Shown: positions 1 through 64,000 of the stretch, in pieces
Layout: every line of letters starts with the position of its first letter
Numbering within the stretch: position 1 is the stretch's first letter
Translations under genes and position numbers: made by a program
The notes under the pieces: generated by a model
The model's database searches: none
What the model saw: the letters and a program-made list of their open reading frames with translations, nothing else
Told to the model about the DNA's origin: nothing
NCBI GenBank assembly: GCA_016182965.1
Contig: JACPFM010000187.1
Location: forward strand, 1 to 64,000
Source of the DNA: Deltaproteobacteria bacterium
GTDB taxonomy: Bacteria > Myxococcota_A > Polyangia > Polyangiales > JADJMO01
Length of the DNA stretch: 64,000 bases
Direction: 5' to 3'

Positions 1-866
1 AGCTCGTTCGACGGCCCGAGCGGATACCACCGCGCGACGTCGTCCTTGGTGTGCGGCGGCCCGTCGACGAGCACCACGGCGTCGCGCGGGCGCGTGCCGA
101 GGCCGGAGCGGTGCCACTCCCTCTCCAGCCGCGCGTACTCGGGATCGTGGCCGAGCTCCCTCAGCACGCCGGCGTACGCGCCCTGCACCAGCCACGGCTC
201 GGCCGCCACGTCGACCTGCGGTGGGAACCACTTCGACAGCACCCACAGGCGCGCGCCGGTGCCGATCACCGGCGCGTAGATGCGTCGGCCGATCGTCTCC
301 TCGTGCGAGTCTTGGCCGCCCGGGCCCGTGGTCACGCGCTTCTGCGTGAGGATGAAGGACTGCAGCATCGGCAGCACGGTGCCGACGCGCACGTAGCTGC
401 CGGTCAGCTGCGCGCGCTTCGCGAGCAGCTCGCTCGGGCTCGCCGCCTCGAAGCCGACGCGCGGATCGGCCCCGACGAACTTCGCGGGGAAGTGGCCGAC
501 CCGGTAGACCACCTCGTCCTTGCGCACGAGCGCGCGATCCCACCGCACGTACGCGTAGCCCGGCGCGGTCAGCGCCTCGGCGGGCGAGGCGTTCTTCGGG
601 TAGGGCGGCAGCGTGTACGTGCGCCAGCGCTTCACGATCAGCGTCGTGCCCCACAGCATGAGCACCAGGCCGAGCGCGAGGATCGGCCACGGCGTCGCGC
701 GACGATGCGTCGGCTCGACGGCGGGTACGTCGCTCGCTGCCGGCGCCGGCGGCGGCTGTTCTCGCGGCGGGCGCGGCCGCGGCTCCGCCTTGCGCAGCAT
801 GCGCTGACAGAGGTTGCAGACCAACGCGTCCGGCTTGTTGTCGTAGCCGCAGCCCGGGCAGTTCAT
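1..866 (-). CDS. Zinc-ribbon single-pass membrane protein (partial, 3' end outside window)
   Basis: The gene reads leftward from an ATG at 866 and runs off the window after 288 codons. The N-terminus is a four-cysteine zinc ribbon (C3, C6, C17, C20), followed by a Pro/Ala-rich linker and one membrane helix at about residues 60-78. The rest, about 210 residues, is predicted extracytoplasmic and I do not recognise it. A G-rich tract, GAGGGGGG, just upstream may act as the ribosome binding site. Zinc ribbon, linker and one helix is a common myxobacterial layout of unknown role. Confidence 0.75.
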   Translation of the reverse strand, partial: MNCPGCGYDNKPDALVCNLCQRMLRKAEPRPRPPREQPPPAPAASDVPAVEPTHRRATPWPILALGLVLMLWGTTLIVKRWRTYTLPPYPKNASPAEALTAPGYAYVRWDRALVRKDEVVYRVGHFPAKFVGADPRVGFEAASPSELLAKRAQLTGSYVRVGTVLPMLQSFILTQKRVTTGPGGQDSHEETIGRRIYAPVIGTGARLWVLSKWFPPQVDVAAEPWLVQGAYAGVLRELGHDPEYARLEREWHRSGLGTRPRDAVVLVDGPPHTKDDVARWYPLGPSNE

Positions 867-944
867 GAGCCCCCCTCGGTGCGAGCAAGGATACGCGACC
901 GCGAGCGCGACGGAGAAGCCGCGCGTCTCGCGCAGCGACGCCGA

Positions 945-2429
945 TCAGGCGAGGCGCGCGACGAGGGCGTCGAGCTCCTTGTCCACCGGCGCGCGGGCCC
1001 GGGCGATGGCCTCGTTCGCCCGCCGGAGCTGCTCGTGGACCGCGAAGCGCGAGAGATCGTCGTCGCCGCGCGACGCGACGGCCGCGTACAGCGCGACGAT
1101 CGCGTCGGCGAGGTGGACCTGCAGGCCCTGCCGCTCGAAGAGCCGGAAGCCCCACGTCTTGCGCACCTCCTCGAGGGTGTCGAGGAACGAGGACACCGCC
1201 GCGTCGATGTCGGCGCGTACGGCCAGATCACGGACCTCGGCGACCTTCCACGCGAGCGCGTCGGACGCGAGGCGCAGCCGCAGCACGTCGTTGGCGCCCT
1301 CGAAGATGCGGGTCACGCGCACGTTGCGCAGGCGGCGGGACATGCCGGCGTCCTCGATGAAGCCCGCGCCGCCCATCAGCTGCACCGCGCGATCGATGAC
1401 GCGCCACGCGCCCTCGGACGCCAGGATCTTCACGATGGTCGAGGGGAGGCCGATCTCCTCGTGGGTCGGCGCGGCCGCGTCGCCGCTCGGCGCGCACACC
1501 GAGTCGAGCACGCGCTCGATCGCGAAGATCTCCGCGCGCATCTCGGCGAGCGACGCGCGCACCAGCGGGAAGCGCGCGAGCGGACGGCCGAACTGCTGGC
1601 GCGTCTCGACGTGCGCCTTCACGTCCTCGTAGGCGGCGCGCGTGGCGCCGAGGCAGCCGGCGGCCATGAACGTCCGCCCCCAGCCGAGCGCGCGGTGGGC
1701 GTGCACGAGGCCCTGCGACGGCTCGCCGAGCACGTGATCGGCCGGGATCTCGACGTCGTCGAAGTCGATGGTGAGGGTGGACGAGCCCTTGAGGCCGAGC
1801 TTGTGCTCCTCGGGGCCGCGCTGCACGCCGGGCCACCGCGGGTCGACGGCGACCAGCGTGTGCCCCGCCTTGGCGCCGCCGAGGCCCGGGCTGCGGGCCA
1901 GCACCGTGACGAGGCCGGCCATCGCGCCGTTGGTCACGTAGCACTTGGTGCCCGACAGCCGCAGCTTCCCCGAGGCCTCGCTCAGCGTGGTCTTCACCGA
2001 CGCGATGTCCGACCCCGCGCCGGGCTCGGTGGCGGCGAACGCGCAGATGCGCCGCCCCTCGGCGATCTCGGGCAGGTAGCGCGCTTGCAGCTCCGGCGTC
2101 GCGAGGTGCAAGAGCGCGTGCATGGCGAGCCCCGAGTGCAGGCCGACGCAGGTGCCGACCGAGCCGTCGTGTCCGGCGAGCTCGGCGACGACCTGCGTGG
2201 CCGCCGAGAGCGACAGACCGACGCCGCCGTGCTCCTCGGGGACGGTGAGGCCGAACCAGCCCTGACGCGCGATCGCCGCGAGCAGATCGCCGCCGAGTCG
2301 ACCCTCCCGGTCGATGCGCGCGGGATCGACGTGCTCGCCGCAGAAGCCGCGCACCTCGCGCAGGATCACCGGCAACAGCGATTGGTCGTCGTGGCGGCGC
2401 GTGGCGAGCGCGCGTCGGAGCGGGTTCAT
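945..2429 (-). CDS. Acyl-CoA dehydrogenase, VLCAD-like
   Basis: FAD flavoenzyme expected to introduce an alpha,beta double bond into an acyl thioester. The flavin/substrate signature (ATEPGAGSDIASVKT) and the catalytic-base motif IFEGANDVLRL are present; the latter is the VLCAD/ACAD9 form. A C-terminal extension of roughly 110 residues beyond the usual 380-residue core also matches VLCAD-type enzymes. I chose ATG 2429 (494 aa) because AGGAGG lies 4 bases before it; an in-frame ATG at 2450 lacks such a site. It follows the radical SAM gene of the lipid cassette on the same strand, separated by a heptamer-repeat hairpin, so it may act on the same acyl chain. That link is inference. Confidence 0.85.
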   Translation of the reverse strand: MNPLRRALATRRHDDQSLLPVILREVRGFCGEHVDPARIDREGRLGGDLLAAIARQGWFGLTVPEEHGGVGLSLSAATQVVAELAGHDGSVGTCVGLHSGLAMHALLHLATPELQARYLPEIAEGRRICAFAATEPGAGSDIASVKTTLSEASGKLRLSGTKCYVTNGAMAGLVTVLARSPGLGGAKAGHTLVAVDPRWPGVQRGPEEHKLGLKGSSTLTIDFDDVEIPADHVLGEPSQGLVHAHRALGWGRTFMAAGCLGATRAAYEDVKAHVETRQQFGRPLARFPLVRASLAEMRAEIFAIERVLDSVCAPSGDAAAPTHEEIGLPSTIVKILASEGAWRVIDRAVQLMGGAGFIEDAGMSRRLRNVRVTRIFEGANDVLRLRLASDALAWKVAEVRDLAVRADIDAAVSSFLDTLEEVRKTWGFRLFERQGLQVHLADAIVALYAAVASRGDDDLSRFAVHEQLRRANEAIARARAPVDKELDALVARLA

Positions 2430-2493
2430 GGGGCCTCCTGGAACCTTCATTCGTCAGCGGTCACGTGTCGCGGGCCGGGCCGTCGCGGCTGCC

Positions 2494-2577
2494 GGTCGAA
2501 GGTCGAAGGTCGAAGGTCGAAGGTCGAATCGAGACGAGACGTGACGCCCTTTGACCTTCGACGTTCGACCTTCGACC
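2494..2577. repeat. Heptanucleotide array with inverted partner (GGTCGAA)5 ... (TTCGACC)n
   Basis: Five exact GGTCGAA copies fill 2494-2528. After 24 bases, 2553-2577 carries the reverse complement units (TTCGACC-type, one imperfect). The transcript could fold into a hairpin of about 25 bp. It lies between two minus-strand genes, the radical SAM gene (ending 2620) and the acyl-CoA dehydrogenase (starting 2429), so it could terminate or attenuate readthrough. The same heptamer recurs at 45381-45462. Confidence 0.85.
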
Positions 2578-2619
2578 AAGTCTGCGAGCGCAGCGACCGG
2601 GTCGTCGCCGGCGGGCGAT

Positions 2620-3921
2620 TCAAAACTGGATCGTGCGCGAGTGGTGATCGCGCGCGCGCAGCTCGTCGCGCCCGCGGTAGAAGTCGCGCCACAGCTCGAT
2701 GTACCCGCGCTGCAGCCGCTCGGGCGACATCTGCTTCGGCTGGAAGACGACGTTGGCGTCGTTGTAGCGCTTCCACGTGCGGTCGAGGATGCGCTCCTCC
2801 TTCTGCAGCTTGTGCCACGCCGGCGTGCCGGGGTAGGGCGTGAAGACGGCGAACTCGCACTTGTCGAGCTCCGTCTTCTGGCAGAAGGCGAGCATTCGAT
2901 CGAACACGCCGTCGTCGTCGGTGTCGTTGCCGACGAGGAAGCTCACGTACGGATCGATGCCGAACTCCTTGCACCGGGCGATGGTGCGCTCCGCCTTGTC
3001 GAGGGCCTTCGGCTCGCCCTGGCCGAACGCGGCGCGGGTGATCGGATCGAAGCCGCCGACCAGGTAGAACCGGTCGACGCCCGACTCGATGAGCTCCTTG
3101 AGGAGCGAGGGATCGAGCGACAGGACCATCGGCGCGCTGATGCCGACGTAGCTGATCTTGTCGTAGCTCGGCCGCGGATCCTCGCGGAGGACCGTGAGGA
3201 AGTCGCGGAAGTGCCGGCGCGCACCGTTGAAGAAGAAGAACGAGGTGTCCTCGGTCAGGGCGGCGCGCTTGCCGAACTTCGCGAGGTTCTTCAGCGCCTG
3301 CGCCGCCGTCTCCTTGGGGATGACGCGGAGCCCGCGGCCGAGCGTGCCCGGGACGACGCACGCGTCGCAGGTCAGCGGACAGCCGCGCGACAGCTGCAGC
3401 GGGTAGTCGTCGGGCTTGAGGTGCGGCGACTCGTTGTCGACGTAGAGGTCGATGCGCGGCGGCGGGAGCTTCGCCGGATCGAACGGCTCGGTCGCGCTGT
3501 AGCGCGCCTTCAGCGCGCCCGCCTTCGCGTCTTCGAGGACCTGCGACCACACGCCTTCGCCCTCGCCGACCACGACGGCGTCGAAGTGCTTGCCGGCCTC
3601 GTCGGGCATCATCGAGGGGAAGATGCCGCCGCACACCGTCTTCTTGCCGCGCGCTCGGAGGGCGTCGGCGAGCTCGAACGCGCGCGTCGCCGCCGGCGTG
3701 AAGAACGAGAGGGCGTAGAGATCGGCCTCGCGGTCGAGGTCGAAGGGTGTGACCCGGTCGTCGTGGAAGGCGATGTCGACGTCGGCCGGCGTCACCGCGG
3801 CGATGCTCGCGATGCCGAGGCCCGCGCCGCCGAGGTACTCGTCGCACGGGACGTACTGCAGCAGCTCGGGATGCGACTGCGCGTGACGCTCGAACGACGG
3901 ATAGATGAACTGAACGCGCAT
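2620..3921 (-). CDS. B12-binding-domain radical SAM protein
   Basis: 433 aa. The N-terminal 150 residues look like a cobalamin-binding Rossmann domain of the BchE/HpnJ type (VCGGIFPSMMP at about 97, VVVGEGE at about 117). The radical SAM CxxxCxxC motif is C181, C185, C188, and a C-terminal region carries FQPKQMSPER as in related lipid-modifying members. Such enzymes methylate, cyclise or couple unactivated carbons; the substrate here is unknown. The start ATG overlaps the ACP stop by one base (TGATG), so the two are translationally coupled and an ACP-bound acyl chain is the natural candidate substrate (inference). Confidence 0.85.
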   Translation of the reverse strand: MRVQFIYPSFERHAQSHPELLQYVPCDEYLGGAGLGIASIAAVTPADVDIAFHDDRVTPFDLDREADLYALSFFTPAATRAFELADALRARGKKTVCGGIFPSMMPDEAGKHFDAVVVGEGEGVWSQVLEDAKAGALKARYSATEPFDPAKLPPPRIDLYVDNESPHLKPDDYPLQLSRGCPLTCDACVVPGTLGRGLRVIPKETAAQALKNLAKFGKRAALTEDTSFFFFNGARRHFRDFLTVLREDPRPSYDKISYVGISAPMVLSLDPSLLKELIESGVDRFYLVGGFDPITRAAFGQGEPKALDKAERTIARCKEFGIDPYVSFLVGNDTDDDGVFDRMLAFCQKTELDKCEFAVFTPYPGTPAWHKLQKEERILDRTWKRYNDANVVFQPKQMSPERLQRGYIELWRDFYRGRDELRARDHHSRTIQF

Positions 3922-4175
3922 CAGGCGGCGAGCACCGTGGAGAGGAACTGCACCACGTCGCCGACGGTGCGGACGTCCTGCACCTGCTCGACGTCGATGT
4001 CGACCTCGTACTTCTCGGTCACCTCCGAGAGGAGCTCCATCGAGTGCAGCGAGTCGAGGCCGAGGTCGTCGCGAAGGCGATCTTCGGCCTTGATGTCACC
4101 GGTGAGCTCCGGCTTCAGGCGGCGGATAATCGTCTCGAGGTCGCGCGCGATCTGTTCGGTCGGGACGTGGGGCAT
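3921..4175 (-). CDS. Acyl carrier protein
   Basis: 84 aa, typical ACP length. The phosphopantetheine site is DLGLDSLHSMEL with S42 as the attachment serine, followed by the acidic helix II/III region. I chose ATG 4175 because AAGGAG lies six bases upstream; an upstream in-frame ATG at 4205 has no such site. It is embedded in the ketosynthase/FAAL/radical SAM cassette and overlaps the next gene by one base, so it is probably dedicated to this pathway rather than the housekeeping ACP. Confidence 0.9.
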   Translation of the reverse strand: MPHVPTEQIARDLETIIRRLKPELTGDIKAEDRLRDDLGLDSLHSMELLSEVTEKYEVDIDVEQVQDVRTVGDVVQFLSTVLAA

Positions 4176-5196
4176 GATCGACTCCTTGGACTCCTTCGGA
4201 CACACGTGACGGCAAGCGGATGTAGCGATGCTTCACGAACCACCCGCACGCCTTGCGGAGCGTGTCGTCGAGCGGCGTGGGCGGGGACAGCGACAGCTCG
4301 CGCGCGGCCTTGCTCGAGTCGACGAAGCGGCCGAAGCGCACGACGTCGACCATCTCGCGCGCGAGGAAGGGGCGGCCCCCGTCCTTGATCGCGGCGGCGC
4401 GCATCTCGGCGAAGGTGGCCGCCGGCCCGGCGAGCCACCAGGGGACCGGCTGCGCGGTCATCGGCACGCCGAGGATCTCGGCCACCCGCTCGAGCAGCTC
4501 GGAGACCATGAGATCGTGGCCGCCGACGGCGTAGCGCTCTCCGCTCTTGCCGTGCAGCGCAGCCGCGACGTGCGCGCGCGCGAGGTCGTCGGCGTCGATG
4601 ACGTTGGTGCGCCCCTCGACGAAGAACGGGAGCAGGCCGTTGCCGAGCGCGACGAACAGGAACCCGGTGCCCGCCTTGACGTCGAGCTCGCCGACGATCC
4701 CCGTCGGCAAGAGGACGACGACGTCGAGGCCCGAGGCGAGGGTCTCCTCCTCGATGGCGAGCTTGACGCGGTGGTAGACGCTTTCGAGCGACCGCGGCTC
4801 GATCGGGTCGTCCTCGGTCGAGCGCTCGCCGTGGCGCGGCGGCCCCACCGTGGCGATGGAGCTCGTGAGGACCACGCGCGACACGCGCGCCTTTCGCGCC
4901 GCCGACAGCGCGCGGCAGACCCGCGCCCGCGCCACGTCGATCTCGACCTGCGGCTCGAGCGAGTAGCGCGGGTAGTGGCCGGCGCACATGAACGCGACCT
5001 CGCGGCCGCGCATCGCCTCGCAGAGCGCCGGCTCGTCGTCGAGATCGGCGCGCACCAGCGGGGCCCCGAGCTTGCGGGCGAAGAGCGTGTTCGCGTGGAC
5101 CTTGCGCGTGGCGACCACGTCGTGACCGGCAGCCACGAGCGCGCGGGTGACGTTCATCCCCACGAACCCCGTGCCGCCGATCACGACCGCCTTCAC
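4096..5196 (-). CDS. NAD-dependent epimerase/dehydratase (HpnA / dihydroflavonol-reductase-like)
   Basis: Extended short-chain dehydrogenase with GGTGFVG at residues 7-13, a serine in LTSSIATVG (112/113) and the YHRVK catalytic motif (Y141, K145). It probably reduces or epimerises a keto or sugar substrate; in the cassette it could be the ketoreductase for the ketosynthase product (inference). The start is GTG 5196, overlapping the FAAL stop by four bases (GTGA). The family-like part ends near 4180; the last 25-30 residues read on into the ACP gene and look like chance extension, giving an unusual overlap of about 80 bases with the ACP. Confidence 0.82.
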   Translation of the reverse strand: MKAVVIGGTGFVGMNVTRALVAAGHDVVATRKVHANTLFARKLGAPLVRADLDDEPALCEAMRGREVAFMCAGHYPRYSLEPQVEIDVARARVCRALSAARKARVSRVVLTSSIATVGPPRHGERSTEDDPIEPRSLESVYHRVKLAIEEETLASGLDVVVLLPTGIVGELDVKAGTGFLFVALGNGLLPFFVEGRTNVIDADDLARAHVAAALHGKSGERYAVGGHDLMVSELLERVAEILGVPMTAQPVPWWLAGPAATFAEMRAAAIKDGGRPFLAREMVDVVRFGRFVDSSKAARELSLSPPTPLDDTLRKACGWFVKHRYIRLPSRVSEGVQGVDHAPRPDRTDRARPRDDYPPPEAGAHR

Positions 5197-6887
5197 TCGG
5201 CCTCCACCGGTGCGTCGTCGTGTCGCCCGTCCGAGGTGACGAGCGTGCCCTCGATGAAGCGCGTCTTGAGCGCCGCCCGGCGGAGCTTGCCGCTGGTCGT
5301 GCGCTCGATGGTGCGCGGCGGCACCACCACCGTGATGTCCGGTCCGAGCCCGACCTCGCCGAGGATGGCGCCGTTCACCTCCTTGGTGAGCAGGTCGCGC
5401 TCCTGCGTGGTCAGCGGGCGCGTCTCGAGCACCACCACGAGATCCTCGGTGCCGTGTCGATCGTTGGGCGCGCCGAAGGCGGCGGCGCGCAGCACGCGGC
5501 CCCGGCCCGCCTCGATGGCGAGGCGCTCGAAGTCGTCGGGCGGGTAGTTGCGTCCGCGCTTGATGATCAGCTCCTTGGCGCGGCCGGTGACGTACAGCTC
5601 GCCGTCGCGCACGAACCCGAGATCGCCGGTGCGCAGCCACCCGCCCTCGAGCACCGCCGCGGTGGCCTCGTCGTTGCGGAAGTACCCCTGCATCAGCGAC
5701 GGGCTCTTGAGGCGGATCTGCCCGGTCGTGCCCTCGGGCAGCGGTAGGCCGTGGTCGTCGACGACCGCCACGGTGACGCCCGACAGCGGCGTGCCGACGG
5801 AGACGATCTCCACGTCGCCCGCGTCGTGCGCCGACCAACGCGCGCCGGCGCGGGGGAACGTCGCGGCCAGCGCGTTCTCGGCCATGCCGTACACCGGCTG
5901 GAACGCCGCGCCGTCGAAGCCCTGGCGCGAGAACCGCGCCTCGAAGCCGCGCAGCGTCGCCGGACGCACCGCCTCGGCGCCGTTGAACGCGCGCTGCCAC
6001 GACGACAGGTCGATGCCCTCGAGGTGGCGCTCTGCGACGCGATCGAGCGCCAGCTGATACGCGAAGTTCGGCGCCACCGACATGGTGCCGCGCTTCTTGC
6101 CGATCCACTGCAGCCAGCGCCGCGGCTGCAGGAGGAACGACTCCACCGGCATGAGCAGGAGCGGGTAGTGCCACACGAGCGCGGTGAGGAGCGCGCCCAC
6201 CAGACCCATGTCGTGGAACAGCGGCAGCCACGAGACGCCGACGTCGCGCGTGGAGAAGCCGGCGCGATCGCCGATCATCCACGCGTTGACCAGGAGCGCG
6301 CGATGCGAGAGCACCACGCCCTTGGGCCGCCCGGTGGTGCCGCTGGTGTACTGGATGATCGCCGGATCGCCGGGCGAGGGCGAGGGCAGGGGCCGTGGCG
6401 TGGGATGGCCGTCCAAGGCTCCCCCAGCCGGCCCGCCGTCCAGCGGGACTCGGACGAAGTCGACGTCGCCGAACGCGTGGGACCACGGCTCGATCGCCTT
6501 GCTGCCGACCAGGACCTTCGCGCCTGCGTCGTCGAGGATCGCGCGCACCGTCTCGGCGTAGCGATCCATGCCGCCGAACGAGAGGTTCGGGCCCACCGGG
6601 ACGGCGACGCCGCCGGCGAGCAGCGTCCCGAAGAACGCCGAGAGCCAGTCCTCGCCGGTGGGCAGCATCACCACCACGCGCGCGCCGCGCGGAAGGCCGC
6701 GGGCGAGCAGGTGCTGGGCCACGCGGTTGGCGCGCTCGAGCAGCACCGCCATCGGCAGCTCGACGGCGTCGCCGTCTTTCTCGGCCGTCCACACGAAGGC
6801 GCCGGACGCGGCGCTCCTCTCGAGCGCCTCGGGGATGGTCTCGACGGCGAGACGTGGCGACGAGTCGTTGAGGATGACCGAGCTCAC
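5193..6887 (-). CDS. Fatty acyl-AMP ligase / acyl-ACP synthetase
   Basis: 564 aa member of the ANL superfamily. The P-loop YTSGTTGRPKG spans about 180-190, VYGMAEN follows, and the C-terminal hinge reads TGDLGFVRDGELYVTGRAKE then LIIKRGRNYPPDDFE. The GRN-xxP-xD-xE form is typical of FAALs, which adenylate a free fatty acid and pass it to a carrier protein rather than CoA. The start is GTG 6887, overlapping the ketosynthase TGA by four bases. With the ACP two genes downstream, the simplest role is loading a fatty acid onto that ACP. Confidence 0.85.
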   Translation of the reverse strand: MSSVILNDSSPRLAVETIPEALERSAASGAFVWTAEKDGDAVELPMAVLLERANRVAQHLLARGLPRGARVVVMLPTGEDWLSAFFGTLLAGGVAVPVGPNLSFGGMDRYAETVRAILDDAGAKVLVGSKAIEPWSHAFGDVDFVRVPLDGGPAGGALDGHPTPRPLPSPSPGDPAIIQYTSGTTGRPKGVVLSHRALLVNAWMIGDRAGFSTRDVGVSWLPLFHDMGLVGALLTALVWHYPLLLMPVESFLLQPRRWLQWIGKKRGTMSVAPNFAYQLALDRVAERHLEGIDLSSWQRAFNGAEAVRPATLRGFEARFSRQGFDGAAFQPVYGMAENALAATFPRAGARWSAHDAGDVEIVSVGTPLSGVTVAVVDDHGLPLPEGTTGQIRLKSPSLMQGYFRNDEATAAVLEGGWLRTGDLGFVRDGELYVTGRAKELIIKRGRNYPPDDFERLAIEAGRGRVLRAAAFGAPNDRHGTEDLVVVLETRPLTTQERDLLTKEVNGAILGEVGLGPDITVVVPPRTIERTTSGKLRRAALKTRFIEGTLVTSDGRHDDAPVEAE

Positions 6888-8107
6888 GTGACCTCCGGGC
6901 GCGCGAAGACGATCGCGCTGTCGTGACCGCCGAAGCCGAACGAGTTGCTCATCGCCGCGTCGAGGTGGACTTCGCGCGCCACGTTCGCCACGTAGTCGAG
7001 ATCGCAGTCCGGATCGGGGTTCTTCAGGTTGATCGTGGGCGTCGCGGTCTGGTGGACGAGCGAGAGCACGGTGACCACCGCCTCGACCGCGCCGGCGCCG
7101 CCCATGCAGTGGCCGATCATCGACTTCTGCGAGCTGACCAGCAGCTTGTCGGCGTGCGCGCCGAAGACGCGGCGGATCGCCAGCGTCTCTTCCTTGTCGT
7201 TCATCTTGGTGCTGGTGCCGTGCGCGCTGATGTAGCCGATGGCGTCGGCCGGGAGTCGCGCGTCGGCGATCGCCGCGCGCATCGCCCGCCCCATGCCCTC
7301 GCCCTCGGGGGCGACCGCGACGATGTTGTACGCGTCGGACGCCGCGCCGAAGCCGCGCAGCTCGGCGAGGATGTTCGCGCCGCGCGCGCGCGCGTGCTCG
7401 AGCTCCTCGAGCACCATGAACCCGGCGCCCTCGCCGAGGACGAACCCGCGGCGCGTGGCGTCGAACGGGCGCGACATCGCGGTGGGCTCCTCGTCCTTGG
7501 CCGTGTTGAGGGCGCGCATCCACGAATAGGCGCGCATGACGTCGCGCGTGATCACGGTGTCGACGCCGCCCGCCACCATGCCGATCGCGCGCCCGAGCCG
7601 CACCTGATCGAAGGCCGCGCCGATGGCGTGCGCGCCCGATGCGCAGGCGGTGCTCACCGCGAGGCTCGGCCCCTTGAGGCCCTCGAGGATGGTGATCCAG
7701 GCCGGCGCGGCGTTGGGCATCACCTTGATGATCGAGGTCGGTCCGACGTCGTAGCCCTCGGAGGGGTGGGGGACGCCGATGCCGACGCCCGCGTACACGC
7801 CGAAGCGCTCGGGCGCCGAGAGATGCGGGCGACCGGCCTGCCTCAGCGCCTCGGCCGCGGCGGCGGTGGCGAAGTGCACGAAGCGGGCGCTCCGCTGACG
7901 CACGTCGGGCGGCAGCCGGGCCCCGAGCGCCTCGACCTGGTCGGGCGGGAGCTCCGCGGCGACCGACACCTTGTCGCCCGTGGCGTCGAAGGAGACGGTC
8001 CGCACGGCCGATCGGCCGGCGACGAGCCCTGCCCACGTCGACTCGGCTCCGACGCCGAGCGCGGTGACGAGACCGACGCCCGTGACGGCGACACGATATG
8101 GAAACAT
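6884..8107 (-). CDS. Beta-ketoacyl-ACP synthase (KAS II / FabF-like)
   Basis: 407 aa, full family length, with an intact Cys-His-His triad: C155 (STACASGAH), H296 (SAHGTST) and H333 (KSMIGHCMGG). It should condense an acyl unit with malonyl-ACP. It is first in the coupled cassette KS-FAAL-SDR-ACP-radical SAM and starts at ATG 8107. The 181-base divergent region upstream holds a short palindrome (8144-8157) that could be the cassette operator. Absence of neighbouring dehydratase and enoyl reductase genes argues against a complete second fatty-acid synthase. Confidence 0.9.
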   Translation of the reverse strand: MFPYRVAVTGVGLVTALGVGAESTWAGLVAGRSAVRTVSFDATGDKVSVAAELPPDQVEALGARLPPDVRQRSARFVHFATAAAAEALRQAGRPHLSAPERFGVYAGVGIGVPHPSEGYDVGPTSIIKVMPNAAPAWITILEGLKGPSLAVSTACASGAHAIGAAFDQVRLGRAIGMVAGGVDTVITRDVMRAYSWMRALNTAKDEEPTAMSRPFDATRRGFVLGEGAGFMVLEELEHARARGANILAELRGFGAASDAYNIVAVAPEGEGMGRAMRAAIADARLPADAIGYISAHGTSTKMNDKEETLAIRRVFGAHADKLLVSSQKSMIGHCMGGAGAVEAVVTVLSLVHQTATPTINLKNPDPDCDLDYVANVAREVHLDAAMSNSFGFGGHDSAIVFARPEVT

Positions 8108-8143
8108 CGGACGCGAACGTCCCCGTGTGGACCCGGCGCAGAT

Positions 8144-8157
8144 ATGACGACCGTCAT
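8144..8157. promoter_or_regulatory. Candidate operator ATGACG-AC-CGTCAT
   Basis: A perfect inverted repeat with 6-bp arms and a 2-bp spacer lies 36 bases upstream of the ketosynthase start, in the divergent region shared with the CBS-domain gene. Size and symmetry fit a dimeric repressor site. The regulator is unknown. Confidence 0.35.
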
Positions 8158-8276
8158 GCGAACGGGGCTACGCGCGTGCGTCGCGCGTTGCGCATCGACC
8201 CCTTGTGATCTTCGCGCGCGCGCGCGTGAGGAACGCATTCGGATGAAAAGGACATGCGCGGCGAGCGCCCCCGGAT

Positions 8277-8282
8277 TATGCT
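8277..8282 (+). promoter_or_regulatory. -10-like TATGCT, leaderless geometry
   Basis: TATGCT ends exactly six bases before the GTG start at 8289 and there is no Shine-Dalgarno. The expected transcription start coincides with the start codon. Confidence 0.5.
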
Positions 8283-8288
8283 TGCGTC

Positions 8289-8765
8289 GTGCGCGTCCGC
8301 GACATCATGACGAGGCCCGTCCGAACGATCTCCATGCAGATGAACGGCTATGAAGCCGCCAAGATGATGGAGAAAGAGGGCGTGCGCCACCTCGTCGTCC
8401 TCGACGGCGCGCGCGTCGCCGGCGTGCTGAGCGACCGCGATCTGCGCGCCGCGCAGCCCTCGATGCTGCTCGTGAAGGAGGGCTCGATGCGCAACAAGGC
8501 GCTCGGCGTCCTCCACGTCGCCGAGATGATGTCCGAGGCCCCGTTCATCGTCGACGAAGACGCGCCGGCCGAGGTGGCGCTGCGCGCGATGGAGCAGCGG
8601 AAGATCGGCTGCGTGCCGGTGGTCGATCACCAGGGAGCGCTGGTCGGGATCGTCACCGGGATGGACGTGGTCCGGCTCGCGCTCGGCCTCCTCGGCAAGA
8701 CGCCGCAGCGGCCGGTGTTCCCCGCGCTGACGCCGGCGCCGACGACCCGCATCACGAAACGCTGA
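8289..8765 (+). CDS. Two-CBS-domain protein
   Basis: 158 aa made almost entirely of a CBS pair: VRDIMTRPVRTI ... GVLSDRDLR, then VAEMMSEAPFIV ... GIVTGMDVVRLAL. Such stand-alone Bateman modules sense adenine nucleotides. The GTG start is supported by a TANNNT box six bases upstream. The 3' end overlaps the convergent methyltransferase gene by 14 bases (8752-8765). Confidence 0.85.
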   Translation: MRVRDIMTRPVRTISMQMNGYEAAKMMEKEGVRHLVVLDGARVAGVLSDRDLRAAQPSMLLVKEGSMRNKALGVLHVAEMMSEAPFIVDEDAPAEVALRAMEQRKIGCVPVVDHQGALVGIVTGMDVVRLALGLLGKTPQRPVFPALTPAPTTRITKR

Positions 8766-10259
8766 GCAGCCCCTGTCGGAGGGCGCCCTCGACGATCGGC
8801 AGCAGCGTCGCCACGATCTGCTCCCGCGGGACGCGGTGTCGCGCTGCGACGAGGGCCATCGCGGTGCGCACGTCCGGCTCGCGGTCGAGGGCAAGGACGA
8901 GATCGCGCGTCGGGGCGTTCACCTCGGTCGTCGCGACGAGCGGATCGGTCGGGTGCTCGAGGACGTAGCGCGGCGGCGCGCCGGGCGCGCCCCACACCGC
9001 GCCGACGGTGACGCCGGGAGAAATCCGGAGCCTCGCGCGCAGCAGCGCGGCGGTGCCCGCGGCGAGCAGGCGATCGGCGGCGAGCCGCGCCTCGATGCGC
9101 GCACCCGACAGCTGCGTGAGCCTCGTCGACGAGAGCGGTACGCGCGCGGTCGTCGCCCCGGCGAGAGCCTCCTCGGAGGTGACGACCAGCAGCGCCTGGG
9201 TGATCGCGCCCACGCCGAGGCGCGCGAAGTGCTCGCGGCGGCGGCGGGCGCTCGTCGCGTACGCCTCGTCGAACGTCGCGTGCTCGGCCGCGGCGTAGGC
9301 TGCGGCGATCTCGTCGGGTGAGGCGTCGCGTTCCTCGAACGACCAGAGCGAGAGCTCCGACGTGCCGATCGCGTCGCGGGCGAGCGCCGTCACCGGGCGG
9401 TCGTCGGTCCGCGGCCACTCGCCGAACACGAACGCGCGGCCGGCGAGGTGCGCGGGCAGCTCGCGGAGCATGCGGACCATCAGCTCGTCGCCGCGGGCGC
9501 CGCCGTGCATGTACGTCGCGTCGGGCGCCCCCTCGGGGCGCGCGACGAAGGGCGGCTGCGAGACGATCAAGTCGAAGCGCTCGCCGGCGACCGGCGCGAA
9601 CAGATCGCCGACCCTGAGCTCGACGTTGTCGACGGCGTTGACCGCCGCGTTGACGCGCGCGAGCAGCGCCGCGCGCGGGTTGATGTCGACGCCGACGGCG
9701 ACCCGCGCGTTGCGCGCGAGGCAGAGGGCCGCCGCGCCCGCGCCGCACCCGACGTCGAGCACGCGATCGACGGGGGAGCTCGGCACCGCCGCGCGACAGA
9801 GCCCGATGGTCGTGGTGCCGACCGCCATCACGGCGTCGCCGCCGAGGCGCAGCGGATCGCCGAGCAGGAGCAGGTGATCGAGCGGCGTCAGCGTGAGCTG
9901 CGCGGCCACGCCCTTCGGGTGCCGGGCGAGCACCTCGGCGTCGAGCAGCGCGCCCGTGATCGACGCGCCGAGCGCCCGGACCACGTCGTCGGCGGGCACC
10001 GCGTCTTCGAAGCAGAGCAGGCGCAGCAGGGTAGCGATGTCGTCGCGGCTGGCGCGCAGGCGCCTCCGGCGCACCGGCGCGCGCAGCTCGATGGGGACGC
10101 CGCGGCCGATGCGCAGGGCGCCTTGGCGCGCGCCAGCGAGGTCGAGGTCGCGCAGGCGCGCGCCGAGGGCGCGCCACACCGCGGGGGGGACGCGCGCGAG
10201 CTTCGACGCGTCGACGAGGCCGCTCGTGACACCACTCATGACACCACTCATGACACCAC

Positions 10260-10263
<4 letters not shown>
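8752..10263 (-). CDS. Class I SAM-dependent methyltransferase (PrmC/N6-adenine-like) with flanking domains
   Basis: 503 aa. Motif I VLDVGCGAGAA lies at about 168-178 and the catalytic loop is SQPPF (235-239), a variant of the (N/D)PPY motif of glutamine- and adenine-amino methyltransferases. An N-terminal domain of about 160 residues and a C-terminal winged-helix-like domain ending GALRQGLLSVS flank it. The upstream gene has the same architecture but no SAM motif, so the two look like tandem paralogues. ATG 10263 overlaps the upstream stop (ATGA). Three in-frame ATGs occur every 12 bases through a tandem repeat, so the true start is ambiguous. Confidence 0.78.
10228..10263 (-). repeat. 12-bp tandem repeat carrying three successive start codons
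   Basis: Three exact copies of ATGAGTGGTGTC encode MSGV-MSGV-MSGV at the N-terminus of the methyltransferase. The first ATG overlaps the preceding stop codon. Each unit also holds a TGA in the upstream frame. Gain or loss of units would move the start without a frameshift. Confidence 0.9.
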
Positions 10264-12502
<2,239 letters not shown>

Positions 12503-12518
12503 CTAAGCGTCGGGCGCG

Positions 12519-14987
<2,469 letters not shown>

Positions 14988-15010
14988 CCGTCGCCGTGGC
15001 GTCGAGCCCG

Positions 15011-15034
15011 GCGTGGACCCGGGCGGGTCCACGC
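15011..15034. terminator. Hairpin between convergent leuS and lipoprotein gene
   Basis: GCGTGGACCC, loop GGGC, GGGTCCACGC form a perfect 10-bp stem. It lies 24 bases after the leuS stop and 13 bases from the stop of the convergent gene. There is no T-tract on either side, so it is a bidirectional terminator candidate without the classical uridine run. Confidence 0.6.
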
Positions 15035-15046
15035 GTGACCGGCGAT

Positions 15047-15544
15047 TCAGGGCTGCGCGCCCGTCACCGAGCGATAGGTCGCGCTCGTCGCCCGCTGGTA
15101 ACCGCTGCCGCGCGGCAGGTACTTGAAGTAGAAGAACATGTTCTCGTTCCACGACGGCGTACGCGCGATCCATGCCTCGCCGGTGGTGGTGACCGCGATC
15201 GGGTCGCCCATCGGCCGGTAGCGATCGGAACAGGTCGTCGCGCCTGGCGCGGCGTAGCAGTTGTAGAACTGCACGTACCCGCCCGTCACGGGCTGGGAGG
15301 TCCCCGCGTCGAGGACGACGGCGGTGTACGTGACGTAGTCGTTTCCCAGCACGTTCCAGACCCCAGCGGGGCTCTCGGTCCCCGGGCTGGCGTAGAACTG
15401 CAGGGTGACGTCGAGCGGCGCTGCCTGCGCGCTGACGCCCTGCGCGCTCTCGCGCGTCGGCTCTTGGGCGTCGCTCCCGGCGATGCAACCCGACACCATC
15501 GCAACTGCACAACCGACCGCGATCAGCGCGCCTCGATTCGCCAT
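15047..15544 (-). CDS. Small secreted lipoprotein, unknown function
   Basis: 165 aa. An N-terminal signal with lipobox MVSGC is followed by a low-complexity Gln/Ala segment and a compact beta-rich domain with two cysteines (YVQFYNCYAA, TTCSDRY) that could form a disulfide. I do not recognise the family. ATG 15544 is preceded by GGGGGAGAC. Confidence 0.7.
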   Translation of the reverse strand: MANRGALIAVGCAVAMVSGCIAGSDAQEPTRESAQGVSAQAAPLDVTLQFYASPGTESPAGVWNVLGNDYVTYTAVVLDAGTSQPVTGGYVQFYNCYAAPGATTCSDRYRPMGDPIAVTTTGEAWIARTPSWNENMFFYFKYLPRGSGYQRATSATYRSVTGAQP

Positions 15545-15796
15545 GTCTCCCCCCTGTTCGAGAGACCCTCTCGCAAGCGTCGTTCCATCGGCGCTCGGAT
15601 GGCGGTGTGCGGCCGTTGCGCGACCCGACCGACCCCGTGCGTGCCCAATGCAGGCGACACGCATGGACGGCTCGTGGCATCGGCCGCTTCGCCGCCGCGC
15701 CTCTCGTCGGCGGAGCGTCGCCGTGGTCATGGCTGCACTTCGCGCGAAGGGGGCGAGGAGGCCGAGCATCGCAGCCTGGACGGCCGAACGCCGCGT

Positions 15797-15811
15797 GCTA
15801 GCCTGTCTAGC
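15797..15811 (+). promoter_or_regulatory. Candidate toxin-antitoxin operator GCTAG-N5-CTAGC
   Basis: A perfect inverted repeat, GCTAG cctgt CTAGC, ends three bases before the antitoxin ATG and overlaps a TGCTAG -10-like element. Phd/YefM antitoxins autorepress through short palindromes at this position. Confidence 0.5.
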
Positions 15812-15814
15812 CAG

Positions 15815-16087
15815 ATGGCGAAGTCGACACCGAGACGTTGGCAGCTGCAGGACGCGAAGAACCGCTTCTCCGAGGTGGTCAGCGAAGCCGAGCGCACCGG
15901 CCCACAGATCGTGACCCGCCGCGGCACCGAAGCGGCCGTCGTCCTCTCGTACGACGACTACCGGGCCCTCACCAAATCGCGGCGCGGGCGCACGCTGGTC
16001 GACGTCTTGCTGGCGGCTCCCAAGGTGCCTGGTGGTCTTCGAGTCGATCGCCGCGACGACCTCGATCGAGGCGTCGACGTCGAATGA
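15815..16087 (+). CDS. Phd/YefM-type antitoxin
   Basis: 90 aa. The N-terminal region WQLQDAKNRFSEVVSEAE and VTRRGTEAAVVLSYDDYRAL is the classic Phd/YefM DNA-binding fold; the C-terminal tail (about 25 residues, charged) should wrap the toxin. Its stop codon overlaps the toxin ATG (ATGA). It should neutralise the downstream PIN-domain ribonuclease and repress the operon with it. Confidence 0.9.
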   Translation: MAKSTPRRWQLQDAKNRFSEVVSEAERTGPQIVTRRGTEAAVVLSYDDYRALTKSRRGRTLVDVLLAAPKVPGGLRVDRRDDLDRGVDVE

Positions 16088-16506
16088 GCTACCTGCTCGA
16101 TACGTGCGTGGTGTCCGAACCGACGAAGCCCCGTCCATCCGCGGCCGTGCTCGCCTGGCTGCGTTCGGTGGACCCTGACGCGCTGCACGTGAGCGTCATC
16201 ACCATCGGCGAACTGGAGCGCGGCATCGAGCGGCTGCCCGACGGCGCCCGTAGGCGTGCCCTCCGCGGCTGGCTGGAGCAGCTCCGCGGCGAAGCGACCT
16301 CGCGTCTCCTTCCGGTGACCGATGCGGTCGCCACGGAGTGGGGCCGCTTGATGGCCGCCGCGGAGAGGCGAGGCGCCGTGCTCCCCGTGATGGACGCGCT
16401 GATCGGCGCGACCGCGATCGTCCACGGCCTCACGGTCGTCACTCGAAACACCTCGGACATCGGCCGGACGGGCGCCGCGATGCTCGATCCCTGGCACGGG
16501 GCGTGA
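16084..16506 (+). CDS. vapC: VapC-type PIN-domain toxin
   Basis: 140 aa ribonuclease toxin. The PIN acidic residues are visible: D6 in LLDTCVVSE, the conserved E of TIGELERGIE, D in VMDALIGATA and the TRNTSDIGRTG box near the C-terminus. Translation is coupled to the antitoxin by a four-base overlap. The TGA overlaps a GTG that opens the molybdopterin-oxidoreductase relic. Confidence 0.92.
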   Translation: MSYLLDTCVVSEPTKPRPSAAVLAWLRSVDPDALHVSVITIGELERGIERLPDGARRRALRGWLEQLRGEATSRLLPVTDAVATEWGRLMAAAERRGAVLPVMDALIGATAIVHGLTVVTRNTSDIGRTGAAMLDPWHGA

Positions 16507-16739
16507 CCCTGCGAAGCAAGCCTGACGTCGATGTCGACGACACGGTCCGGCCGGGCATGGTCACCCTGCCTCACGGCTACGGCATGCGCTACGGCGGCGG
16601 CCATCCGCTCGGACCGCAGGTCAACCGCCTGACGGCGAGCGAGCACTGTGATCCCCTGGCGCGGACGCCGTATCACAAGCACGTCCCGGTGCGCGTGCGC
16701 CCGGCGCCCGCTCGAGAGACCCCAGGAGAGCCGTCATGA
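16503..16739 (+). pseudogene. C-terminal relic of a molybdopterin-dependent oxidoreductase
   Basis: The 78 residues contain PGMVTLPHGYGMRYG, PQVNRLTAS and DPLARTPYHKHVPVRV, which resembles the last part of the C-terminal domain of formate-dehydrogenase/nitrate-reductase-like Mo-bisPGD enzymes. The catalytic 600 or more residues that should precede it are absent; the toxin-antitoxin pair occupies that place. It opens with GTG overlapping the VapC stop and its TGA overlaps the next ATG, so it may still be translated. Confidence 0.6.
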
Positions 16740-17587
16740 CGAGCTTCAGCAGCATCGCGTACGAGGTGAGCGGCCGCGTCGCCACCATCACGTTGAACCG
16801 ACCGCACCGGCTCAACGCGATCGACGAGCGCATGCCCGACGAGATCGCCGCCGCCGTCGCCGCCGCCAACGCCGACAAGGGCGTGCACGTCATCGTCCTC
16901 ACCGGCGCCGGTCGGTCGTTCTGCGCCGGCTACGACCTGCAGGACTACGCGGAGCGCCCCGGCGAGAACCCCGGCGTCCAGGAGATGCCGTGGGACCCGA
17001 TGGTCGACTTCCAGATGATGTACGGCAACACGCAGAAGTTCATGTCGTTGTGGCGCTCGTACAAGCCGACCATCGCCAAGGTGCGCGGGCACGCCGTGGC
17101 GGGCGGCAGCGACATCGCGCTCACGTGCGATCTGGTCGTCATGGCGGAGGACGCGAAGATCGGCTACCCGCCGGCGCGCGTGTGGGGCGTGCCGACCACG
17201 GCAATGTGGGTGTATCGGGTGGGCGCCGAGCGGGCCAAGCGCATGTTGCTGACCGGCGATCTGATCTCCGGCGTCGAGGCCGCGGCGATGGGACTCGTGA
17301 GCAAGTGCGTCGCCGAGCCCGAGCTCGACGCCGAGGTCGACGCGCTCGCTCGTCGTATCGCGAGCGTGCCCCGCAATCAGCTGATGATGAACAAGCTGAT
17401 GATCAACGCGGCGTTCGACAACATGGGCCTGACGACCACGCAGATGTTCGCCACGCTGTTCGACGGCGCCGCGCGACACACGCCCGAGGGGCTCTGGTTC
17501 AAGCGCCGCGCCGAGGAGGTCGGCTTCAAGCAGGCCGTGCAGGAGCGCGACTCCGGCGATCCCATCGCGCCCGGCGTGTCCAGGTGA
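16736..17587 (+). CDS. Crotonase-family enoyl-CoA hydratase/isomerase
   Basis: 283 aa. Crotonase fold with the substrate loop GAGRSFCAGYDL and the oxyanion glycine pair VAGGSD. At the first catalytic-glutamate position there is aspartate (GGSDIAL). At the second, the usual PE(I/V) is replaced by PPAR (IGYPPARVWGVP). Classical hydration is therefore uncertain and a variant reaction is possible. ATG 16736 has AGGAGA seven bases upstream. Confidence 0.85.
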   Translation: MTSFSSIAYEVSGRVATITLNRPHRLNAIDERMPDEIAAAVAAANADKGVHVIVLTGAGRSFCAGYDLQDYAERPGENPGVQEMPWDPMVDFQMMYGNTQKFMSLWRSYKPTIAKVRGHAVAGGSDIALTCDLVVMAEDAKIGYPPARVWGVPTTAMWVYRVGAERAKRMLLTGDLISGVEAAAMGLVSKCVAEPELDAEVDALARRIASVPRNQLMMNKLMINAAFDNMGLTTTQMFATLFDGAARHTPEGLWFKRRAEEVGFKQAVQERDSGDPIAPGVSR

Positions 17588-17628
17588 CCGGCGGCGGGGC
17601 TTCGGCGGTAACGGCCTCGTGACTGACC

Positions 17629-17649
17629 GGCACGTGCCAGGCACGTGCC
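17629..17649. promoter_or_regulatory. Two tandem GGCACGTGCC palindromes
   Basis: Two perfect 10-bp palindromes are separated by a single A (17629-17638, 17640-17649). They could bind a symmetric repressor or, in RNA, form an 8-bp stem with loop CCAGG. They lie between the crotonase stop and the Cys-rich lipoprotein start, so either operator or terminator is possible. Confidence 0.45.
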
Positions 17650-17765
17650 GCACCGGGGCACGCCCGGCCGCCGGGAAATCGCCAGGATTCTCGCGCACAG
17701 CGCTGGACCACCGATTGCACGAGCGCGCCCGACCAGAGCGTCGCCCACGTCAACAGGAGGAGTTC

Positions 17766-19214
17766 ATGCGCAGGTCTTCCCTTCGTCTCGGAGCAATCGT
17801 CACCGTCTTCGCGTCCACCTTGATCGCGTGCGGTTCGGACTCGAACGGCACCACCGCCACGACGGACGGTGCCGTGTCCTCCCCCGACAGCGCCAGCGAC
17901 ACGCTCGCGGCGAACGACACGGGCTCGCGCGTCGACTCCGGCGCGATCGACTCCGGCGCGATCGACTCCGGCGCGATCGACTCCGGCGCGGCGACCGAGG
18001 AGACGGGGACCGACGGCGGCGGCGCCGTGGACTGCACGGGCAAGCCGGACGGCACCGACTGCGGCGGCGGCAGCATCTGCGTGAAGGGCCTCTGCGCCGG
18101 CTCCAGCTGTGGAGACGGGTACGTCGACGGCGCAAACGGGGAGGAGTGCGACGACGCAAACGCCGTCTCGGGCGACGGCTGCAGCCTCTGCAAGTTCGAC
18201 TGCAAGGCCGCCGCCGATTGCGACAACGGAAACGTCTGCGACGGCGCCGAGACCTGCAACGCCTCGACCCACGTGTGCGGCAGCTCGAGCGCGCCCGCCG
18301 ACGGCACCACCTGCACGCTCGCCGCGGGCGGATCCGGCACGTGCAAGGCCAAGGCGTGCGTGAAAGCAGGATGCGGGAACAGCCTCGTCGAGGCAGGCGA
18401 GGACTGCGACGACGGCGACACGGACGACACGGACGGCTGCACCAAGCTGTGCAGGTTCACGTGCGCGACGGCCGCGGACTGCGACGACGGCAACAAGTGC
18501 AACGGCACCGAGACCTGCGACGCGACGACGCACAAGTGCTCCGCCGGCACGGCGGTGACCTGCTCGCCGAAGACCGGCTGCACGGGCACCTGCGATCCGG
18601 CGACCGGCGCCTGCACCTATCCCGACGCCGACAAGGACGGATCGCCGTGCGACAAGGACTGCATCGACGCCGATCCGGCGGTGTTCCCGGGCGCGTACGA
18701 GTGCAAGGACGGCAAGGACAACGACTGCGATGGGTCGACGGCCGACGGCACCGCGCCGAGCTGCATCTGCTTCGCCGATCCCGATCGCGACGGCTATGCC
18801 GGCACAGGCGCGTCGACGGTCAGCTCGGCAGGGGCGTGTCCCGACGCGTACACCCGTCGCCCGCCGGCCGACGCCGCGAGCACCGACTGCGCGATCTACA
18901 ACGCCTCGGCCCACCCCGGCCAGCGCGCGTGGTTCAGCAGCACATACTGCAAGACCCTCGTGATCGGCAGCTGCCCGCTCTCCTCGATCTCGTGGGACTA
19001 CGACTGCAGCGGCGCGGCAGAGAAGCGCTGGACGACATCGTCGTCCATCAGCTGTCCGGGCGCGACGTCCGCGAAGGAGTGCCTCGTGCGCAGCGGCTGG
19101 ATCGGCGCGGCCCCGGCCTGCGGCGCGAGCGGCTCATACCGCACGTGCACCTGGAGCTCGCTGTCGCTGTCCTGCTCGGGCACCGAGACGAGCCGCAAGC
19201 AGGAGTGTCACTGA
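17766..19214 (+). CDS. Large Cys-rich lipoprotein with DUF4215-like and metal-binding repeats
   Basis: 482 aa. Lipobox LIAC, then a Ser/Thr/Asp-rich linker with a DSGAI repeat. Two DUF4215-like repeats follow (CGDGYVDGANGEECDDANAV; CGNSLVEAGEDCDDGD), each with a CDNGN/CDDGN companion box. A putative metal-binding motif comes next (DADKDGSPCDKDCIDADPAV then DNDCDGS), and then an unrecognised Cys/Trp-rich domain of about 120 residues. This architecture is typical of myxobacterial cell-surface lipoproteins. ATG 17766 has AGGAGG seven bases upstream. Confidence 0.85.
   Translation: MRRSSLRLGAIVTVFASTLIACGSDSNGTTATTDGAVSSPDSASDTLAANDTGSRVDSGAIDSGAIDSGAIDSGAATEETGTDGGGAVDCTGKPDGTDCGGGSICVKGLCAGSSCGDGYVDGANGEECDDANAVSGDGCSLCKFDCKAAADCDNGNVCDGAETCNASTHVCGSSSAPADGTTCTLAAGGSGTCKAKACVKAGCGNSLVEAGEDCDDGDTDDTDGCTKLCRFTCATAADCDDGNKCNGTETCDATTHKCSAGTAVTCSPKTGCTGTCDPATGACTYPDADKDGSPCDKDCIDADPAVFPGAYECKDGKDNDCDGSTADGTAPSCICFADPDRDGYAGTGASTVSSAGACPDAYTRRPPADAASTDCAIYNASAHPGQRAWFSSTYCKTLVIGSCPLSSISWDYDCSGAAEKRWTTSSSISCPGATSAKECLVRSGWIGAAPACGASGSYRTCTWSSLSLSCSGTETSRKQECH
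17934..17990 (+). repeat. 15-bp in-frame tandem repeat (DSGAI)
   Basis: Unit GACTCCGGCGCGATC occurs 3.8 times without mismatch inside the linker just after the lipobox. Being a multiple of three, it can change length without breaking the frame, giving a variable-length surface tether. Confidence 0.9.
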
Positions 19215-19514
19215 GTACCAGCTCCGCGGCGACGTGTGCAGCACGTCGCCCTCGCGAAGCGACCCTCGACCTCGGCGCGCGTCGCGTGATCGCGCGCAGT
19301 GATCGACTACACCTGCGGCGTCGCCGCGAGCGACGCGCGACGCGCACCGTCTCGCACTTTTCTTCGGTCGCGTCCGACCGCGGAGTGGAGTCCGCAGCGA
19401 GGGCAAAAGGCCCGGCGATCCGCGCGACGCGTCTGCAAGCAAACGTGGGAGACGGTCGCGCGATGCGGCAGGCGCGACCTCCTCCACGCCCAAGCCGCGC
19501 ACGCATTCGCGGGC
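19215..19514. other. Intergenic region, no gene seen
   Basis: I find no convincing gene on either strand between the two lipoproteins. It presumably holds the terminator of the first and promoter of the second, but no hairpin of note is visible. Confidence 0.4.
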
Positions 19515-19520
19515 TAACGT
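19515..19520 (+). promoter_or_regulatory. -10-like TAACGT, leaderless geometry
   Basis: TAACGT ends seven bases before ATG 19528 with no ribosome binding site in between. It supports ATG 19528 over the in-frame GTG 19519. Confidence 0.45.
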
Positions 19521-19527
19521 GTCGCGC

Positions 19528-20172
19528 ATGAAGAAGCTCACGTCTCTTCGACTCCTCGGTGCGATCGCGATCGCCTTTGCCACGGCTGCGACCAGCGCCG
19601 GCTGCATGATGCACGGCCATGCGAGCGCCTCGGCGTCCGCGATGCCCGTGGAGTTCGCGTCGCGTCCGACCCTGGTCGCGATCGGGGGCGGCGTCTGGGT
19701 CGTCCGCGCGTCGGCGCATGCGACGTACTACGTCGGCGACAGCTACTGGGTGGTCCGCGAAGGCGTCTGGTACCGCTCGACCACGTGGGACGGCGGCTGG
19801 GTGGTCGTCGAGGCCAACCTCGTTCCGCGCGTGATCGTGACCCGCAACCACACGGCCTACGTGCTCTACCAAGGGAGCGCGAGCGCGCAGACGATGGACG
19901 CGCCCGAGCCGGCGCGGCCGGAGATCGTCGCGTCGAAGGACCCGCCCTCCGGCAAGGGCGACGATCTCCCCGGCGTCGGCAACAAGCGCAAGGAAGCGGG
20001 CGAGCAGCCCGGCACCGTCGGAAAGGGCCTCGGCAAGGACGAGCCGAAGGGCGCCGAGCCGCCGAAGAAGGAAGCGAAGGCCGAGGACAAGGCGGACAAG
20101 CAGGAAGCCAAGGCCGACAAGAAGGAACCGAAGGCCGAGAAGAAGGCGGACAAGGGCGAGAAGAAGAAATAG
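19528..20172 (+). CDS. Lipoprotein with Lys/Glu-rich C-terminal tail
   Basis: 214 aa. Signal peptide with lipobox TSAGC, then a beta-rich domain dominated by Tyr/Trp/Val (VWVVRASAHATYYVGDSYWV). The last 80 residues are a low-complexity Lys/Glu/Ala tail, probably disordered or coiled and able to bind peptidoglycan or acidic surfaces. The family is not recognised. Confidence 0.7.
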   Translation: MKKLTSLRLLGAIAIAFATAATSAGCMMHGHASASASAMPVEFASRPTLVAIGGGVWVVRASAHATYYVGDSYWVVREGVWYRSTTWDGGWVVVEANLVPRVIVTRNHTAYVLYQGSASAQTMDAPEPARPEIVASKDPPSGKGDDLPGVGNKRKEAGEQPGTVGKGLGKDEPKGAEPPKKEAKAEDKADKQEAKADKKEPKAEKKADKGEKKK

Positions 20173-20254
20173 CGATCCAGGACGCGACACGGCGGACGGC
20201 GGCGTCGCGCCCGGGAGGCGCGGCGCCGCCGTCGTGCTATGAGCCGTCGCCGTC

Positions 20255-21517
20255 ATGGGAGATCAGCTCGACGCCGATCTCGCCGCGCTGCGCATCGACC
20301 GCGCCGCGCCGCGGCCCAAGTCGCGCGCCGGCCGGTGGGTCGCGGTCGCGGTGTTGCTCGCGGCGCTGGGCGCCGCCGGGGTGAAGGGCAGGGCGGCGCT
20401 CGAGGCGCGCCTGTTCAAGCCCGAGGTGGCGGTCACCGAGATCACGCTCGTCTCCCCGGCGCAGGCGTCGGTCGATCTCACGTCGACCGGCTACGTGGTG
20501 CCGCAGGCCACCGCGCGCGTCGGCGCCAAGATCATCGGCCGCATCACGAAGGTGAACCTGCAGGAGGGCTCCAAGGTGAAGGCGGGCGACGTGCTCTTCG
20601 AGCTCGACGCCTCCGATCAGAAGAGCCTCCTCGCCGCCGCCAAGGCGAAGGTCTCCGCGGCGCGCGCGCGCGCAGGCGCCGCCAAAGCGAGGGCCGACGC
20701 GGCCAAGGCGACGGCCGAAGAGGTGCGCGCGCAGCTCACGCGCCAGAAGAAGCTGGCCGAGACCGGCACCGTGCCGGCGTCGACGGTCGAGGACCTCGAG
20801 CTGAAGCTCAAGTCGCTCGACGCGCAGGTGGCGGTCGCGCAGGCCGACTGGGCGTCCGCGACCGCCGAAGCGACGGCCGCCGGCGCCGAGGTGCAGTCCG
20901 CCGAGTCGGGGATGCTGCACACCACCGTCACGGCGCCGATCGACGGCACCGCCGTCACCAAGCCGGCGCAGGTCGGCGACGTCGTCGGGCCGACGGTCCT
21001 CTCCGCGCTCGTCGAGCTGGTCGATCTGACCTCGGTGGTCGTCGAGACCGGCGTGCCCGAGGCGAAGCTCTCGCTGGCGAAGCCGGGCGCGCCCTGCGAG
21101 ATCGTCCTCGACGCCTACCCCGACAAGCGGCTCCGCGGCCAGGTGCTCGACATCGCGCCGAAGCTCAACCGCGCCAAGGCCACCGGCACCGTGAAGGTGA
21201 AGTTCATCGAGCCCGAGGTGCGCGTGCTCCCGGAGATGGCGGCGCGGGTGAGCTTCCTGCAGAAGGCGCTCGACCCCTCCCAGCTCAAGGAGCCGCCGAA
21301 GCTGATCGTGCCGTCGAGCGCGCTGTTCGATCGCGGCGGCGTGCAGCACGTGTACGTGCTCGAGGGCGGCAAGGTGCGTCTGCACCCCGTGAAGATCGGC
21401 GCGCCGTTCGCCGGCGGGTTCGTGCTCGTCGAGGGGCCGCCGGCGGGGACGAAGCTGGTCAAGGATCCGCCGGCGACGCTCGGCGACGGACAGGCCGTGA
21501 AGGAGGGCTCCACGTGA
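20255..21517 (+). CDS. Periplasmic adaptor subunit (MacA/HlyD-like)
   Basis: 420 aa. One N-terminal membrane helix (about 28-45), a biotinyl-lipoyl barrel (GYVVPQATARVGAKIIGRI), a long Ala/Lys-rich coiled-coil hairpin at about 125-215, the second lipoyl half (TVTAPIDGTAV) and beta-barrel/membrane-proximal domains. It should bridge the ABC permeases encoded next to an outer-membrane channel, which is not encoded here. The stop overlaps the ATPase GTG by four bases. Confidence 0.87.
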   Translation: MGDQLDADLAALRIDRAAPRPKSRAGRWVAVAVLLAALGAAGVKGRAALEARLFKPEVAVTEITLVSPAQASVDLTSTGYVVPQATARVGAKIIGRITKVNLQEGSKVKAGDVLFELDASDQKSLLAAAKAKVSAARARAGAAKARADAAKATAEEVRAQLTRQKKLAETGTVPASTVEDLELKLKSLDAQVAVAQADWASATAEATAAGAEVQSAESGMLHTTVTAPIDGTAVTKPAQVGDVVGPTVLSALVELVDLTSVVVETGVPEAKLSLAKPGAPCEIVLDAYPDKRLRGQVLDIAPKLNRAKATGTVKVKFIEPEVRVLPEMAARVSFLQKALDPSQLKEPPKLIVPSSALFDRGGVQHVYVLEGGKVRLHPVKIGAPFAGGFVLVEGPPAGTKLVKDPPATLGDGQAVKEGST

Positions 21518-22239
21518 CGGCAGCTGAAACAAAGGCCGAGACCAAGGCCGAATCCAAGGCGGAAGCCGCCGAGGTGCTCATCTCCGTGCGCGGCGTCGTG
21601 AAGACCTACGAGCGCGGCGGCGAGACCTTGCGCGTGCTCGACGGGCTCGATCTCGACGTGAAGAAGGGCGCCTTCGAGGCGCTGATGGGCCCGTCGGGCT
21701 CCGGCAAGAGCACGCTTCTCAACCTGATCGCGGGCCTCGATCGCCCGACCGCCGGCACCATCACCGTCGGCGGCAAGCGCATCGACGAGCTGGGCGAGAG
21801 CGCGCTGGCGAAGTGGCGCGGCGACACCATCGGGTTCGTCTTCCAGTCCTTCAACCTCCTGCCGGTGCTCACCGCCCTCGAGAACGTGACGCTGCCGCTC
21901 CTGCTCACGCGCGTCGCGGCCAAGGAGCGCGAGGCGCGCGCGACGACGGCGCTGCGCATCGTCGGCCTCGAGGATCGGCTGCACCACTACCCGCGCCAGC
22001 TCTCCGGCGGCCAGGAGCAGCGGGTGGCGATCGCGCGCGCCATCGTCAACGATCCGGCGCTCATCGTCGCCGACGAGCCCACCGGCGATCTCGATCGCAA
22101 GAGCGCCGAGGACGTGCTCTCGCTGCTCGAGCGCCTCAACAAACAGCTCGGCAAGACGATCGTGATGGTCACCCACGATCCGGCGGCCGCCGAGCGCGCC
22201 AGCATCGTCCGCCGCCTCGACAAAGGTCAGCTGCAATGA
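21514..22239 (+). CDS. ABC transporter ATPase (MacB/LolD-type)
   Basis: 241 aa. Walker [11 protein letters not shown]-loop [10 protein letters not shown], signature LSGGQEQRV, Walker [13 protein letters not shown] and the H-loop VTHD are all intact. A Lys/Ala/Glu-rich extension of about 20 residues precedes the domain. GTG 21514 overlaps the adaptor stop (GTGA), and the 3' end overlaps the first permease (ATGA). It should energise the two FtsX-like permeases. Confidence 0.92.
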
Positions 22240-23411
22240 CGCTGCTCGGCCTCGCGGCGCGCAACGTCCTGCGCAACAAGGTGCGCGCGACGCTCACCGT
22301 GCTCGGCGTCGCCATCTCCGTGCTCACCTTCGTGCTCCTGCGCACCGTGGTCGGCGCGTGGACGGCCGCCGCCGACTTCGCGGTGAAGGACCGCGTGGTC
22401 ACGCGGCACAAGGTCACCTTCGTGATGACGCTGCCGCGCCGTTACGTCGACGACGTCCGCAACGCCCCGCACATCCGCGCCGCCACCTGGGCGAACTGGT
22501 TCGGCGGCAAGGACCCGAAGCACGAGAGCGAGTTCTTCGCGACGCTCGCCGGCGACAGCAAGACCTTCTTCACCGTCTACGACGACATGAAGGTCGACAA
22601 GGAGACGCTCGAGCGCTTCCAGCAGGACCCGCAGGGCGCGATCGTCGGCGACGTCCTCGCCAAGAAGATGGGCTGGAAGGCCGGCGACAAGGTGCTGCTG
22701 GCCAGCAGCATCTACGCGAAGGAGGGCGACTGGGAGTTCCGCATCGCCGGCACCTACACGGCGACGCAGAAGTCCGTCGATCGCTCCACCTTCGTCTTTC
22801 ACTGGACCTACCTGAACGACGGGGTGTCCATCCCCGGCCTGAAGGACCAGGTGGGATGGATCGTCAGCCGCGTCGACGACCCTTCCCAGGCGGCGACCAT
22901 CGGCGTCACCCTCGACAAGCTGTTCGATGACAAGGAAGTGCAGACGCTGAGCCAGGACGAGCGCTCGTTCAACTCGTCGTTCCTCGCGTCGGTCTCCGCC
23001 ATCCTCACCGCGTTCGACATCATCTCGGTCGTGATCCTCGCGATCATGGCGCTCTTGCTCGGCAACACCATCGCCATGGGCGTGCGCGAACGGACGACCG
23101 AGTACGGCGTGCTCAAGGCGATCGGCTTCCGCAACGGGCACATCGTCCTGTTCATCGTCGGCGAGTCGACGTTCGTCGGGCTGCTCGGCGGGCTGGTCGG
23201 CGTGCTCGCGTCGTACCCGATCGTCGAGCGCGGCCTCGGGCGCTTCCTCGAAGAGAACATGGGGGCCTTCTTCCCCTTCTTCCGCATCAACCCGCTGGCG
23301 GCGCTCTTCGCGTTCGTCCTCGCGCTGATGCTCGGCGCGACGGCCGCGGCGATCCCGGCGCTCACCGCGTCGCGGCTGCGCCCGATCGAGGCGCTGCGGA
23401 GGGTCGCCTGA
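22236..23411 (+). CDS. FtsX/MacB-family ABC permease (first)
   Basis: 391 aa. One N-terminal helix (about 18-38), a periplasmic domain of about 230 residues, then three C-terminal helices with the FtsX-type motif RERTTEYGVLKAIGF. Four-helix layout and periplasmic core match MacB/LolC-like mechanotransmission exporters. It overlaps the ATPase by four bases and the next permease by one. Confidence 0.88.
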   Translation: MTLLGLAARNVLRNKVRATLTVLGVAISVLTFVLLRTVVGAWTAAADFAVKDRVVTRHKVTFVMTLPRRYVDDVRNAPHIRAATWANWFGGKDPKHESEFFATLAGDSKTFFTVYDDMKVDKETLERFQQDPQGAIVGDVLAKKMGWKAGDKVLLASSIYAKEGDWEFRIAGTYTATQKSVDRSTFVFHWTYLNDGVSIPGLKDQVGWIVSRVDDPSQAATIGVTLDKLFDDKEVQTLSQDERSFNSSFLASVSAILTAFDIISVVILAIMALLLGNTIAMGVRERTTEYGVLKAIGFRNGHIVLFIVGESTFVGLLGGLVGVLASYPIVERGLGRFLEENMGAFFPFFRINPLAALFAFVLALMLGATAAAIPALTASRLRPIEALRRVA

Positions 23412-24583
23412 TGATGATCCCCCTCCGCTACAACCTGCGCAGCCTCGCGGTGCGCAAGACCACCACCTTCGCCACCGCCTTCGGCATCGCCCTCGTGGTG
23501 TTCGTCCTCGCGTCGGCGCTGATGCTCTCGGCCGGCGTGCGCAAGACGATGAGGACCTCGGGGCACCCCGACGTCGCCATCGTGATGCGCAAGGGCAGCG
23601 ACAACGAGCTCTCGAGCACCGTCGAGTCGGCGAGCATCAACGTCATCGCGGCGGCTCCCGGCGCCAAGGCGTCGACGCCCGATCTGCCGTCGTCGTCACC
23701 CGAGCTCGTGATCGTCGCCGCGATCGAGAAGCTCGGCGCCTCGGGCGTGACCAACGTGCAGCTGCGCGGCGTCCCCGAGCACGGCATGCGCTTCCGCCCC
23801 GAGATGCGCATCATCGCCGGGCGCGCGCCCGCGCCGGGGCAGGACGAGGTGATGATCGGCGCGCGCCTGCGCGGCCGCTTCCGCGGGCTCGACCTCGGTC
23901 AGAGCTTCGAGATCCGCAAGAACCGTCAGGCCAGGGTGGTCGGCGTGTTCGAGGCTGGCGGCACCTCGCACGACTCCGAGGTCTGGATGGACCTCGACCT
24001 GCTCCGCACGTCGTTCTCGCGTCAGGGCTACGTCTCGTCGGTGCGCGTGCGGCTCTCGTCGCCGGCCGCGTTCGACGCGTTCCGCGCCGCGATCGAGGGC
24101 GAGAAGCGCTTCGGCTTCATGGCGCTGCGCGAGGCGGAGTTCTACGAGAAGCAGTCCGAGGGCACGAGCATCTTCATCTCGGCCATCGGCTCGATCGTGT
24201 CGGTGTTCTTCGCCATCGGCGCGATGATCGGCGCGATGATCACGATGTACGGCGCCGTCGCCAACCGCCAGCGCGAGATCGGCACGCTCCGCGCGATCGG
24301 CTTCTCGCGGCGGGCGATCCTGCTGTCGTTCCTCCTCGAGTCGACGTCGCTCGCCCTGATCGGCGGCGCGGTCGGCGTCGCCGGCGCGATGGCCATGGGC
24401 TTCGTGAAGATCTCGATGATGAACTTCCAGAGCTGGTCGGAGATGGTCTTCACCTTCGACCCCACGCCGCAGGTGATCCTCACTGCGTTCACCTTCGCGG
24501 CGTCGATGGGCCTCCTCGGGGGCTTCCTGCCGGCGATCCGAGCGGCGCGCACCTCGCCGGTCGAGGCGATGCGCGGCGGCTGA
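23411..24583 (+). CDS. FtsX/MacB-family ABC permease (second)
   Basis: 390 aa with the same four-helix layout as its neighbour and the motif NRQREIGTLRAIGFSRRAI. The pair probably forms a heterodimer, as in LolCDE-like systems, rather than the MacB homodimer with fused ATPase. TGATG coupling joins it to the preceding gene. A heptamer array follows 37 bases downstream. Confidence 0.88.
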   Translation: MMIPLRYNLRSLAVRKTTTFATAFGIALVVFVLASALMLSAGVRKTMRTSGHPDVAIVMRKGSDNELSSTVESASINVIAAAPGAKASTPDLPSSSPELVIVAAIEKLGASGVTNVQLRGVPEHGMRFRPEMRIIAGRAPAPGQDEVMIGARLRGRFRGLDLGQSFEIRKNRQARVVGVFEAGGTSHDSEVWMDLDLLRTSFSRQGYVSSVRVRLSSPAAFDAFRAAIEGEKRFGFMALREAEFYEKQSEGTSIFISAIGSIVSVFFAIGAMIGAMITMYGAVANRQREIGTLRAIGFSRRAILLSFLLESTSLALIGGAVGVAGAMAMGFVKISMMNFQSWSEMVFTFDPTPQVILTAFTFAASMGLLGGFLPAIRAARTSPVEAMRGG

Positions 24584-24620
24584 TCGGGAGTCGTCAGTCG
24601 AGCGTCGTTAGCTGAAGAAG

Positions 24621-24651
24621 GTCTAGAGTCTAGAGTCTAGAGTCTAGAGTC
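24621..24651. repeat. Heptanucleotide array (GTCTAGA)4
   Basis: Four exact GTCTAGA units plus GTC. Each contains the palindrome TCTAGA, so the array can pair with itself. Just upstream, 24598-24618 holds decayed GTCGTCAGTCG-like units resembling the array at 60435. It sits downstream of the ABC operon. Confidence 0.85.
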
Positions 24652-24834
24652 CCGGTGCAGAGCCGGAGCCAAGCCGACTCATCCTCCGTGGTGCGGCGCA
24701 CCCGATGGGAACTTCAGTCGTCAAGCACGGTCGAGGTCGAAGAGAAGAGGCGACATCGACGGGCTCGCGCCCGAGAACATCGGCTGGCCGGACGTGCCGC
24801 GCGCGGCTGCGTTTCAGAGAGAGGAGCCGTGTCG

Positions 24835-25140
24835 ATGGATAGATGGCCCGACCTGCACGACGCGACCCTGGAGTCGCTCGAGCTGCATTGGTCGTCGGGG
24901 GAGGCGGTCATGCGGATTCGCACGGGCGATGCGGCGCATCCTCAGCGCGTGATCGTGGCGTCGGGGGTACTGCGACTCCGGTGTGACCGGCAGTTGCCAT
25001 GGGGAGCGAGCGCCTCGATCAACGTCGTTCGCGGTCCAACTGCAGCTGGAGACGGTGCTTCCGTGCTCGAGATCGAGATGCAGTCCGGTGACGTGATTCT
25101 CATCGAAACAGGCGCGTTCACGCTGCAGGACGCGAAGTGA
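24835..25140 (+). CDS. Small conserved-looking protein with LHDATLESL motif
   Basis: 101 aa. Begins WPDLHDATLESLELHWSSGE, a layout seen in small beta-rich proteins with an F/L-HDA motif (some immunity-protein-like), but I cannot assign it. ATG 24835 has AGGAG eight bases upstream; GTG 24829 is too close to the same site. Confidence 0.6.
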   Translation: MDRWPDLHDATLESLELHWSSGEAVMRIRTGDAAHPQRVIVASGVLRLRCDRQLPWGASASINVVRGPTAAGDGASVLEIEMQSGDVILIETGAFTLQDAK

Positions 25141-25218
25141 TCGTCAGGTGCCGTCCTTGCGTGGCGCCGATGCGGCGACAGCCGCGAGCGAAGCGAGCAC
25201 CAGCCCTGCGAGGACGTG

Positions 25219-25333
25219 AAGGCCGGGGTTCATACCCCGGCCTTGAGGTGCTGTCGGTGCCCCGGCCTTCAGGCCGGGGGTCTCATTAGAGACCGGTGAA
25301 TGCCCCGGCCTTCGGGGTCCTTCAGGCCGGGGC
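25219..25333. repeat. Cluster of REP-like palindromes (CCCCGGCCT core)
   Basis: Three hairpins share the core CCCCGGCCT/AGGCCGGGG: 25219-25244 (10-bp stem, loop TTCATA), 25260-25279 (9-bp arms, nearly no loop) and 25302-25333 (10-bp stem, 12-base loop). A fourth, different hairpin, GGTCTC-atta-GAGACC, sits at 25279-25294. The cluster separates two convergent genes, so it can act as a terminator. The repeated core also resembles REP/REPIN elements mobilised by RAYT transposases, one of which lies 7 kb away. Confidence 0.75.
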
Positions 25334-25341
25334 GTTCGTGA

Positions 25342-26058
25342 TTACCGCATCCGGCTCCAGAACGTCCGCTCCGACGAGATGTCGTCGAAGGTGTCCTGCA
25401 GCTCCTCGTCGACGTCCGCTTCGCGCGCGACGTCGGCCATCGCGATGATGCCCATCAGCCGATCGCCGCGGGCGACGACCGGGATGCGCCGGACCTGGTG
25501 CTCGCTCATCAGCCGCAGCACCGCGTGCAGCGACTCGTCCTCGGTGACGCACTCGACGTCGTCGGTCATCACGTCGCGCGCGCGCGCCTCCCGCATGTCG
25601 ATCCCGTGCGCGACCAGGCGACAGACGATGTCGCGATCGGTGACCACGCCGAGCAGCCGGCCGTCGGCCTCGGTGATCGGCACGATGCCGCAGTCCTCGT
25701 CGATCATGATCTGCGCGATCTGCTGCACGGTGTCGGTCGGCTGCGCCGCGCGCGGGTTGCGCGTCATGATGTCGCGCGCGCGGAGGCCGCCGCGGCGCCA
25801 ACGGCGCGGGCCGCGCTGCTCCTCGCGCTCGCCGCGCTCGGCGCCCTCCCGGAACGAGGAGCGTTCGCGATCCCGATCGCGCGCGCGCCCGAAGGGGCCT
25901 TCGCGCGTCGACAGCTCTCCGCGGCCGACGTCGCGTTCGCCGACCATTTCGCGCCCGCCGCGCACGCCGCGTTCGTCTTCGCGCCCGCGCATGCCGCGCA
26001 CCTCTTCGAGCCCGCGCCCGTGACCATTTCCGCCGTAGGTTCCGTTCCTCGGGTTCAT
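25342..26058 (-). CDS. CBS-domain pair protein with Arg/Gly/Glu-rich N-terminus
   Basis: 238 aa. The first 90 residues are low-complexity and rich in Arg, Gly and Glu (repeated GRE/RGE), probably disordered and nucleic-acid-binding. Two CBS domains follow (ARDIMTRNPRAAQPTD; ARDVMTDDVECVTEDE, each ending in a VTDRDI/IAMADV box). ATG 26058 is chosen because GAGGAGG lies five bases upstream. Confidence 0.85.
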   Translation of the reverse strand: MNPRNGTYGGNGHGRGLEEVRGMRGREDERGVRGGREMVGERDVGRGELSTREGPFGRARDRDRERSSFREGAERGEREEQRGPRRWRRGGLRARDIMTRNPRAAQPTDTVQQIAQIMIDEDCGIVPITEADGRLLGVVTDRDIVCRLVAHGIDMREARARDVMTDDVECVTEDESLHAVLRLMSEHQVRRIPVVARGDRLMGIIAMADVAREADVDEELQDTFDDISSERTFWSRMR

Positions 26059-26691
26059 CCTGACCTCCTCACCGCGTCCATCGTGCCGACGCGCGGCGGC
26101 GCTCTGCTCCGCCGCGGTCCTCTTCCTCACGTCTCCTCGCCGGTCGTCACGCCCGCGCCATTCGGCCGCGCGCCGGCCTCGCTCGCGACCGGTCGCGGGC
26201 GGCCCGTCCGTGCCTCGTCGCGCCCAGGCGAACGGGAGGGGCCCTCGTCGTGTCCTGCTTGCCCGTGTCGATCATGCGTGCATCTCTCCCGCTTGGGCCG
26301 TTCCCCGCCGAGCGGGCGCGGGCAGTCGTCTCTGCTCACGGCGTGCAGGGTTGGTCCGCGTCGGCGCGTCTGCGCGCGGTCGAGCCGCACAGCCGGCCCA
26401 CGGTCACGACCACGGAGCACCGCGGGTGCCACCCGCGCCATGGTCCCGCGCCATGGCAGGGCGGGCAGGGCGACCGACCCGAACCTGGGGTGGGCTCCGC
26501 TCAGCGTCACCGGAAGACGGACGGGCCCATGAGGGCCGCGGATCGTCCGTTTTCTTCGCGACGGTGCCGGCGATCGCTTACGGTTCCGTTGACGTTCAGC
26601 TCGTAAGTGCTAGCCCCAAGCGCGTTCGACACCGGGTGGGGGGACTCGAGCTCAGCTCGGGACGGTCGTCGGCGCGTCCTCGAAGGAGTCC
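26059..26691. other. 633-base intergenic region without a supported gene
   Basis: Open frames here have compositions unlike the neighbouring genes and no recognisable motif. A direct repeat of GCGCCATGG occurs twice near 26450. TTGACG (26589-26594), 16 bases, TAGCCC (26611-26616) is a possible promoter for the lipoprotein at 26692. Confidence 0.4.
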
Positions 26692-27756
26692 ATGCACGTG
26701 CTTCTCCGCCGCGTCAGCTTCGCTTTCTCCACTGCCTTCGTCGCTGCCGGGTCGCTTTCGCTCGCGCTCTGCGCCGGTGCCGGGTGTCGTCACGACCGCC
26801 CGCCGCCCGAAGAGAAGATCGACGCGCCCATCCCCGACACGCCGCCCCCGGACGGGCAGACCGCCCAGCCCGTGAGCGTCCTGCCGCCGGGGGCCGATCG
26901 CGATCAGCCCGCCGATCTCGCGTGCCTCGACATGGGCCGGCCCGACGCAGGCCCGATCTTCCCGCCCGAGGCGGGCGCCGACGGGGAGGCCGATGGCGGC
27001 GACGAGGCCGGGGTCTCCGACGCCGCCGACGGCGGCACGGTGCCCGTCGGAACGCTCGTCGAGAAGCAGGTCGAGCTCGTCGCGTTCGGCACGGGCGGCG
27101 CCGACAAGCTCGCGAAGCAGACGGTCGACGTCTTCTACTACAACACGTTCTCGCGCGAGCCCGACGTCAAGGGCATCGTCACCGACGACAAGGGCCTGTT
27201 CAAGGTGTGGCTGCCGGCCGGCGTGCGCGTCGGCTATCACGTGCGCGCGAGCGACATGCTCGGCGCCTACTACGCCCTCGACGATCTCCACGAGATCGTC
27301 CCGCCGGCGAAGGACGTCCGCTGGCAGGGCCTCACCCGCTCGAGGCAGGACGACCTCGCGCTCGCGATCACCGGCGAGAAGGGCTACGTGATGCCCAAGG
27401 GAACGGGCATCCTCGCGGGCCGCGTCTACGACTGCAACCGGCACTACATCCAGTACGCGACGCTGCACCTGTACGACGTCACCGACAACCCGGCGGGCGT
27501 GGAGCTGTCCTTCGGGAAGTGCGGTGCCGGCCTCTGCCTCATCTACATGAACGACACCGAGCTGCCCGAGCGCGGCCGCGACTACACGTCGCGCTCCGGC
27601 CTGTTCGCGATGGTCGACGTTCCCGTCCACCGCAAGCTGCAGCTGCGCGCGACGGGCCTTCTGCCTGACGGCAGCGCCGTCAAGACCGTCGCGCGCCGCG
27701 ACGTCGAGCTGAAGGAGAACGCGATCACGATCATGTATCTCGAGCCGAGCAACTGA
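26692..27756 (+). CDS. Secreted lipoprotein with carboxypeptidase-regulatory-like beta domains
   Basis: 354 aa. Signal peptide and lipobox GAGC, an acidic Pro/Asp/Gly-rich linker to about residue 115, then two beta-rich segments. One has VTDDKGLFKVWLPAGVRVGY, the form of carboxypeptidase-regulatory/transthyretin-like domains. AAGGAG lies just upstream of the ATG. Probably a surface protein; no enzymatic motif is seen. Confidence 0.7.
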   Translation: MHVLLRRVSFAFSTAFVAAGSLSLALCAGAGCRHDRPPPEEKIDAPIPDTPPPDGQTAQPVSVLPPGADRDQPADLACLDMGRPDAGPIFPPEAGADGEADGGDEAGVSDAADGGTVPVGTLVEKQVELVAFGTGGADKLAKQTVDVFYYNTFSREPDVKGIVTDDKGLFKVWLPAGVRVGYHVRASDMLGAYYALDDLHEIVPPAKDVRWQGLTRSRQDDLALAITGEKGYVMPKGTGILAGRVYDCNRHYIQYATLHLYDVTDNPAGVELSFGKCGAGLCLIYMNDTELPERGRDYTSRSGLFAMVDVPVHRKLQLRATGLLPDGSAVKTVARRDVELKENAITIMYLEPSN

Positions 27757-27930
27757 GCTCGGCCCGCGGGCGGACGCGCTGACACGAGCGTCGCCTCTCG
27801 GGGCGGACGCGCCGACCGAGGGCCGCACGCCGCTGCCGGACGCGCGCACGGCTCGGCGTCCGTTCGTGCACGACTCCGTGAACGCGCTGCTCTCCGGTGC
27901 CGCCGTCGGCCGGGGAGCGGTTCTTGATGG

Positions 27931-27974
27931 GTGCCCTCTGCGCGCTCGCACCCCGCGGGCACGAACGCAGAGGG
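27931..27974 (+). promoter_or_regulatory. Leader hairpin that can sequester the ribosome binding site
   Basis: CCCTCTGCG (27934-27942) pairs perfectly with CGCAGAGGG (27966-27974), which contains the purine-rich ribosome binding site of the gene at 27981. A competing pair, GTGCCC (27931-27936) with GGGCAC (27957-27962), shares bases with the first arm. The two folds exclude each other or form a pseudoknot. This is the shape of a translational on/off switch; the trigger is unknown. Confidence 0.45.
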
Positions 27975-27980
27975 GGACGC

Positions 27981-28427
27981 ATGGCACAGAAACAGGACGG
28001 GACCGCGAAGGTCTTCGCAGAGATCGAACAGGCCTTGGGGCAGGTTCCCGATTGGTTCCGCAAGATGCCCGAGCCCGCGATGAGCGCCTTCTGGGGCATG
28101 ATGCGCGATTTCCAGCTGGCCGAGACGAAGATCCCGAGCAAGTACAAGGAGCTGATCGGGATCGCCGTCTCCGGCGCGACGCGCTGCAGGTACTGCGCGC
28201 TGTTCCACACGGAGGCCGCGCGCATGGCGGGCGCCACCGACGAGGAGATCTCCGAGGCGTCGGCGATGGCCGGCCTGACGATGTACGGCAGCACGTACCT
28301 CAACGCGATGCAGACCGACTACGATCAGTTCGCGCGCGAGACGCGCGAGATCGTCGAGTTCGTCAAGCGCCAGCAGGCGCAGCAGGGCAAGGCGCCTCAA
28401 GCAGCGAAAGGGGCGCGTGTCTCGTGA
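27981..28427 (+). CDS. Carboxymuconolactone decarboxylase / AhpD-like protein
   Basis: 148 aa. The active-site signature CRYCALFHTEAA (CxxC with a histidine three residues later) is that of AhpD-like peroxidase partners. These proteins use the cysteine pair to reduce peroxides or recycle peroxiredoxins. ATG 27981 follows AGAGGGGG; a hairpin can mask this site. It overlaps the next small gene by 11 bases, so the two are co-expressed. Confidence 0.88.
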   Translation: MAQKQDGTAKVFAEIEQALGQVPDWFRKMPEPAMSAFWGMMRDFQLAETKIPSKYKELIGIAVSGATRCRYCALFHTEAARMAGATDEEISEASAMAGLTMYGSTYLNAMQTDYDQFARETREIVEFVKRQQAQQGKAPQAAKGARVS

Positions 28428-28683
28428 GGCGCTGATCGCGCAGCTCGAGGCCGACGGTCTGCTCCACCGCGTCGACGGCAGGCTCCGCACGACGCGGCGG
28501 TGGCAGGGCGCGATGATGCGCGCCGCCCTGCGCCTGAACGGCCTGAACGAAGGGAGCGACGAGGGCGCCGATCTGCGCGTCCCCGTCGCCGCCGCGCTGG
28601 TCGAGGTCTACGGCGTCGACACGAGCGACGACACCCTCGTCGAGCTCATCGCGATCCTGACGCCTCTCGAAGCGACGCTCTGA
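28417..28683 (+). CDS. Small protein co-transcribed with the AhpD-like gene
   Basis: 88 aa starting at GTG 28417 (AAAGGGG upstream). Predicted helical, with an N-terminal winged-helix-like stretch (MSREALIAQLEADGLLHRVD) and acidic C-terminus. No family recognised. It overlaps the AhpD-like gene and might be its partner or regulator. Confidence 0.6.
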   Translation: MSREALIAQLEADGLLHRVDGRLRTTRRWQGAMMRAALRLNGLNEGSDEGADLRVPVAAALVEVYGVDTSDDTLVELIAILTPLEATL

Positions 28684-28716
28684 CGAGCGGGGCCAAGCGA
28701 CGCTCTGACGAGCGGG
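28671..28716. repeat. Tandem duplication of a small hairpin
   Basis: A 25-base unit starting AGCGACGCTCTGACGAGCGG is repeated (second copy 21 bases, identical). Each copy holds CGCTC-TGAC-GAGCG, a 5-bp stem. The first copy contains the end of the 88-residue gene; the pair fills the gap to the convergent PilZ gene and may be a doubled terminator. Confidence 0.8.
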
Positions 28717-28717
28717 T

Positions 28718-29158
28718 TCAGTCCTTGTGGAACTGCAGGCCGGCGACCACACCGTCGGCCTGCTCGCGCACCCACTGCACGCGCGCGGTGCCGAGGTAGT
28801 TCTTGCCGGCGCTGACCACCTCGATCTGGATGACGTCGCCCGGCTTGAGCGGCTCTTCGGTGATGATGCGCATGCCGCCGTGGCAGACGTTGAGCGCCCA
28901 GCCCTCGAAGATCGCCTCGATCTCGACGTCGGTGACCTTCGAGCCTTCCTTCTCGACCTTGGTGATGGCGACCGGCTTGGCGAACGGGATGCGCTCGCCT
29001 TGCCGGCGCGCGCCCCAACGCGCGTCGATCTCGCCGTCGTCGGGCAGGAGCGCGACGAGGCGGTCGAGCGGGAGGGCAGGCGGCTCGCTGGGCGAAGCCT
29101 CGCTGAGCGTGGCGTTGAGGGGCACCGCGGGCTTCAGATCGGTCTGATCGTCACTCAT
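28718..29158 (-). CDS. PilZ-domain protein
   Basis: 146 aa. After a flexible 45-residue N-terminus the c-di-GMP-binding signature appears as RRQGER (RxxxR) and NVCHGGMRI at the D/NxSxxG position. Cysteine replaces the usual serine, so nucleotide binding needs testing. Single-domain PilZ proteins usually act as c-di-GMP receptors for motility or secretion. Confidence 0.75.
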   Translation of the reverse strand: MSDDQTDLKPAVPLNATLSEASPSEPPALPLDRLVALLPDDGEIDARWGARRQGERIPFAKPVAITKVEKEGSKVTDVEIEAIFEGWALNVCHGGMRIITEEPLKPGDVIQIEVVSAGKNYLGTARVQWVREQADGVVAGLQFHKD

Positions 29159-29268
29159 CGACCCAGGAAGCCTCGCACGAGCGTGTGGTACGTCAAGGGA
29201 CTTGCGCGTGGGCTGCGCTCCCTGGAGTCAGAGCGCGAGGGAGTCAGAGCGCGAGCGCGTGGAACCTC

Positions 29269-29293
29269 GGCCCCGCTCGCGAGGCGCGGGGCC
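29269..29293. terminator. Terminator hairpin downstream of the acyl-CoA dehydrogenase
   Basis: GGCCCCGC pairs with GCGGGGCC around a nine-base loop, starting 17 bases past the stop of the minus-strand gene. Just beyond it, 29223-29253 holds two tandem copies of GGAGTCAGAGCGCGA. Confidence 0.55.
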
Positions 29294-29309
29294 AAGGGCC
29301 GCGACGTGG

Positions 29310-30452
<1,143 letters not shown>

Positions 30453-30542
30453 GCCGGCGGACTACCGCAGGTTTCCGCGCGCGTCAGCGGCGGCCTCGCC
30501 GCGCGATGGGAAAGGTCATGAACGCCGCGAATGCGGGGGTGT

Positions 30543-31886
30543 TTACGCGCCCGACGGGCCGCGCGCGTAGGCGACCAGCGCCTCCTGCGCCTCGACCTCG
30601 CCGTGGTGCAGGGCCACGCGGCGGACGTTCGGCATGTGCGACAGCCACGCCAGCAGCTCGTCGCGATCGGCGTGCGCCGAGAGGCCGGCCAGGGTGCGGA
30701 TGCGCGCACGCACCTTCACGCGCTCGCCCCCGAGGTTGACCTCGCCCGCGCGCGCGCCGGCGTCCTGGATGCGCCGACCGGGCGTCCCTTCGGCCTGGTG
30801 GCCGACGAACAGGACCGTGTTCTCCGGCTCGGGGAGGCCGTCGACGAGGTGCCGGATGATGCGCCCGCCGGTGCACATGCCGGAGCCGGCGATGACCACC
30901 ATCGGCCCGGGCATCTCGCGCACGCGCGCCGAGTGCTGCCCCTTGCGCACGGCGAACAGGTCGTCGAAGTCGAGCGGATCGTCGCCGCGCGACAGCTTGG
31001 CGAGCGACTCCTTGTCGTAGAGGCGCCGGAACCGTTTGTAGGTCTCGGTGATCGCGAGGCCCATCGGCGTGTCGATCGCGACCGGTACGTCGGGGAGGCG
31101 GCCGGCCTCGACGAGGGCGTCGAGGAAGTACAGCAGCACCTGCGTGCGACCGATGGCGAAGGCCGGGATGAGGACCTTGCCCTTCGACGCGATGGTCTCG
31201 GCGAGGATCTCCTCGAGGTCGTGCGCGACGTCGTCGTGGCTGCGCGCGTGGCTGCGCGCGCCGTAGGTCGACTCCATCACCACCACGTCGATCGGACGCG
31301 CGGAGGACCATTGCGTGTTCGGGTCGCGGAGGATGGGGCTCTCGGGGCGGCCGAGATCGCCGGAGAGGATGACGCGTGACTTCGGCGAGTGGATCTCGAC
31401 GCTCGCCGAACCCAGGATGTGACCGGCCTCGCGGAAGGCGAGCTTCACGCGTGACGAGGCCTCGATCTCGGTGTCGTAGGGGACGGCCTTCGCCAGCTTG
31501 CGGAAGCGCTGGAGGGTGTCGCGGACCTGCTTGTTCGAGGCGTCGGCCATCTCGAGCGAGTCCTCGAGGGAGATCGCGGTGATCTCGAGCGTCGGGGCGG
31601 TGGCGAAGATCGGCCTGTCCCAGCCGTGATCGAGGAGCACCGGGAGGCTGCCGACGTGATCGAGGTGGCCGTGCGTCAGCACCAGCGCGTCGGCGTCGTG
31701 CGCGGCCTCGGGGAACACCCAGTCACGCGCCTCGCGGCCCTGCACGATCCCGCAGTCGACCAGCAGACGCGTGTCGCCGGTGTCGACGCGGGTCATCGCG
31801 CCGGTGACGCAGCGCACGGCGCCGAGGAGACGGACCTCGCCGTCGGGGAGGGGATGCGTTTCGGTGGTGGCGACGAGCTCGGGCAC
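30543..31886 (-). CDS. Metallo-beta-lactamase/beta-CASP RNA-processing nuclease
   Basis: 447 aa. Metal motif LTHGHLDHVG, then GHILGSASVE, LSGDLGRPES, MESTYGARSH, AFAIGRTQVLLYFL and the C-terminal GLSAHADRDEL. This is the CPSF73-like/YsgI-type beta-CASP family that cuts RNA. GTG 31886 is chosen: TACGCT lies seven bases upstream, and further 5' the reading frame runs into a low-complexity Pro/Ser/Arg tract made by hexanucleotide repeats. Residual extension into that tract is possible but unlikely. Confidence 0.9.
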   Translation of the reverse strand: MPELVATTETHPLPDGEVRLLGAVRCVTGAMTRVDTGDTRLLVDCGIVQGREARDWVFPEAAHDADALVLTHGHLDHVGSLPVLLDHGWDRPIFATAPTLEITAISLEDSLEMADASNKQVRDTLQRFRKLAKAVPYDTEIEASSRVKLAFREAGHILGSASVEIHSPKSRVILSGDLGRPESPILRDPNTQWSSARPIDVVVMESTYGARSHARSHDDVAHDLEEILAETIASKGKVLIPAFAIGRTQVLLYFLDALVEAGRLPDVPVAIDTPMGLAITETYKRFRRLYDKESLAKLSRGDDPLDFDDLFAVRKGQHSARVREMPGPMVVIAGSGMCTGGRIIRHLVDGLPEPENTVLFVGHQAEGTPGRRIQDAGARAGEVNLGGERVKVRARIRTLAGLSAHADRDELLAWLSHMPNVRRVALHHGEVEAQEALVAYARGPSGA

Positions 31887-31893
31887 GGGGGCG

Positions 31894-31899
31894 AGCGTA
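31894..31899 (-). promoter_or_regulatory. -10-like TACGCT, leaderless geometry
   Basis: Read on the minus strand, TACGCT ends seven bases before GTG 31886. No Shine-Dalgarno lies between. The same hexamer and spacing occur before 45293 and 52054. Confidence 0.5.
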
Positions 31900-31903
31900 T
31901 GCG

Positions 31904-32135
<232 letters not shown>

Positions 32136-32404
32136 GTGGGCTGCTGCGGCGCGTTCGACTCGTTCACCGGAGAAGCCAGACCAGCGTCGGCGCGTGGTCG
32201 AGCCGTCGGAGGCCCGGACGGAGGACGAGGGCGGGTCGCGAGGCGTGGACAGCGCCCTGTCAGGAGTGTCCTTGGGCAGCTGCGATCGAGTGTCTGGAAT
32301 GTCCTCGACCAGATGTGTCAGGGATCACCTCAATCCGTACCGTCTTTACCGTTGAGGAGGCCTTGACTTCGCGCCGCTCCGACCACATATATGCCATATT
32401 CAAG

Positions 32405-33103
32405 ATGCGACGGCTGACCTCCAGGCGGCGCCCCCGATCCGTCCAGCTCGAGCTCCCGATGCACCGCCACGGCGGAGCGCGGAAGGGCGCCGGGCGGCCG
32501 CGGAGCTCCACCAGGGTCACGCACGCCGCGCGCCCGCGGTTCGACGGCAGGCGCACGCCGCTCCACGTCACGCTGCGCATGGCGAAGGGTGTGTGGAACC
32601 TCCGGAGCCAGCGCGGCTACGCGTGCGTCGAGCACGCGCTGAAGGCCGAACGAGCGCTGCGCGGTCTGCGGGTCGTGCACTTCTCGGTGCAGGGCAACCA
32701 CCTGCACCTGATCGTCGAGGCCGACGATCGCGGCACGCTCTCGCGCCGCATGCAGGGCTTCGGCATCCGCTTCGCCAGGCGCGTGAACGCGATGATGGGG
32801 CGCCGTCGCGGCCGCGTGCTCGGCGACCGCTACCACGCCCGCGTGCTCGGCACCGCCCGCGAGGTGCACCGCGCGATCGCCTACGTCCTGCTCAATCACC
32901 TGAAGCACTCCGCGCAGGCCGGGCGCGTCGGCATCACGGTCGATCCCTTCTCCTCCGGCACGACCTTCGAGCACTTCGCTGAACCGGTGAAGCGCCCAAC
33001 GGGTACGGGCCCGCCTCCCGTCTCGCGGCCCGAGTCCTTCCTGCTGAGAATGGGCTGGCTGCGTCACGGCCCGATCTCGACGATCCGCCCGACGCCTCAC
33101 TGA
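32405..33103 (+). CDS. REP-associated tyrosine transposase (RAYT, IS200/IS605-like HUH nuclease)
   Basis: 232 aa. The Y1-transposase core is VHFSVQGNHLHLIVEADDRG (HLH is the HUH metal motif), preceded by TPLHVTLRM and followed by a helix with IAYVLLNHLKHS, where the tyrosine is the likely nucleophile. The basic N-terminus (GGARKGAGRPRS) is common in such proteins. No IS ends or TnpB gene flank it, so it is the single-copy, domesticated RAYT type that acts on REP palindromes. ATG 32405; the upstream 120 bases are unusually A+T-rich for this window. Confidence 0.85.
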   Translation: MRRLTSRRRPRSVQLELPMHRHGGARKGAGRPRSSTRVTHAARPRFDGRRTPLHVTLRMAKGVWNLRSQRGYACVEHALKAERALRGLRVVHFSVQGNHLHLIVEADDRGTLSRRMQGFGIRFARRVNAMMGRRRGRVLGDRYHARVLGTAREVHRAIAYVLLNHLKHSAQAGRVGITVDPFSSGTTFEHFAEPVKRPTGTGPPPVSRPESFLLRMGWLRHGPISTIRPTPH

Positions 33104-33191
33104 ACGCGCACGGCTCGTCGTGCGGCGTCGGCCGAGCACCCGCGTTCGCGTCCGCGTCCGATCACTCCAACCGCGCGCGTAGCGCTCCGAA

Positions 33192-33213
33192 GGCCGCGAC
33201 CGTCGTCGCGGCC
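33192..33213. terminator. Perfect 9-bp hairpin after the RAYT gene
   Basis: GGCCGCGAC, loop CGTC, GTCGCGGCC. It lies between the transposase and the convergent amidase relic and could terminate both. It could equally be a RAYT recognition hairpin. Confidence 0.5.
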
Positions 33214-33334
33214 GATCGCGCGCTCCGAGCCAACGGTCTGCCAGCGATCACCGAGGACCGCCGAGAGCGACGCCTCGACGATCGCACCGCGCGCGTGCTC
33301 GTGGGGGTCTACGAATCGAATCCGCGCTTACGGA

Positions 33335-34352
33335 TCAGAACAGCGCCGGGATCGAGTACGGCGGCCATCGGTCGGCCCACGGGCGCGCCTGCTCGAGCTG
33401 GTAGGCGAGCCCGAACAGCAGCGCGTCGGCGCCGGGGGCGGCGGCGAGGTGCGCGCCGAGCGGAAGGCCGCGATCGGTCACGTGCAGCGGCACCGACATC
33501 GCGGGGCAGCCGGCGATGTTCTGGATGGTCGTGTAGCCGACCGCGCGCGCGGTGCGGCGGATCAGCTCCTCGCGCCCGAGGACCGGCGACAGGTGCCCGA
33601 GGCGCCATGGCTCGGTGGCGATCGTCGGCGTGAGCACGACGTCGAACCCGCGCGTGGTCGCCTCGCGCCAGGACCGGCGCGCGCACCGCCTCGGCGAAGA
33701 CACCGCGAGACCACGGGAGCGCGTCCGGGCCGCGCGCCTGGAACGCCTCGACGAGCGCCCAGGTGAACGGCTCGAGCTCGCGCGTCTGCACGGGAGAGCC
33801 ACGCATGCGATCGACCATGTCGACGACGCCGGCGATCGCCGCGCCGGCGACGAGGAAGAACGCCTCGCCGAGCGCGGGGCCGTCCGTCGTCGGCTGGGCG
33901 ATCTCCTCGACCTCGTGACCGAGCTCGCGCAGCAGCGCGATGGCCTGCCGGTGCGCCCGCACCACGGCGGGCTCGGCAGGCTCGTGCATCGCGGTGCGCG
34001 TCCAGGCGGCGACGCGCAGCTTGCGCGCGATCGGATCGCGGACGAAGCCGACCGGGTCGGTCGGGTCTTCGGTGAGCGAGAGGAACAGCGCGCTGTCGCG
34101 GGCCGACCGGCTGATGCAGTGATCGCTGGTCATGTCGAGGAAGTCGCTCGTGCCGAAGCTCGCCGGCACGGTGCGCCCGCGGCTCGGCTTGAAGCCGAAG
34201 AGGCCGCAGGCCGCCGCCGGGATGCGGATCGAGCCGCCGCCGTCGTTCGCGTGGGCGAGCGGCACGAGGCCGGCGGCGACCGCGGCCGCGCTGCCGCCCG
34301 ACGAGCCGGCCGCGGAGTACGAGACGAAGCTCCCGCCCATCGCCCACAGCAA
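33335..34352 (-). pseudogene. Amidase-signature enzyme, 5'-truncated and frameshifted
   Basis: The amidase signature is intact ([20 protein letters not shown], then [20 protein letters not shown]), resembling 6-aminohexanoate-dimer or aryl-amide hydrolases. The roughly 100 N-terminal residues with the catalytic lysine are missing: upstream of about 34345 homology stops. A one-base shift near 33665 moves the frame, with the C-terminus ([15 protein letters not shown] ... [11 protein letters not shown]) continuing in a second frame to 33335. Two independent lesions make a sequencing error an insufficient explanation. Confidence 0.75.
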
Positions 34353-34479
34353 GTACTACAACACCGTGACCCTCGAGGAGCGCGGCGACGCGATCATCCT
34401 CCGCGGCCACGAGTCGTCGGTCGAGCACGTGCACGTCTACGACGCTGCGACCGGCGCGCTGCGCCATCACGACCCGTGA
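34348..34479 (+). pseudogene. Orphan C-terminal fragment on the opposite strand
   Basis: The plus-strand frame [20 protein letters not shown] ... [17 protein letters not shown] looks like a genuine protein end, with balanced composition and C/G third positions. It begins exactly where amidase homology stops. I infer a rearrangement joined the tail of another gene to the amidase. Its family is not recognised. Confidence 0.4.
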
Positions 34480-34564
34480 CGTCGGGCAGATCGGCGTTCG
34501 AGCCGCCGTCGAGCGGGTAGCCGTCGTGGCCTCGGTCACCTCGTCGCCGGTCTGGCCCTTCACC

Positions 34565-35397
34565 TCACAGCGCGGCGATCGCCGCGCGCGCCGTGGCCGC
34601 GTGGATCGCGAGCACGGGCGCGATGCCGCCCCGCTCGTCGCGCTGGTAGCCGCCCGCGAGGTTCCACGCGACGGGCACGTCGAGCGCGCGCGCCGTGCGA
34701 AAGACGATCTCGTCGCGCCTCTGCAGCTGCGCGTCGTCGAGCCAGCCGCCGAGCGGATCGCGCACGTGAGGATCGGCCCCGGCCTGGTAGAGGATCACGT
34801 CGCAGTCGCGCATCGAGCGCACGCGCTCGGCGAGCGACGCGAGGAACCCCTCCGCCTGCTCGGCCCGACGGTACTCTGCGCCCGCGGTGAAGTGCCGAAC
34901 GCGCTCGCCGAGGTCCAGCCGGCGGAGGATGTCGTCGGTGCCGTCGCCGTAGTGCATGTCGCAGTCGAGGATGCCGATCGCGCGCGCGCCGCCCCCGAGG
35001 AGCGCGGTCGCCGTGACCATCAGGCCGTTGAACGTGCAGAACCCGCCGCCGTACGCGAAGCCGGCGTGATGGAAGCCCGAGCACGGCGCGCACGCGATCG
35101 TGCGTGCGCGATCGCGTGCCGCGCCGCCGAGAGCATCGCGCCCGACGTCCACGGCAGCGAGCGCGCGACGCCCGCCGAGCGGTCGCCGAAGCCGTTGGGC
35201 GCGCGGAGCGCGAGGACGTCGCGGACGTAGGCGCGATCGTGCGCGCGGAGGAGGTCGTCCTCGGAGGCCGGCGACGGCGCGTGCACGGCGAGGTCGAGCC
35301 CGAGGGCCTGCCAATCGGCGACGGCCCGCGCCGGCTTCTCGGCGCTCGGGGAGAAGGAGCTCGGGCGGGCGACCATCGCGGGGGCGAAGAGAGGCAT
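34565..35397 (-). pseudogene. Histone-deacetylase-family protein with an internal frameshift
   Basis: The N-terminal half starts at ATG 35397 (GGGAGGG upstream) with MPLFAPAMVARPSSFSPSAE and runs in one frame to about 35105. The rest continues in another frame with the catalytic motifs GFHHAGFAYGGGFCTFNG, DCDMHYGDGTDD, QAGADPH and GGYQRDERG. All zinc ligands and the catalytic tyrosine remain, so the lesion is recent or an assembly error. The shift falls in a self-complementary run, GCGATCGTGCGTGCGCGATC, prone to slippage or misreading. Confidence 0.75.
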
Positions 35398-35602
35398 GAC
35401 CCTCCCCGTGCAGTCGGGGCACTTCGCCGGGCTCTTGCCGACGCTCGTCCGCTCCGAGCTTCCGGCGCCGAAGTTCAGGGAGCTGCGCGTAGGCGGCCGG
35501 CACGCGTCGAGGCTGCACCTCGCGTGGGCGTCGTCGCTGACGAGGATCCGGCCCGGCGCCGAGCGTGTCCTCGAGCGACTGCACGAGGCGCTCACCGCGT
35601 AG
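35396..35602 (+). pseudogene. Possible orphan protein tail (aminotransferase-like end)
   Basis: A plus-strand frame ends RLHLAWASSLTRIRPGAERV then LERLHEALTA, the cadence of fold-type I aminotransferase C-termini. It has normal codon bias, but no body of such a gene lies upstream and it is antisense-adjacent to the deacetylase start. Treat it as a weak relic call. Confidence 0.25.
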
Positions 35603-35737
35603 ACTCATCGAGGATCGGTCGCGATTCTCGGCCAACCGGCGTCGCTGGCCCCGCGTGCCCGATGATTCCTGCCACCGCGTCGATTCCCTGATCCAGGTCG
35701 GGCGATCTCGATCGTTGCGAGGCTGCGCCCCCGCGGC

Positions 35738-36121
35738 TCACGAATGGGAAGCGCCAGCGAGGCGCCGCACCTCGTGGATGAGCGCTCGCGCGACCGTCGG
35801 CTTGGACAGCACCGGCGCCGTCACGTCGCGCAAGAACCCGGCGAACCGCGGATCCTCGCCGCCGGTCAGGAACACGACCCGCGCTGCCTGGTCGGAGAAC
35901 TCGCGCGCGAGCGTCTCGTAGAAGGTCTGTCCGTCGAGGTGCGGCATGGAGAGGTCGCACACGATCGCGTCGAAGCGGTCGCCCGCCCGCAGGAGCGCCA
36001 GCGCCGAACGGGCGTCGTCGAGCGTGGTCACTTCGAACTCCCGCAGGATTCGCGCCGTGACGAGGAGGACGTCGGTTTGGTCATCGATGACGAGGATGCG
36101 TGTGCCTTGTCGTGCGGCCAT
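35738..36121 (-). CDS. Single-domain response regulator
   Basis: 127 aa receiver domain only: acidic pair in VIDDQTDV, phospho-acceptor Asp in VCDLSMPHLDG, Thr in VFLTGGED and Lys in LSKPT. With no output domain it probably acts by protein contact in a phosphorelay. It is divergent from a LexA/CI-type repressor; a perfect palindrome lies one base before its ATG. Confidence 0.9.
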   Translation of the reverse strand: MAARQGTRILVIDDQTDVLLVTARILREFEVTTLDDARSALALLRAGDRFDAIVCDLSMPHLDGQTFYETLAREFSDQAARVVFLTGGEDPRFAGFLRDVTAPVLSKPTVARALIHEVRRLAGASHS

Positions 36122-36141
36122 TGGTTCGTCTTGACGAACCA
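36122..36141. promoter_or_regulatory. Perfect 20-bp palindrome TGGTTCGTC-TT-GACGAACCA
   Basis: Nine-base arms with a two-base centre, abutting the response-regulator start and 36 bases before the repressor start. Position and symmetry are those of a CI/LexA-type operator controlling both divergent genes, most likely bound by the adjacent repressor. Confidence 0.65.
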
Positions 36142-36160
36142 GTGTGGCCTCCGGCCCGAG

Positions 36161-36166
36161 TAGCGT
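36161..36166 (+). promoter_or_regulatory. -10-like TAGCGT before the repressor gene
   Basis: TAGCGT ends ten bases before ATG 36177, giving a leader of only a few bases. It supports ATG 36177 over the in-frame GTG 36144. Confidence 0.4.
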
Positions 36167-36176
36167 CAATCCCGCC

Positions 36177-36992
36177 ATGCCGCGGCGATCGGCGCCCGAC
36201 CCCCTGTCGCGTCGGATCGGCGAGCGAATCCATGAGCTGCGACTCGAGGCCGGCTTGACGCTCGAGAAGCTGGCGTACGAGAGCGAGCTCGGCTCCAAGG
36301 GGCACTTGTCCGACTTGGAGCGTGGTCTCGTCCAGCCGACCGTCGGAACGCTCGCGGTGATCGCGCGACGGCTAGGTGTGCTCCTGCTCGACCTCGTGAC
36401 GTTCACCGAGGATGGGCCGCGCGCGTTGCTTGTGGAGACGTCGCGCCGCGCGCCCCCCGCGGAGGTCGCGACCGCCCTGCGCGCGTTCGGTCGAGAACCA
36501 GGCGGCGAGCCCTTCCGTATCGTGCGGCGGCCGCCGCCCGCCAAACAGAGAGTGGACGCGATCCCGCTCTACGATCTCGCGGCGGCGGCGGGCGCCTTCG
36601 GCGAGGGACGCGCCGTCGAGGCGCGGGCGTGGGTGGTGCCGCGCTCCATGCGCGTCCTGCGGCCGGGGATGTTCGTCGTGAGGGCGACCGGCAGATCGAT
36701 GGAACCCCGCATTCCAGACGGCGCGTACTGCGTCTTCATGGGCCCGGTCCGCAGCACACCGGTCGGGCGCGTCGTCCTCGTGGAGCATCGGTCCGTCGGC
36801 GACCCGGAGACCGGCGGCGCGTACTCCATCAAGCGACTGCAGTTACGGCCGGGCAAGCGCCGGCGCGGGATTCGGCTCGTCCCGGACAACGCCGAGTATC
36901 CCGCCCTCGAGATCGATGACCGGTCATCCATCCGCGTCATCGGCGAGTTGGTGGCGGTGCTCGGGCTCGGTCCCGGGATCGCCTCGGGGTGA
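36177..36992 (+). CDS. XRE-HTH / S24 LexA-like self-cleaving repressor
   Basis: 271 aa. An N-terminal XRE helix-turn-helix (LSRRIGERIHELRLEAGLTL ... ELGSKGHLSDLERG) is followed by a linker and a C-terminal S24 peptidase domain. The Ser is in ATGRSMEPRIPDGAYCVF, the Lys in GAYSIKRLQL, and AAAAGAFGEG looks like the Ala-Gly self-cleavage site. This is the phage-CI/LexA design, so repression could be lifted by RecA or another co-protease. No other phage genes are nearby, so it probably runs a local circuit with the response regulator. Confidence 0.85.
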   Translation: MPRRSAPDPLSRRIGERIHELRLEAGLTLEKLAYESELGSKGHLSDLERGLVQPTVGTLAVIARRLGVLLLDLVTFTEDGPRALLVETSRRAPPAEVATALRAFGREPGGEPFRIVRRPPPAKQRVDAIPLYDLAAAAGAFGEGRAVEARAWVVPRSMRVLRPGMFVVRATGRSMEPRIPDGAYCVFMGPVRSTPVGRVVLVEHRSVGDPETGGAYSIKRLQLRPGKRRRGIRLVPDNAEYPALEIDDRSSIRVIGELVAVLGLGPGIASG

Positions 36993-37279
36993 GCTTTCAC
37001 GGGTTCCGAGGAGCGCGAACGGCTCGCGAAGCGAGGAGTCGATCCTGCATGCGGCCGCGTCCCAGTCCTGGTCGGCCGCCGGGAGCATCCTCCCCATGCA
37101 GCCGCCCTGAGCCGAGCAGCCTCGGAGGCTACGCAACACGGGACGAGTCTGCCCGCCAGAGACAGCTCAGCCGTGCGGCCCTTGCGCTCGCAGGACGAGG
37201 AAGAACGCCGGGCGGGCTCGTGGCGACGGCACTCGTACCCGCCCCCTGCCGAACGCGGCGAGGTGCTCGGGTTGGCGCT

Positions 37280-37405
37280 TCAGTCCTTCAGCCGCGCCTG
37301 CTTCCGCGCGATCTCGCTGCGCACCGCGCGCGCGCCGAGGACGTAGCCGATGACCATGCCGAGCAGCAGGATCGACGGGATGAAGATCAGGTGTTGGGAG
37401 CTCAT
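37280..37405 (-). CDS. 41-residue single-pass membrane protein in the ccm operon
   Basis: ATG 37405 encodes MSSQHLIFIPSILLLGMVIG followed by YVLGARAVRSEIARKQARLKD. One membrane helix, then a basic cytoplasmic tail. It starts one base after the ccmD-like stop, so it is translated with that operon. It resembles a tiny assembly factor; function unknown. Confidence 0.6.
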   Translation of the reverse strand: MSSQHLIFIPSILLLGMVIGYVLGARAVRSEIARKQARLKD

Positions 37406-37406
37406 G

Positions 37407-37682
37407 TCAGCGCTCCGGCCGGGCGCCCCGCTTGGAGAGGTCGGACTCGAGCTCGGCGAGCTTCTTTCCGACCTCGTTCTGCCGCTGGAAGACGCGGACG
37501 ATGAACAAGAGGACGATCACCCACACGATGATGTAGGAGGCGATCATCAGGTTGCCGCCGGGGACGGTCTCGGTCGAGACGTCCTTGCCGACCATGGCGG
37601 TGCCGCGTTCTTCGGTGGCGGGGGCGGTCGTCGCCGGGGCGGCGGCGGGCGCCGCGGTGGCGCTTGCGGGTTGCGAGCTCAC
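37407..37682 (-). CDS. CcmD-like small membrane protein
   Basis: 91 aa: an Ala/Pro/Thr-rich N-terminus, one helix (LMIASYIIVWVIVLLFIVRV) and a charged coil (FQRQNEVGKKLAELESDL), the layout of CcmD, which helps release holo-CcmE during cytochrome c maturation. GTG 37682 overlaps the upstream stop. CcmA, CcmB and CcmE are not in the window. Confidence 0.65.
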   Translation of the reverse strand: MSSQPASATAAPAAAPATTAPATEERGTAMVGKDVSTETVPGGNLMIASYIIVWVIVLLFIVRVFQRQNEVGKKLAELESDLSKRGARPER

Positions 37683-38434
37683 TGCTGTTCCTCCTGCACG
37701 AGACCGGCTTCGATCGCCGCGTCACGCGCGGCCTGCAAGCGACGCGCGAGGATCTCGCCGCGCGCGCGAACCCAGACCAGCACCACCGCGAGCGCGGTGA
37801 ACGCCGCCAGCGAGATCAAGAGCGCGGGCACCATGCGCGGATCGAGGCCGCCGCCGCCCTTGCTGATGACGGTCGGGTGCTGGCCCGACCACTTGCGCAC
37901 CGACCAGTGGATGATCGGCAGGTCGGCTACGCCGAGGATGCCGAGGGCCGCCGCGAACTTGCGCTCGGCCTCGCCCTCGCCGCCGAACGCGCGGAGCACG
38001 AGGTAGGCGACGTAGATCAGGAGCGCGAGCAGCGAGGTGGTGAGGCGCGGATCCCAGGTCCAGTACGTGCCCCACGCCTTGCGCGCCCACAGCGGTCCGG
38101 TGGTGATCACGATGAGCCCGAAGGCGACGGCGATCTCGCCGCCGGCCTGCGCGATGGCGTCGGCCTTGCCGTTCTTGGTCGCGAGGTACCACGCGCTGCC
38201 GCCGAAGCAGACGATGGCGCCGAGGTACATCACGTACGCGGAGGGCACGTGGAAGTAGAAGATCTTCTGCACGATGCCCATCACCGCCTCGATCGGGGCG
38301 ACGAAGAAGATCTGGTAGATCGACAGCACGAACAGCGCCGTCGTGAGGAGGACCGTCGCGACGAACGCGATGGTCGAGGCGTTGCTCGGCTGTCGCGACA
38401 AGTGCGGCGGCCTGTCGGGGGTGGTCGCGGACAT
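37679..38434 (-). CDS. ccmC: Heme-handling cytochrome c biogenesis protein (CcmC/CcsA family)
   Basis: 251 aa with about six membrane helices. The WWD heme-binding signature appears as KAWGTYWTWDPRLT, and FYFHVPSAYVMYLGA contains the flanking histidine. It delivers heme to CcmE or directly to the ligase. Upstream TAGGGT lies 11 bases before ATG 38434. It heads a three-gene operon with the CcmD-like and 41-residue proteins. Confidence 0.88.
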   Translation of the reverse strand: MSATTPDRPPHLSRQPSNASTIAFVATVLLTTALFVLSIYQIFFVAPIEAVMGIVQKIFYFHVPSAYVMYLGAIVCFGGSAWYLATKNGKADAIAQAGGEIAVAFGLIVITTGPLWARKAWGTYWTWDPRLTTSLLALLIYVAYLVLRAFGGEGEAERKFAAALGILGVADLPIIHWSVRKWSGQHPTVISKGGGGLDPRMVPALLISLAAFTALAVVLVWVRARGEILARRLQAARDAAIEAGLVQEEQQ

Positions 38435-38477
38435 GGGCGGGGCGGACCCTAGTCCGGCTCCTGCATCGTGAGAAGGG

Positions 38478-38816
38478 TCAGCCTCCGCTGGGTTGCGTCA
38501 CGGTTTTTGCCGCCTGCGTCGCCCGATCGACGAGCTTGGAGGCGAGGTCGACCACCTCGACCCAGCGGTAGACGCCCGCCTGCAGCGCGATCAGCTCGGC
38601 GGGAGAGATCTCGCGCCCGGCCGCCCCCGCGTGCACGGCCCGCTCGACGAGCGCCTCGCCGCGCCGCGCCTCCTCGCCCATCGCGCGGAGCACCTGCCCG
38701 AAGCTCGCGCCCTCCGGCGCCTTGGCGACCGGAGGCGACGCCCCGCTCTTCACACCGCCGCTCGTGGAGACGCCGGGCACGGTCAACGCGACCTTGGAGC
38801 CTTCGATCAGGGCCAT
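38478..38816 (-). CDS. Type III secretion inner-rod-like protein (SctI/EscI/HrpB-like), orphan
   Basis: 112 aa. The N-terminal 45 residues are Ser/Gly/Val-rich and probably disordered. The C-terminus, ISPAELIALQAGVYRWVEVV then DLASKLVDRATQAAKTVTQ, follows the pattern of inner-rod proteins: a ...P..L...Q helix, then (V)DL.SK...(A/K)TQA...L. No other type III component is visible within the window. A FliE-like origin is the alternative. Confidence 0.55.
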   Translation of the reverse strand: MALIEGSKVALTVPGVSTSGGVKSGASPPVAKAPEGASFGQVLRAMGEEARRGEALVERAVHAGAAGREISPAELIALQAGVYRWVEVVDLASKLVDRATQAAKTVTQPSGG

Positions 38817-38858
38817 GCCTGCAGGTCGACCGGGCCGGCGTCGCGGTTGCGCGATCCT

Positions 38859-38886
38859 TCAGTGCTTGATGATCAGTGCTTGATGA
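38859..38886. repeat. 14-bp exact tandem duplication at the kinase stop codon
   Basis: TCAGTGCTTGATGA occurs twice back to back. The second copy encodes the last residues and stop of the kinase; the first lies just beyond. It looks like a recent slippage event. Confidence 0.85.
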
Positions 38887-40261
38887 TGCCCGAAGCCCAC
38901 AGACCGCCCGCCGCGGCGGCCAGGGCGAAGATCACGAGCAGGAGCTTGCCGACGACGCCGCCCTTCTTCGGTTCGGCGGCGCCGGTGGCCGGCGCGGCGG
39001 CGTTCACCGCCTGCTGCTGTGCGGGCGCGACGGGCGCGGGTTGCGCGTGCAGGGGCGCGCCGCCTCCGTACCCGCCGCCGCCGGGTGGCGGTTCGTCGTC
39101 TTCGAGCGCGGAGAGATCGCCCGCCGACGGCATGTTGGGGATGCCGCGGGTGGTCTGTCGGAGGTTGCCGCCGAGGTTGATCGGCGGCGCGGCGCCGAGA
39201 CCGATGCCGAGCGAGCCGACGTCGAGGGCGCGCGCGCCGGTGCTCTCGCCGGTCTGCAGGGACTCGAACTGGAAGACCGCCTGCTCGGCCCACTGCAGGA
39301 ACTGCTCGACGCCGCTGCCGCGCTGGGCCTCGCGCTCGCGGCGCTTGTGCTCCATGGCGCTGTTGACCAGGTCGGCGATCTCGAAGTCGCTGACCGGGTG
39401 CTGGCCGAAGCGGTAGAGGAACGCGTTGAGATCGGTGCCGAGATCGCGCGACGACTGGTAGCGCTGGTTCGGATCGCTGGCGAGCGCGCGCGCGAGGATC
39501 GGCTCGAGCTCGGGCGGCACGTCGGGGCGGAGCCGCGTGATCGGCGGGATGATCGCGCGCTGGACCATCTGCACCGTCTCGAGGTCGGTCTTGCCGAGGA
39601 ACAGCCGCTTCCCCGCGAGCAGCTCCCACAGCATGATGCCGATGGCGAAGATGTCGGCGCGCTGATCGACCTCCTGCCCGCGCGCCGCCTCGGGCGCGAG
39701 GTAGCTGAACTTGCCCTTGATGACGCCCGGCTCGCTCTTCTCGAGCTGCGTGTGCGCCTTGGCGAGGCCGAAGTCCACGATCTTCACCTCGCCGTGCTTC
39801 GTGATGAGCACGTTGGGAGGCGACATGTCGCGGTGCACGATCCCCAAGGGGACGCCGTGCTCGTCGGGGAGGTAGTGCGCGTACTGGAGGCCCTTGCACA
39901 GCTCGATGGCGATGTAGCAGGCCTCTTCGGCGGGGAAGGGGCGGTTCTGTGCCTTGATCGTGTCGATGATCCCACGGAGGTTCGCCCCATCGACGAACTC
40001 CATGACGATGAAGTACGTGCCGTCGCCGACGCCGATGTCGAAGACCTGCACGCAGTTCGAGTGCGAGAGGCGCGCGGACAGGCGCGCCTCGTCGAGGAAC
40101 ATCTTGATGAACGACTCTTTGGTCGCGAGGTGCGCGAGGACGCGCTTGATGGCGACCTGCTTCTTGAACCCCTGCAGGCCCAGCGCCTCGGCGCGGAACA
40201 CCTCGGCCATGCCTCCGGATTCGAGGCGGTCGATGACTCTATATCGTTGGTCGCTGGCCAT
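38873..40261 (-). CDS. Membrane-anchored Hanks-type Ser/Thr protein kinase
   Basis: 462 aa. Kinase domain about 7-280: glycine-rich loop reduced to SGGMAEV, Lys39 (VAIKR), catalytic loop HRDMSPPN (143-150), DFG at 163 and APE in the activation segment. A Gln/Ala/Pro/Gly-rich linker leads to a single helix at the very C-terminus (VVGKLLLVIFALAAAAGGLW). The kinase thus faces the cytoplasm with almost nothing outside. HRDMSPPN is the usual myxobacterial variant. ATG 40261. Confidence 0.93.
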   Translation of the reverse strand: MASDQRYRVIDRLESGGMAEVFRAEALGLQGFKKQVAIKRVLAHLATKESFIKMFLDEARLSARLSHSNCVQVFDIGVGDGTYFIVMEFVDGANLRGIIDTIKAQNRPFPAEEACYIAIELCKGLQYAHYLPDEHGVPLGIVHRDMSPPNVLITKHGEVKIVDFGLAKAHTQLEKSEPGVIKGKFSYLAPEAARGQEVDQRADIFAIGIMLWELLAGKRLFLGKTDLETVQMVQRAIIPPITRLRPDVPPELEPILARALASDPNQRYQSSRDLGTDLNAFLYRFGQHPVSDFEIADLVNSAMEHKRREREAQRGSGVEQFLQWAEQAVFQFESLQTGESTGARALDVGSLGIGLGAAPPINLGGNLRQTTRGIPNMPSAGDLSALEDDEPPPGGGGYGGGAPLHAQPAPVAPAQQQAVNAAAPATGAAEPKKGGVVGKLLLVIFALAAAAGGLWASGIIKH

Positions 40262-40361
40262 TCGTGGGGTTGGACGAGATTCCCATCCCAGGATCTTGGG
40301 GTCAAGCTGCCTGCATCAGCCCATCACGTCGCCCCCTTCGACTTCTCCGTCATGTCGCCCT

Positions 40362-41366
40362 TCACGTCGAGCTGGCGCGCGCGCACCGGAAGCCGATGGT
40401 CGGCTCACGCGCCGAGGCCGGACGCCGGTCGCGCGAAGCGCCGCGGATGAAGGCCATCGGGTGCCGATACGAGCCGCCGCGCACCACGCGCAGCGAGCCG
40501 TTGGGCGGGCCCTTCGGGTTGCCCGCTGCAGCGATCGAGTAGCGATCGCCCCAGAAATCGCCGACCCACTCGCCGACGTTGCCGGCGAGGTCGTGCAAGC
40601 CTTCGGGCGTGCTGCCGGCGGGGAAGCTCCCCACGGGCGCGAGGCCGAGGTGACCGTCGGACGCGTCCGCAATGCCGAGCAGCGGCTCGTCGTTCGGGGC
40701 GAGGTCGAGGTAGATGGAGCCGGTGTCGAGCGCGCCGTGGTTCGCGAGCTTGGGGTTCGGCAGGTTGCCCCACGGATAGCGCCGCGGCGCCGCGCCTCGC
40801 GCCGCCCGCTCCCACTCGGCCTCGGTCGGCAGCCGACCGCCGCGCCACGCGCAGAACCTGCGCGCGTCTTCCCAGCTGACGTGGCTGACCGGGAGCGTGT
40901 CCTTGTCGAACTTCGGATCCCCCGCCGTGAAGGCGGGCAGCAGGCATTCCCCGGCAGAGACGCAGCGCCGGTACGCGGCCACGGTCACCTCGGTGCGATC
41001 GAGGAAGAACGCGTCGAGATGGACGGTGTGGGCCCACAGCTCGTAGGCGAACGGGTACTCTTTGCAGCTCTCGCCGAGGACCTCCTGGCGGCACGAGAGC
41101 AGCGCGAACTGCACCTCGTCCATGCCCGATCCCATGGTGAAGGAGCCGGCAGGCAGCAACACCATCCCGTCGAGCGGCTGCGTGAGGAGCGCCGCGCCGG
41201 TCGCGGCCGTGGCGTCCTTCTTGGGCTCGAGCGGCGGCGCCGGCGCCTTGCCCGCCGGCGCGTTGCCCAGGTTGACGAGGGCGGCGACGGCGAGGGCGAT
41301 CGCGGTCGAAGCCCGCCTCGCGAACGGGGCGTGCAGGGCGAGGTGGGTGCAGATGCGTGTGAACAC
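40362..41366 (-). CDS. Exported SUMF1/FGE-fold protein without the catalytic cysteine pair
   Basis: 334 aa from GTG 41366. Signal peptide (STAIALAVAALVNLG), then a formylglycine-generating-enzyme sulfatase-modifying fold: LPAGSFTMGSGMDEVQ, TEVTVAAYRRCV, PVSHVSWEDARRFCAWRGGR, LPTEAEWERAARG, NVGEWVGDFWG and RVVRGGSY ... IGFRCA. The cysteine pair of true FGEs, which normally lies just after the RGGSW box, is absent. This is therefore probably a ligand-binding member, often linked to Ser/Thr kinases as here. The start codon is less certain. Confidence 0.8.
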   Translation of the reverse strand: MFTRICTHLALHAPFARRASTAIALAVAALVNLGNAPAGKAPAPPLEPKKDATAATGAALLTQPLDGMVLLPAGSFTMGSGMDEVQFALLSCRQEVLGESCKEYPFAYELWAHTVHLDAFFLDRTEVTVAAYRRCVSAGECLLPAFTAGDPKFDKDTLPVSHVSWEDARRFCAWRGGRLPTEAEWERAARGAAPRRYPWGNLPNPKLANHGALDTGSIYLDLAPNDEPLLGIADASDGHLGLAPVGSFPAGSTPEGLHDLAGNVGEWVGDFWGDRYSIAAAGNPKGPPNGSLRVVRGGSYRHPMAFIRGASRDRRPASAREPTIGFRCARASST

Positions 41367-41462
41367 CGAGGCGCCGCTTTCGGTTCGGGCTGCGTCCACG
41401 TTGCGCGCCGCCTGGGCCGACCGATTGTGACACGTCGTCGAGGACTCCGCTCGCTGCTGCGG

Positions 41463-41468
41463 TAGAGT
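41463..41468 (+). promoter_or_regulatory. -10-like TAGAGT before the lipoprotein hydrolase
   Basis: TAGAGT ends nine bases before ATG 41478; no Shine-Dalgarno is seen. A near-leaderless transcript is likely. Confidence 0.35.
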
Positions 41469-41477
41469 TCGGGGCCC

Positions 41478-43442
41478 ATGCGAGCCCGCGCCCCGCTCTT
41501 CTTCGCCCTCTCCACCGTCGTCCTGCTCGCGTGCTCGTCGAAGGACGAGCCCGGAACCAAGCCGGCGAGCCAGCAGAAGCCGATCGCGCCCGAGCCGATC
41601 TTCTGGGGACCGGACTGCGATCCGCTCGTGCCCTGGCACTGCGGGTTCCCGTTCCCTTCGAGCACGCAGCTCGCCGACGATCCGAGCACGCCGACCAAGA
41701 AGCGCGTCGCGTTCAAGGCGGGCGCCTTGCCGAAGTGGGGCAACAAGGACACCGCCCCTTCGGCCTTCGCCGACAACGACGGGTTCTCGCCGAGCGGCAC
41801 GCTGGTCACGTACATGTGGCGCGCGACGGCCGCCGGGCTGCCGACGCAGGACGAGCTGCAGACGTCGATCACCACGAAGTCGAAGACGATCGTGATGGAG
41901 GCGGACACCGGCGCGCTCGTCCCGCACTGGAGCGAGATCGACATGCTCACGCCGCAGGACGAGGACCGCGATCTGATGGTCCGTCCCGTCGTGCGCCTGA
42001 AGGACGCGACCCGCTACATCGTGGCGATCCGCGACGTCGTCGATCCGGAGGGCGACGTCATCCCCGCGTCGCCCGCGTTCGCCGCGCTTCGCGACGGCAC
42101 GAAGTTCGACCACCCCTCGATCGAGCCGCGTCGCAAGCTCTATGACGACATCTTCCAGAAGCTGGAGAACGCGGGCGTCCCGCGCAAGAACCTGCAGATC
42201 GCGTGGGACTTCACCACGGCCAGCAAGCAGAACATCACGCAGTGGCTCGTGTCGATGCGCGACGACGCGCTGAAGACGGTCGGCGAGGAGGGCCCCGAGT
42301 ACCGCATCGTCGAGGTGAAGGACGACGCCGACGGCGTCGCGCGCCGCATCGAGGGCATGATGAAGGTGCCCCTGTACCTCGACAAACCGGGGCCTGGCGG
42401 CAAGCTCGTGCTCGATCCGGCGACGAAGCTGCCGAAGCAGAACGGCACCGCGGAGTTCCCGTTCACCGTGTGGATCCCCAAATCGGCGACCGAGACGCCG
42501 GCGCCGCTCCTGCAGAACGGCCACGGCCTGCTCGGCCGCCGCACCGAGGGCGGCGGCGGGTACCTCACGGGGTTCGCCAGCAAGTACAATTACGTCGCGT
42601 TCGCCGTCGACTGGGTCGGCATGTCGAGCGACGACCGCGGCTTCATCACCGACACCATCGTCACCGACATCGGCGGGTTCCGCACCGTCGTCGACCGGCA
42701 GCACCAGGGGCACATCAACAAGCTCCTGGCGATGCGCATGATGAAGGGCCGCTTCAAGAACGACCCCAACGTGCAGTTCGGCGGCAAGAGCGCCATCGAC
42801 CCGACGCAGGGCTGCTTCTACCGCGGCGACAGCCAGGGCGGCATCTTCGGCGGCGTGTACATGACCATCTCGACCGACGTCACGCGCGGCCTGCTCAGCG
42901 TGCCCGGCGCGCCCTACAGCATCCTGCTCGATCGCAGCGTCGACTTCACGCCGTTCCACTTCCTGCTCGGCATGCCGTACTCGAGCGACAAGGACATGCC
43001 GATCGTGCAGGGCCTCGTGCAGATGCTCTGGGATCGCACCGAGCCGGGCGGCTACCTGAGCTACCTCACCAAGGACCTGCTGCCGGGCACGCCGCGCCAC
43101 GACGTCCTGCTGCACGTCGCGATCGGCGACTTCCAGGTCACGCCGCTCGGCGCGCACTGGATGGCGCGCACCATCGGCGACACCGCGAAGCTGATGACGC
43201 CGGCGGCGCGCCCGGTGTGGGGCATCCCCGAGCAGGCGTACCCGTTCGAGGGCGGCTCGGGCCTCATCGAGTTCGACACCAACACCGCCGAAGCGCCGAA
43301 GACCAACATCCCGCCCGAGAAGAGCGGCGACGATCCGCACGGCGTCATCCGCAAGCTGAACGCCGCGCAGAAGATGGCCGACACCTTCTTCCGCACCGGC
43401 AAGATCGTCGCCACCTGCGACGGCAAGTGCGATCCGGAGTGA
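41478..43442 (+). CDS. Large lipoprotein with alpha/beta-hydrolase core
   Basis: 654 aa. Lipobox LLAC; an N-terminal beta-rich domain with paired cysteines (GPDCDPLVPWHCGFPF); then a hydrolase-like domain with PLLQNGHGLLGRR (oxyanion region), a nucleophile elbow GDSQGGIFGG and a late His/Asp region. It is probably a secreted esterase or lipase anchored to the envelope. It is followed after four bases by a 69-residue gene. Confidence 0.75.
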   Translation: MRARAPLFFALSTVVLLACSSKDEPGTKPASQQKPIAPEPIFWGPDCDPLVPWHCGFPFPSSTQLADDPSTPTKKRVAFKAGALPKWGNKDTAPSAFADNDGFSPSGTLVTYMWRATAAGLPTQDELQTSITTKSKTIVMEADTGALVPHWSEIDMLTPQDEDRDLMVRPVVRLKDATRYIVAIRDVVDPEGDVIPASPAFAALRDGTKFDHPSIEPRRKLYDDIFQKLENAGVPRKNLQIAWDFTTASKQNITQWLVSMRDDALKTVGEEGPEYRIVEVKDDADGVARRIEGMMKVPLYLDKPGPGGKLVLDPATKLPKQNGTAEFPFTVWIPKSATETPAPLLQNGHGLLGRRTEGGGGYLTGFASKYNYVAFAVDWVGMSSDDRGFITDTIVTDIGGFRTVVDRQHQGHINKLLAMRMMKGRFKNDPNVQFGGKSAIDPTQGCFYRGDSQGGIFGGVYMTISTDVTRGLLSVPGAPYSILLDRSVDFTPFHFLLGMPYSSDKDMPIVQGLVQMLWDRTEPGGYLSYLTKDLLPGTPRHDVLLHVAIGDFQVTPLGAHWMARTIGDTAKLMTPAARPVWGIPEQAYPFEGGSGLIEFDTNTAEAPKTNIPPEKSGDDPHGVIRKLNAAQKMADTFFRTGKIVATCDGKCDPE

Positions 43443-43446
43443 CGCC

Positions 43447-43656
43447 GTGGCGTGCATCCCGCGCGAGGCGCTGATCTCCGCGCTCGTCGGCCGCGCGCGG
43501 CAGGGCTACCGCGTCACGCGCGCCGACGTCGAGCCGCTCCTGCGATCCGGCGTGCCCTTCGAGCAGCTGCTCGCGGCGTTCGCCGGCGACGGAGAGGGGC
43601 TCGCGCACGCGCGCGCGGTGCTGGCGCAGCTCGCCGGCGAACGCGTTCGCGGCTGA
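43447..43656 (+). CDS. Small hypothetical protein
   Basis: 69 aa from GTG 43447, four bases after the hydrolase stop. All-helical, soluble, without recognised motif. Close spacing suggests co-transcription with the hydrolase. Confidence 0.5.
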   Translation: MACIPREALISALVGRARQGYRVTRADVEPLLRSGVPFEQLLAAFAGDGEGLAHARAVLAQLAGERVRG

Positions 43657-43697
43657 GGCGGCTCAGGGGTCGGCGCGTTCGTGGCATCATCGCGATC

Positions 43698-44006
43698 GTG
43701 ACCAGATCGGTCCGTGCGTTCGCGGTCGCTGCGCTCGCGCTCTTGGGCTGCACGGCGCACGGGCGCGCGGCGGTGCGGGCGGCGCCCGACGCACCTGCAG
43801 AACCTGTCGCTGCTGCGCGTGCAAGCGCGATGCCCGACGGCTGGATGAGAATCGAGCCCTCGAAGCCGTGCGCCCGGACGCTCCGTGCACGTGCACCGCG
43901 TGAACAGGTCGCCTCCTCCGTCCCGGCGCGCATCGAAGCCTCGGCCGTCTCCGCGCCGAGAGCGACGGCGCGACGGCAACAGAGCGGGCTCGGACCAGAG
44001 TGCTAG
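43698..44006 (+). CDS. Small predicted lipoprotein
   Basis: 102 aa from GTG 43698. Signal peptide and lipobox ALLGC, then an Ala/Arg/Pro-rich sequence with one further cysteine (EPSKPCARTL). The second half has odd composition and may reflect a frameshift or fast drift. Confidence 0.45.
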   Translation: MTRSVRAFAVAALALLGCTAHGRAAVRAAPDAPAEPVAAARASAMPDGWMRIEPSKPCARTLRARAPREQVASSVPARIEASAVSAPRATARRQQSGLGPEC

Positions 44007-44009
44007 AAT
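44004..44009 (+). promoter_or_regulatory. Extended -10 TGC-TAGAAT, leaderless geometry
   Basis: TAGAAT, preceded by TGC as an extended -10, ends six bases before ATG 44016. It is the best -10 match in this series. Confidence 0.55.
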
Positions 44010-44015
44010 GAACCC

Positions 44016-44243
44016 ATGTCCGAGGCCGATCGCCGCAGTCGCGCCGCGGCGCGAGCCGCGCGGATGACGCTGCACCGCACCCGCCTGCAGCCTCACGAGG
44101 CGGACTTCTCCCCGGTCGCCGGAGAGGACGCGCTGTCGCTCGTCACACGACTGACGGAAGAGGGGTGGACCGCTGCCGGGCTGCCAGAGCCGTCATACTC
44201 GCGCAGCGAGATCCCCGTTCGTTTCGTGCGCCGGAAGCGTTGA
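44016..44243 (+). CDS. Small partner of the nucleotidyltransferase (antitoxin-like)
   Basis: 75 aa. Basic N-terminus, then LTEEGWTAAGLPEPSYSRSE and IPVRFVRRKR. The W..AGLP.P.YSR.E.PVRFV cadence recurs in small proteins encoded just upstream of DUF6036-like nucleotidyltransferases. Its stop overlaps the next start (TGATG). An antitoxin or co-factor role is inferred. Confidence 0.65.
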   Translation: MSEADRRSRAAARAARMTLHRTRLQPHEADFSPVAGEDALSLVTRLTEEGWTAAGLPEPSYSRSEIPVRFVRRKR

Positions 44244-44719
44244 TGATCGACCTCCCGGACGACTTCCGCGACGTGCTCGTCGAGCTCGCCGATGCGCGCG
44301 CGGACTTCGTCGTCGTCGGCGGTCACGCGGTCGCCTTCCACGGTCATCCACGGGCGACGAAGGATCTGGACATCCTCGTGCGCGCGACGGCTGCGAATGC
44401 CGAGCGCGTCTACTCTGCGCTCGCATCGTTCGGTGCGCCCCTCGCGGCGTTCGAGGTCGCGCAAGAGGACTTCGCGACATACGATGGCGTGCTGCAGATC
44501 GGGCTCCCTCCGCGACGCATCGACATCATCAACCGAGCCGATGGAATCAGCTTCGATGAAGCAGTGGCCGAACACGACTCCTTCGAGCTCGATGGCCGTC
44601 GCATTCCCGTCATCGGGCGCGGCGCGCTCTTGAAGAACAAGCGAGCCTCCGGCCGTGAACAGGACGTCGCCGACGTCGCAGCGCTCGAACGTCTCGCGCG
44701 AAAACCACGCTCCTCGTAG
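44243..44719 (+). CDS. MNT-like nucleotidyltransferase (putative toxin-antitoxin component)
   Basis: 158 aa. The nucleotidyltransferase core is VVGGHAVAFHGHPRATKDLD then IL: a G-[G/S] helix cap followed by the metal-binding DxD. Helical C-terminus with ALLKNKRASGREQDVADVAAL, typical of DUF6036/AbiEii-related enzymes. Such proteins adenylylate or nucleotidylate proteins or tRNA and occur in two-gene stress modules. Translationally coupled to the 75-residue gene. Confidence 0.8.
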   Translation: MIDLPDDFRDVLVELADARADFVVVGGHAVAFHGHPRATKDLDILVRATAANAERVYSALASFGAPLAAFEVAQEDFATYDGVLQIGLPPRRIDIINRADGISFDEAVAEHDSFELDGRRIPVIGRGALLKNKRASGREQDVADVAALERLARKPRSS

Positions 44720-44816
44720 AGCGCGCGCGAGGTACTCTCGCCGAGGCCGCGGTCCACGCGGCGATCGCGAAGCACGGGGGCAGGTGGGTCGTACGAAGGT
44801 CGAGTGCTCGCGCCGG

Positions 44817-45293
44817 TCACCCGCCGCGCAAGTGCCGATTGAGCTCCTCGGCCGCGCGCTCGAACGGCGCCTCCTCCTCGGGATCGTCGGAGATGACGAG
44901 CGACTCCCACGAGCCGTCGGCGCGGCGCACCGCGAGCTCGCGGAGGCCCTCGTTCTGGGTGGTCATGATCACGTCGCCATCACGAAGCGCGACGCGCTTG
45001 CCCACGCCGAGCGCCCGAAGCGAGACCGTCCGCCGTTCGGCGTCGATACGCACCGATTGCCGCCCGATGGAGGACACGGTCACCAGGATGCCCAGCCCGA
45101 GGAAGGCCAACGCGGTGACGATCGCGCCGAAGAGCTCGCCGCCCGACCGCGCGTACAGGGCTGAAATCGCCGCGGCGGCGCCGATGACCGTGAAGAGCAC
45201 CCCGGCGACGAGCCCGCGGACGTCGGAGCGGCGGCGCACCTCGACCGCGATCGGCCGCGGCGCGTCGGCGTGACGATAGGCCCGCGGGTCCAT
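44817..45293 (-). CDS. Two-helix membrane protein, unknown
   Basis: 158 aa. Two membrane helices (GLVAGVLFTVIGAAAAISAL; LFGAIVTALAFLGLGILVTV) then a cytoplasmic PH-like beta domain (SVRIDAERRTVSLRALGVGK ... NEGLRELAVRR). ATG 45293 is chosen over GTG 45296 because TACGCT ends seven bases upstream. Confidence 0.7.
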   Translation of the reverse strand: MDPRAYRHADAPRPIAVEVRRRSDVRGLVAGVLFTVIGAAAAISALYARSGGELFGAIVTALAFLGLGILVTVSSIGRQSVRIDAERRTVSLRALGVGKRVALRDGDVIMTTQNEGLRELAVRRADGSWESLVISDDPEEEAPFERAAEELNRHLRGG

Positions 45294-45300
45294 CACGATC

Positions 45301-45306
45301 AGCGTA
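45301..45306 (-). promoter_or_regulatory. -10-like TACGCT, leaderless geometry
   Basis: Minus-strand TACGCT ends seven bases before ATG 45293. Same hexamer and spacing as before 31886 and 52054. Confidence 0.5.
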
Positions 45307-45380
45307 GCCTCCCGTGCGCAAGGTGCGCGCGTCTCATCGCTCGCAGATCGCCGACCGCTGGCTCGTCGATCCGCGCGAAC

Positions 45381-45462
45381 GGGGTCGAGGGTCGAAAAAG
45401 GTCGAAGGTCGAAGGAGGCGTCTCTCTCGACCCTCGACCTTCGACCTTCGACCTTCGACCTG
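45381..45462. repeat. GGTCGAA-type heptamer array with inverted partner
   Basis: Left arm 45381-45415 has GGTCGAG/GGTCGAA units, interrupted once by an A-run; right arm 45425-45462 has the complementary CTCGACC/TTCGACC units, including three exact ones. The hairpin would exceed 25 bp with a short loop. It lies between two minus-strand genes. The unit is identical to the array at 2494, 43 kb away. Confidence 0.85.
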
Positions 45463-45521
45463 TGAGGCGACCGCCTATTGAGGCGCCCGCCCGCGATCCC
45501 GTCCGAGCCGCTTTCGCGCGA

Positions 45522-46532
45522 TCAGCCCGCCGGACACGCCGAGCCGTCGACGCACAGCGCCGCGGTGCCGCCCGGCAGCGGCGGACAGCAGCGATCGCCG
45601 CCGCACGGGCACGGACAGGTCGTGCAGAAGCGCGCCGGCTCGTAGTTCCTGCATGAGCCGTTGACGCAGATCTCGTCGACGTCGCACCGGTTGCCGCAGC
45701 TTCCGCACGAGGTGTTGCTCGTCCGGGTGTTCACGCAGGAGGCCCCGCACAGGGTCAGCCCGGTGTCGCACAGGCCGGTCTTGCACGTGCCGCCGTTGCA
45801 GAACTGACCGGCCGGGCACGCGGTGCCGCACGCGCCGCAGTTGGCCGAGCTCGCCTTGGTGTCGACGCAGGTGGTGCCGCACAGCGTGGTGCCCGGGCGG
45901 CAGACGCACTTGCCGGCGATGCACGCCTGCGAGTCGTTGCACCCCGTGCCGCACGCGCCGCAGTTGTCGAAGTCGTTCTGGGTGTCGGTGCAGGTCCCGC
46001 CGCACATCGTGGCGCCGGTCGGGCAGGTGCACTTGCTGTCGGCGCACACCGGCGTCCCGGCGCCGCAGGTGTTCCCGCACCCGCCGCAGTTTCGCGGGTC
46101 CTTGGTGGTGTCGACGCAGTTGCCGCCGCAGGTGGTGCCGGTGGCGCACGCGCACACGCCGGAGACGCACTTCTGGGCGGAGTTGCAGGTCCGCGTGCAC
46201 GAGCCGCACGCCGCGTTGTCGGTGCTGAGATCGCGACAGACGCCGCCGCAGTTGACCATCGTGCCCGGGCACGCGCCGTCGACCGCCGGCACCGCGTCGG
46301 TCGCCGCGTCGCCCGGCGTGCCGCCGCCGGTGTCGTCGGTCGTGGTCCCGTCGCCGGGAGGCGCCGACGTGTCGTCGGTCGTGGCGCCGTCGCCCGCCGT
46401 CGACGTGTCGTCGGTCGAGCCGTCGGGCTGTTGGCCGATCTCCTCGGCGGGCGAGTCCTCGCCGCCGCAGGCGGCCGTGGTCCCGAACAGACAAGCGATG
46501 AACAAGGCCGAGAGGGTGTGGCGAGTTCGCAT
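45522..46532 (-). CDS. Cys-rich lipoprotein with Stig1-like repeats
   Basis: 336 aa. Lipobox TAAC, then an Asp/Thr/Gly-rich linker with DDTS/DDTG repeats. About seven Cys-rich repeats follow, of the form CGGxCVDTxxDxxNCGxCGxxC (for example MCGGTCTDTQNDFDNCGACG). The final Cys cluster is CTTCPCPCGGDRCC. This is the myxobacterial tryptophan-poor Stig-like family, a disulfide-rich surface rod. ATG 46532. Confidence 0.85.
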   Translation of the reverse strand: MRTRHTLSALFIACLFGTTAACGGEDSPAEEIGQQPDGSTDDTSTAGDGATTDDTSAPPGDGTTTDDTGGGTPGDAATDAVPAVDGACPGTMVNCGGVCRDLSTDNAACGSCTRTCNSAQKCVSGVCACATGTTCGGNCVDTTKDPRNCGGCGNTCGAGTPVCADSKCTCPTGATMCGGTCTDTQNDFDNCGACGTGCNDSQACIAGKCVCRPGTTLCGTTCVDTKASSANCGACGTACPAGQFCNGGTCKTGLCDTGLTLCGASCVNTRTSNTSCGSCGNRCDVDEICVNGSCRNYEPARFCTTCPCPCGGDRCCPPLPGGTAALCVDGSACPAG

Positions 46533-46722
46533 GGGCTCCGTTCCTGAAGGCGTTGGGGCGGCGTCCGAGCAACGGTCGATCCAAGGGCCGACCTGCCGCC
46601 GTGCTCCGTCTTTGTACCGTCTGACCCCGCCCGGCAGGCAAACGACCTGCGGCGGCGCCGCTGCGCCGCGACCCCGGTGCGGTGCGCAGGCCGCAAGCCG
46701 CGACGCGCGTGTCGCGATCGCC

Positions 46723-46728
46723 TAGGCT
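46723..46728 (+). promoter_or_regulatory. -10-like TAGGCT before the ClpB-like gene
   Basis: TAGGCT ends ten bases before ATG 46739, without a Shine-Dalgarno. The identical TAGGCTCG, also ten bases away, precedes the gene at 49469. Confidence 0.35.
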
Positions 46729-46738
46729 CGCGGGCGTC

Positions 46739-49351
46739 ATGGCCGCCACGCAGACCATCCATCTCGACCGCTACGCCGCCGACGCCCGCGCGATCGTGGC
46801 CGGCGCGCAACAGCTCGCCGACGAGCGCCAGCACGTCGAGGTCGAGCCCATCCACCTGCTGCAGCGCGCGATCGACCGCGACCGCGGCGTCGCCGAGGTC
46901 TTCAAGCGCGCCGGCGCCGATCCGGCCGACCTGCTCGCCGAGGCCGAGTCCGCGCTACGGCGGATGACCCGCTCGGGGAAGGGCGAGGCGTACCTCTCGC
47001 CGGCGTTCATCGACCTGCTCGCGCGCGCCGAGCGCGAGGCCGAGCGCGACAAGAAGAGCGAGGTCACGGTCGAGCACCTGCTCAACGCGCTCTCGCAGGA
47101 GATCCGCGGCGCCGCCGGCGCCGTCCTCCAGGCGATGCAGATCGGCCCCGGCTCGCTGCGCCCGCACCTCCCGGCCCTCCGCACGGTGCCCCGCGACGTG
47201 CCGCCGGTCGGCAACGCGCCGCCGAACGCGAGCGAGCTCCTGCAGCGCTCCACGACCGATCTGGTCGAGGCCGCGCGGCGCGGGGAGTTCGACCCGGTCA
47301 TCGGCCGCGACGTCGAGGTCCGGCGCGTGCTGCAGATCCTCGAGCGCCGTTCGAAGAACCACCCGCTGCTCGTCGGCGAGGCCGGCGTCGGCAAGACGGC
47401 CATCGTGCGCGCGCTCGCGCAGCGTATCGCCAACGGCGACGTGCCGCGTCACCTCGTCCACGCGAAGATCCTCCAGCTCGATCTCGGCGGCGTCATCGCC
47501 GGCGCCAAGCTGCGCGGCGAGATCGAAGAGCGCCTCCGCGCCGTGCTGCTCGCCCTGAAGGTGGGCGACGCGGCCGAGTCGATCCTCTTCATCGAGGATC
47601 TCGCCGCGCTGTTCGGCGGCGGCCCCGGCCCGGGCGGCGTCGGCGAGCTGCTCAAGCCGCAGCTGATGAAGGGCGACGTCCGCATGCTCGCCACCGTCTC
47701 CACCGAGGGCCTCCGCCGCGTCCAGGAGAAGGACGCCGGCGTGCTGCGCCGGCTGACTATCGTCGAGATCGACGCGCCCGACGTCGAGCGCGCGCAGGCG
47801 ATCGTGCGCGGCGTGGCCGTCCGCTACGAGAAGCACCACGACGTGCAGATCGGCGAGGGGGCCATCCGCGCGAGCGTCGTGCTCGCCAAGCGCTACGTGC
47901 AGGACCGCGCGCTCCCCGACAGCGCCCTCGATCTCCTCGACGAGGCGGCCGCCCGCAAGCGCGTCGAGCTCGAGGGGCTGCCCGCCGACGTCGACGCCAG
48001 GCTCCGCCGGCTCGACGCGCTCCGCGCGCAGATGGCCGCGCTGGTCAACGATGACGACAAGCTCTCGCGCGCCACCTTCGCGAAGCTCGAGTCCGAGGTG
48101 AAGGCCCTCGAACCCGAGGTGGTCGTCGCGCGCGAACGCATGACCTCCCGCCGCGGCGCGCTCGCCGCCACCGAGTCGCTCCGCTCCGAGCTGAAGCAGC
48201 GCGAGAAGGAGTTCGAGGAGGCGAAGAAGACGAGCCAGTACGCCAAGCTCGGCGAGCTCGAGCACGTGGTCATCCCCGATCTGCGCCGCCGCCTCGCCGC
48301 CGCCGAGGAGGCGCTCGGCAAGGACGCCGGTCCGATGGCCACCAACGCGGTCGACGAGAACGACGTCGCCAAGATCGTCGAGGACTGGACGGGCGTCCCT
48401 GCCGCCAAGATGCTCGAGGGCGACGCCGACAAGCTCCTGCGCATGGAAGAGCGGCTCGGCAACCGCGTCATCGGGCAGTCCGAGGCGGTGCGCGCGGTGA
48501 CCAAGGCGGTGCGTCGCGGCCGCGTCGGCCTGCGCGACGCCGGCAAGCCGATCGGCTCGTTCCTCTTCCTCGGTCCGAGCGGCGTCGGGAAGACCGAGCT
48601 CGCCAAGGCGCTCGCCGAGTTCCTCTTCGACGACGAGCTGGCGATGACCCGCCTCGACATGTCGGAGTTCATGGAGAAGCACATGGCGCAGCGCCTGGTC
48701 GGCGCGCCGCCGGGCTACGTCGACAGCGAGCAGGGCGGCTTCCTGACCGAGGCCGTGCGCCGGCGCCCGTACTCGGTGCTCCTCTTCGACGAGGTCGAGA
48801 AGGCGCACGCCGACGTGTTCAACCTGCTCCTGCAGGTGCTCGACGACGGCCGCCTCACCGACGGCCGCGGCCGCCTCGCCGACTTCTCCAACACCGTCGT
48901 CATCATGACGAGCAACATCGGCTCGCAGAAGATCCTCGACACCGATCACAAGATCTTCGAGAGCGAGGAGGGGCGCGAGGCGCTCAAGGACGTCCTGCGC
49001 GACGAGCTGCGGAACTTCTTCCGGCCCGAGTTCCTCAACCGCATCGACGACGTGGTGGTCTTCCGCGCGCTCAGCAAGGACGACCTCAAGGGCATCGCGT
49101 CGATCCAGCTGCGCAAGCTCGAGAAGCTCCTGGCCGACAAGGAGCTGAAGATCGCGCTCACCGACGCCGCGCGCGACCGCCTCGTCGACCTCGGCTACGA
49201 GCCCGGGTTCGGCGCGCGCCCGCTGCGCCGCGCGATCGTGCGCGAGATCCAGGATCCGCTCGCCGAGGAGATCCTCAAGGGCGGCTACGCGCCGGGCACG
49301 ACGATCAAGGTCGACATGAGCGGCGAGGACTTCGTCTTCTCGAAGGCGTGA
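46739..49351 (+). CDS. ClpB-like AAA+ disaggregase with divergent first ATPase domain
   Basis: 870 aa: N-domain, D1 (Walker [10 protein letters not shown] at about 213), middle coiled coil, D2 (Walker [10 protein letters not shown] at about 611, Walker [11 protein letters not shown], sensor MTSNIGS) and C-terminal domain (GFGARPLRR). D2 is canonical. D1 is not: Walker B reads LFIEDLAAL instead of LFIDEL, and the pore loop is [11 protein letters not shown], so the conserved pore tyrosine is leucine. The second D2 pore element is GYVDSEQGG rather than GYVGYEEGG. Likely a specialised ClpB paralogue. ATG 46739. Confidence 0.9.
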
Positions 49352-49452
49352 TCACGGGCGCGCCGTGCCACGCGGCGAGCGGCCGCATCCTCGGAGCGAC
49401 ACGGCGGACGTCCGAGAATCGCGGCCGGTGAGACCCGTGACCGAGGAGCGTG

Positions 49453-49458
49453 TAGGCT
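49453..49458 (+). promoter_or_regulatory. -10-like TAGGCT before the acyltransferase gene
   Basis: TAGGCT ends ten bases before TTG 49469 and supports that rare start codon. Confidence 0.35.
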
Positions 49459-49468
49459 CGATCGGGCC

Positions 49469-50332
49469 TTGAAGCCCCGGTGGAAGTCGCCTCCCGTCGA
49501 GTCGCCCGGGCGGGTCACCCCGGAGGCCGCGCGCTTCGTGCGTCGCTTCCTCACCCCCGTCGTGCGCGCCATGCACCGGCCGGAGCTGCGCGGCGTCGAG
49601 CACCTGCCGGCCGATCGCCCGTATCTGCTCGTCGCCAACCACTCGGCCGGCGTCGCGATGTCCGAGATCTTCGCGTTCATGACGCTCTGGCTCGAGCGCT
49701 TCGGCGTCGATCGCCCCATCGCCGGGTTCACCCACCCGCTCGGGTTGAAGCTGTTTCCGGCGTCGGTGCTGCTGCGCGACGTCGGCGCGGTGCCCTCGAC
49801 GTACGAGGCGGCGGCCGAGACGCTGCGGCGCGGCGTCCCCCTGCTCGTCTTCCCCGGCGGCGATTACGAGTCGCTGCGACCATTCTGGCAGGCCCATCGC
49901 GTCGACTTCGGCGGGCGGGTCGGGTTCCTGCGCATCGCGCGCGACGCCGGTGTCCCCATCGTGCCGATGGGCATTCGCGGCAGCCACCTCTCGGTGCCCA
50001 TCCTGTGGCGCTCTCGTCACGTGCTGCCCAACGCGCTGCTGCTGCCGCGACTGTTCGGGCTGCGGCGGTGGGCCTTGACCGCGCTCGGCGCGGCCGGCGC
50101 CGCGGCGCTGCTCCTCGCGCCCGCGTGGAGCCTGCCCCTCCGGCTCGCCGCCACGTGGGCGTGGCTCAGCTCGCCCTTCATCTTCACGCCGATCGTGCCG
50201 ACGACGATCCGCATGCGCATCGGGGCGCCGCTCGAGCCCTCGACGTTGTTCGCGTCCGACGACCTCGGCGACGCGCTCCGGCGCGTCGAGGCCGCCGTGC
50301 AGGCGCAGGTCGACGGGCTCGATCCACGCTGA
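49469..50332 (+). CDS. PlsC-like acyltransferase
   Basis: 287 aa from TTG 49469. The glycerolphosphate-acyltransferase fold shows VANHSAG at motif I, LFPASVLLRDVGAVPS at motif II, VFPGGDYESLRPFW at motif III and PIVPMGIRGSH at motif IV. Motif I lacks the aspartate of HxxxxD (HSAGVA), so the usual charge relay is changed. Two hydrophobic segments near 205-240 suggest membrane association. Probably transfers an acyl chain to an envelope lipid. Confidence 0.75.
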   Translation: MKPRWKSPPVESPGRVTPEAARFVRRFLTPVVRAMHRPELRGVEHLPADRPYLLVANHSAGVAMSEIFAFMTLWLERFGVDRPIAGFTHPLGLKLFPASVLLRDVGAVPSTYEAAAETLRRGVPLLVFPGGDYESLRPFWQAHRVDFGGRVGFLRIARDAGVPIVPMGIRGSHLSVPILWRSRHVLPNALLLPRLFGLRRWALTALGAAGAAALLLAPAWSLPLRLAATWAWLSSPFIFTPIVPTTIRMRIGAPLEPSTLFASDDLGDALRRVEAAVQAQVDGLDPR

Positions 50333-50351
50333 GCGCCCAGCGGGTTCGCGA

Positions 50352-50357
50352 TACCAT
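50352..50357 (+). promoter_or_regulatory. -10-like TACCAT, leaderless geometry
   Basis: TACCAT ends six bases before ATG 50364; no Shine-Dalgarno. Confidence 0.45.
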
Positions 50358-50363
50358 CGGTCG

Positions 50364-51146
50364 ATGGACGTTCACGATCGCATCGGGGCGCTCGCCGCGT
50401 GGATCGTCACGCGGCCCGCGCGCCGGTGGTTCTTCGATCGCGCCGACGTGCGCGAGGTCGACTTCCCGAGCGAGGACGGCCTGCTGCTCCGCGGATGGTT
50501 CGCCGACGTCCCAGGCGCGCGCGGCACGGTCGTCCTCGGCCACGGCTACCGCGACGATCGCCGGCAGCTCGCCGCGATGATCCCCGCGCTCGCCGTGCTC
50601 GGTCTCCGGGCGCTGCTCATCGACTTCCGGGCGCACGGCCGCAGCGCCGGGTCGCGCATCACCATCGGCGTCGAGGAGGCGCGCGACGTCCGCGCGTCGC
50701 TCGCCTGGGCCCGCAAGCTCTCCGGCCCCGCCTCGTACCTCGGCTTCTCCATGGGCGCCGCCGCCTACCTGCTCTGTCGCGAGGAGGCTCACTGCGCGGT
50801 GATCGACTCGCCGTACGACACCCTGGAGCACGCCATCGAGGTGCGCGGTCGCTTCGTGCGCGCGTCCGCGTCGCTCGTCGACGCGTTCCGTCGCGCGAAG
50901 AGGGCCCGCACCGAGGTGACCATCGAGCAGATCCACCCGATCGCCGCGGTGCCCACGCTCGCCCGCCCGACGCTCTTCGTGTTCGCGCGCGGCGATCGCT
51001 GGATCGGCCCCGAGGTGCGCGGGCGCTACCAGGCCGCGCTGTCTCCGTCGTGCGAGTACACCGAGGTCGACGGCCCGCACGACGGCCACTTCGACGCGGG
51101 CTGGATCGTCCGCGTCGCGCGCTTCCTCGAGGCGCACGCGACCTGA
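50364..51146 (+). CDS. Alpha/beta hydrolase
   Basis: 260 aa. Oxyanion region VVLGHGYRDDR, nucleophile elbow GFSMGAAAY, acid in FVFARGDRWIGP and catalytic histidine in DGPHDGHFD: a complete triad. Resembles BAAT/serine-aminopeptidase-like hydrolases acting on lipids or esters. It follows the acyltransferase by 31 bases with its own promoter-like box. Confidence 0.85.
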   Translation: MDVHDRIGALAAWIVTRPARRWFFDRADVREVDFPSEDGLLLRGWFADVPGARGTVVLGHGYRDDRRQLAAMIPALAVLGLRALLIDFRAHGRSAGSRITIGVEEARDVRASLAWARKLSGPASYLGFSMGAAAYLLCREEAHCAVIDSPYDTLEHAIEVRGRFVRASASLVDAFRRAKRARTEVTIEQIHPIAAVPTLARPTLFVFARGDRWIGPEVRGRYQAALSPSCEYTEVDGPHDGHFDAGWIVRVARFLEAHAT

Positions 51147-51181
51147 GGTTCGACTCGGGCTCGAGCGGCCAGGAGCCCCTC

Positions 51182-52054
51182 TCAGCTGGTTCCCCCGTTG
51201 CACAGGCTCTTGTCGACCATCGGGTAGAGCACCGAGTTGCACGTCCCCGCCGCGCAGGTCCACGACGAGCACTCGCGGCTCTCGGTGCAGGGCTCGCCGC
51301 CGCCGAGCCCGGTCGCGCACTTGTCGTCGACGCAGGTGCTCGAGTAGCCGCAGGCGATGTAGTTGCTCGACGAGCACGCCGCGCCCGGGGCGAGCTCCTT
51401 GCGACACGCCGACGTTGCGCCGGTGAGATCGCAGTAGAAGCCGTCTTCGCAGTAGCGCAGGCGCGACCCGGTGAAATTGCACTGGGCGCCCTCGGGCACG
51501 ACGGTCGACGTGCGACACCGCTTGGCGGTCTGATCGCAGTAGGCGACGGAGCCCACGGGCGCGTTGCACTCGACGGAGCTCGCGCACGCCGCCCCGGGCT
51601 CCTTGGTGCCGTTGAACAGCTGCGCGCAGATCGCCGACGCTTTGACGTACGGCACGAACTCCTGCTGGCAGGTCGTGATCATCGACGTCCACGACCTGGC
51701 GCAGTCCTCGAGCTTGCTGTCGTCGTACGTCGCGCGGCCGAGCGTGACGGCGTCGATCCGCGTGCTGCAGTACGCCGTCGCGGCCTCGCGACATCCCCCG
51801 GCCGCCCAGGCGATCCCGAGCGTCCTGCAGCACGCCTCGGAGGCTGCGCCGCACATCGCGTCGACGAGGCGCTTGCAGGTCCGCTCCTCGGTGGGCAGCA
51901 CGGCCGCGTCGCTCGCGACCTCGGTCGCCGTGTCGCCCGGCGAGACGTCGGTCGCCCCCGAGTCGGCTACGGCCGGCTCGGAGCCCGGATCGACCTTGCT
52001 GCCACAGGCGACGACGCCCAGAGCGACGGCGAGCACGACGTGGAGCGGCTTCAC
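51182..52054 (-). CDS. Cys-rich lipoprotein
   Basis: 290 aa from GTG 52054. Lipobox VVAC, Asp/Ser/Thr linker, then a helical Cys-containing domain (TCKRLVDAMCGAASEACCRT) and four or more short disulfide repeats (CSSSNYIACGYSSTCVDDKC and similar). Typical myxobacterial surface lipoprotein of unknown role. A TACGCT box seven bases upstream supports the GTG start. Confidence 0.78.
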   Translation of the reverse strand: MKPLHVVLAVALGVVACGSKVDPGSEPAVADSGATDVSPGDTATEVASDAAVLPTEERTCKRLVDAMCGAASEACCRTLGIAWAAGGCREAATAYCSTRIDAVTLGRATYDDSKLEDCARSWTSMITTCQQEFVPYVKASAICAQLFNGTKEPGAACASSVECNAPVGSVAYCDQTAKRCRTSTVVPEGAQCNFTGSRLRYCEDGFYCDLTGATSACRKELAPGAACSSSNYIACGYSSTCVDDKCATGLGGGEPCTESRECSSWTCAAGTCNSVLYPMVDKSLCNGGTS

Positions 52055-52061
52055 GCGCTCG

Positions 52062-52067
52062 AGCGTA
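52062..52067 (-). promoter_or_regulatory. -10-like TACGCT, leaderless geometry
   Basis: Minus-strand TACGCT ends seven bases before GTG 52054. Confidence 0.5.
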
Positions 52068-52101
52068 CCAGCTTCCCCGTCGTGCCTGCGCACGATACGT
52101 C

Positions 52102-52129
52102 GCGTGCGGCGTGCGGCGTGCGGCGTGCG
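52102..52129. repeat. Heptanucleotide array (GCGTGCG)4
   Basis: Four exact GCGTGCG units end one base before the stop of the metalloprotease gene, in the spacer to the next minus-strand gene. No clear inverted partner array. Confidence 0.85.
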
Positions 52130-52130
52130 A

Positions 52131-54488
52131 TCAGCCCAAGGCGCGACGACGCCGCGAGCCGATCGCGAGGCCGAGCGCCGCAAGGGCGAGGGCCGCGGCG
52201 GCGCCCTCGCTCCCCTCGCGCGAGCCGCCCGGGATCGTGCAGCCGCAGCCGCTCTTCACCGAATCGTCGCCGGTCGGATCCGCCGCGGGGGCCGGCGGCT
52301 CGGGCGGACCCTCGTTCTCGACGACGAAGGCGTCGAGCTCGGCGCCGTTGTCGCCGGCGTTGCCGATCATCATCGCGAGCGGCGCGGTCTCGCCCCACTT
52401 GCCGCCGACGTCGAGCTCGACCTCGCACGAGCCCGACTTCTTGTCGGCTGCCATCGCGCAGGTGCCCTCGATCGTGGCGTCGTGCGCGAGCGGCGCGTAG
52501 GTGAACTTCAGGGGCTCGCCGCCGGTCTTCACCAGCAGCACCGGCGTGAACGCGGTGCCGCGCGAACCGCCGAGGACACCGCCGGTGCCGCTGCCGAACG
52601 CGCCGCCGCGCTGCACCACGGCGAAGCTCACCTTGAGCTTCGTGACGCCGCCCGCCTTCGCGTCGAAGCCGATCTGGAAGAGGTTCGGCGCGAACGCCGC
52701 GGTCTTGCCCGAGGGCATCTCCGACTTGCCGGGCGCGTGAATGCCGAGCGCCGGCACGACCGAGCGGACGCCGCCCTCGACGTACTCGATGACGCGCGGC
52801 TCGTCCTTCTTGATCCCGCGCTCCTCGAACGAGGCGCGGAGCGCGCTGCCCGTCGCGGCGTCGACCTTCGTCTCCACGGTCTTGATCACGAGCTCGGCGA
52901 AGTCGGCGTAGCCGAGGTTGCCGGGCGGCGCGGTCATGAGCGTCTCGAGGAACGCCTTCTGGAAGGCCTCCTTCTTCGGCTTGTCGAGCGTCGCCCACGT
53001 CTTCCAGACGGCGGCGGTGACCGGCTCGGAGTCCTGGTGCACCTCGCCGGTGATCGCCGTCGGGAACACGTACGCGTTGGTCGCCGAGCGCAGGCCCTTG
53101 CCCTTGGGGAAGCCCATGCCGGTGGTGGTGTGCTCGCCGAGCTCGGGATCGTCGGTGAGGAAGAACGATACGATGTCGGCGATCGCCTCGTTGAGGCCGC
53201 CGGGGCTGAACGACAGGCCGTAGGGATCCTGGAAGGTCCCGGCGCCGAGCTTGATCGTGCGCGAGACGAGGAAGTGCCCGAACTCGTGGTAGATGACGTC
53301 GCCGTCGTAGCCGAAATCGGCGAAGGTCCCCTGGCCGAACCACATCGCGTCGCCGGTCATGTCGAACGCGCGCGACAGCAGCGGGTCCTCCTCGGCGAAG
53401 AACGCGTTGTCGAAGGGCACGAGCGGCAGCTCCGGATCGGCCATCTTCTTGAGGTCGTAGGACTGCATGCCCTGCGGGATGCGCAGGTTCGCGACCGCGT
53501 TGAGCTGCGTGATCTTCGCCGCCGGGAAGCCGAGCGCCTTCACGTGCTCGTAGACGCGGTCGGTGTGGAAGAACATCGACAGCTCGGCGTACTTGTCCTC
53601 GCGGCCCGCGAGCTCGGGGACGATGTCGAGGTAGTCGCCGCCGGCGTCGGGGGTGATGGTCTGCAGCAGATCGCAGGTGTGGACCTGCACCGGCATCCCG
53701 AAGTTCACCTCCCGGACGGTCTTCTTGTCGATGCAGTTGAAGCTCTTGACGAAGGTGTTCTGCAGGCCGGGCTTGGCGGTGTCGTTGGTGAGGGTGACCT
53801 CGGTGGTCGTCGGCGTGCGCACCGGGTTGTTGAGGAAGACCTTCGCCTTCTGCGCTGACTTCGCCGCGTCCCAGCGCATGACCACGTCGCCGGTGTGCGC
53901 GTCGAGCAGGACCACCGGGCGCGACGGGATGGCGCCGAGGTCGCCGACGACGCCGTAGACGAGGAGCGGCTCGCCGCCGGTCGGCAGGATCATCAGCCGC
54001 GCGCCGAGCGCGTTGGCGGGGACGCCGAGGGTCGCGGCCGCGGCGACGGCGGCCTTCTCGGTGAGCGAGGGCAGCAACGAGGCCGGGCGCCGCTCCTCGA
54101 GGCTCGTGGAGAGCAGGGTGGCGCGCCCATCGGTCTCGACCCTCACGCGCGCGCCGCGCTGGAGCACCGGGACGCCGCCGATGGTCTGCTCGAAGGCGAC
54201 CACGCGCGCGCCGCTCGGCAGGCCGACCGTCTCGACGTGAACGAGGTCGAGCTTCGTGGCCCACGCGGCGTGCGCGGCCAGCGCGTCGTGCGCGACGGCG
54301 AGCGGCGCCCGCGACGACGGAGGCGCGAGCTCGCCGGTGGCCAGCCACGGGTGGGCGGCTCCGGCGCGGGTGGCGGTGTCGATGCGCGCGATCGCCGGGC
54401 TCGCATGGCCGGGGGTCGCCGTCGTGAAAGAGGCTGCGGACGACGAGGCGGCGAGCAGCGCGAGCGGGGCGAGGGCGAAGCGACGCAT
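52131..54488 (-). CDS. Secreted M4/M36-like zinc metalloprotease with MYXO-CTERM anchor
   Basis: 785 aa. Signal peptide; an FTP-like propeptide (FEQTIGGVPVLQRGARVRVE); a catalytic domain with VIYHEFGHFLVS (HExxH at about 398-402) and the third ligand in GGLNEAIADIVSFF. A beta-rich C-terminal domain follows. The end is a MYXO-CTERM signal: SGCGCTIPGG, a hydrophobic stretch (AAAALALAALGLAIG) and RRRR. The protein should be exported, processed by myxosortase at the Cys motif and surface-attached. ATG 54488 follows AGGAGG (nine bases). Confidence 0.92.
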   Translation of the reverse strand: MRRFALAPLALLAASSSAASFTTATPGHASPAIARIDTATRAGAAHPWLATGELAPPSSRAPLAVAHDALAAHAAWATKLDLVHVETVGLPSGARVVAFEQTIGGVPVLQRGARVRVETDGRATLLSTSLEERRPASLLPSLTEKAAVAAAATLGVPANALGARLMILPTGGEPLLVYGVVGDLGAIPSRPVVLLDAHTGDVVMRWDAAKSAQKAKVFLNNPVRTPTTTEVTLTNDTAKPGLQNTFVKSFNCIDKKTVREVNFGMPVQVHTCDLLQTITPDAGGDYLDIVPELAGREDKYAELSMFFHTDRVYEHVKALGFPAAKITQLNAVANLRIPQGMQSYDLKKMADPELPLVPFDNAFFAEEDPLLSRAFDMTGDAMWFGQGTFADFGYDGDVIYHEFGHFLVSRTIKLGAGTFQDPYGLSFSPGGLNEAIADIVSFFLTDDPELGEHTTTGMGFPKGKGLRSATNAYVFPTAITGEVHQDSEPVTAAVWKTWATLDKPKKEAFQKAFLETLMTAPPGNLGYADFAELVIKTVETKVDAATGSALRASFEERGIKKDEPRVIEYVEGGVRSVVPALGIHAPGKSEMPSGKTAAFAPNLFQIGFDAKAGGVTKLKVSFAVVQRGGAFGSGTGGVLGGSRGTAFTPVLLVKTGGEPLKFTYAPLAHDATIEGTCAMAADKKSGSCEVELDVGGKWGETAPLAMMIGNAGDNGAELDAFVVENEGPPEPPAPAADPTGDDSVKSGCGCTIPGGSREGSEGAAAALALAALGLAIGSRRRRALG

Positions 54489-54623
54489 GGAAGAGACCTC
54501 CTGAGGTGCGGCAGGGGTCTATCATTCGTGTGCGGAACATCGACCTCTTTCGGGTCGCGTTCCGTGCGGCTTCAGCTTTTGCACCGCCCGGCCGCTCGTT
54601 GCACGCAGCTCATCATCACGGTG

Positions 54624-54652
54624 TTGACATCACCGTCGCAAACCACTACTAC
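54624..54652 (+). promoter_or_regulatory. Sigma-70-type promoter of tRNA-Val
   Basis: Perfect TTGACA (54624-54629), 17-base spacer, TACTAC (54647-54652). The tRNA begins 48 bases after the -10. CGGTG-N7-CACCG (54619-54635) spans the -35 and could be a regulator site. Confidence 0.6.
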
Positions 54653-54700
54653 CCGCGTCCCCGACATCGGCGTGCCCTCGGGCGCGACCGGCGAAGGCTC

Positions 54701-54772
<72 letters not shown>

Positions 54773-54911
54773 CTACGACCACGGAAGGCCAGCGGCGCGA
54801 GGCCACTCGCGCGCGCCCCGCAAGGTCGAAGAGCAGCCATCTTTTCCGGCCGGCCGGCGCGAGGACGCATTGCGTCGAGCGCGGCCCCGTCGCAAAGGAA
54901 CTGCCTCTCTG

Positions 54912-56924
54912 ATGGATCCCTCCCCCAAGAAGACCGCGCGCGAGCTCCTCGAGGCGCAAGGCAAACTCGACCCGTCCGTCGTCGCCGTGAAGCTCGCCAG
55001 CCGTCGCGGCAGCGACGCCGTGGTCGATCTCATGACGCCGCTGCCCGAGACCGAGCTCGCCGCCGGGTTCCACGTCGTGCGCAAGGACTCGCCCGAGGGC
55101 CTCGAGGTCATCCGGCACTCGACCGCGCACGTGATGGCCGACGCGGTCCAGAAGCTGTTCCCCGGCACCAAGGTCACCTTCGGCCCGGCCACCGACAACG
55201 GCTTCTATTACGACTTCGATCGGCCCGGCGGCACCTTCAGCGAGGAGGACCTCGAGCGCATCGAGGCGAAGATGCGCGAGATCGTCGCGTCGAAGTCGCC
55301 GTTCCGCCGCGAGGCGATCGCGCGGCAGGACGCCATCGATCTCTTCACCCGCATGGGCGAGACCTACAAGGTCGAGTGGATGCGGTCGCTCCCCGAGGAC
55401 ACCGAGTTCACCGTCTACAAGCACGGCGCGCCGGGGCAGGAGTGGGTCGACTTCTGCAAGGGGCCGCACGTCCCGAGCACCGAGCTGCTCGCCGCGGTCA
55501 AGCTCACCGCCGTCAGCGGCACCTACTGGCGCGGCGACGAGCGCAACCCGCAGCTGCAGCGCATCTACGGCACCGCGTTCCACAGCGAGAAGGCGCTCGC
55601 CGCGTACCTCAAGCAGCTCGAAGAGGCCAAGGCGCGCGATCACCGCAAGCTCGGCAAGGAGCTCGAGCTGTTCGCGTTCGACGGCACCGCCGTCGCCTCG
55701 CCGTTCTTCCTCCCGCGCGGCGCCAAGATCTACAACCGGATGATCGACTACATCCGCGACGTCTACGTGCGCTACCGCTACGAGGAGATCATCACCCCGC
55801 AGGTCTACTCGACGGAGCTGTTCAAGACGAGCGGGCACCTCGCGAACTACGCCGAGAGCATGTACTACGCGATCGCGGCCGACGACCTCGCCGACGGCGC
55901 GAAGTTCGAGAAGGTGCGCCAGGCGATCCTCGCCCCCGACAAGAGCGAGGAGCAGCTCGAGCTACTCGCCCGCGAGGTCCGCGGCGTGAAGCCGATGAAC
56001 TGCCCCGGCCACTGCCAGCTGTTCTCGCACCGCAAGCGCTCCTACCGCGAGCTGCCCTGGCGCTGCGCCGACTTCGGTCGGCTGCACCGCTACGAGCGCG
56101 GCGGCGTGGTCCACGGCCTCGCGCGCGTGCGCACCTTCTGCCAGGACGACGCGCACATCTTCTGCGCGCCCGAGCAGATGGAGCAGGAGATCGTCAGCTT
56201 CAACGCGCTCCTCGACGAGGTCTACGGCGCGTTCGGGTTTACCGACGTCAGGATCAAGCTGGCCACCAGGCCGGAGCGCCGCGTCGGCGCCGATTCGCTG
56301 TGGGACGCCGCCGAGAAGGCGCTCGAAGACGCGCTCCGCAACACCGGCCGCTCGTTCGATCTCGCCGAGGGCGAGGGCGCGTTCTACGGCCCGAAGCTCG
56401 AGTTCCACGTCAAGGACGCCATCGGCCGCTCCTGGCAGCTCGGCACCATCCAGGTCGACTTCAACATGCCGGCGCGCTTCGGCCTGAAGTACGTCGATCA
56501 CGAGGGCAAGGACCAGACGCCGGTCATGCTCCACCGGGCCATCCTCGGCTCGCTCGAGCGGTTCTTCGCCGTCTACCTCGAGCACGTCGGCGGCAACTTC
56601 CCGGTGTGGCTCGCGCCCGAGCAGGTGTGCCTGCTCACCGTCAGCGAGAAGGTCGAGGACTACGCGCGCGAGGCGCTCGCCTACCTCGAGTCGCGCGGCG
56701 TGCGCGCGGTCGCCGATTTCAGCCCCGACAAGCTCGGCGCCAAGATCCGCAACGCCCGAGGCATGCGCTACCCCTACCTCGCGGTGGTCGGCGCCAAGGA
56801 GGCCGAGACGCGCGCTCTCGCGCTGCGTCGCGGCAACGACGACCTCGGGGCGATGTCGCTCGAAGACGTCGCCGCCCGCATCGCCGCCGAGGGTGCATTC
56901 CCCCGCGCCCCCGAAAAGAAGTAG
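54912..56924 (+). CDS. thrS: Threonyl-tRNA synthetase
   Basis: 670 aa class II synthetase: TGS-like N-domain, editing domain (IRHSTAHVMADAVQ), motif 2 region (FGRLHRYERGGVVHGLARVR), zinc ligands starting at PMNCPGH, motif 3 (LGSLERF) and the anticodon-binding domain. Between YYAIAADD and VKPMNCPGH there is an insertion of about 30 residues not usual in E. coli-type enzymes. ATG 54912 chosen; no good Shine-Dalgarno. A strong hairpin follows, then infC. Confidence 0.97.
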   Translation: MDPSPKKTARELLEAQGKLDPSVVAVKLASRRGSDAVVDLMTPLPETELAAGFHVVRKDSPEGLEVIRHSTAHVMADAVQKLFPGTKVTFGPATDNGFYYDFDRPGGTFSEEDLERIEAKMREIVASKSPFRREAIARQDAIDLFTRMGETYKVEWMRSLPEDTEFTVYKHGAPGQEWVDFCKGPHVPSTELLAAVKLTAVSGTYWRGDERNPQLQRIYGTAFHSEKALAAYLKQLEEAKARDHRKLGKELELFAFDGTAVASPFFLPRGAKIYNRMIDYIRDVYVRYRYEEIITPQVYSTELFKTSGHLANYAESMYYAIAADDLADGAKFEKVRQAILAPDKSEEQLELLAREVRGVKPMNCPGHCQLFSHRKRSYRELPWRCADFGRLHRYERGGVVHGLARVRTFCQDDAHIFCAPEQMEQEIVSFNALLDEVYGAFGFTDVRIKLATRPERRVGADSLWDAAEKALEDALRNTGRSFDLAEGEGAFYGPKLEFHVKDAIGRSWQLGTIQVDFNMPARFGLKYVDHEGKDQTPVMLHRAILGSLERFFAVYLEHVGGNFPVWLAPEQVCLLTVSEKVEDYAREALAYLESRGVRAVADFSPDKLGAKIRNARGMRYPYLAVVGAKEAETRALALRRGNDDLGAMSLEDVAARIAAEGAFPRAPEKK

Positions 56925-56935
56925 ACTTCCCCGCC

Positions 56936-56961
56936 CGCGACCGCCGCTGTTGGCGGTCGCG
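56936..56961 (+). terminator. 10-bp hairpin between thrS and infC
   Basis: CGCGACCGCC, loop GCTGTT, GGCGGTCGCG. It lies 12 bases after the thrS stop. Without a T-tract it may be a factor-dependent terminator, processing site or attenuator for infC. Confidence 0.55.
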
Positions 56962-57020
56962 CGCACCAAGCTCACTACAACTCGGGACTCACCGCTCACG
57001 ACTCGGATCGACGTTCACTC

Positions 57021-57055
57021 GACGACTGACGACTGACGACTGACGACTGAGGACT
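57021..57055. repeat. Heptanucleotide array (GACGACT)4 plus GAGGACT in the infC leader
   Basis: Four exact units and one with a single change, ending 22 bases before the infC start. The same unit, with its complement, occurs at 60435-60526. Being so close to a ribosome binding site (AGAGG at 57060), it could affect infC translation. Confidence 0.85.
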
Positions 57056-57077
57056 CCAGAGAGGAAAACCAGAGCAC

Positions 57078-57779
57078 ATGGGCTTCGGCCGTCGTCCGAT
57101 GGATCCGCGCGACAAGCGCCCGATGCAGACTCGCGTGAACCACCGCATCCGCGTCCCGGAGGTCCGCCTCATCGGGGCCGACGGGCAGCCCGTCGGGGTG
57201 GTGGCCACGCACGAAGCGCTGCGAATGGCGCAGGACGCGGGCCTCGATCTCGTCGAAGTGAACGCGAAGAGCGATCCGCCGGTCTGCAAGATCCTCGACT
57301 TCGGGAAGATGAAGTACGAGGACAAGAAGAAGGCCGCCGAGGCGCGTCGCAAGCAGACCGTCATCGAGATCAAGGAGCTCAAGCTCCGCCCGAAGACCGA
57401 CGATCACGACCTCCAGGTCAAGATCAACCACGCGCGGCGCTTCCTCGAGTTCGGCAACAAGGTGAAGTTCACGGTCCGCTTCCGCGGCCGCGAGATCACC
57501 CACCCCGAGCGCGCCTCGATGCAGCTCGAGCAGATCCTCCGCGCGGTCGAGGACCTCTCCCAGGTCGAGCTCAACCCGCGGCTCGACGGGCGCACCATGA
57601 TCCTCCAGGTCGCGCCCAAGCCCCAGGTGCTGCACCGCGCCCAGCAGGCGAAGGCGGCCGCCGAGAAGGCGCGCGCCACGGCCACCGCAGAGGGCAAGGT
57701 CCTGCCGCCCGAGCCGGAGATGCCCGAAGACGACTCGGCCCAGCAGGACGAGGACGACGACGAGGACGACGAGTCCTGA
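57078..57779 (+). CDS. infC: Translation initiation factor IF-3
   Basis: 233 aa. N-domain (NHRIRVPEVRLIGADGQPVG ... DLVEVNAKSDPPVCKILDFG), lysine linker, C-domain (VKFTVRFRGREITHPERA). The C-terminal 60 residues are an extra Ala/Lys then highly acidic tail (DEDDDEDDES). IF-3 often starts with a rare codon (ATT) for autoregulation; this one starts with ATG 57078. rpmI and rplT, the usual next genes, are not downstream. Confidence 0.96.
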   Translation: MGFGRRPMDPRDKRPMQTRVNHRIRVPEVRLIGADGQPVGVVATHEALRMAQDAGLDLVEVNAKSDPPVCKILDFGKMKYEDKKKAAEARRKQTVIEIKELKLRPKTDDHDLQVKINHARRFLEFGNKVKFTVRFRGREITHPERASMQLEQILRAVEDLSQVELNPRLDGRTMILQVAPKPQVLHRAQQAKAAAEKARATATAEGKVLPPEPEMPEDDSAQQDEDDDEDDES

Positions 57780-57844
57780 CCGGGGGGCGCGCTCCCCTGC
57801 GGTCCCCTGTTTGACTCCGCGCGCCGAGGCCCCAAGCTCTCGGC

Positions 57845-59041
57845 GTGCGGTCTTTTTGGGGCGTGCTCCTCGGGCTAGTGCTGCCGTGCACGGCGATCGC
57901 CGGTGCGCCGCCGAAGAGCGACCACGTGTGCGCGCCGGGCGAGGGCAAGGCGCCGTGCTTCGTCGGTCGCGTGCGCATGTGCGGGAAGGACGGCGCGCTC
58001 GCCGCGTGCTCCTGCCCGCCCGGCAGCCTCGAGCCGAAGGCTGGCAAGGGCGCGTGCGTCGACGATCCGACGCCGTTCGTCGCCGCCTGCGTCGTCCCCG
58101 ACGCGACCCTCGGCAAGACCCTCGCCGTCCACCTCGAGCTCGGCACGCTGGAGCTGCCGCCGCTGACCACGGTCGAGGTCCTCGGGGCCTCCGACGCGAT
58201 CGGGCGGGCCGCCAAGGACGACGCCACCGATGTCGAGCTGATCCGCGGCGCCGAGGCGTGGGAGTCGATCGAGGGCTCGTCGGCGTGGTCGGCCAACGAC
58301 GAGAAGGGCGCCAAGAAGAAGGGCAAGCTCGCCGCGCGCGATCAGGCCGTCGAGCGCGCGATCTCGGTCCGCAAGCGCTTCCTCGCGCGCTTCGTGCAGC
58401 ACCCGCGCCTCGACGAGCAGCGGGTCGCCCAGGCGCGCGCGCTGCTGCGTCGCGCCGCGTACGCCGTCGTCGGTCAGACCGTCGCCGCCGATCGCAAGCT
58501 CGCGCGCGCCACCCTCGAGGCCGTGGTGCTCGGCGGCGTGGGCGGCGCCGGGAGCAAGGCCAGCCGCGACGCCGCCTTCATGCTCGCCGAGCAGGCCGTG
58601 CGCGATCGCGAGTGGCTGCTGGTGATCGCGCACGAGGAGCGCGTGCTCAAGTGGGCCGCGAGCAAGACCAACGCCGACGATCACCCGTTCCTCGCCGCCG
58701 CCTCGGCCCGTCTCGCCCAGGCGCGCCTCGAGACCGCCGATCTCGCGCGCGCGAAGCTGGCGCTCGACGAGGCGATCTCGGTCGGGGTGTCCTGCTCGCC
58801 GCGCGCCGAGTGCGTCTCGGCGGCGAGCGCGGCGCGCAAGGTGGTCGCGGCGACGTGGGCGGCGACGTCCACCCCCGCGCGCGCGACGTACAAGCTGTTG
58901 ATGAAAGGCGCCATGCCGCGCCACGAGCGCGTGCGCCCGCTGCTGCAGCTCGCCGAGCTGTACGCGCACGGCAGCGGATCGGGCTGCGCCGAGGCGGCCG
59001 AGGAGGCGCGCGCCTGGGAGCAGATCGTCCCGCAGACTTGA
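57845..59041 (+). CDS. Exported protein, unknown
   Basis: 398 aa from GTG 57845. Signal peptide (GVLLGLVLPCTAIAG), a short Cys-rich domain (CAPGEGKAPCFVGRVRMCGK ... CSCPPGS) and a long alpha-helical region of TPR-like helices (SARLAQARLETADLARAKLA). Probably periplasmic; no enzyme motif. Confidence 0.7.
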   Translation: MRSFWGVLLGLVLPCTAIAGAPPKSDHVCAPGEGKAPCFVGRVRMCGKDGALAACSCPPGSLEPKAGKGACVDDPTPFVAACVVPDATLGKTLAVHLELGTLELPPLTTVEVLGASDAIGRAAKDDATDVELIRGAEAWESIEGSSAWSANDEKGAKKKGKLAARDQAVERAISVRKRFLARFVQHPRLDEQRVAQARALLRRAAYAVVGQTVAADRKLARATLEAVVLGGVGGAGSKASRDAAFMLAEQAVRDREWLLVIAHEERVLKWAASKTNADDHPFLAAASARLAQARLETADLARAKLALDEAISVGVSCSPRAECVSAASAARKVVAATWAATSTPARATYKLLMKGAMPRHERVRPLLQLAELYAHGSGSGCAEAAEEARAWEQIVPQT

Positions 59042-59075
59042 CGGACGGGGCGCCGGCCCGCGACGCTTCGCCGCG

Positions 59076-60377
59076 ATGAAGCCGGCTCGCTTCGGGGTGG
59101 TGATCGCCGCGCTGCTCGGCTGCGCCGGCGCGAAGGACGAGCCGCCGCCGTCGACGGCCATCTGCGGCGCGCGGCCGGAGATCGACGGCGTCTGCGTCGG
59201 CGTCTCCGAAGCGCCGATCTGCGGCGCGACGGCGTGCACCGACGGCGTGACCTGCGCGCGCGTGCACACCGTCGACGGCGCCGCCGCGCTCGATGCGGCC
59301 GCCGCCGGCGCCGTCTCCGGCGATTGCCTCGCGCTGCTGCCCGGCAGCTACGGCGCGCTCGCCGTGGCCCCCGGCGTGCACGTGCTCGGCCGCGGCCAGA
59401 CGGCGGTGAAGGTGAAGTCCGTGCGGGTCAGCGGCGCAGGCCGCTCGCTCGTCCGCGGCATCTCCGTCGAGAGCGGCGGCATCGTGTCCGTGCGCGCCAC
59501 GCTCGAGATCGACCGCGTCGCGGTGCGCGGCGCCGCCGACCGCGCGATCGACGTGACCGACGCCGACGTCCTCGTGCGCGAGACGACGCTCGACGGGGGA
59601 GGGGCGGGCGGCCTGGTTTCGCGCTGCAACGGCGCCTGCGCGCCGGGCAAGCGTCCGAAGGTCACCCTCCGCACGACGTGGCTCCACGATCAGCGCCGGC
59701 TCGGCGTGCTCGCGCGGTCGGTCGACGTCGATCTGAGCCACGTCGTCATCGAGCGGACGCACGCGTCGTCGTTCCTCTTCGGCCGCGGCGTAGAGGTCGC
59801 GGCGCGATCGACGATCCAGGCTCGCATGGTGCGCATCGCCGACAGCGAAGACGCCGCGATCGCCATGTTCGACTCGGCGGGGACGCTCGGTCCCGGCCTC
59901 GAGCTGCTCCGCCCCGCGCGCGGCGTGCACTTCCAGGGCCTGCCCGAGGGTGGCGTCGTCCTCGACGGCTTCGTGGTCGAGGACGCGTCCGCCGTCGCCG
60001 TCTCCATCGGCGCGTCGTCGCGCGGCGTGACCGTGCGCAACGGCCGCCTCTCGCGGACGAAGATGCTGCGCGTCCCGGTCGACATCGGCGGCATGGAGGA
60101 CGTCGGCGACGGCATCGAGTGGGGCGAGGGTGCGCAGGCGTTCATCGAGCCCTCGGTGCGCATCGAGACGAGCGCGCGGAGGCCCGCGGTGCTGAAGGCG
60201 ACGGCCGAGGGTCGCTTCGCGGCGACGCTCGCGGGCGGCGACGAGCGCGTCGGCGTGTTCGTCGTCGGCGCCACCGGTCCGGCCTCGCACCCGGCGCTGA
60301 CGTTCGGCGACGGCATCAAGGTGGAGTACGGCGACAAGGTCCCGATGGGCGTCGACCCGGGCTCGCTGCCGCCGTGA
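59076..60377 (+). CDS. Lipoprotein with right-handed beta-helix
   Basis: 433 aa. Lipobox LLGC, Cys-rich start, then parallel beta-helix repeats of pectate-lyase type (SCLALLPGSYGALAVAPGVH-like opening; GGIVSVRATLEIDRVAVRGA). Such folds bind or cleave polysaccharides, but no catalytic residues are obvious. It is tandem with the preceding exported protein. Confidence 0.7.
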   Translation: MKPARFGVVIAALLGCAGAKDEPPPSTAICGARPEIDGVCVGVSEAPICGATACTDGVTCARVHTVDGAAALDAAAAGAVSGDCLALLPGSYGALAVAPGVHVLGRGQTAVKVKSVRVSGAGRSLVRGISVESGGIVSVRATLEIDRVAVRGAADRAIDVTDADVLVRETTLDGGGAGGLVSRCNGACAPGKRPKVTLRTTWLHDQRRLGVLARSVDVDLSHVVIERTHASSFLFGRGVEVAARSTIQARMVRIADSEDAAIAMFDSAGTLGPGLELLRPARGVHFQGLPEGGVVLDGFVVEDASAVAVSIGASSRGVTVRNGRLSRTKMLRVPVDIGGMEDVGDGIEWGEGAQAFIEPSVRIETSARRPAVLKATAEGRFAATLAGGDERVGVFVVGATGPASHPALTFGDGIKVEYGDKVPMGVDPGSLPP

Positions 60378-60434
60378 GTCAGCGGTCGCAATCGCGGGAG
60401 GTCGGATTGTGGCTGGCCGCGCAGACCGGGTCAT

Positions 60435-60526
60435 CAGTCGTCAGTCGTCAGTCGTCAGGCGAGAGCGAGAATTTCTCCAGTCGGCTGGGCTGATGACTGA
60501 TGACTGATGACTGACGACTGACGACC
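60435..60526. repeat. Inverted pair of heptamer arrays, (CAGTCGT)3 and (GATGACT)3(GACGACT)2
   Basis: Left array 60435-60458; right array 60492-60526. The right array is the reverse complement of the left if G-U pairs are allowed (GATGACT versus GACGACT), giving a stem of about 24 bp with a 33-base loop. It separates convergent genes ending at 60377 and 60569 and can act as a bidirectional terminator. Confidence 0.88.
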
Positions 60527-60568
60527 AAGCCGACAGAGCGACAGGGAGGCAGTGTCCCACGAGCTGAT

Positions 60569-61369
60569 TCAGCGCCGAAACACCGGGAAGAACGTGCGCG
60601 GCGCGCGCTTCTTCCGCAAGCAACGTGTCGCCGCGCTCATGTAGCAGACGCTGATCGCGCGGCGCGCGCGGCCGGTGAGCGTGCGGCCGGAGCGGTGCCA
60701 GACGTAGTTGTGGATCAGCACCACCTCGCCGGCGCGCGCCGGCACGAGCACCTTGCGCGCCTCGGCGTCCTCCGCGCGTACGAGGTCGTCGGGGATCACG
60801 CCGCCGAGCCGCGTGGCGAGCCCGCCTCTGTGCGTCCCCGGCACGATCTCGAGGCAGCCTCCGTCTTCCGGCGCGTCGTCGAGCGCGGTCCAGACCTGCA
60901 GATCCGGATCGCGATCGAGGCCCCAGAACGTGCCGCCGTCCTGGTGCCACGGCAGATCGCTCCCGCCGCTCGCCGCCTTGTTCATGGCGATCGCGCGGTA
61001 GATGACCACGTCGCCCGAGATGCGCGCGCGCACCACCCGCTCGAAGGCGCGGTCGTCGAGGAAGGCGCGGAACAGCGGATCGAGCTCGAGCTTCTCGATC
61101 TTGCGATAGGCGAGCGACGGCCCCTGCCACCCGAGCCCGATGGGGGCGTCCTCGTAGCGGCCGGTCGCGCCGTCGTGCTGGTAGAACAGCCCCGGCCAGC
61201 GGACCTCGCCGAGCATGATCGCGTCGAGGCGCGCGCGCAGCGCCTCGAGCGTCGCGTCGGGGACCATCCGCCCGAGGCGCGCGAAGCCGTGCTCCTCGTA
61301 GTGGGCGAGCGCCGCGGCGAGCGCGTCGTCGGAGGGCTGGGTCAACGGTGGCAGATCAGTGTCGGGCAT
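60569..61369 (-). CDS. Phytanoyl-CoA dioxygenase (PhyH)-family oxygenase
   Basis: 266 aa. Fe(II)/2-oxoglutarate dioxygenase fold: iron ligands in LPWHQDGGTF (HxD) and VWHRSGRTL (distal His, with Arg for 2-oxoglutarate). ALDDAPEDGGCLEIVPGTHR is the PhyH signature. It hydroxylates a small lipid or metabolite. ATG 61369 lies inside the end of the aldo/keto reductase gene (14-base overlap), so both act from one mRNA. Confidence 0.9.
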   Translation of the reverse strand: MPDTDLPPLTQPSDDALAAALAHYEEHGFARLGRMVPDATLEALRARLDAIMLGEVRWPGLFYQHDGATGRYEDAPIGLGWQGPSLAYRKIEKLELDPLFRAFLDDRAFERVVRARISGDVVIYRAIAMNKAASGGSDLPWHQDGGTFWGLDRDPDLQVWTALDDAPEDGGCLEIVPGTHRGGLATRLGGVIPDDLVRAEDAEARKVLVPARAGEVVLIHNYVWHRSGRTLTGRARRAISVCYMSAATRCLRKKRAPRTFFPVFRR

Positions 61370-62330
61370 AGCGCGCGTTGGTGCCGGTGGCGGAGACGTT
61401 CAGGCGATCGATCTCCGCGCGCAGCTCGGGCGAGAGCGCGCGCGCGCAGGCGTCGAGCGCGGCGTCGAGGTGCGCGAGCGAGCCGGGGCCGACGAGGATC
61501 GAGTCGACGCCGGCGGCGCTGGCGACCCAGGCGTGGGCGAGGTCGGCGAGCGGCATCCCCGCGCGCGCGGCGATCGCGGCGTAGGCCTCGACCAGCGCGA
61601 AGTTGCGGTCGCTCCAGTAACGATCGAGGTAGAGCTTGTTGCCGTCGAAGCGCGAGCCCTTCGCCGGCTTCTCGCCTCGGCGGTGGCGGCCGGCGAGCAG
61701 CCCGCCGGCGAGCGCGTTGAACACCGTGGTGTGGACGCCGTGGCGCCGCGCGAACTCGAACCACTCGACGTCGAGCTGCCGGACCAGCAGGTTGTAGAGC
61801 AGCTGCGACACGCGCGGCGGCGCGACGCCGAGGCGGCTCGCGACGACGCGCGCCTCGAGGACCTCCCACGACGCGTAGTTCGACATGCCCCACGCGCGGA
61901 TCTTCCCGGCGGCGAGCGCGCGGCCGACCGCGTCGATCGTCTCGTCGATCGGGACCGCGTCGTCGGGCGCGTGCAGGTACCAGAGATCGATCGCGGCGAC
62001 GCCGAGGCGCGACAGGCTCTCGTCGAGGGCGCGCAGCATGCGCTCGGGCGCGAGCCCCTCGCGCCCGGCTGAGTCCGCGAGGCGCATCATCCCGACCTTC
62101 GTCGCGATCGAGACCGGCAAGCCCAGCTCCCGCACCGCGCGGCCGACGATCCGCTCCGACGCGCCGTCGCCGTAGACGTTCGCGGTGTCGAAGAGGCGCA
62201 CGTCGCGCTCGCTCGCGCGCGCCATGACGCGCCGCGCCTCGTCCTCCGGCGTGCGCTTGCCGAAGTTCATCGTGCCGAGCGCCACGATCGGTGGCGCGCC
62301 GGGCGCGCGCGGCTCGAGGTATCGGCTCAT
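61356..62330 (-). CDS. Aldo/keto reductase
   Basis: 324 aa. Tetrad: Asp and Tyr in FDTANVYGDG, Lys in ATKVGMM, His in WYLHAPDD. Full-length TIM barrel of the AKR family (predicted AKR12/13-like). Oxidises or reduces a carbonyl with NADPH. It overlaps the PhyH gene and probably works on the same metabolite. Confidence 0.9.
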   Translation of the reverse strand: MSRYLEPRAPGAPPIVALGTMNFGKRTPEDEARRVMARASERDVRLFDTANVYGDGASERIVGRAVRELGLPVSIATKVGMMRLADSAGREGLAPERMLRALDESLSRLGVAAIDLWYLHAPDDAVPIDETIDAVGRALAAGKIRAWGMSNYASWEVLEARVVASRLGVAPPRVSQLLYNLLVRQLDVEWFEFARRHGVHTTVFNALAGGLLAGRHRRGEKPAKGSRFDGNKLYLDRYWSDRNFALVEAYAAIAARAGMPLADLAHAWVASAAGVDSILVGPGSLAHLDAALDACARALSPELRAEIDRLNVSATGTNARYARH

Positions 62331-62450
62331 GGGAGGCAAGGGTGCCACGGATCCCCAGCCGCGCGGCGCCGCTCCCCCATGGCACGGCGCATCGGGGGGC
62401 GGCGGAGCGCGCTCGGTGAACGGAAGCGGGCGGCGTGCTAAAGAAGGAGT

Positions 62451-62804
62451 GTGCCCGGCGATGAAACCACGAGGACCACGAAGAAGCGCGACCGCGCGGT
62501 CATCGTCGGCGAGCTCGCCGAGAAGAAGGGGCTCGCCGTCCTGCGTCAGCGCGGCGAGGACGCCCCGGTCGAGGCCGGCGTCGTGCGAGGCGTGCGCGAG
62601 GGCGAGCCGATCACCGGCGAGCTGGTCAACCTGAAGCCCACCGCCGAGGACCCTCGCGTCTGCGACGTCGAGGTGCTCCACGACGCGCGCCCCGCCGCGG
62701 CGGCGGCGCACGCCGGGCCGGCGCGCGTGGCGAGCGAGGCGTATCGCTCCGGGTGGGACGCGCTGTTCGGCGGTCAGCCTCCGACCGGCGGCGACCTCAA
62801 CTGA
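62451..62804 (+). CDS. Conserved-looking hypothetical protein
   Basis: 117 aa from GTG 62451. Basic N-terminus then beta-rich core (RAVIVGELAEKKGLAVLRQR ... REGEPITGELVNLKP). A TGCTAAAG box ends six bases before the start and contains AAGGAG, so promoter and ribosome site overlap. Its end overlaps a convergent gene by eight bases. Confidence 0.6.
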   Translation: MPGDETTRTTKKRDRAVIVGELAEKKGLAVLRQRGEDAPVEAGVVRGVREGEPITGELVNLKPTAEDPRVCDVEVLHDARPAAAAAHAGPARVASEAYRSGWDALFGGQPPTGGDLN

Positions 62805-63306
62805 CGACCTCGCGCGGCATCAGCAGCTCGCGGACGGAGTGCGCGTCCGGCAAAGACAGCGCCGCCGCGACGTCGCGGAACACCACGTCGACGAGCTTGC
62901 CGTTCGGTGGATCGGCGAGCTCGGCGATGCGCTCGAGCCAGACCTGCGCGTCCTCGGCGTTGCGCAGCTCCCCGAGCGTGCGGGTGAGCTCGTCGCGCAT
63001 CGTCTGGTCGACGACGCGCCGGCCCGCGAGCCACGCCTTCACGATCAGCGCGCCGCGCAGGGCAGGGTGGGCGAGCAGCCAGCCGCGCGCCCAAGGCGGG
63101 GGATCGCCGCCGTGATCGATGAGCGCGTCGAGCGTGGCGATGCGGTCCTCGAGGACCTCGGGCGGGAGCCGATCGAGCTCCGCGAGCGCGCCGGGGAACT
63201 CGCGCGCGAGCGCGCGCAGGGCCCGCCGATCGCGATCGGGCCGCCAGCGCTCGCCGCGCAGCGCGCGCATGCGCCGGTACTTCTCGCGGAGCTCCGCGAG
63301 CGTCAT
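62797..63306 (-). CDS. Hypothetical helical protein coupled to the transglutaminase-like gene
   Basis: 169 aa. All-helical, Arg/Leu/Glu-rich (TLAELREKYRRMRALRGERW). ATG 63306 overlaps the upstream stop (ATGA), so it is translated with it. Family unknown. Confidence 0.65.
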   Translation of the reverse strand: MTLAELREKYRRMRALRGERWRPDRDRRALRALAREFPGALAELDRLPPEVLEDRIATLDALIDHGGDPPPWARGWLLAHPALRGALIVKAWLAGRRVVDQTMRDELTRTLGELRNAEDAQVWLERIAELADPPNGKLVDVVFRDVAAALSLPDAHSVRELLMPREVVS

Positions 63307-64000
63307 TCGCTGCTGCCCTGGCCGCAGGTGCCGGCGCCGGGCGTGTGCGCGACGAGCGTGTACTCGCCGAGGTTCGCCTCGCGCGGGATCGCGAGCTTGC
63401 CCTCGTAGTTGCCGTCGGCGTCGGTGGGCAGCGTGCCGACCACCCGCTCGCCGGCGGTGTTGCTGGAGATCTTGAAGTCCACGCGCACGCTCTTGCAGGG
63501 CGCGCCGCTCGCATCGACGACGCGGCCCTTCACCACGAACTCGCGGAGGCGGAGCAGCTCGAGCGCGTCTTCGCTCGGCGCTCCGGGGACCGCGAGCGTC
63601 ACCTTCGACGGCGGCGCGGTGGACGGCGCCGAGCCCGACGCGCTCGAGGGAGGCGAGGGCGGCGGCGTGGGCGAGGTGGTGCCGCCGCCGGTCGGCCCGG
63701 TGCCGGGCGACGGGGACGAGGGCGGGAGCAGATCGCTGCCCTTGGTCGCGCCCGCGGGCCACGAGTACGGATCGTCGGGCGACGAATACGCCGGCTGCTC
63801 CTTCTCGGGCTTCTCGGTCTTGTCGTCGAGGAGGCGACCGGCGCCGCCGAGGTCGATGCGATACCAGAGCGAGCCGTTGCCGACCTCGACCCAGGCGTGC
63901 GCCTCGTTGTGCACGAAGCGCGTGGGGATCTTCATCGACAGCGCGGTGATGAGGAACCCGAACGCGCGGTGGCGGCAGACGCCCTTCTTGGCGCGCACGA
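63303..64000 (-). CDS. Transglutaminase-like secreted protein (partial, 5' end outside window)
   Basis: The visible 231 residues begin within a transglutaminase-like core: Cys in KKGVCRHRAF, His in NEAHAWVEV, Asp in WYRIDLGG, the full catalytic triad. A Pro/Ser/Thr-rich linker leads to a beta domain with VVDASGAPCKSVRVDFKISS, of the carboxypeptidase-regulatory type. The start lies beyond 64000. Probably a cell-envelope protease or crosslinker. Confidence 0.78.
   Translation of the reverse strand, partial: VRAKKGVCRHRAFGFLITALSMKIPTRFVHNEAHAWVEVGNGSLWYRIDLGGAGRLLDDKTEKPEKEQPAYSSPDDPYSWPAGATKGSDLLPPSSPSPGTGPTGGGTTSPTPPPSPPSSASGSAPSTAPPSKVTLAVPGAPSEDALELLRLREFVVKGRVVDASGAPCKSVRVDFKISSNTAGERVVGTLPTDADGNYEGKLAIPREANLGEYTLVAHTPGAGTCGQGSSE

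Follow-up and report, generated by a model that had tools for sequence, protein, structure and literature searches.

REP, BIME and REPIN sequences are extragenic palindromes that form inverted doublets and hairpins, occur in hundreds of copies and in several families per genome, and are species-specific (PMC3116915, PMC3733652), and in all these respects they resemble the elements described here. REPs lie next to 3' ends, in convergent and unidirectional but not in divergent gaps, and have been viewed as RNA elements (PMC3733652); the elements of the genome under study likewise adjoin 3' ends and avoid divergent gaps. A REPIN is an inverted-doublet hairpin (PMC3116915). However, a REP consists of a GTAG or CGTC tag and a single short stem-loop, whereas each arm here is built of about four tandem GTCnnnn heptamers (30 bp), and the REPIN spacer is conserved at least in length, whereas here the spacers measure 11-300 bp and those of different copies are for the most part unrelated. 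A RAYT gene flanked by the repeats is a further mark of REPs and REPINs. No such link was seen here, and no arrays were found in the flanks examined (up to 1.5 kb a side) of the 6 Y1/RAYT-type (PF01797) genes of this genome, which is 91% complete. In having no known transposase, the elements are like the CGTC-tagged REPs (PMC3116915, PMC3733652). As regards the traits of MITEs, neither a target-site duplication nor an autonomous partner was seen in the approximately 13% of the genome covered. An autonomous composite element (arm, gene, arm) was also considered and rejected, since none of the elements in 1.2 Mb encloses a gene.

Heptamer repeats are the other relevant comparison. Heptanucleotides are over-represented in many bacteria, and polymerase contacts have been offered as the reason why the step is 7 nt (Mrazek et al. 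2007, cited in both PMC4679880 and PMC4692102). The heptameric LSSR/STRR repeats GGGAATC of Xanthomonas and GGGGAYT of Nostoc have a period of 7, are intergenic, consist mostly of four units and form occasional inverted pairs, and in Xanthomonas their position is mostly conserved between two species (PMC4692102). The elements described here are, like them, intergenic tandem 7-bp repeats above chance, and the likeness to cyanobacterial heptamer repeats, to which the sequence-only reading had drawn attention, is upheld. However, the Xanthomonas and Nostoc repeats are G-rich and have been read as G-quadruplexes, whereas the preference for four units is found here in words without G-runs, and the slippage-type length spectrum of such repeats (many short, few long) is absent here. 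The TAACTGA repeats of Beggiatoaceae, cyanobacteria and Bacteroidetes are intergenic heptamers with a patchy distribution over phyla (PMC4679880); reverse-complemented and rotated, their unit reads GTTATCA, one base off a unit variant of the genome under study, GTCATCA. In the Beggiatoaceae genome they are mostly single arrays of one orientation upstream of starts, and paired arms are not the described rule (PMC4679880), whereas the arrays here are paired and stop-proximal, with units one to two bases off. For Geobacter metallireducens, the passages of PMC2700814 that treat such repeats describe 7-/8-mer arrays (classes 1-3 and Gmet_H4), many of which form opposite-strand pairs at variable spacing; these arrays are multicopy, are reported as unique to the species and have been read as IHF/HU sites or regulatory RNA. 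Their units differ (GTTGCTYN, TCTCCGTS, MTYCTGA and GGACCGG, in 16-49 copies), and the same passages contain no report of 3'-end placement, polarity or insertion.

The window, i.e. the whole 64-kb stretch of DNA that was analysed, is one contig (C46) of an assembly of 226 contigs and 9.59 Mb. All six arrays of 7-bp units that had been noticed there were recovered at their positions by Tandem Repeats Finder and an exact-run scan (Table 1). Three of them had been described as hairpin-forming, which is confirmed by RNA folds of the three pairs, in order of position, of -70 (z -8.0), -59 (z -5.6) and -65 kcal/mol (z -8.1). The X arm lies 37 bp past the stop of an FtsX/MacB-type permease gene (gene end 24583), the genes thrS and infC on either side of the single T arm were confirmed by Pfam, and the flanking box begins about 2 bp past a stop codon. 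Weaker matches to this box, without arrays, are found at 49395-49431 (-) and 35614-35649 (+). The six arrays do not form one family, as had been supposed: the GCGTGCG array falls out, having neither GTC nor a partner and a unit that is unique in the 859-kb sample, and it is probably unrelated to the GTCnnnn elements.

Table 1. Heptamer arrays of the window and the flanking box of one element.
Feature	Units	Position	Strand	Remark
Left arm, family A	(GGTCGAA)5	2494..2528	+	perfect array
Right arm, family A	TTCGACC units, some substitutions	2548..2577	-	complementary to 2494 arm
Unpaired arm, family X	GTC(TAGAGTC)4, 31 bp	24621..24651	+	
Left arm, family A		45381..45415	+	partly degenerate
Right arm, family A		45427..45461	-	complementary
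Non-member	(GCGTGCG)4	52102..52129	.	no GTC, no partner
Single arm, family T	GACGACT units	57021..57055	-	thrS-infC gap, 22 bp before infC start
Flanking box, ~50 bp		60379..60428	+	nhmmer profile of outer flanks, E 8e-7; site in seed
Left arm, family T	GTCATCA + GTCGTCA units	60430..60458	+	
Right arm, family T/D	TGATGAC + TGACGAC units	60490..60525	-	

Exact runs of at least about 3.4 copies numbered seven in the window for period 7 and none for periods 4, 5, 8-11, 13 and 14; the four runs of period 6 all fall within one array at 31.9-32.1 kb. This hexamer array (31901-32136) is long and degenerate (GGCGAA/GGCGCG). The genome sample was enlarged from 0.86 Mb (859 kb) to 1.22 Mb, about 13% of the genome, with genes called by our own dicodon model. 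In the 859 kb, exact runs of 14 or more matched positions numbered 80 for period 7, compared with 1, 2, 0, 3, 2 and 2 for periods 4, 5, 8, 10, 11 and 13, and with 22, 7, 18 and 17 for periods 6, 9, 12 and 15. Period 7 is thus commoner than periods 5, 6 and 8, one of the two comparisons on which the sequence-only reading had made its proposal depend. The fixed 7-bp unit that it described is real, but the sequence of the unit is not freely variable, since three related words hold nearly all of the 80 runs: T (GTCGTCA, 37 runs, with 5 more of the variant GTCATCA), A (GTCGAAG, 17 runs) and X (GTCTAGA, 17 runs), all of which can be written as GTCnnnn. Genome-wide, three copies of GGTCGAA with at most one mismatch gave 392 matches and the reversed control 0, and the degenerate GTCnnnn pattern gave 1,563 matches compared with 23 in the sister species G001 (a congener, represented by a single species-level genome); as the assembly is a draft, collapsed repeats may escape these counts. 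About 750 elements are projected for the whole genome.

The hairpin arms had been rightly recognised, but heptamer arrays independent of one another are not what was found. The arrays belong together as arms of a composite element of fixed polarity, which consists of a GTCnnnn arm (about 30 bp), a variable spacer and a complementary arm, in this order. Within 400 bp, a GTC-reading array precedes a GAC-reading one in 45 cases and follows it in 1, and a unit-free test of the GTC/GAC register gave 53 +- against 0 -+; beyond 1 kb the order of neighbours turns -+, as expected for successive separate elements. A +- pair is present in 66 of 95 elements, neighbouring +- arms have an identical unit in 55 of 67 cases, and the lengths of the arms within an element are uncorrelated (rho -0.13). 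Array length has its mode at 29-31 bp, with a detection floor of 16 bp. X arrays typically read GTC(TAGAGTC)4, with a GTCTAGA start in 18 of 20 perfect arrays, most T arrays start with AGTCGTC or GTC(G/A)TCA and typically have TCGTCAG or TCAGTCG at the inner end, and A arrays have the form (GGTCGAA)n. The spacers have no common core, apart from an inner stem CCAGGGGC..GCCCCTGG in a small group of family A, and nested combinations (X+ A- X-; T+ A+ A- T-) are present. About 20 elements share a ~50-bp outer box, mostly starting 0-6 bp past a stop; its sequence, about CGGTCGCGATTCTCGGACG..CCGTGTCGCTGCTCGCGCAGGCCGG, recurs after stops and usually adjoins an array. The RNA folds of complete elements range from -49 to -79 kcal/mol (z -5 to -9). 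No family matching the elements was found in Rfam, and no match in the phage (T arm) and plasmid (X arm) collections, where a low-complexity filter may hide such queries. A 224-bp repeat at C96 ~9327-9550 and C17 ~30184-30407, 97% identical and inverted, lies beside heptamer elements and is a separate repeat family.

Ordinary long simple-sequence repeats, produced by slippage with a preferred 7-nt step and intergenic where selection allows, without any dispersal, are an unlikely explanation of these arrays. The known over-representation of heptanucleotides and its polymerase-contact explanation (Mrazek et al. 2007, in the form cited by PMC4679880 and PMC4692102) are in its favor, and so are decayed heptamer-like seeds in the G001 gaps at two element sites. 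However, the dominance of three words genome-wide, a length mode in place of a monotonic fall-off, the phasing of the array ends, the polarity of 53:0 and the placement at 3' ends all argue against slippage of this kind.

The placement of the elements follows the ends of genes. Outside genes lie 186 of 193 arrays, whereas random placement would put 77% inside; arrays equally common in genes, which would have refuted the sequence-only reading, are thus not what is found. The intergenic location had been seen before, but this account was incomplete, missing the lineage-specific insertion at gene 3' ends. Most of the in-gene exceptions come from three elements in one long high-scoring ORF (C36:43000-46791). 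It is probably a shadow ORF, because on the opposite strand the first gene caller had predicted genes with the elements in the gaps between them; that heptamer arrays sit inside a real gene is the less probable reading. Elements were found in 29 of 106 convergent gaps (27%), 53 of 382 codirectional gaps (14%) and 4 of 170 divergent gaps (2.4%), which amounts to a depletion of divergent gaps against the rest (p=1e-7). Distances on the stop side are bimodal, with 39 of 111 at -3 to +10 bp and another 39 at 36-70 bp, and at about 20 sites the second mode arises because the ~50-bp box sits between stop and array. Where codirectional gaps leave 150 bp or more of free flank, the elements tend towards the stop side (KS p=0.017, n=19). 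They are also present between the cistrons of the S10 and alpha ribosomal-protein operons, the genes of which were confirmed by Pfam. Their density is uneven: contigs C36 (20 elements in 100 kb), C115 and C117 contrast with the sparse C4 and C149, which together have 2 elements in 300 kb where 23 were expected (p ~2e-8).

The comparison with related genomes indicates how restricted the elements are. The A unit has 0 matches in 56 relatives including one congener, no period-7 excess was found in samples of four relatives, and their intergenic DNA has no residual lag-7 periodicity, in a profile whose coding/intergenic split is blurred by the first gene caller, trained on antisense shadow ORFs. 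G001 bears a few arrays of GTCGACG/GTCGACA, with a self-complementary core (C12:59069, C15:33317, C63:10638). Relative to G001, the rpsK-rpsD gap has 88 bp extra, the rplC-rplD gap measures 126 bp against 11 bp, and a gap at C96:51.7 kb measures 228 bp against 11 bp. Between rplB and rpsS the element stands directly behind the stop, and the remainder of the gap still aligns with G001. The thrS-infC gap of G001 has no T array and instead a decayed A-type run. By these alignments, the elements are net insertions relative to G001, even in the S10 and alpha operons; loss in G001 is the less probable origin of the difference. Decayed heptamer-like stretches are kept in two G001 gaps at element sites, so that some sites may predate the split.

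The sister species also bears on the idea that the elements are functional 3' RNA hairpins, mRNA stabilisers or cistron insulators, selected at each gene end. Such a role would suit the strength of the folds and the siting in transcribed 3' and intercistronic gaps, including those of ribosomal operons, and REPs have been published as RNA elements (PMC3733652). However, we consider it rather improbable, as the same operons of the sister species do without elements and as the density is very uneven (2 against 23 expected in 300 kb of C4 and C149). Moreover, among the elements of codirectional gaps, 5 have G.U-compatible and 5 have A.C-incompatible unit mixtures, so that selection on RNA pairing is not indicated.

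If the arrays were operators of a protein that contacts DNA at 7-bp intervals, a global regulator or a nucleoid one, this would account for the constant GTC core at a 7-bp step, the variation of the other four bases between units and the number of about four units per arm. Ribbon-helix-helix proteins, e.g. omega of pSM19035, bind 7-bp heptads. Paired opposite-strand sites at variable spacing are also what the Geobacter metallireducens passages describe, with their IHF/HU proposal (PMC2700814). Nevertheless, promoter-bearing divergent gaps are avoided (4/170), which is the opposite of what a transcriptional operator would do, and the placement is set by stop codons; both make this explanation very doubtful. 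Intrinsic transcription terminators, which would likewise be strong hairpins enriched in convergent gaps, can hardly be what these elements are, with TTTT within 12 nt at 1 of 161 outer arm ends and with elements sitting inside essential ribosomal operons.

The reading that we prefer, and hold with middling confidence, is that these are dispersed REP/BIME-like extragenic palindromes, the arms of which are kept as about four GTCnnnn heptamers by copying in 7-bp steps, and which expanded in this lineage. A trans-acting enzyme would have dispersed the elements over the genome in a recent burst, and the arms would stay uniform through unequal copying or slippage by 7 bp at a time, while the spacers diverge. 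The elements may have persisted at 3' ends because they do least harm there, possibly as mRNA-stabilising or insulating hairpins; each could be transcribed as a long hairpin directly behind the stop codon. In favor of this reading are the fixed polarity, the matching of units within pairs, the modal length and phased ends of the arrays, the REP-like distribution over gaps, the insertions relative to G001 and the similar elements of a Chloroflexota MAG; the want of a RAYT link, the unrelated spacers, a possible loss in G001, the uncorrelated arm lengths and the absence of a visible target-site duplication weigh against it. The mechanism copying or expanding 7-bp units that had been proposed from the sequence is plausible for the upkeep of the arms, but alone it does not explain the polarity, the matching of units between arms and the placement at 3' ends.

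Similar elements were met in other phyla. A T-unit scan of GTDB species genomes gave at least 105 stretches in many phyla; the scan is biased to T, and the examples come from a limited number of loci, largely in MAGs, where mis-binning is possible. A Thermomicrobiales MAG (Chloroflexota; L232/G184) had 386 matches in the genome and 0 in the control. At L232, the stop of an ABC-2 permease gene runs into (AGTCGTC)4AG, which is followed by a spacer of ~45 bp, a complementary 30-bp arm and the start of an ATPase gene. At least four GTCnnnn words occur in this MAG as unit-matched pairs, several with 30-31-bp arms, and the elements are near-identical to those of the genome under study in units, arm length and polarity. 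In loci chosen regardless of polarity, the ratio of +- to -+ was 10:3 (T-scan loci) and 5:1 (Chloroflexota MAG sample); -+ pairs with other words occur, so the polarity rule is not universal. Cyanobacterial loci (L179, L185) have mixed AGTTATC/AGTCATC runs plus complementary partners. An Acidobacteria MAG (G187, loci L203/L318) bears an abundant paired family AGTCAGA/AGTCAGG ... TTCTGACT, with polarity as in the genome under study. As a tentative suggestion, there may be a cross-phylum class of palindromes with GTC every 7 bp about four times, inverted arms and the other four bases family-specific. An undescribed machinery acting in trans, which would read or copy DNA in 7-bp steps, would spread these palindromes and keep them uniform, and the class would include the STRRs of cyanobacteria, the TAACTGA repeats and the paired arrays of Geobacter.

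Summarizing, the over-representation of heptamers and the biology of REPs are each known, and their combination appears to be new. The reason for the predominance of heptamers among bacterial simple repeats has been an open remark since 2007, and REP-type palindromes that lack a transposase pose an acknowledged puzzle. The two meet in this genome, in that its heptamers are the arms of an inserted palindrome with a fixed polarity, a fixed length and an address at 3' ends. Since some 750 projected copies stand here against almost none in the sister species, gain, loss and the genes responsible are directly testable. Moreover, essential ribosomal operons tolerate, according to the predicted folds, hairpins of ~65 kcal/mol between their cistrons.

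Follow-up and report, generated by a model that had tools for sequence, protein, structure and literature searches.

An XRE-S24 repressor gene and a divergent gene for a lone receiver protein share a 55-bp spacer, which harbors a palindrome that comparison among relatives supports as the predicted operator of the repressor's XRE family. We consider it rather probable that the repressor is autoregulated, co-controls the receiver via this operator and is released by self-cleavage of its S24 domain. The parts themselves, the conserved position of the operator and the recurrence of operator plus receiver with a matching operator class were observed directly. The stretch analyzed here (the window; 64,000 nt, G000:C46:1–64000) stems from the 9.59-Mb draft, in 226 contigs, of a soil genome resembling those of myxobacteria.

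The repressor gene (ATG at 36177 to stop at 36992, + strand) encodes a 271-aa protein classed by Pfam and PHROG as an XRE-S24 (CI/LexA-type) repressor. A Pfam scan returned HTH_31 (4e-7) and HTH_3 (2e-6) at residues 14–69 and Peptidase_S24 (E = 4.3e-11) at residues 131–259; PF13560 and PF01381 both scored above cut-off, as expected for an XRE-type HTH, and the best PHROG match was 'transcriptional repressor' (1.4e-27). The HTH domain (residues 13–70; 36213–36386, +) contains the recognition-helix stretch GSKGHLSDLERGL, which covaries with operator class. Assignment of the S24 domain (36567–36953, +) relies on PF00717 scoring above cut-off, on an agreeing fold, and on the presence of a predicted self-cleavage dipeptide, Ala138-Gly139, within AAAAGAF (36588–36593, +) along with the predicted catalytic Ser174 (36696–36698, +) and Lys219 (36831–36833, +), with 35 residues from G139 to S174 and 45 from S174 to K219. 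The original prediction of an HTH, an AAAAGAF cleavage site and a Ser/Lys dyad is thus borne out. All of these residues are kept in the closest full-length relative and in most aligned S24 relatives; one of the latter (L093) lacks both the Gly and the Lys, and another (L008) was left out of the residue comparison because it was in the wrong frame. When the S24 domain alone was modeled with AlphaFold2, one good model of five was obtained (pLDDT 83 vs. ≤60), whose best PDB matches were the lambda CI C-domain, LexA and UmuD'; a whole-repressor prediction (two sequences) was poor (pLDDT 43) and left unused. Given the conserved A138-G139, S174 and K219 and the modeled fold, the repressor is probably self-cutting.

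On the opposite strand, at 35738–36121, lies the lone response regulator that had been predicted to diverge from the repressor. This 127-aa protein consists of a receiver domain only (Pfam Response_reg, 2e-14) and retains all five phosphorylation residues (D13, D14, D56, T86 and K107), i.e. it is a single-domain response regulator. Its closest NCBIfam similarity is to the EspA/EspC receiver domains, far under the cut-off, and no histidine kinase was recognized beside it by Pfam among 10 neighbor ORFs.

The palindrome between the two genes, TGGTTCGTC-TT-GACGAACCA, occupies positions 36122–36141 and includes a conserved core, GTTCGTCNNGACGAAC (36124–36139). It had been described as a perfect 20-bp palindrome; while its placement between both genes holds, its 9+2+9 architecture has an asymmetric central TT, so that 18 of the 20 bases are symmetric. 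It abuts the ATG of the receiver gene and ends 36 bp before that of the repressor gene, from which the predicted operator core is positioned at –53. As the window holds 31 comparable overlapping inverted repeats (arms of 9, spacer 0–8), a palindrome as such is not rare; what exceeds chance is that it lies in the 55-bp spacer of a divergent pair and is conserved upstream of relatives. By eye, a possible –10 element of the repressor promoter, TAGCGT (36161–36166, +), can be discerned, with TAGNNT similarly placed in relatives, as well as a weak candidate promoter for the receiver gene, TTGACG-17-CACACT (36141–36169, –), whose –10 touches the operator. A sigma-70-type promoter scan yielded nothing over threshold, including for these two candidates.

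Comparison across the HTH family gives the palindrome its predicted role. Of 44 HTH-family rows, 11 have the motif GTTYG-N6-CRAAC starting at –56 to –46 relative to the start codon. Members sharing their first 60 residues or having <70 bp upstream had been removed from this set, start codons were picked by similarity to the query, and the second half of the L235 protein counts as a row of its own. The motif occupies that position in 2 of 898 non-family genes, both of which represent one unrelated repeat counted from two sides. The 33 family rows devoid of the motif at this position include many Polyangium paralogues; G020 and G226 also carry operators, though they fell below the score cut of this count. 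The closest full-length relative, that of G023 (53% identity; contig CANJUR010000031.1), has GTTCGTC-NN-GACGAAC at –51 and –120, its genus-mate G398 has a pair of sites, one of which carries a single mismatch, and the XRE-S24 gene of G440 has the motif at –51/–116. Two operators thus precede each of the S24 relatives in G023 and G440, and one precedes the window copy. By eye, genes with an operator often also show a TAGNNT-like –10 about 20 bp downstream of it, near the ATG. Moreover, operator class follows the recognition helix: SKGHLS/GKGHLS occurs with GTTYGTC, GRGY/GRGH with GTTCGGG or GTTCGAG, and SKGQLS with GTTTGGA. As a separate observation, GTTCGCGCGCTCGAAC is located between two unrelated genes that diverge from each other (L101, about 491–578) and may reflect chance or another operator.

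The genome search for the palindrome that had been suggested as a means to define a regulon returned a single site in the 9.6-Mb draft and, hence, no regulon. Indeed, the exact degenerate form of the operator occurs once in the own genome (G000), and a tolerance of three mismatches gave eight sites vs. six for the control. Exact copies of GTTCGTCNNGACGAAC number 12–15 in three Polyangium-genus (g48) genomes and four in a fourth (G361), compared to 0–1 copies of the reversed pattern in those genomes, a control that proved too lenient for such counts. We rejected a Polyangium-genus regulon as a coding artefact, with every site examined lying inside genes and reading in frame as Phe-Val-x-Thr-Asn. 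In a first set, all 23 site rows (21 distinct; g48 and a few other genomes) fell inside called genes. Among a second set of 24 site rows, the intergenic calls comprised only the two G023 sites and one in L118, the latter judged to lie inside a 216-aa ORF; the window's own site was labeled 'inside' solely owing to a spurious antisense ORF.

HTH-family members were found next to lone receivers in two further arrangements. Four genomes of the genus Labilithrix (g24), namely G366, G448, G451 and G452, have a lone receiver gene behind the gene of an HTH-only relative (locus A). The GTTTGTC-type operator between the two genes is perfect in G366 and G448, half-kept in G451 and absent from G452. No operator is present upstream of this HTH gene itself, and autoregulation is therefore not universal in the family. 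The second arrangement, locus B, occurs in G448 and G366: the gene of a GRGYVS-type regulator, which has the operator GTTCGGGAGCACGAAC, is placed tail-to-tail with another lone receiver gene. In G448, GTTCGGGCGACCGAAC lies 34 bp before the ATG of this receiver gene; its G366 counterpart is preceded by a degenerate version. With GTTCGGGCGACCGAAC beside a GRGYVS-type regulator, the receiver operator matches the class expected for the neighboring HTH. Upstream of the locus B regulator, we also noticed a second, degenerate receiver-like ORF (L222:6185–6817, –). Across 50 family loci (519 kb; not independent, as four represent locus A and two locus B), seven of the nine receiver ORFs detected lay no more than 165 bp from a family gene; the search model had itself been derived from receivers of the window and of locus A. 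The receivers of the three arrangements share 25–34% identity, which argues for separate recruitment; the independent arrangements amount to these three only, two of them within one genus. As the receiver-bearing Labilithrix regulators are devoid of S24, cleavage would not be general to the regulator-receiver pairing. The operator is also placed differently, namely at the receiver ATG in the window vs. upstream of a –10 in Labilithrix. Taken together, the comparison supports a recurrent association of HTH-family members with adjoining lone receiver genes that carry the family operator, and, judged from the sequences, the pairing seems to reflect genuine gene control.

Other members of the family are found with defence genes. 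The XRE-S24 gene of G023 is divergent from SspB, SspC and SspD (PADLOC E = 8e-91, 6e-280 and 3e-115), the same Ssp arrangement recurs at a contig edge in G398, and in G440 the genes diverging from the XRE-S24 gene are those for HmaA and HmaB. Furthermore, there are long ORFs whose C-terminal domains share up to 48% identity with the S24 domain of the window repressor; one of these ORFs is an HsdR-like restriction helicase. Given these SspBCD, Hma and HsdR-like associations, the S24 branch of the window repressor keeps defence company; no defence gene was recognized next to the window copy among the 10 Pfam-scanned neighbor ORFs. As to the long ORFs, Pfam and PADLOC both identify L100:2675–6226 (G105) as an HsdR-like restriction helicase with a C-terminal S24 domain containing an Ala-Gly site, possibly constituting a self-cleaving restriction enzyme, and L256:851–4453, from a viral contig, likewise has a C-terminal S24 domain with an Ala-Gly site and a start resembling that of L100. 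Other same-genus XRE-S24 genes (L035:7117–7863, L036:6586–7305 and L037:6433–7182) were noted by eye beside serine/threonine kinase genes, two of these loci also featuring PEGA-like and kelch-like genes in what appears to be a recurrent cassette.

The locus itself is variable. At the window-equivalent position, the acyl-CoA dehydrogenase and ccm genes are 306 bp apart in G002, separated by a 694-aa ORF in G004 and by about 13 kb of other genes in G001; in G003, the contig ends here. The repressor-receiver pair is hence absent from this locus in all three testable relatives, making it an accessory insertion at a variable site. A family HTH was not found in G001–G003 at E ≤ 1e-15, and the copy of G004 lies elsewhere. 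Adjacent to the pair (33309–35635, –), an amidase gene (33312–34352 and 33338–33802) and a histone-deacetylase-like gene (34568–35635) are split over frames; the amidase has no N-terminus, its Pfam positions 124–281 and 355–444 being in different frames, and both genes may be pseudogenes or assembly errors. A long ORF at 32120–33103 (+), without a Pfam match at 1e-4, presumably resembles a Y1/REP-type transposase.

From these data we infer binding, repression, cleavage, a trigger and a role for the receiver. The XRE-S24 repressor would bind as a dimer to the single palindromic operator of the spacer and thereby block its own promoter, the operator being just upstream of the TAGCGT –10, as well as the divergent receiver promoter, where the operator would cover start site and start codon. 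The S24 domain would cut the A138-G139 bond, presumably on a RecA-filament-like or other stress signal, and loss of the repressor would release both genes, such that the receiver is made and may take phosphate from a partner kinase encoded elsewhere.

The most serious challenge to this autoregulated switch comes from the defence-associated relatives. Conceivably, the repressor is the stranded controller of a defence cassette, its operator is purely autoregulatory and the receiver is a chance neighbor at a variable locus, a reading to which we accord perhaps one chance in a handful or slightly better. The divergent SspBCD and HmaA/HmaB genes at the two-operator full-length relatives in G023 and G440 speak for it, as does the location of the pair, a variable insertion between acyl-CoA dehydrogenase and ccm genes with broken neighbor genes, whereas the lone receivers with matching operator class beside family members in two other loci and the operator abutting the receiver start codon argue against it. 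Somewhat less likely again is that the phosphorylated receiver acts on the repressor as an anti-repressor or co-repressor. The receiver would then be both input and output of a feedback switch combining two-component and CI-type control. Three unrelated receivers would have been recruited to this switch, and related family members would use the same operator to run anti-phage systems. The idea calls for regulators without a sensor of their own, and the HTH-only members beside receivers have no sensory domain.

That the repressor is a leftover of a phage or mobile element is improbable in our view. While its domain order is CI-like, its best PHROG match is a phage transcriptional repressor and some HTH relatives lie near apparent phage-type genes in G004 and G020 (as read from the sequence), the window repressor is not positioned among phage genes. 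The original prediction had noted that phage genes do not flank it, and this stands: the PHROG search detected no structural or integration family among 10 neighbor ORFs, four of which gave matches (one serine-threonine kinase, three of unknown function). A scan of viral contigs with the repressor protein recovered no relative, and the same scan with the S24 alignment recovered 12 loci, the two closest being long helicase-type ORFs (by eye). Location in a prophage absent from relatives had been named as an outcome that would count against the proposed switch; the pair is indeed absent from this locus in relatives, yet a prophage was not seen. Least credible of all, to the point of being nearly negligible, is canonical SOS control, with the site as a LexA box and the pair in the SOS regulon. 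Though the repressor has a LexA-type S24 domain, the LexA model is not among its NCBIfam matches. The three matches to this model (TIGR00498) in the own genome all lie elsewhere, two of them over the cut-off (G000:C115:52471–53154 and G000:C153:6839–7477), and the palindrome, with one site only in the genome, differs from the Myxococcus xanthus SOS box printed in PMC9705874. Since the genome encodes two further proteins that exceed the LexA cut-off, and since the site is unlike this SOS box, a direct LexA link is unlikely. Of the switch proposed at the outset, the operator and its coupling to the receiver gain support, whereas the SOS-like connection, the damage trigger and the downstream phosphorelay do not.

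If the autoregulated switch is correct, a repressor of the self-cleaving type would have a concrete way of dosing a stand-alone receiver, and phosphotransfer would thereby be coupled to the sensing of stress or phage. A small, testable family of myxobacterial regulators with predicted sites would emerge from the recurrence of the operator, from the agreement between operator class and recognition helix and from the Ssp/Hma link.

The open literature that we searched contained no description of this operator or of an XRE-S24/lone-receiver pair. Judged by its sequence, the repressor is a member of the CI-type family and not LexA. It shares with lambda CI-type repressors an N-terminal XRE HTH, an Ala-Gly linker, a C-terminal S24 Ser/Lys dyad and a shared divergent operator (predicted here), and lambda CI is the closest PDB match of its S24 model; it differs in residing in no recognizable prophage, in having a lone receiver as partner and in its single operator. 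S24 fold and cleavage-type residues are held in common with LexA, but the HTH is of the XRE type instead of the winged helix of LexA, no regulon was found, and the genome has its own LexA. The neighboring protein, receiver-only and with all phosphorylation residues kept, resembles single-domain response regulators of the CheY/Spo0F/DivK type, from which it differs in that its candidate promoter sits on a predicted XRE operator. Among other regulators, PMC11999139 reports a repressor of the Xre family that acts on ctrA and chpT. DdiA of Myxococcus xanthus, an XRE regulator in a LexA-independent damage response, is described in the accessible part of PMC12288472 as having an N-terminal HTH and a short helical C-terminus, a description by which it can be likened, also in size, to the HTH-only relatives; unlike for the window repressor, S24 is not mentioned for it in that part. 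RptR, a small DNA-binding autorepressor linked to anti-phage genes, recognizes a 6-bp palindrome and shows no S24 in the portion of PMC12255303 at hand, in contrast to the XRE-S24 architecture, the 16-bp core and the neighborhood without recognized defence genes in the window. In principle, then, small autorepressors controlling defence genes are already known from RptR (PMC12255303, same portion), and the relatives of the window repressor in G023 and G440, situated at SspBCD and Hma defence genes, resemble it in this respect.
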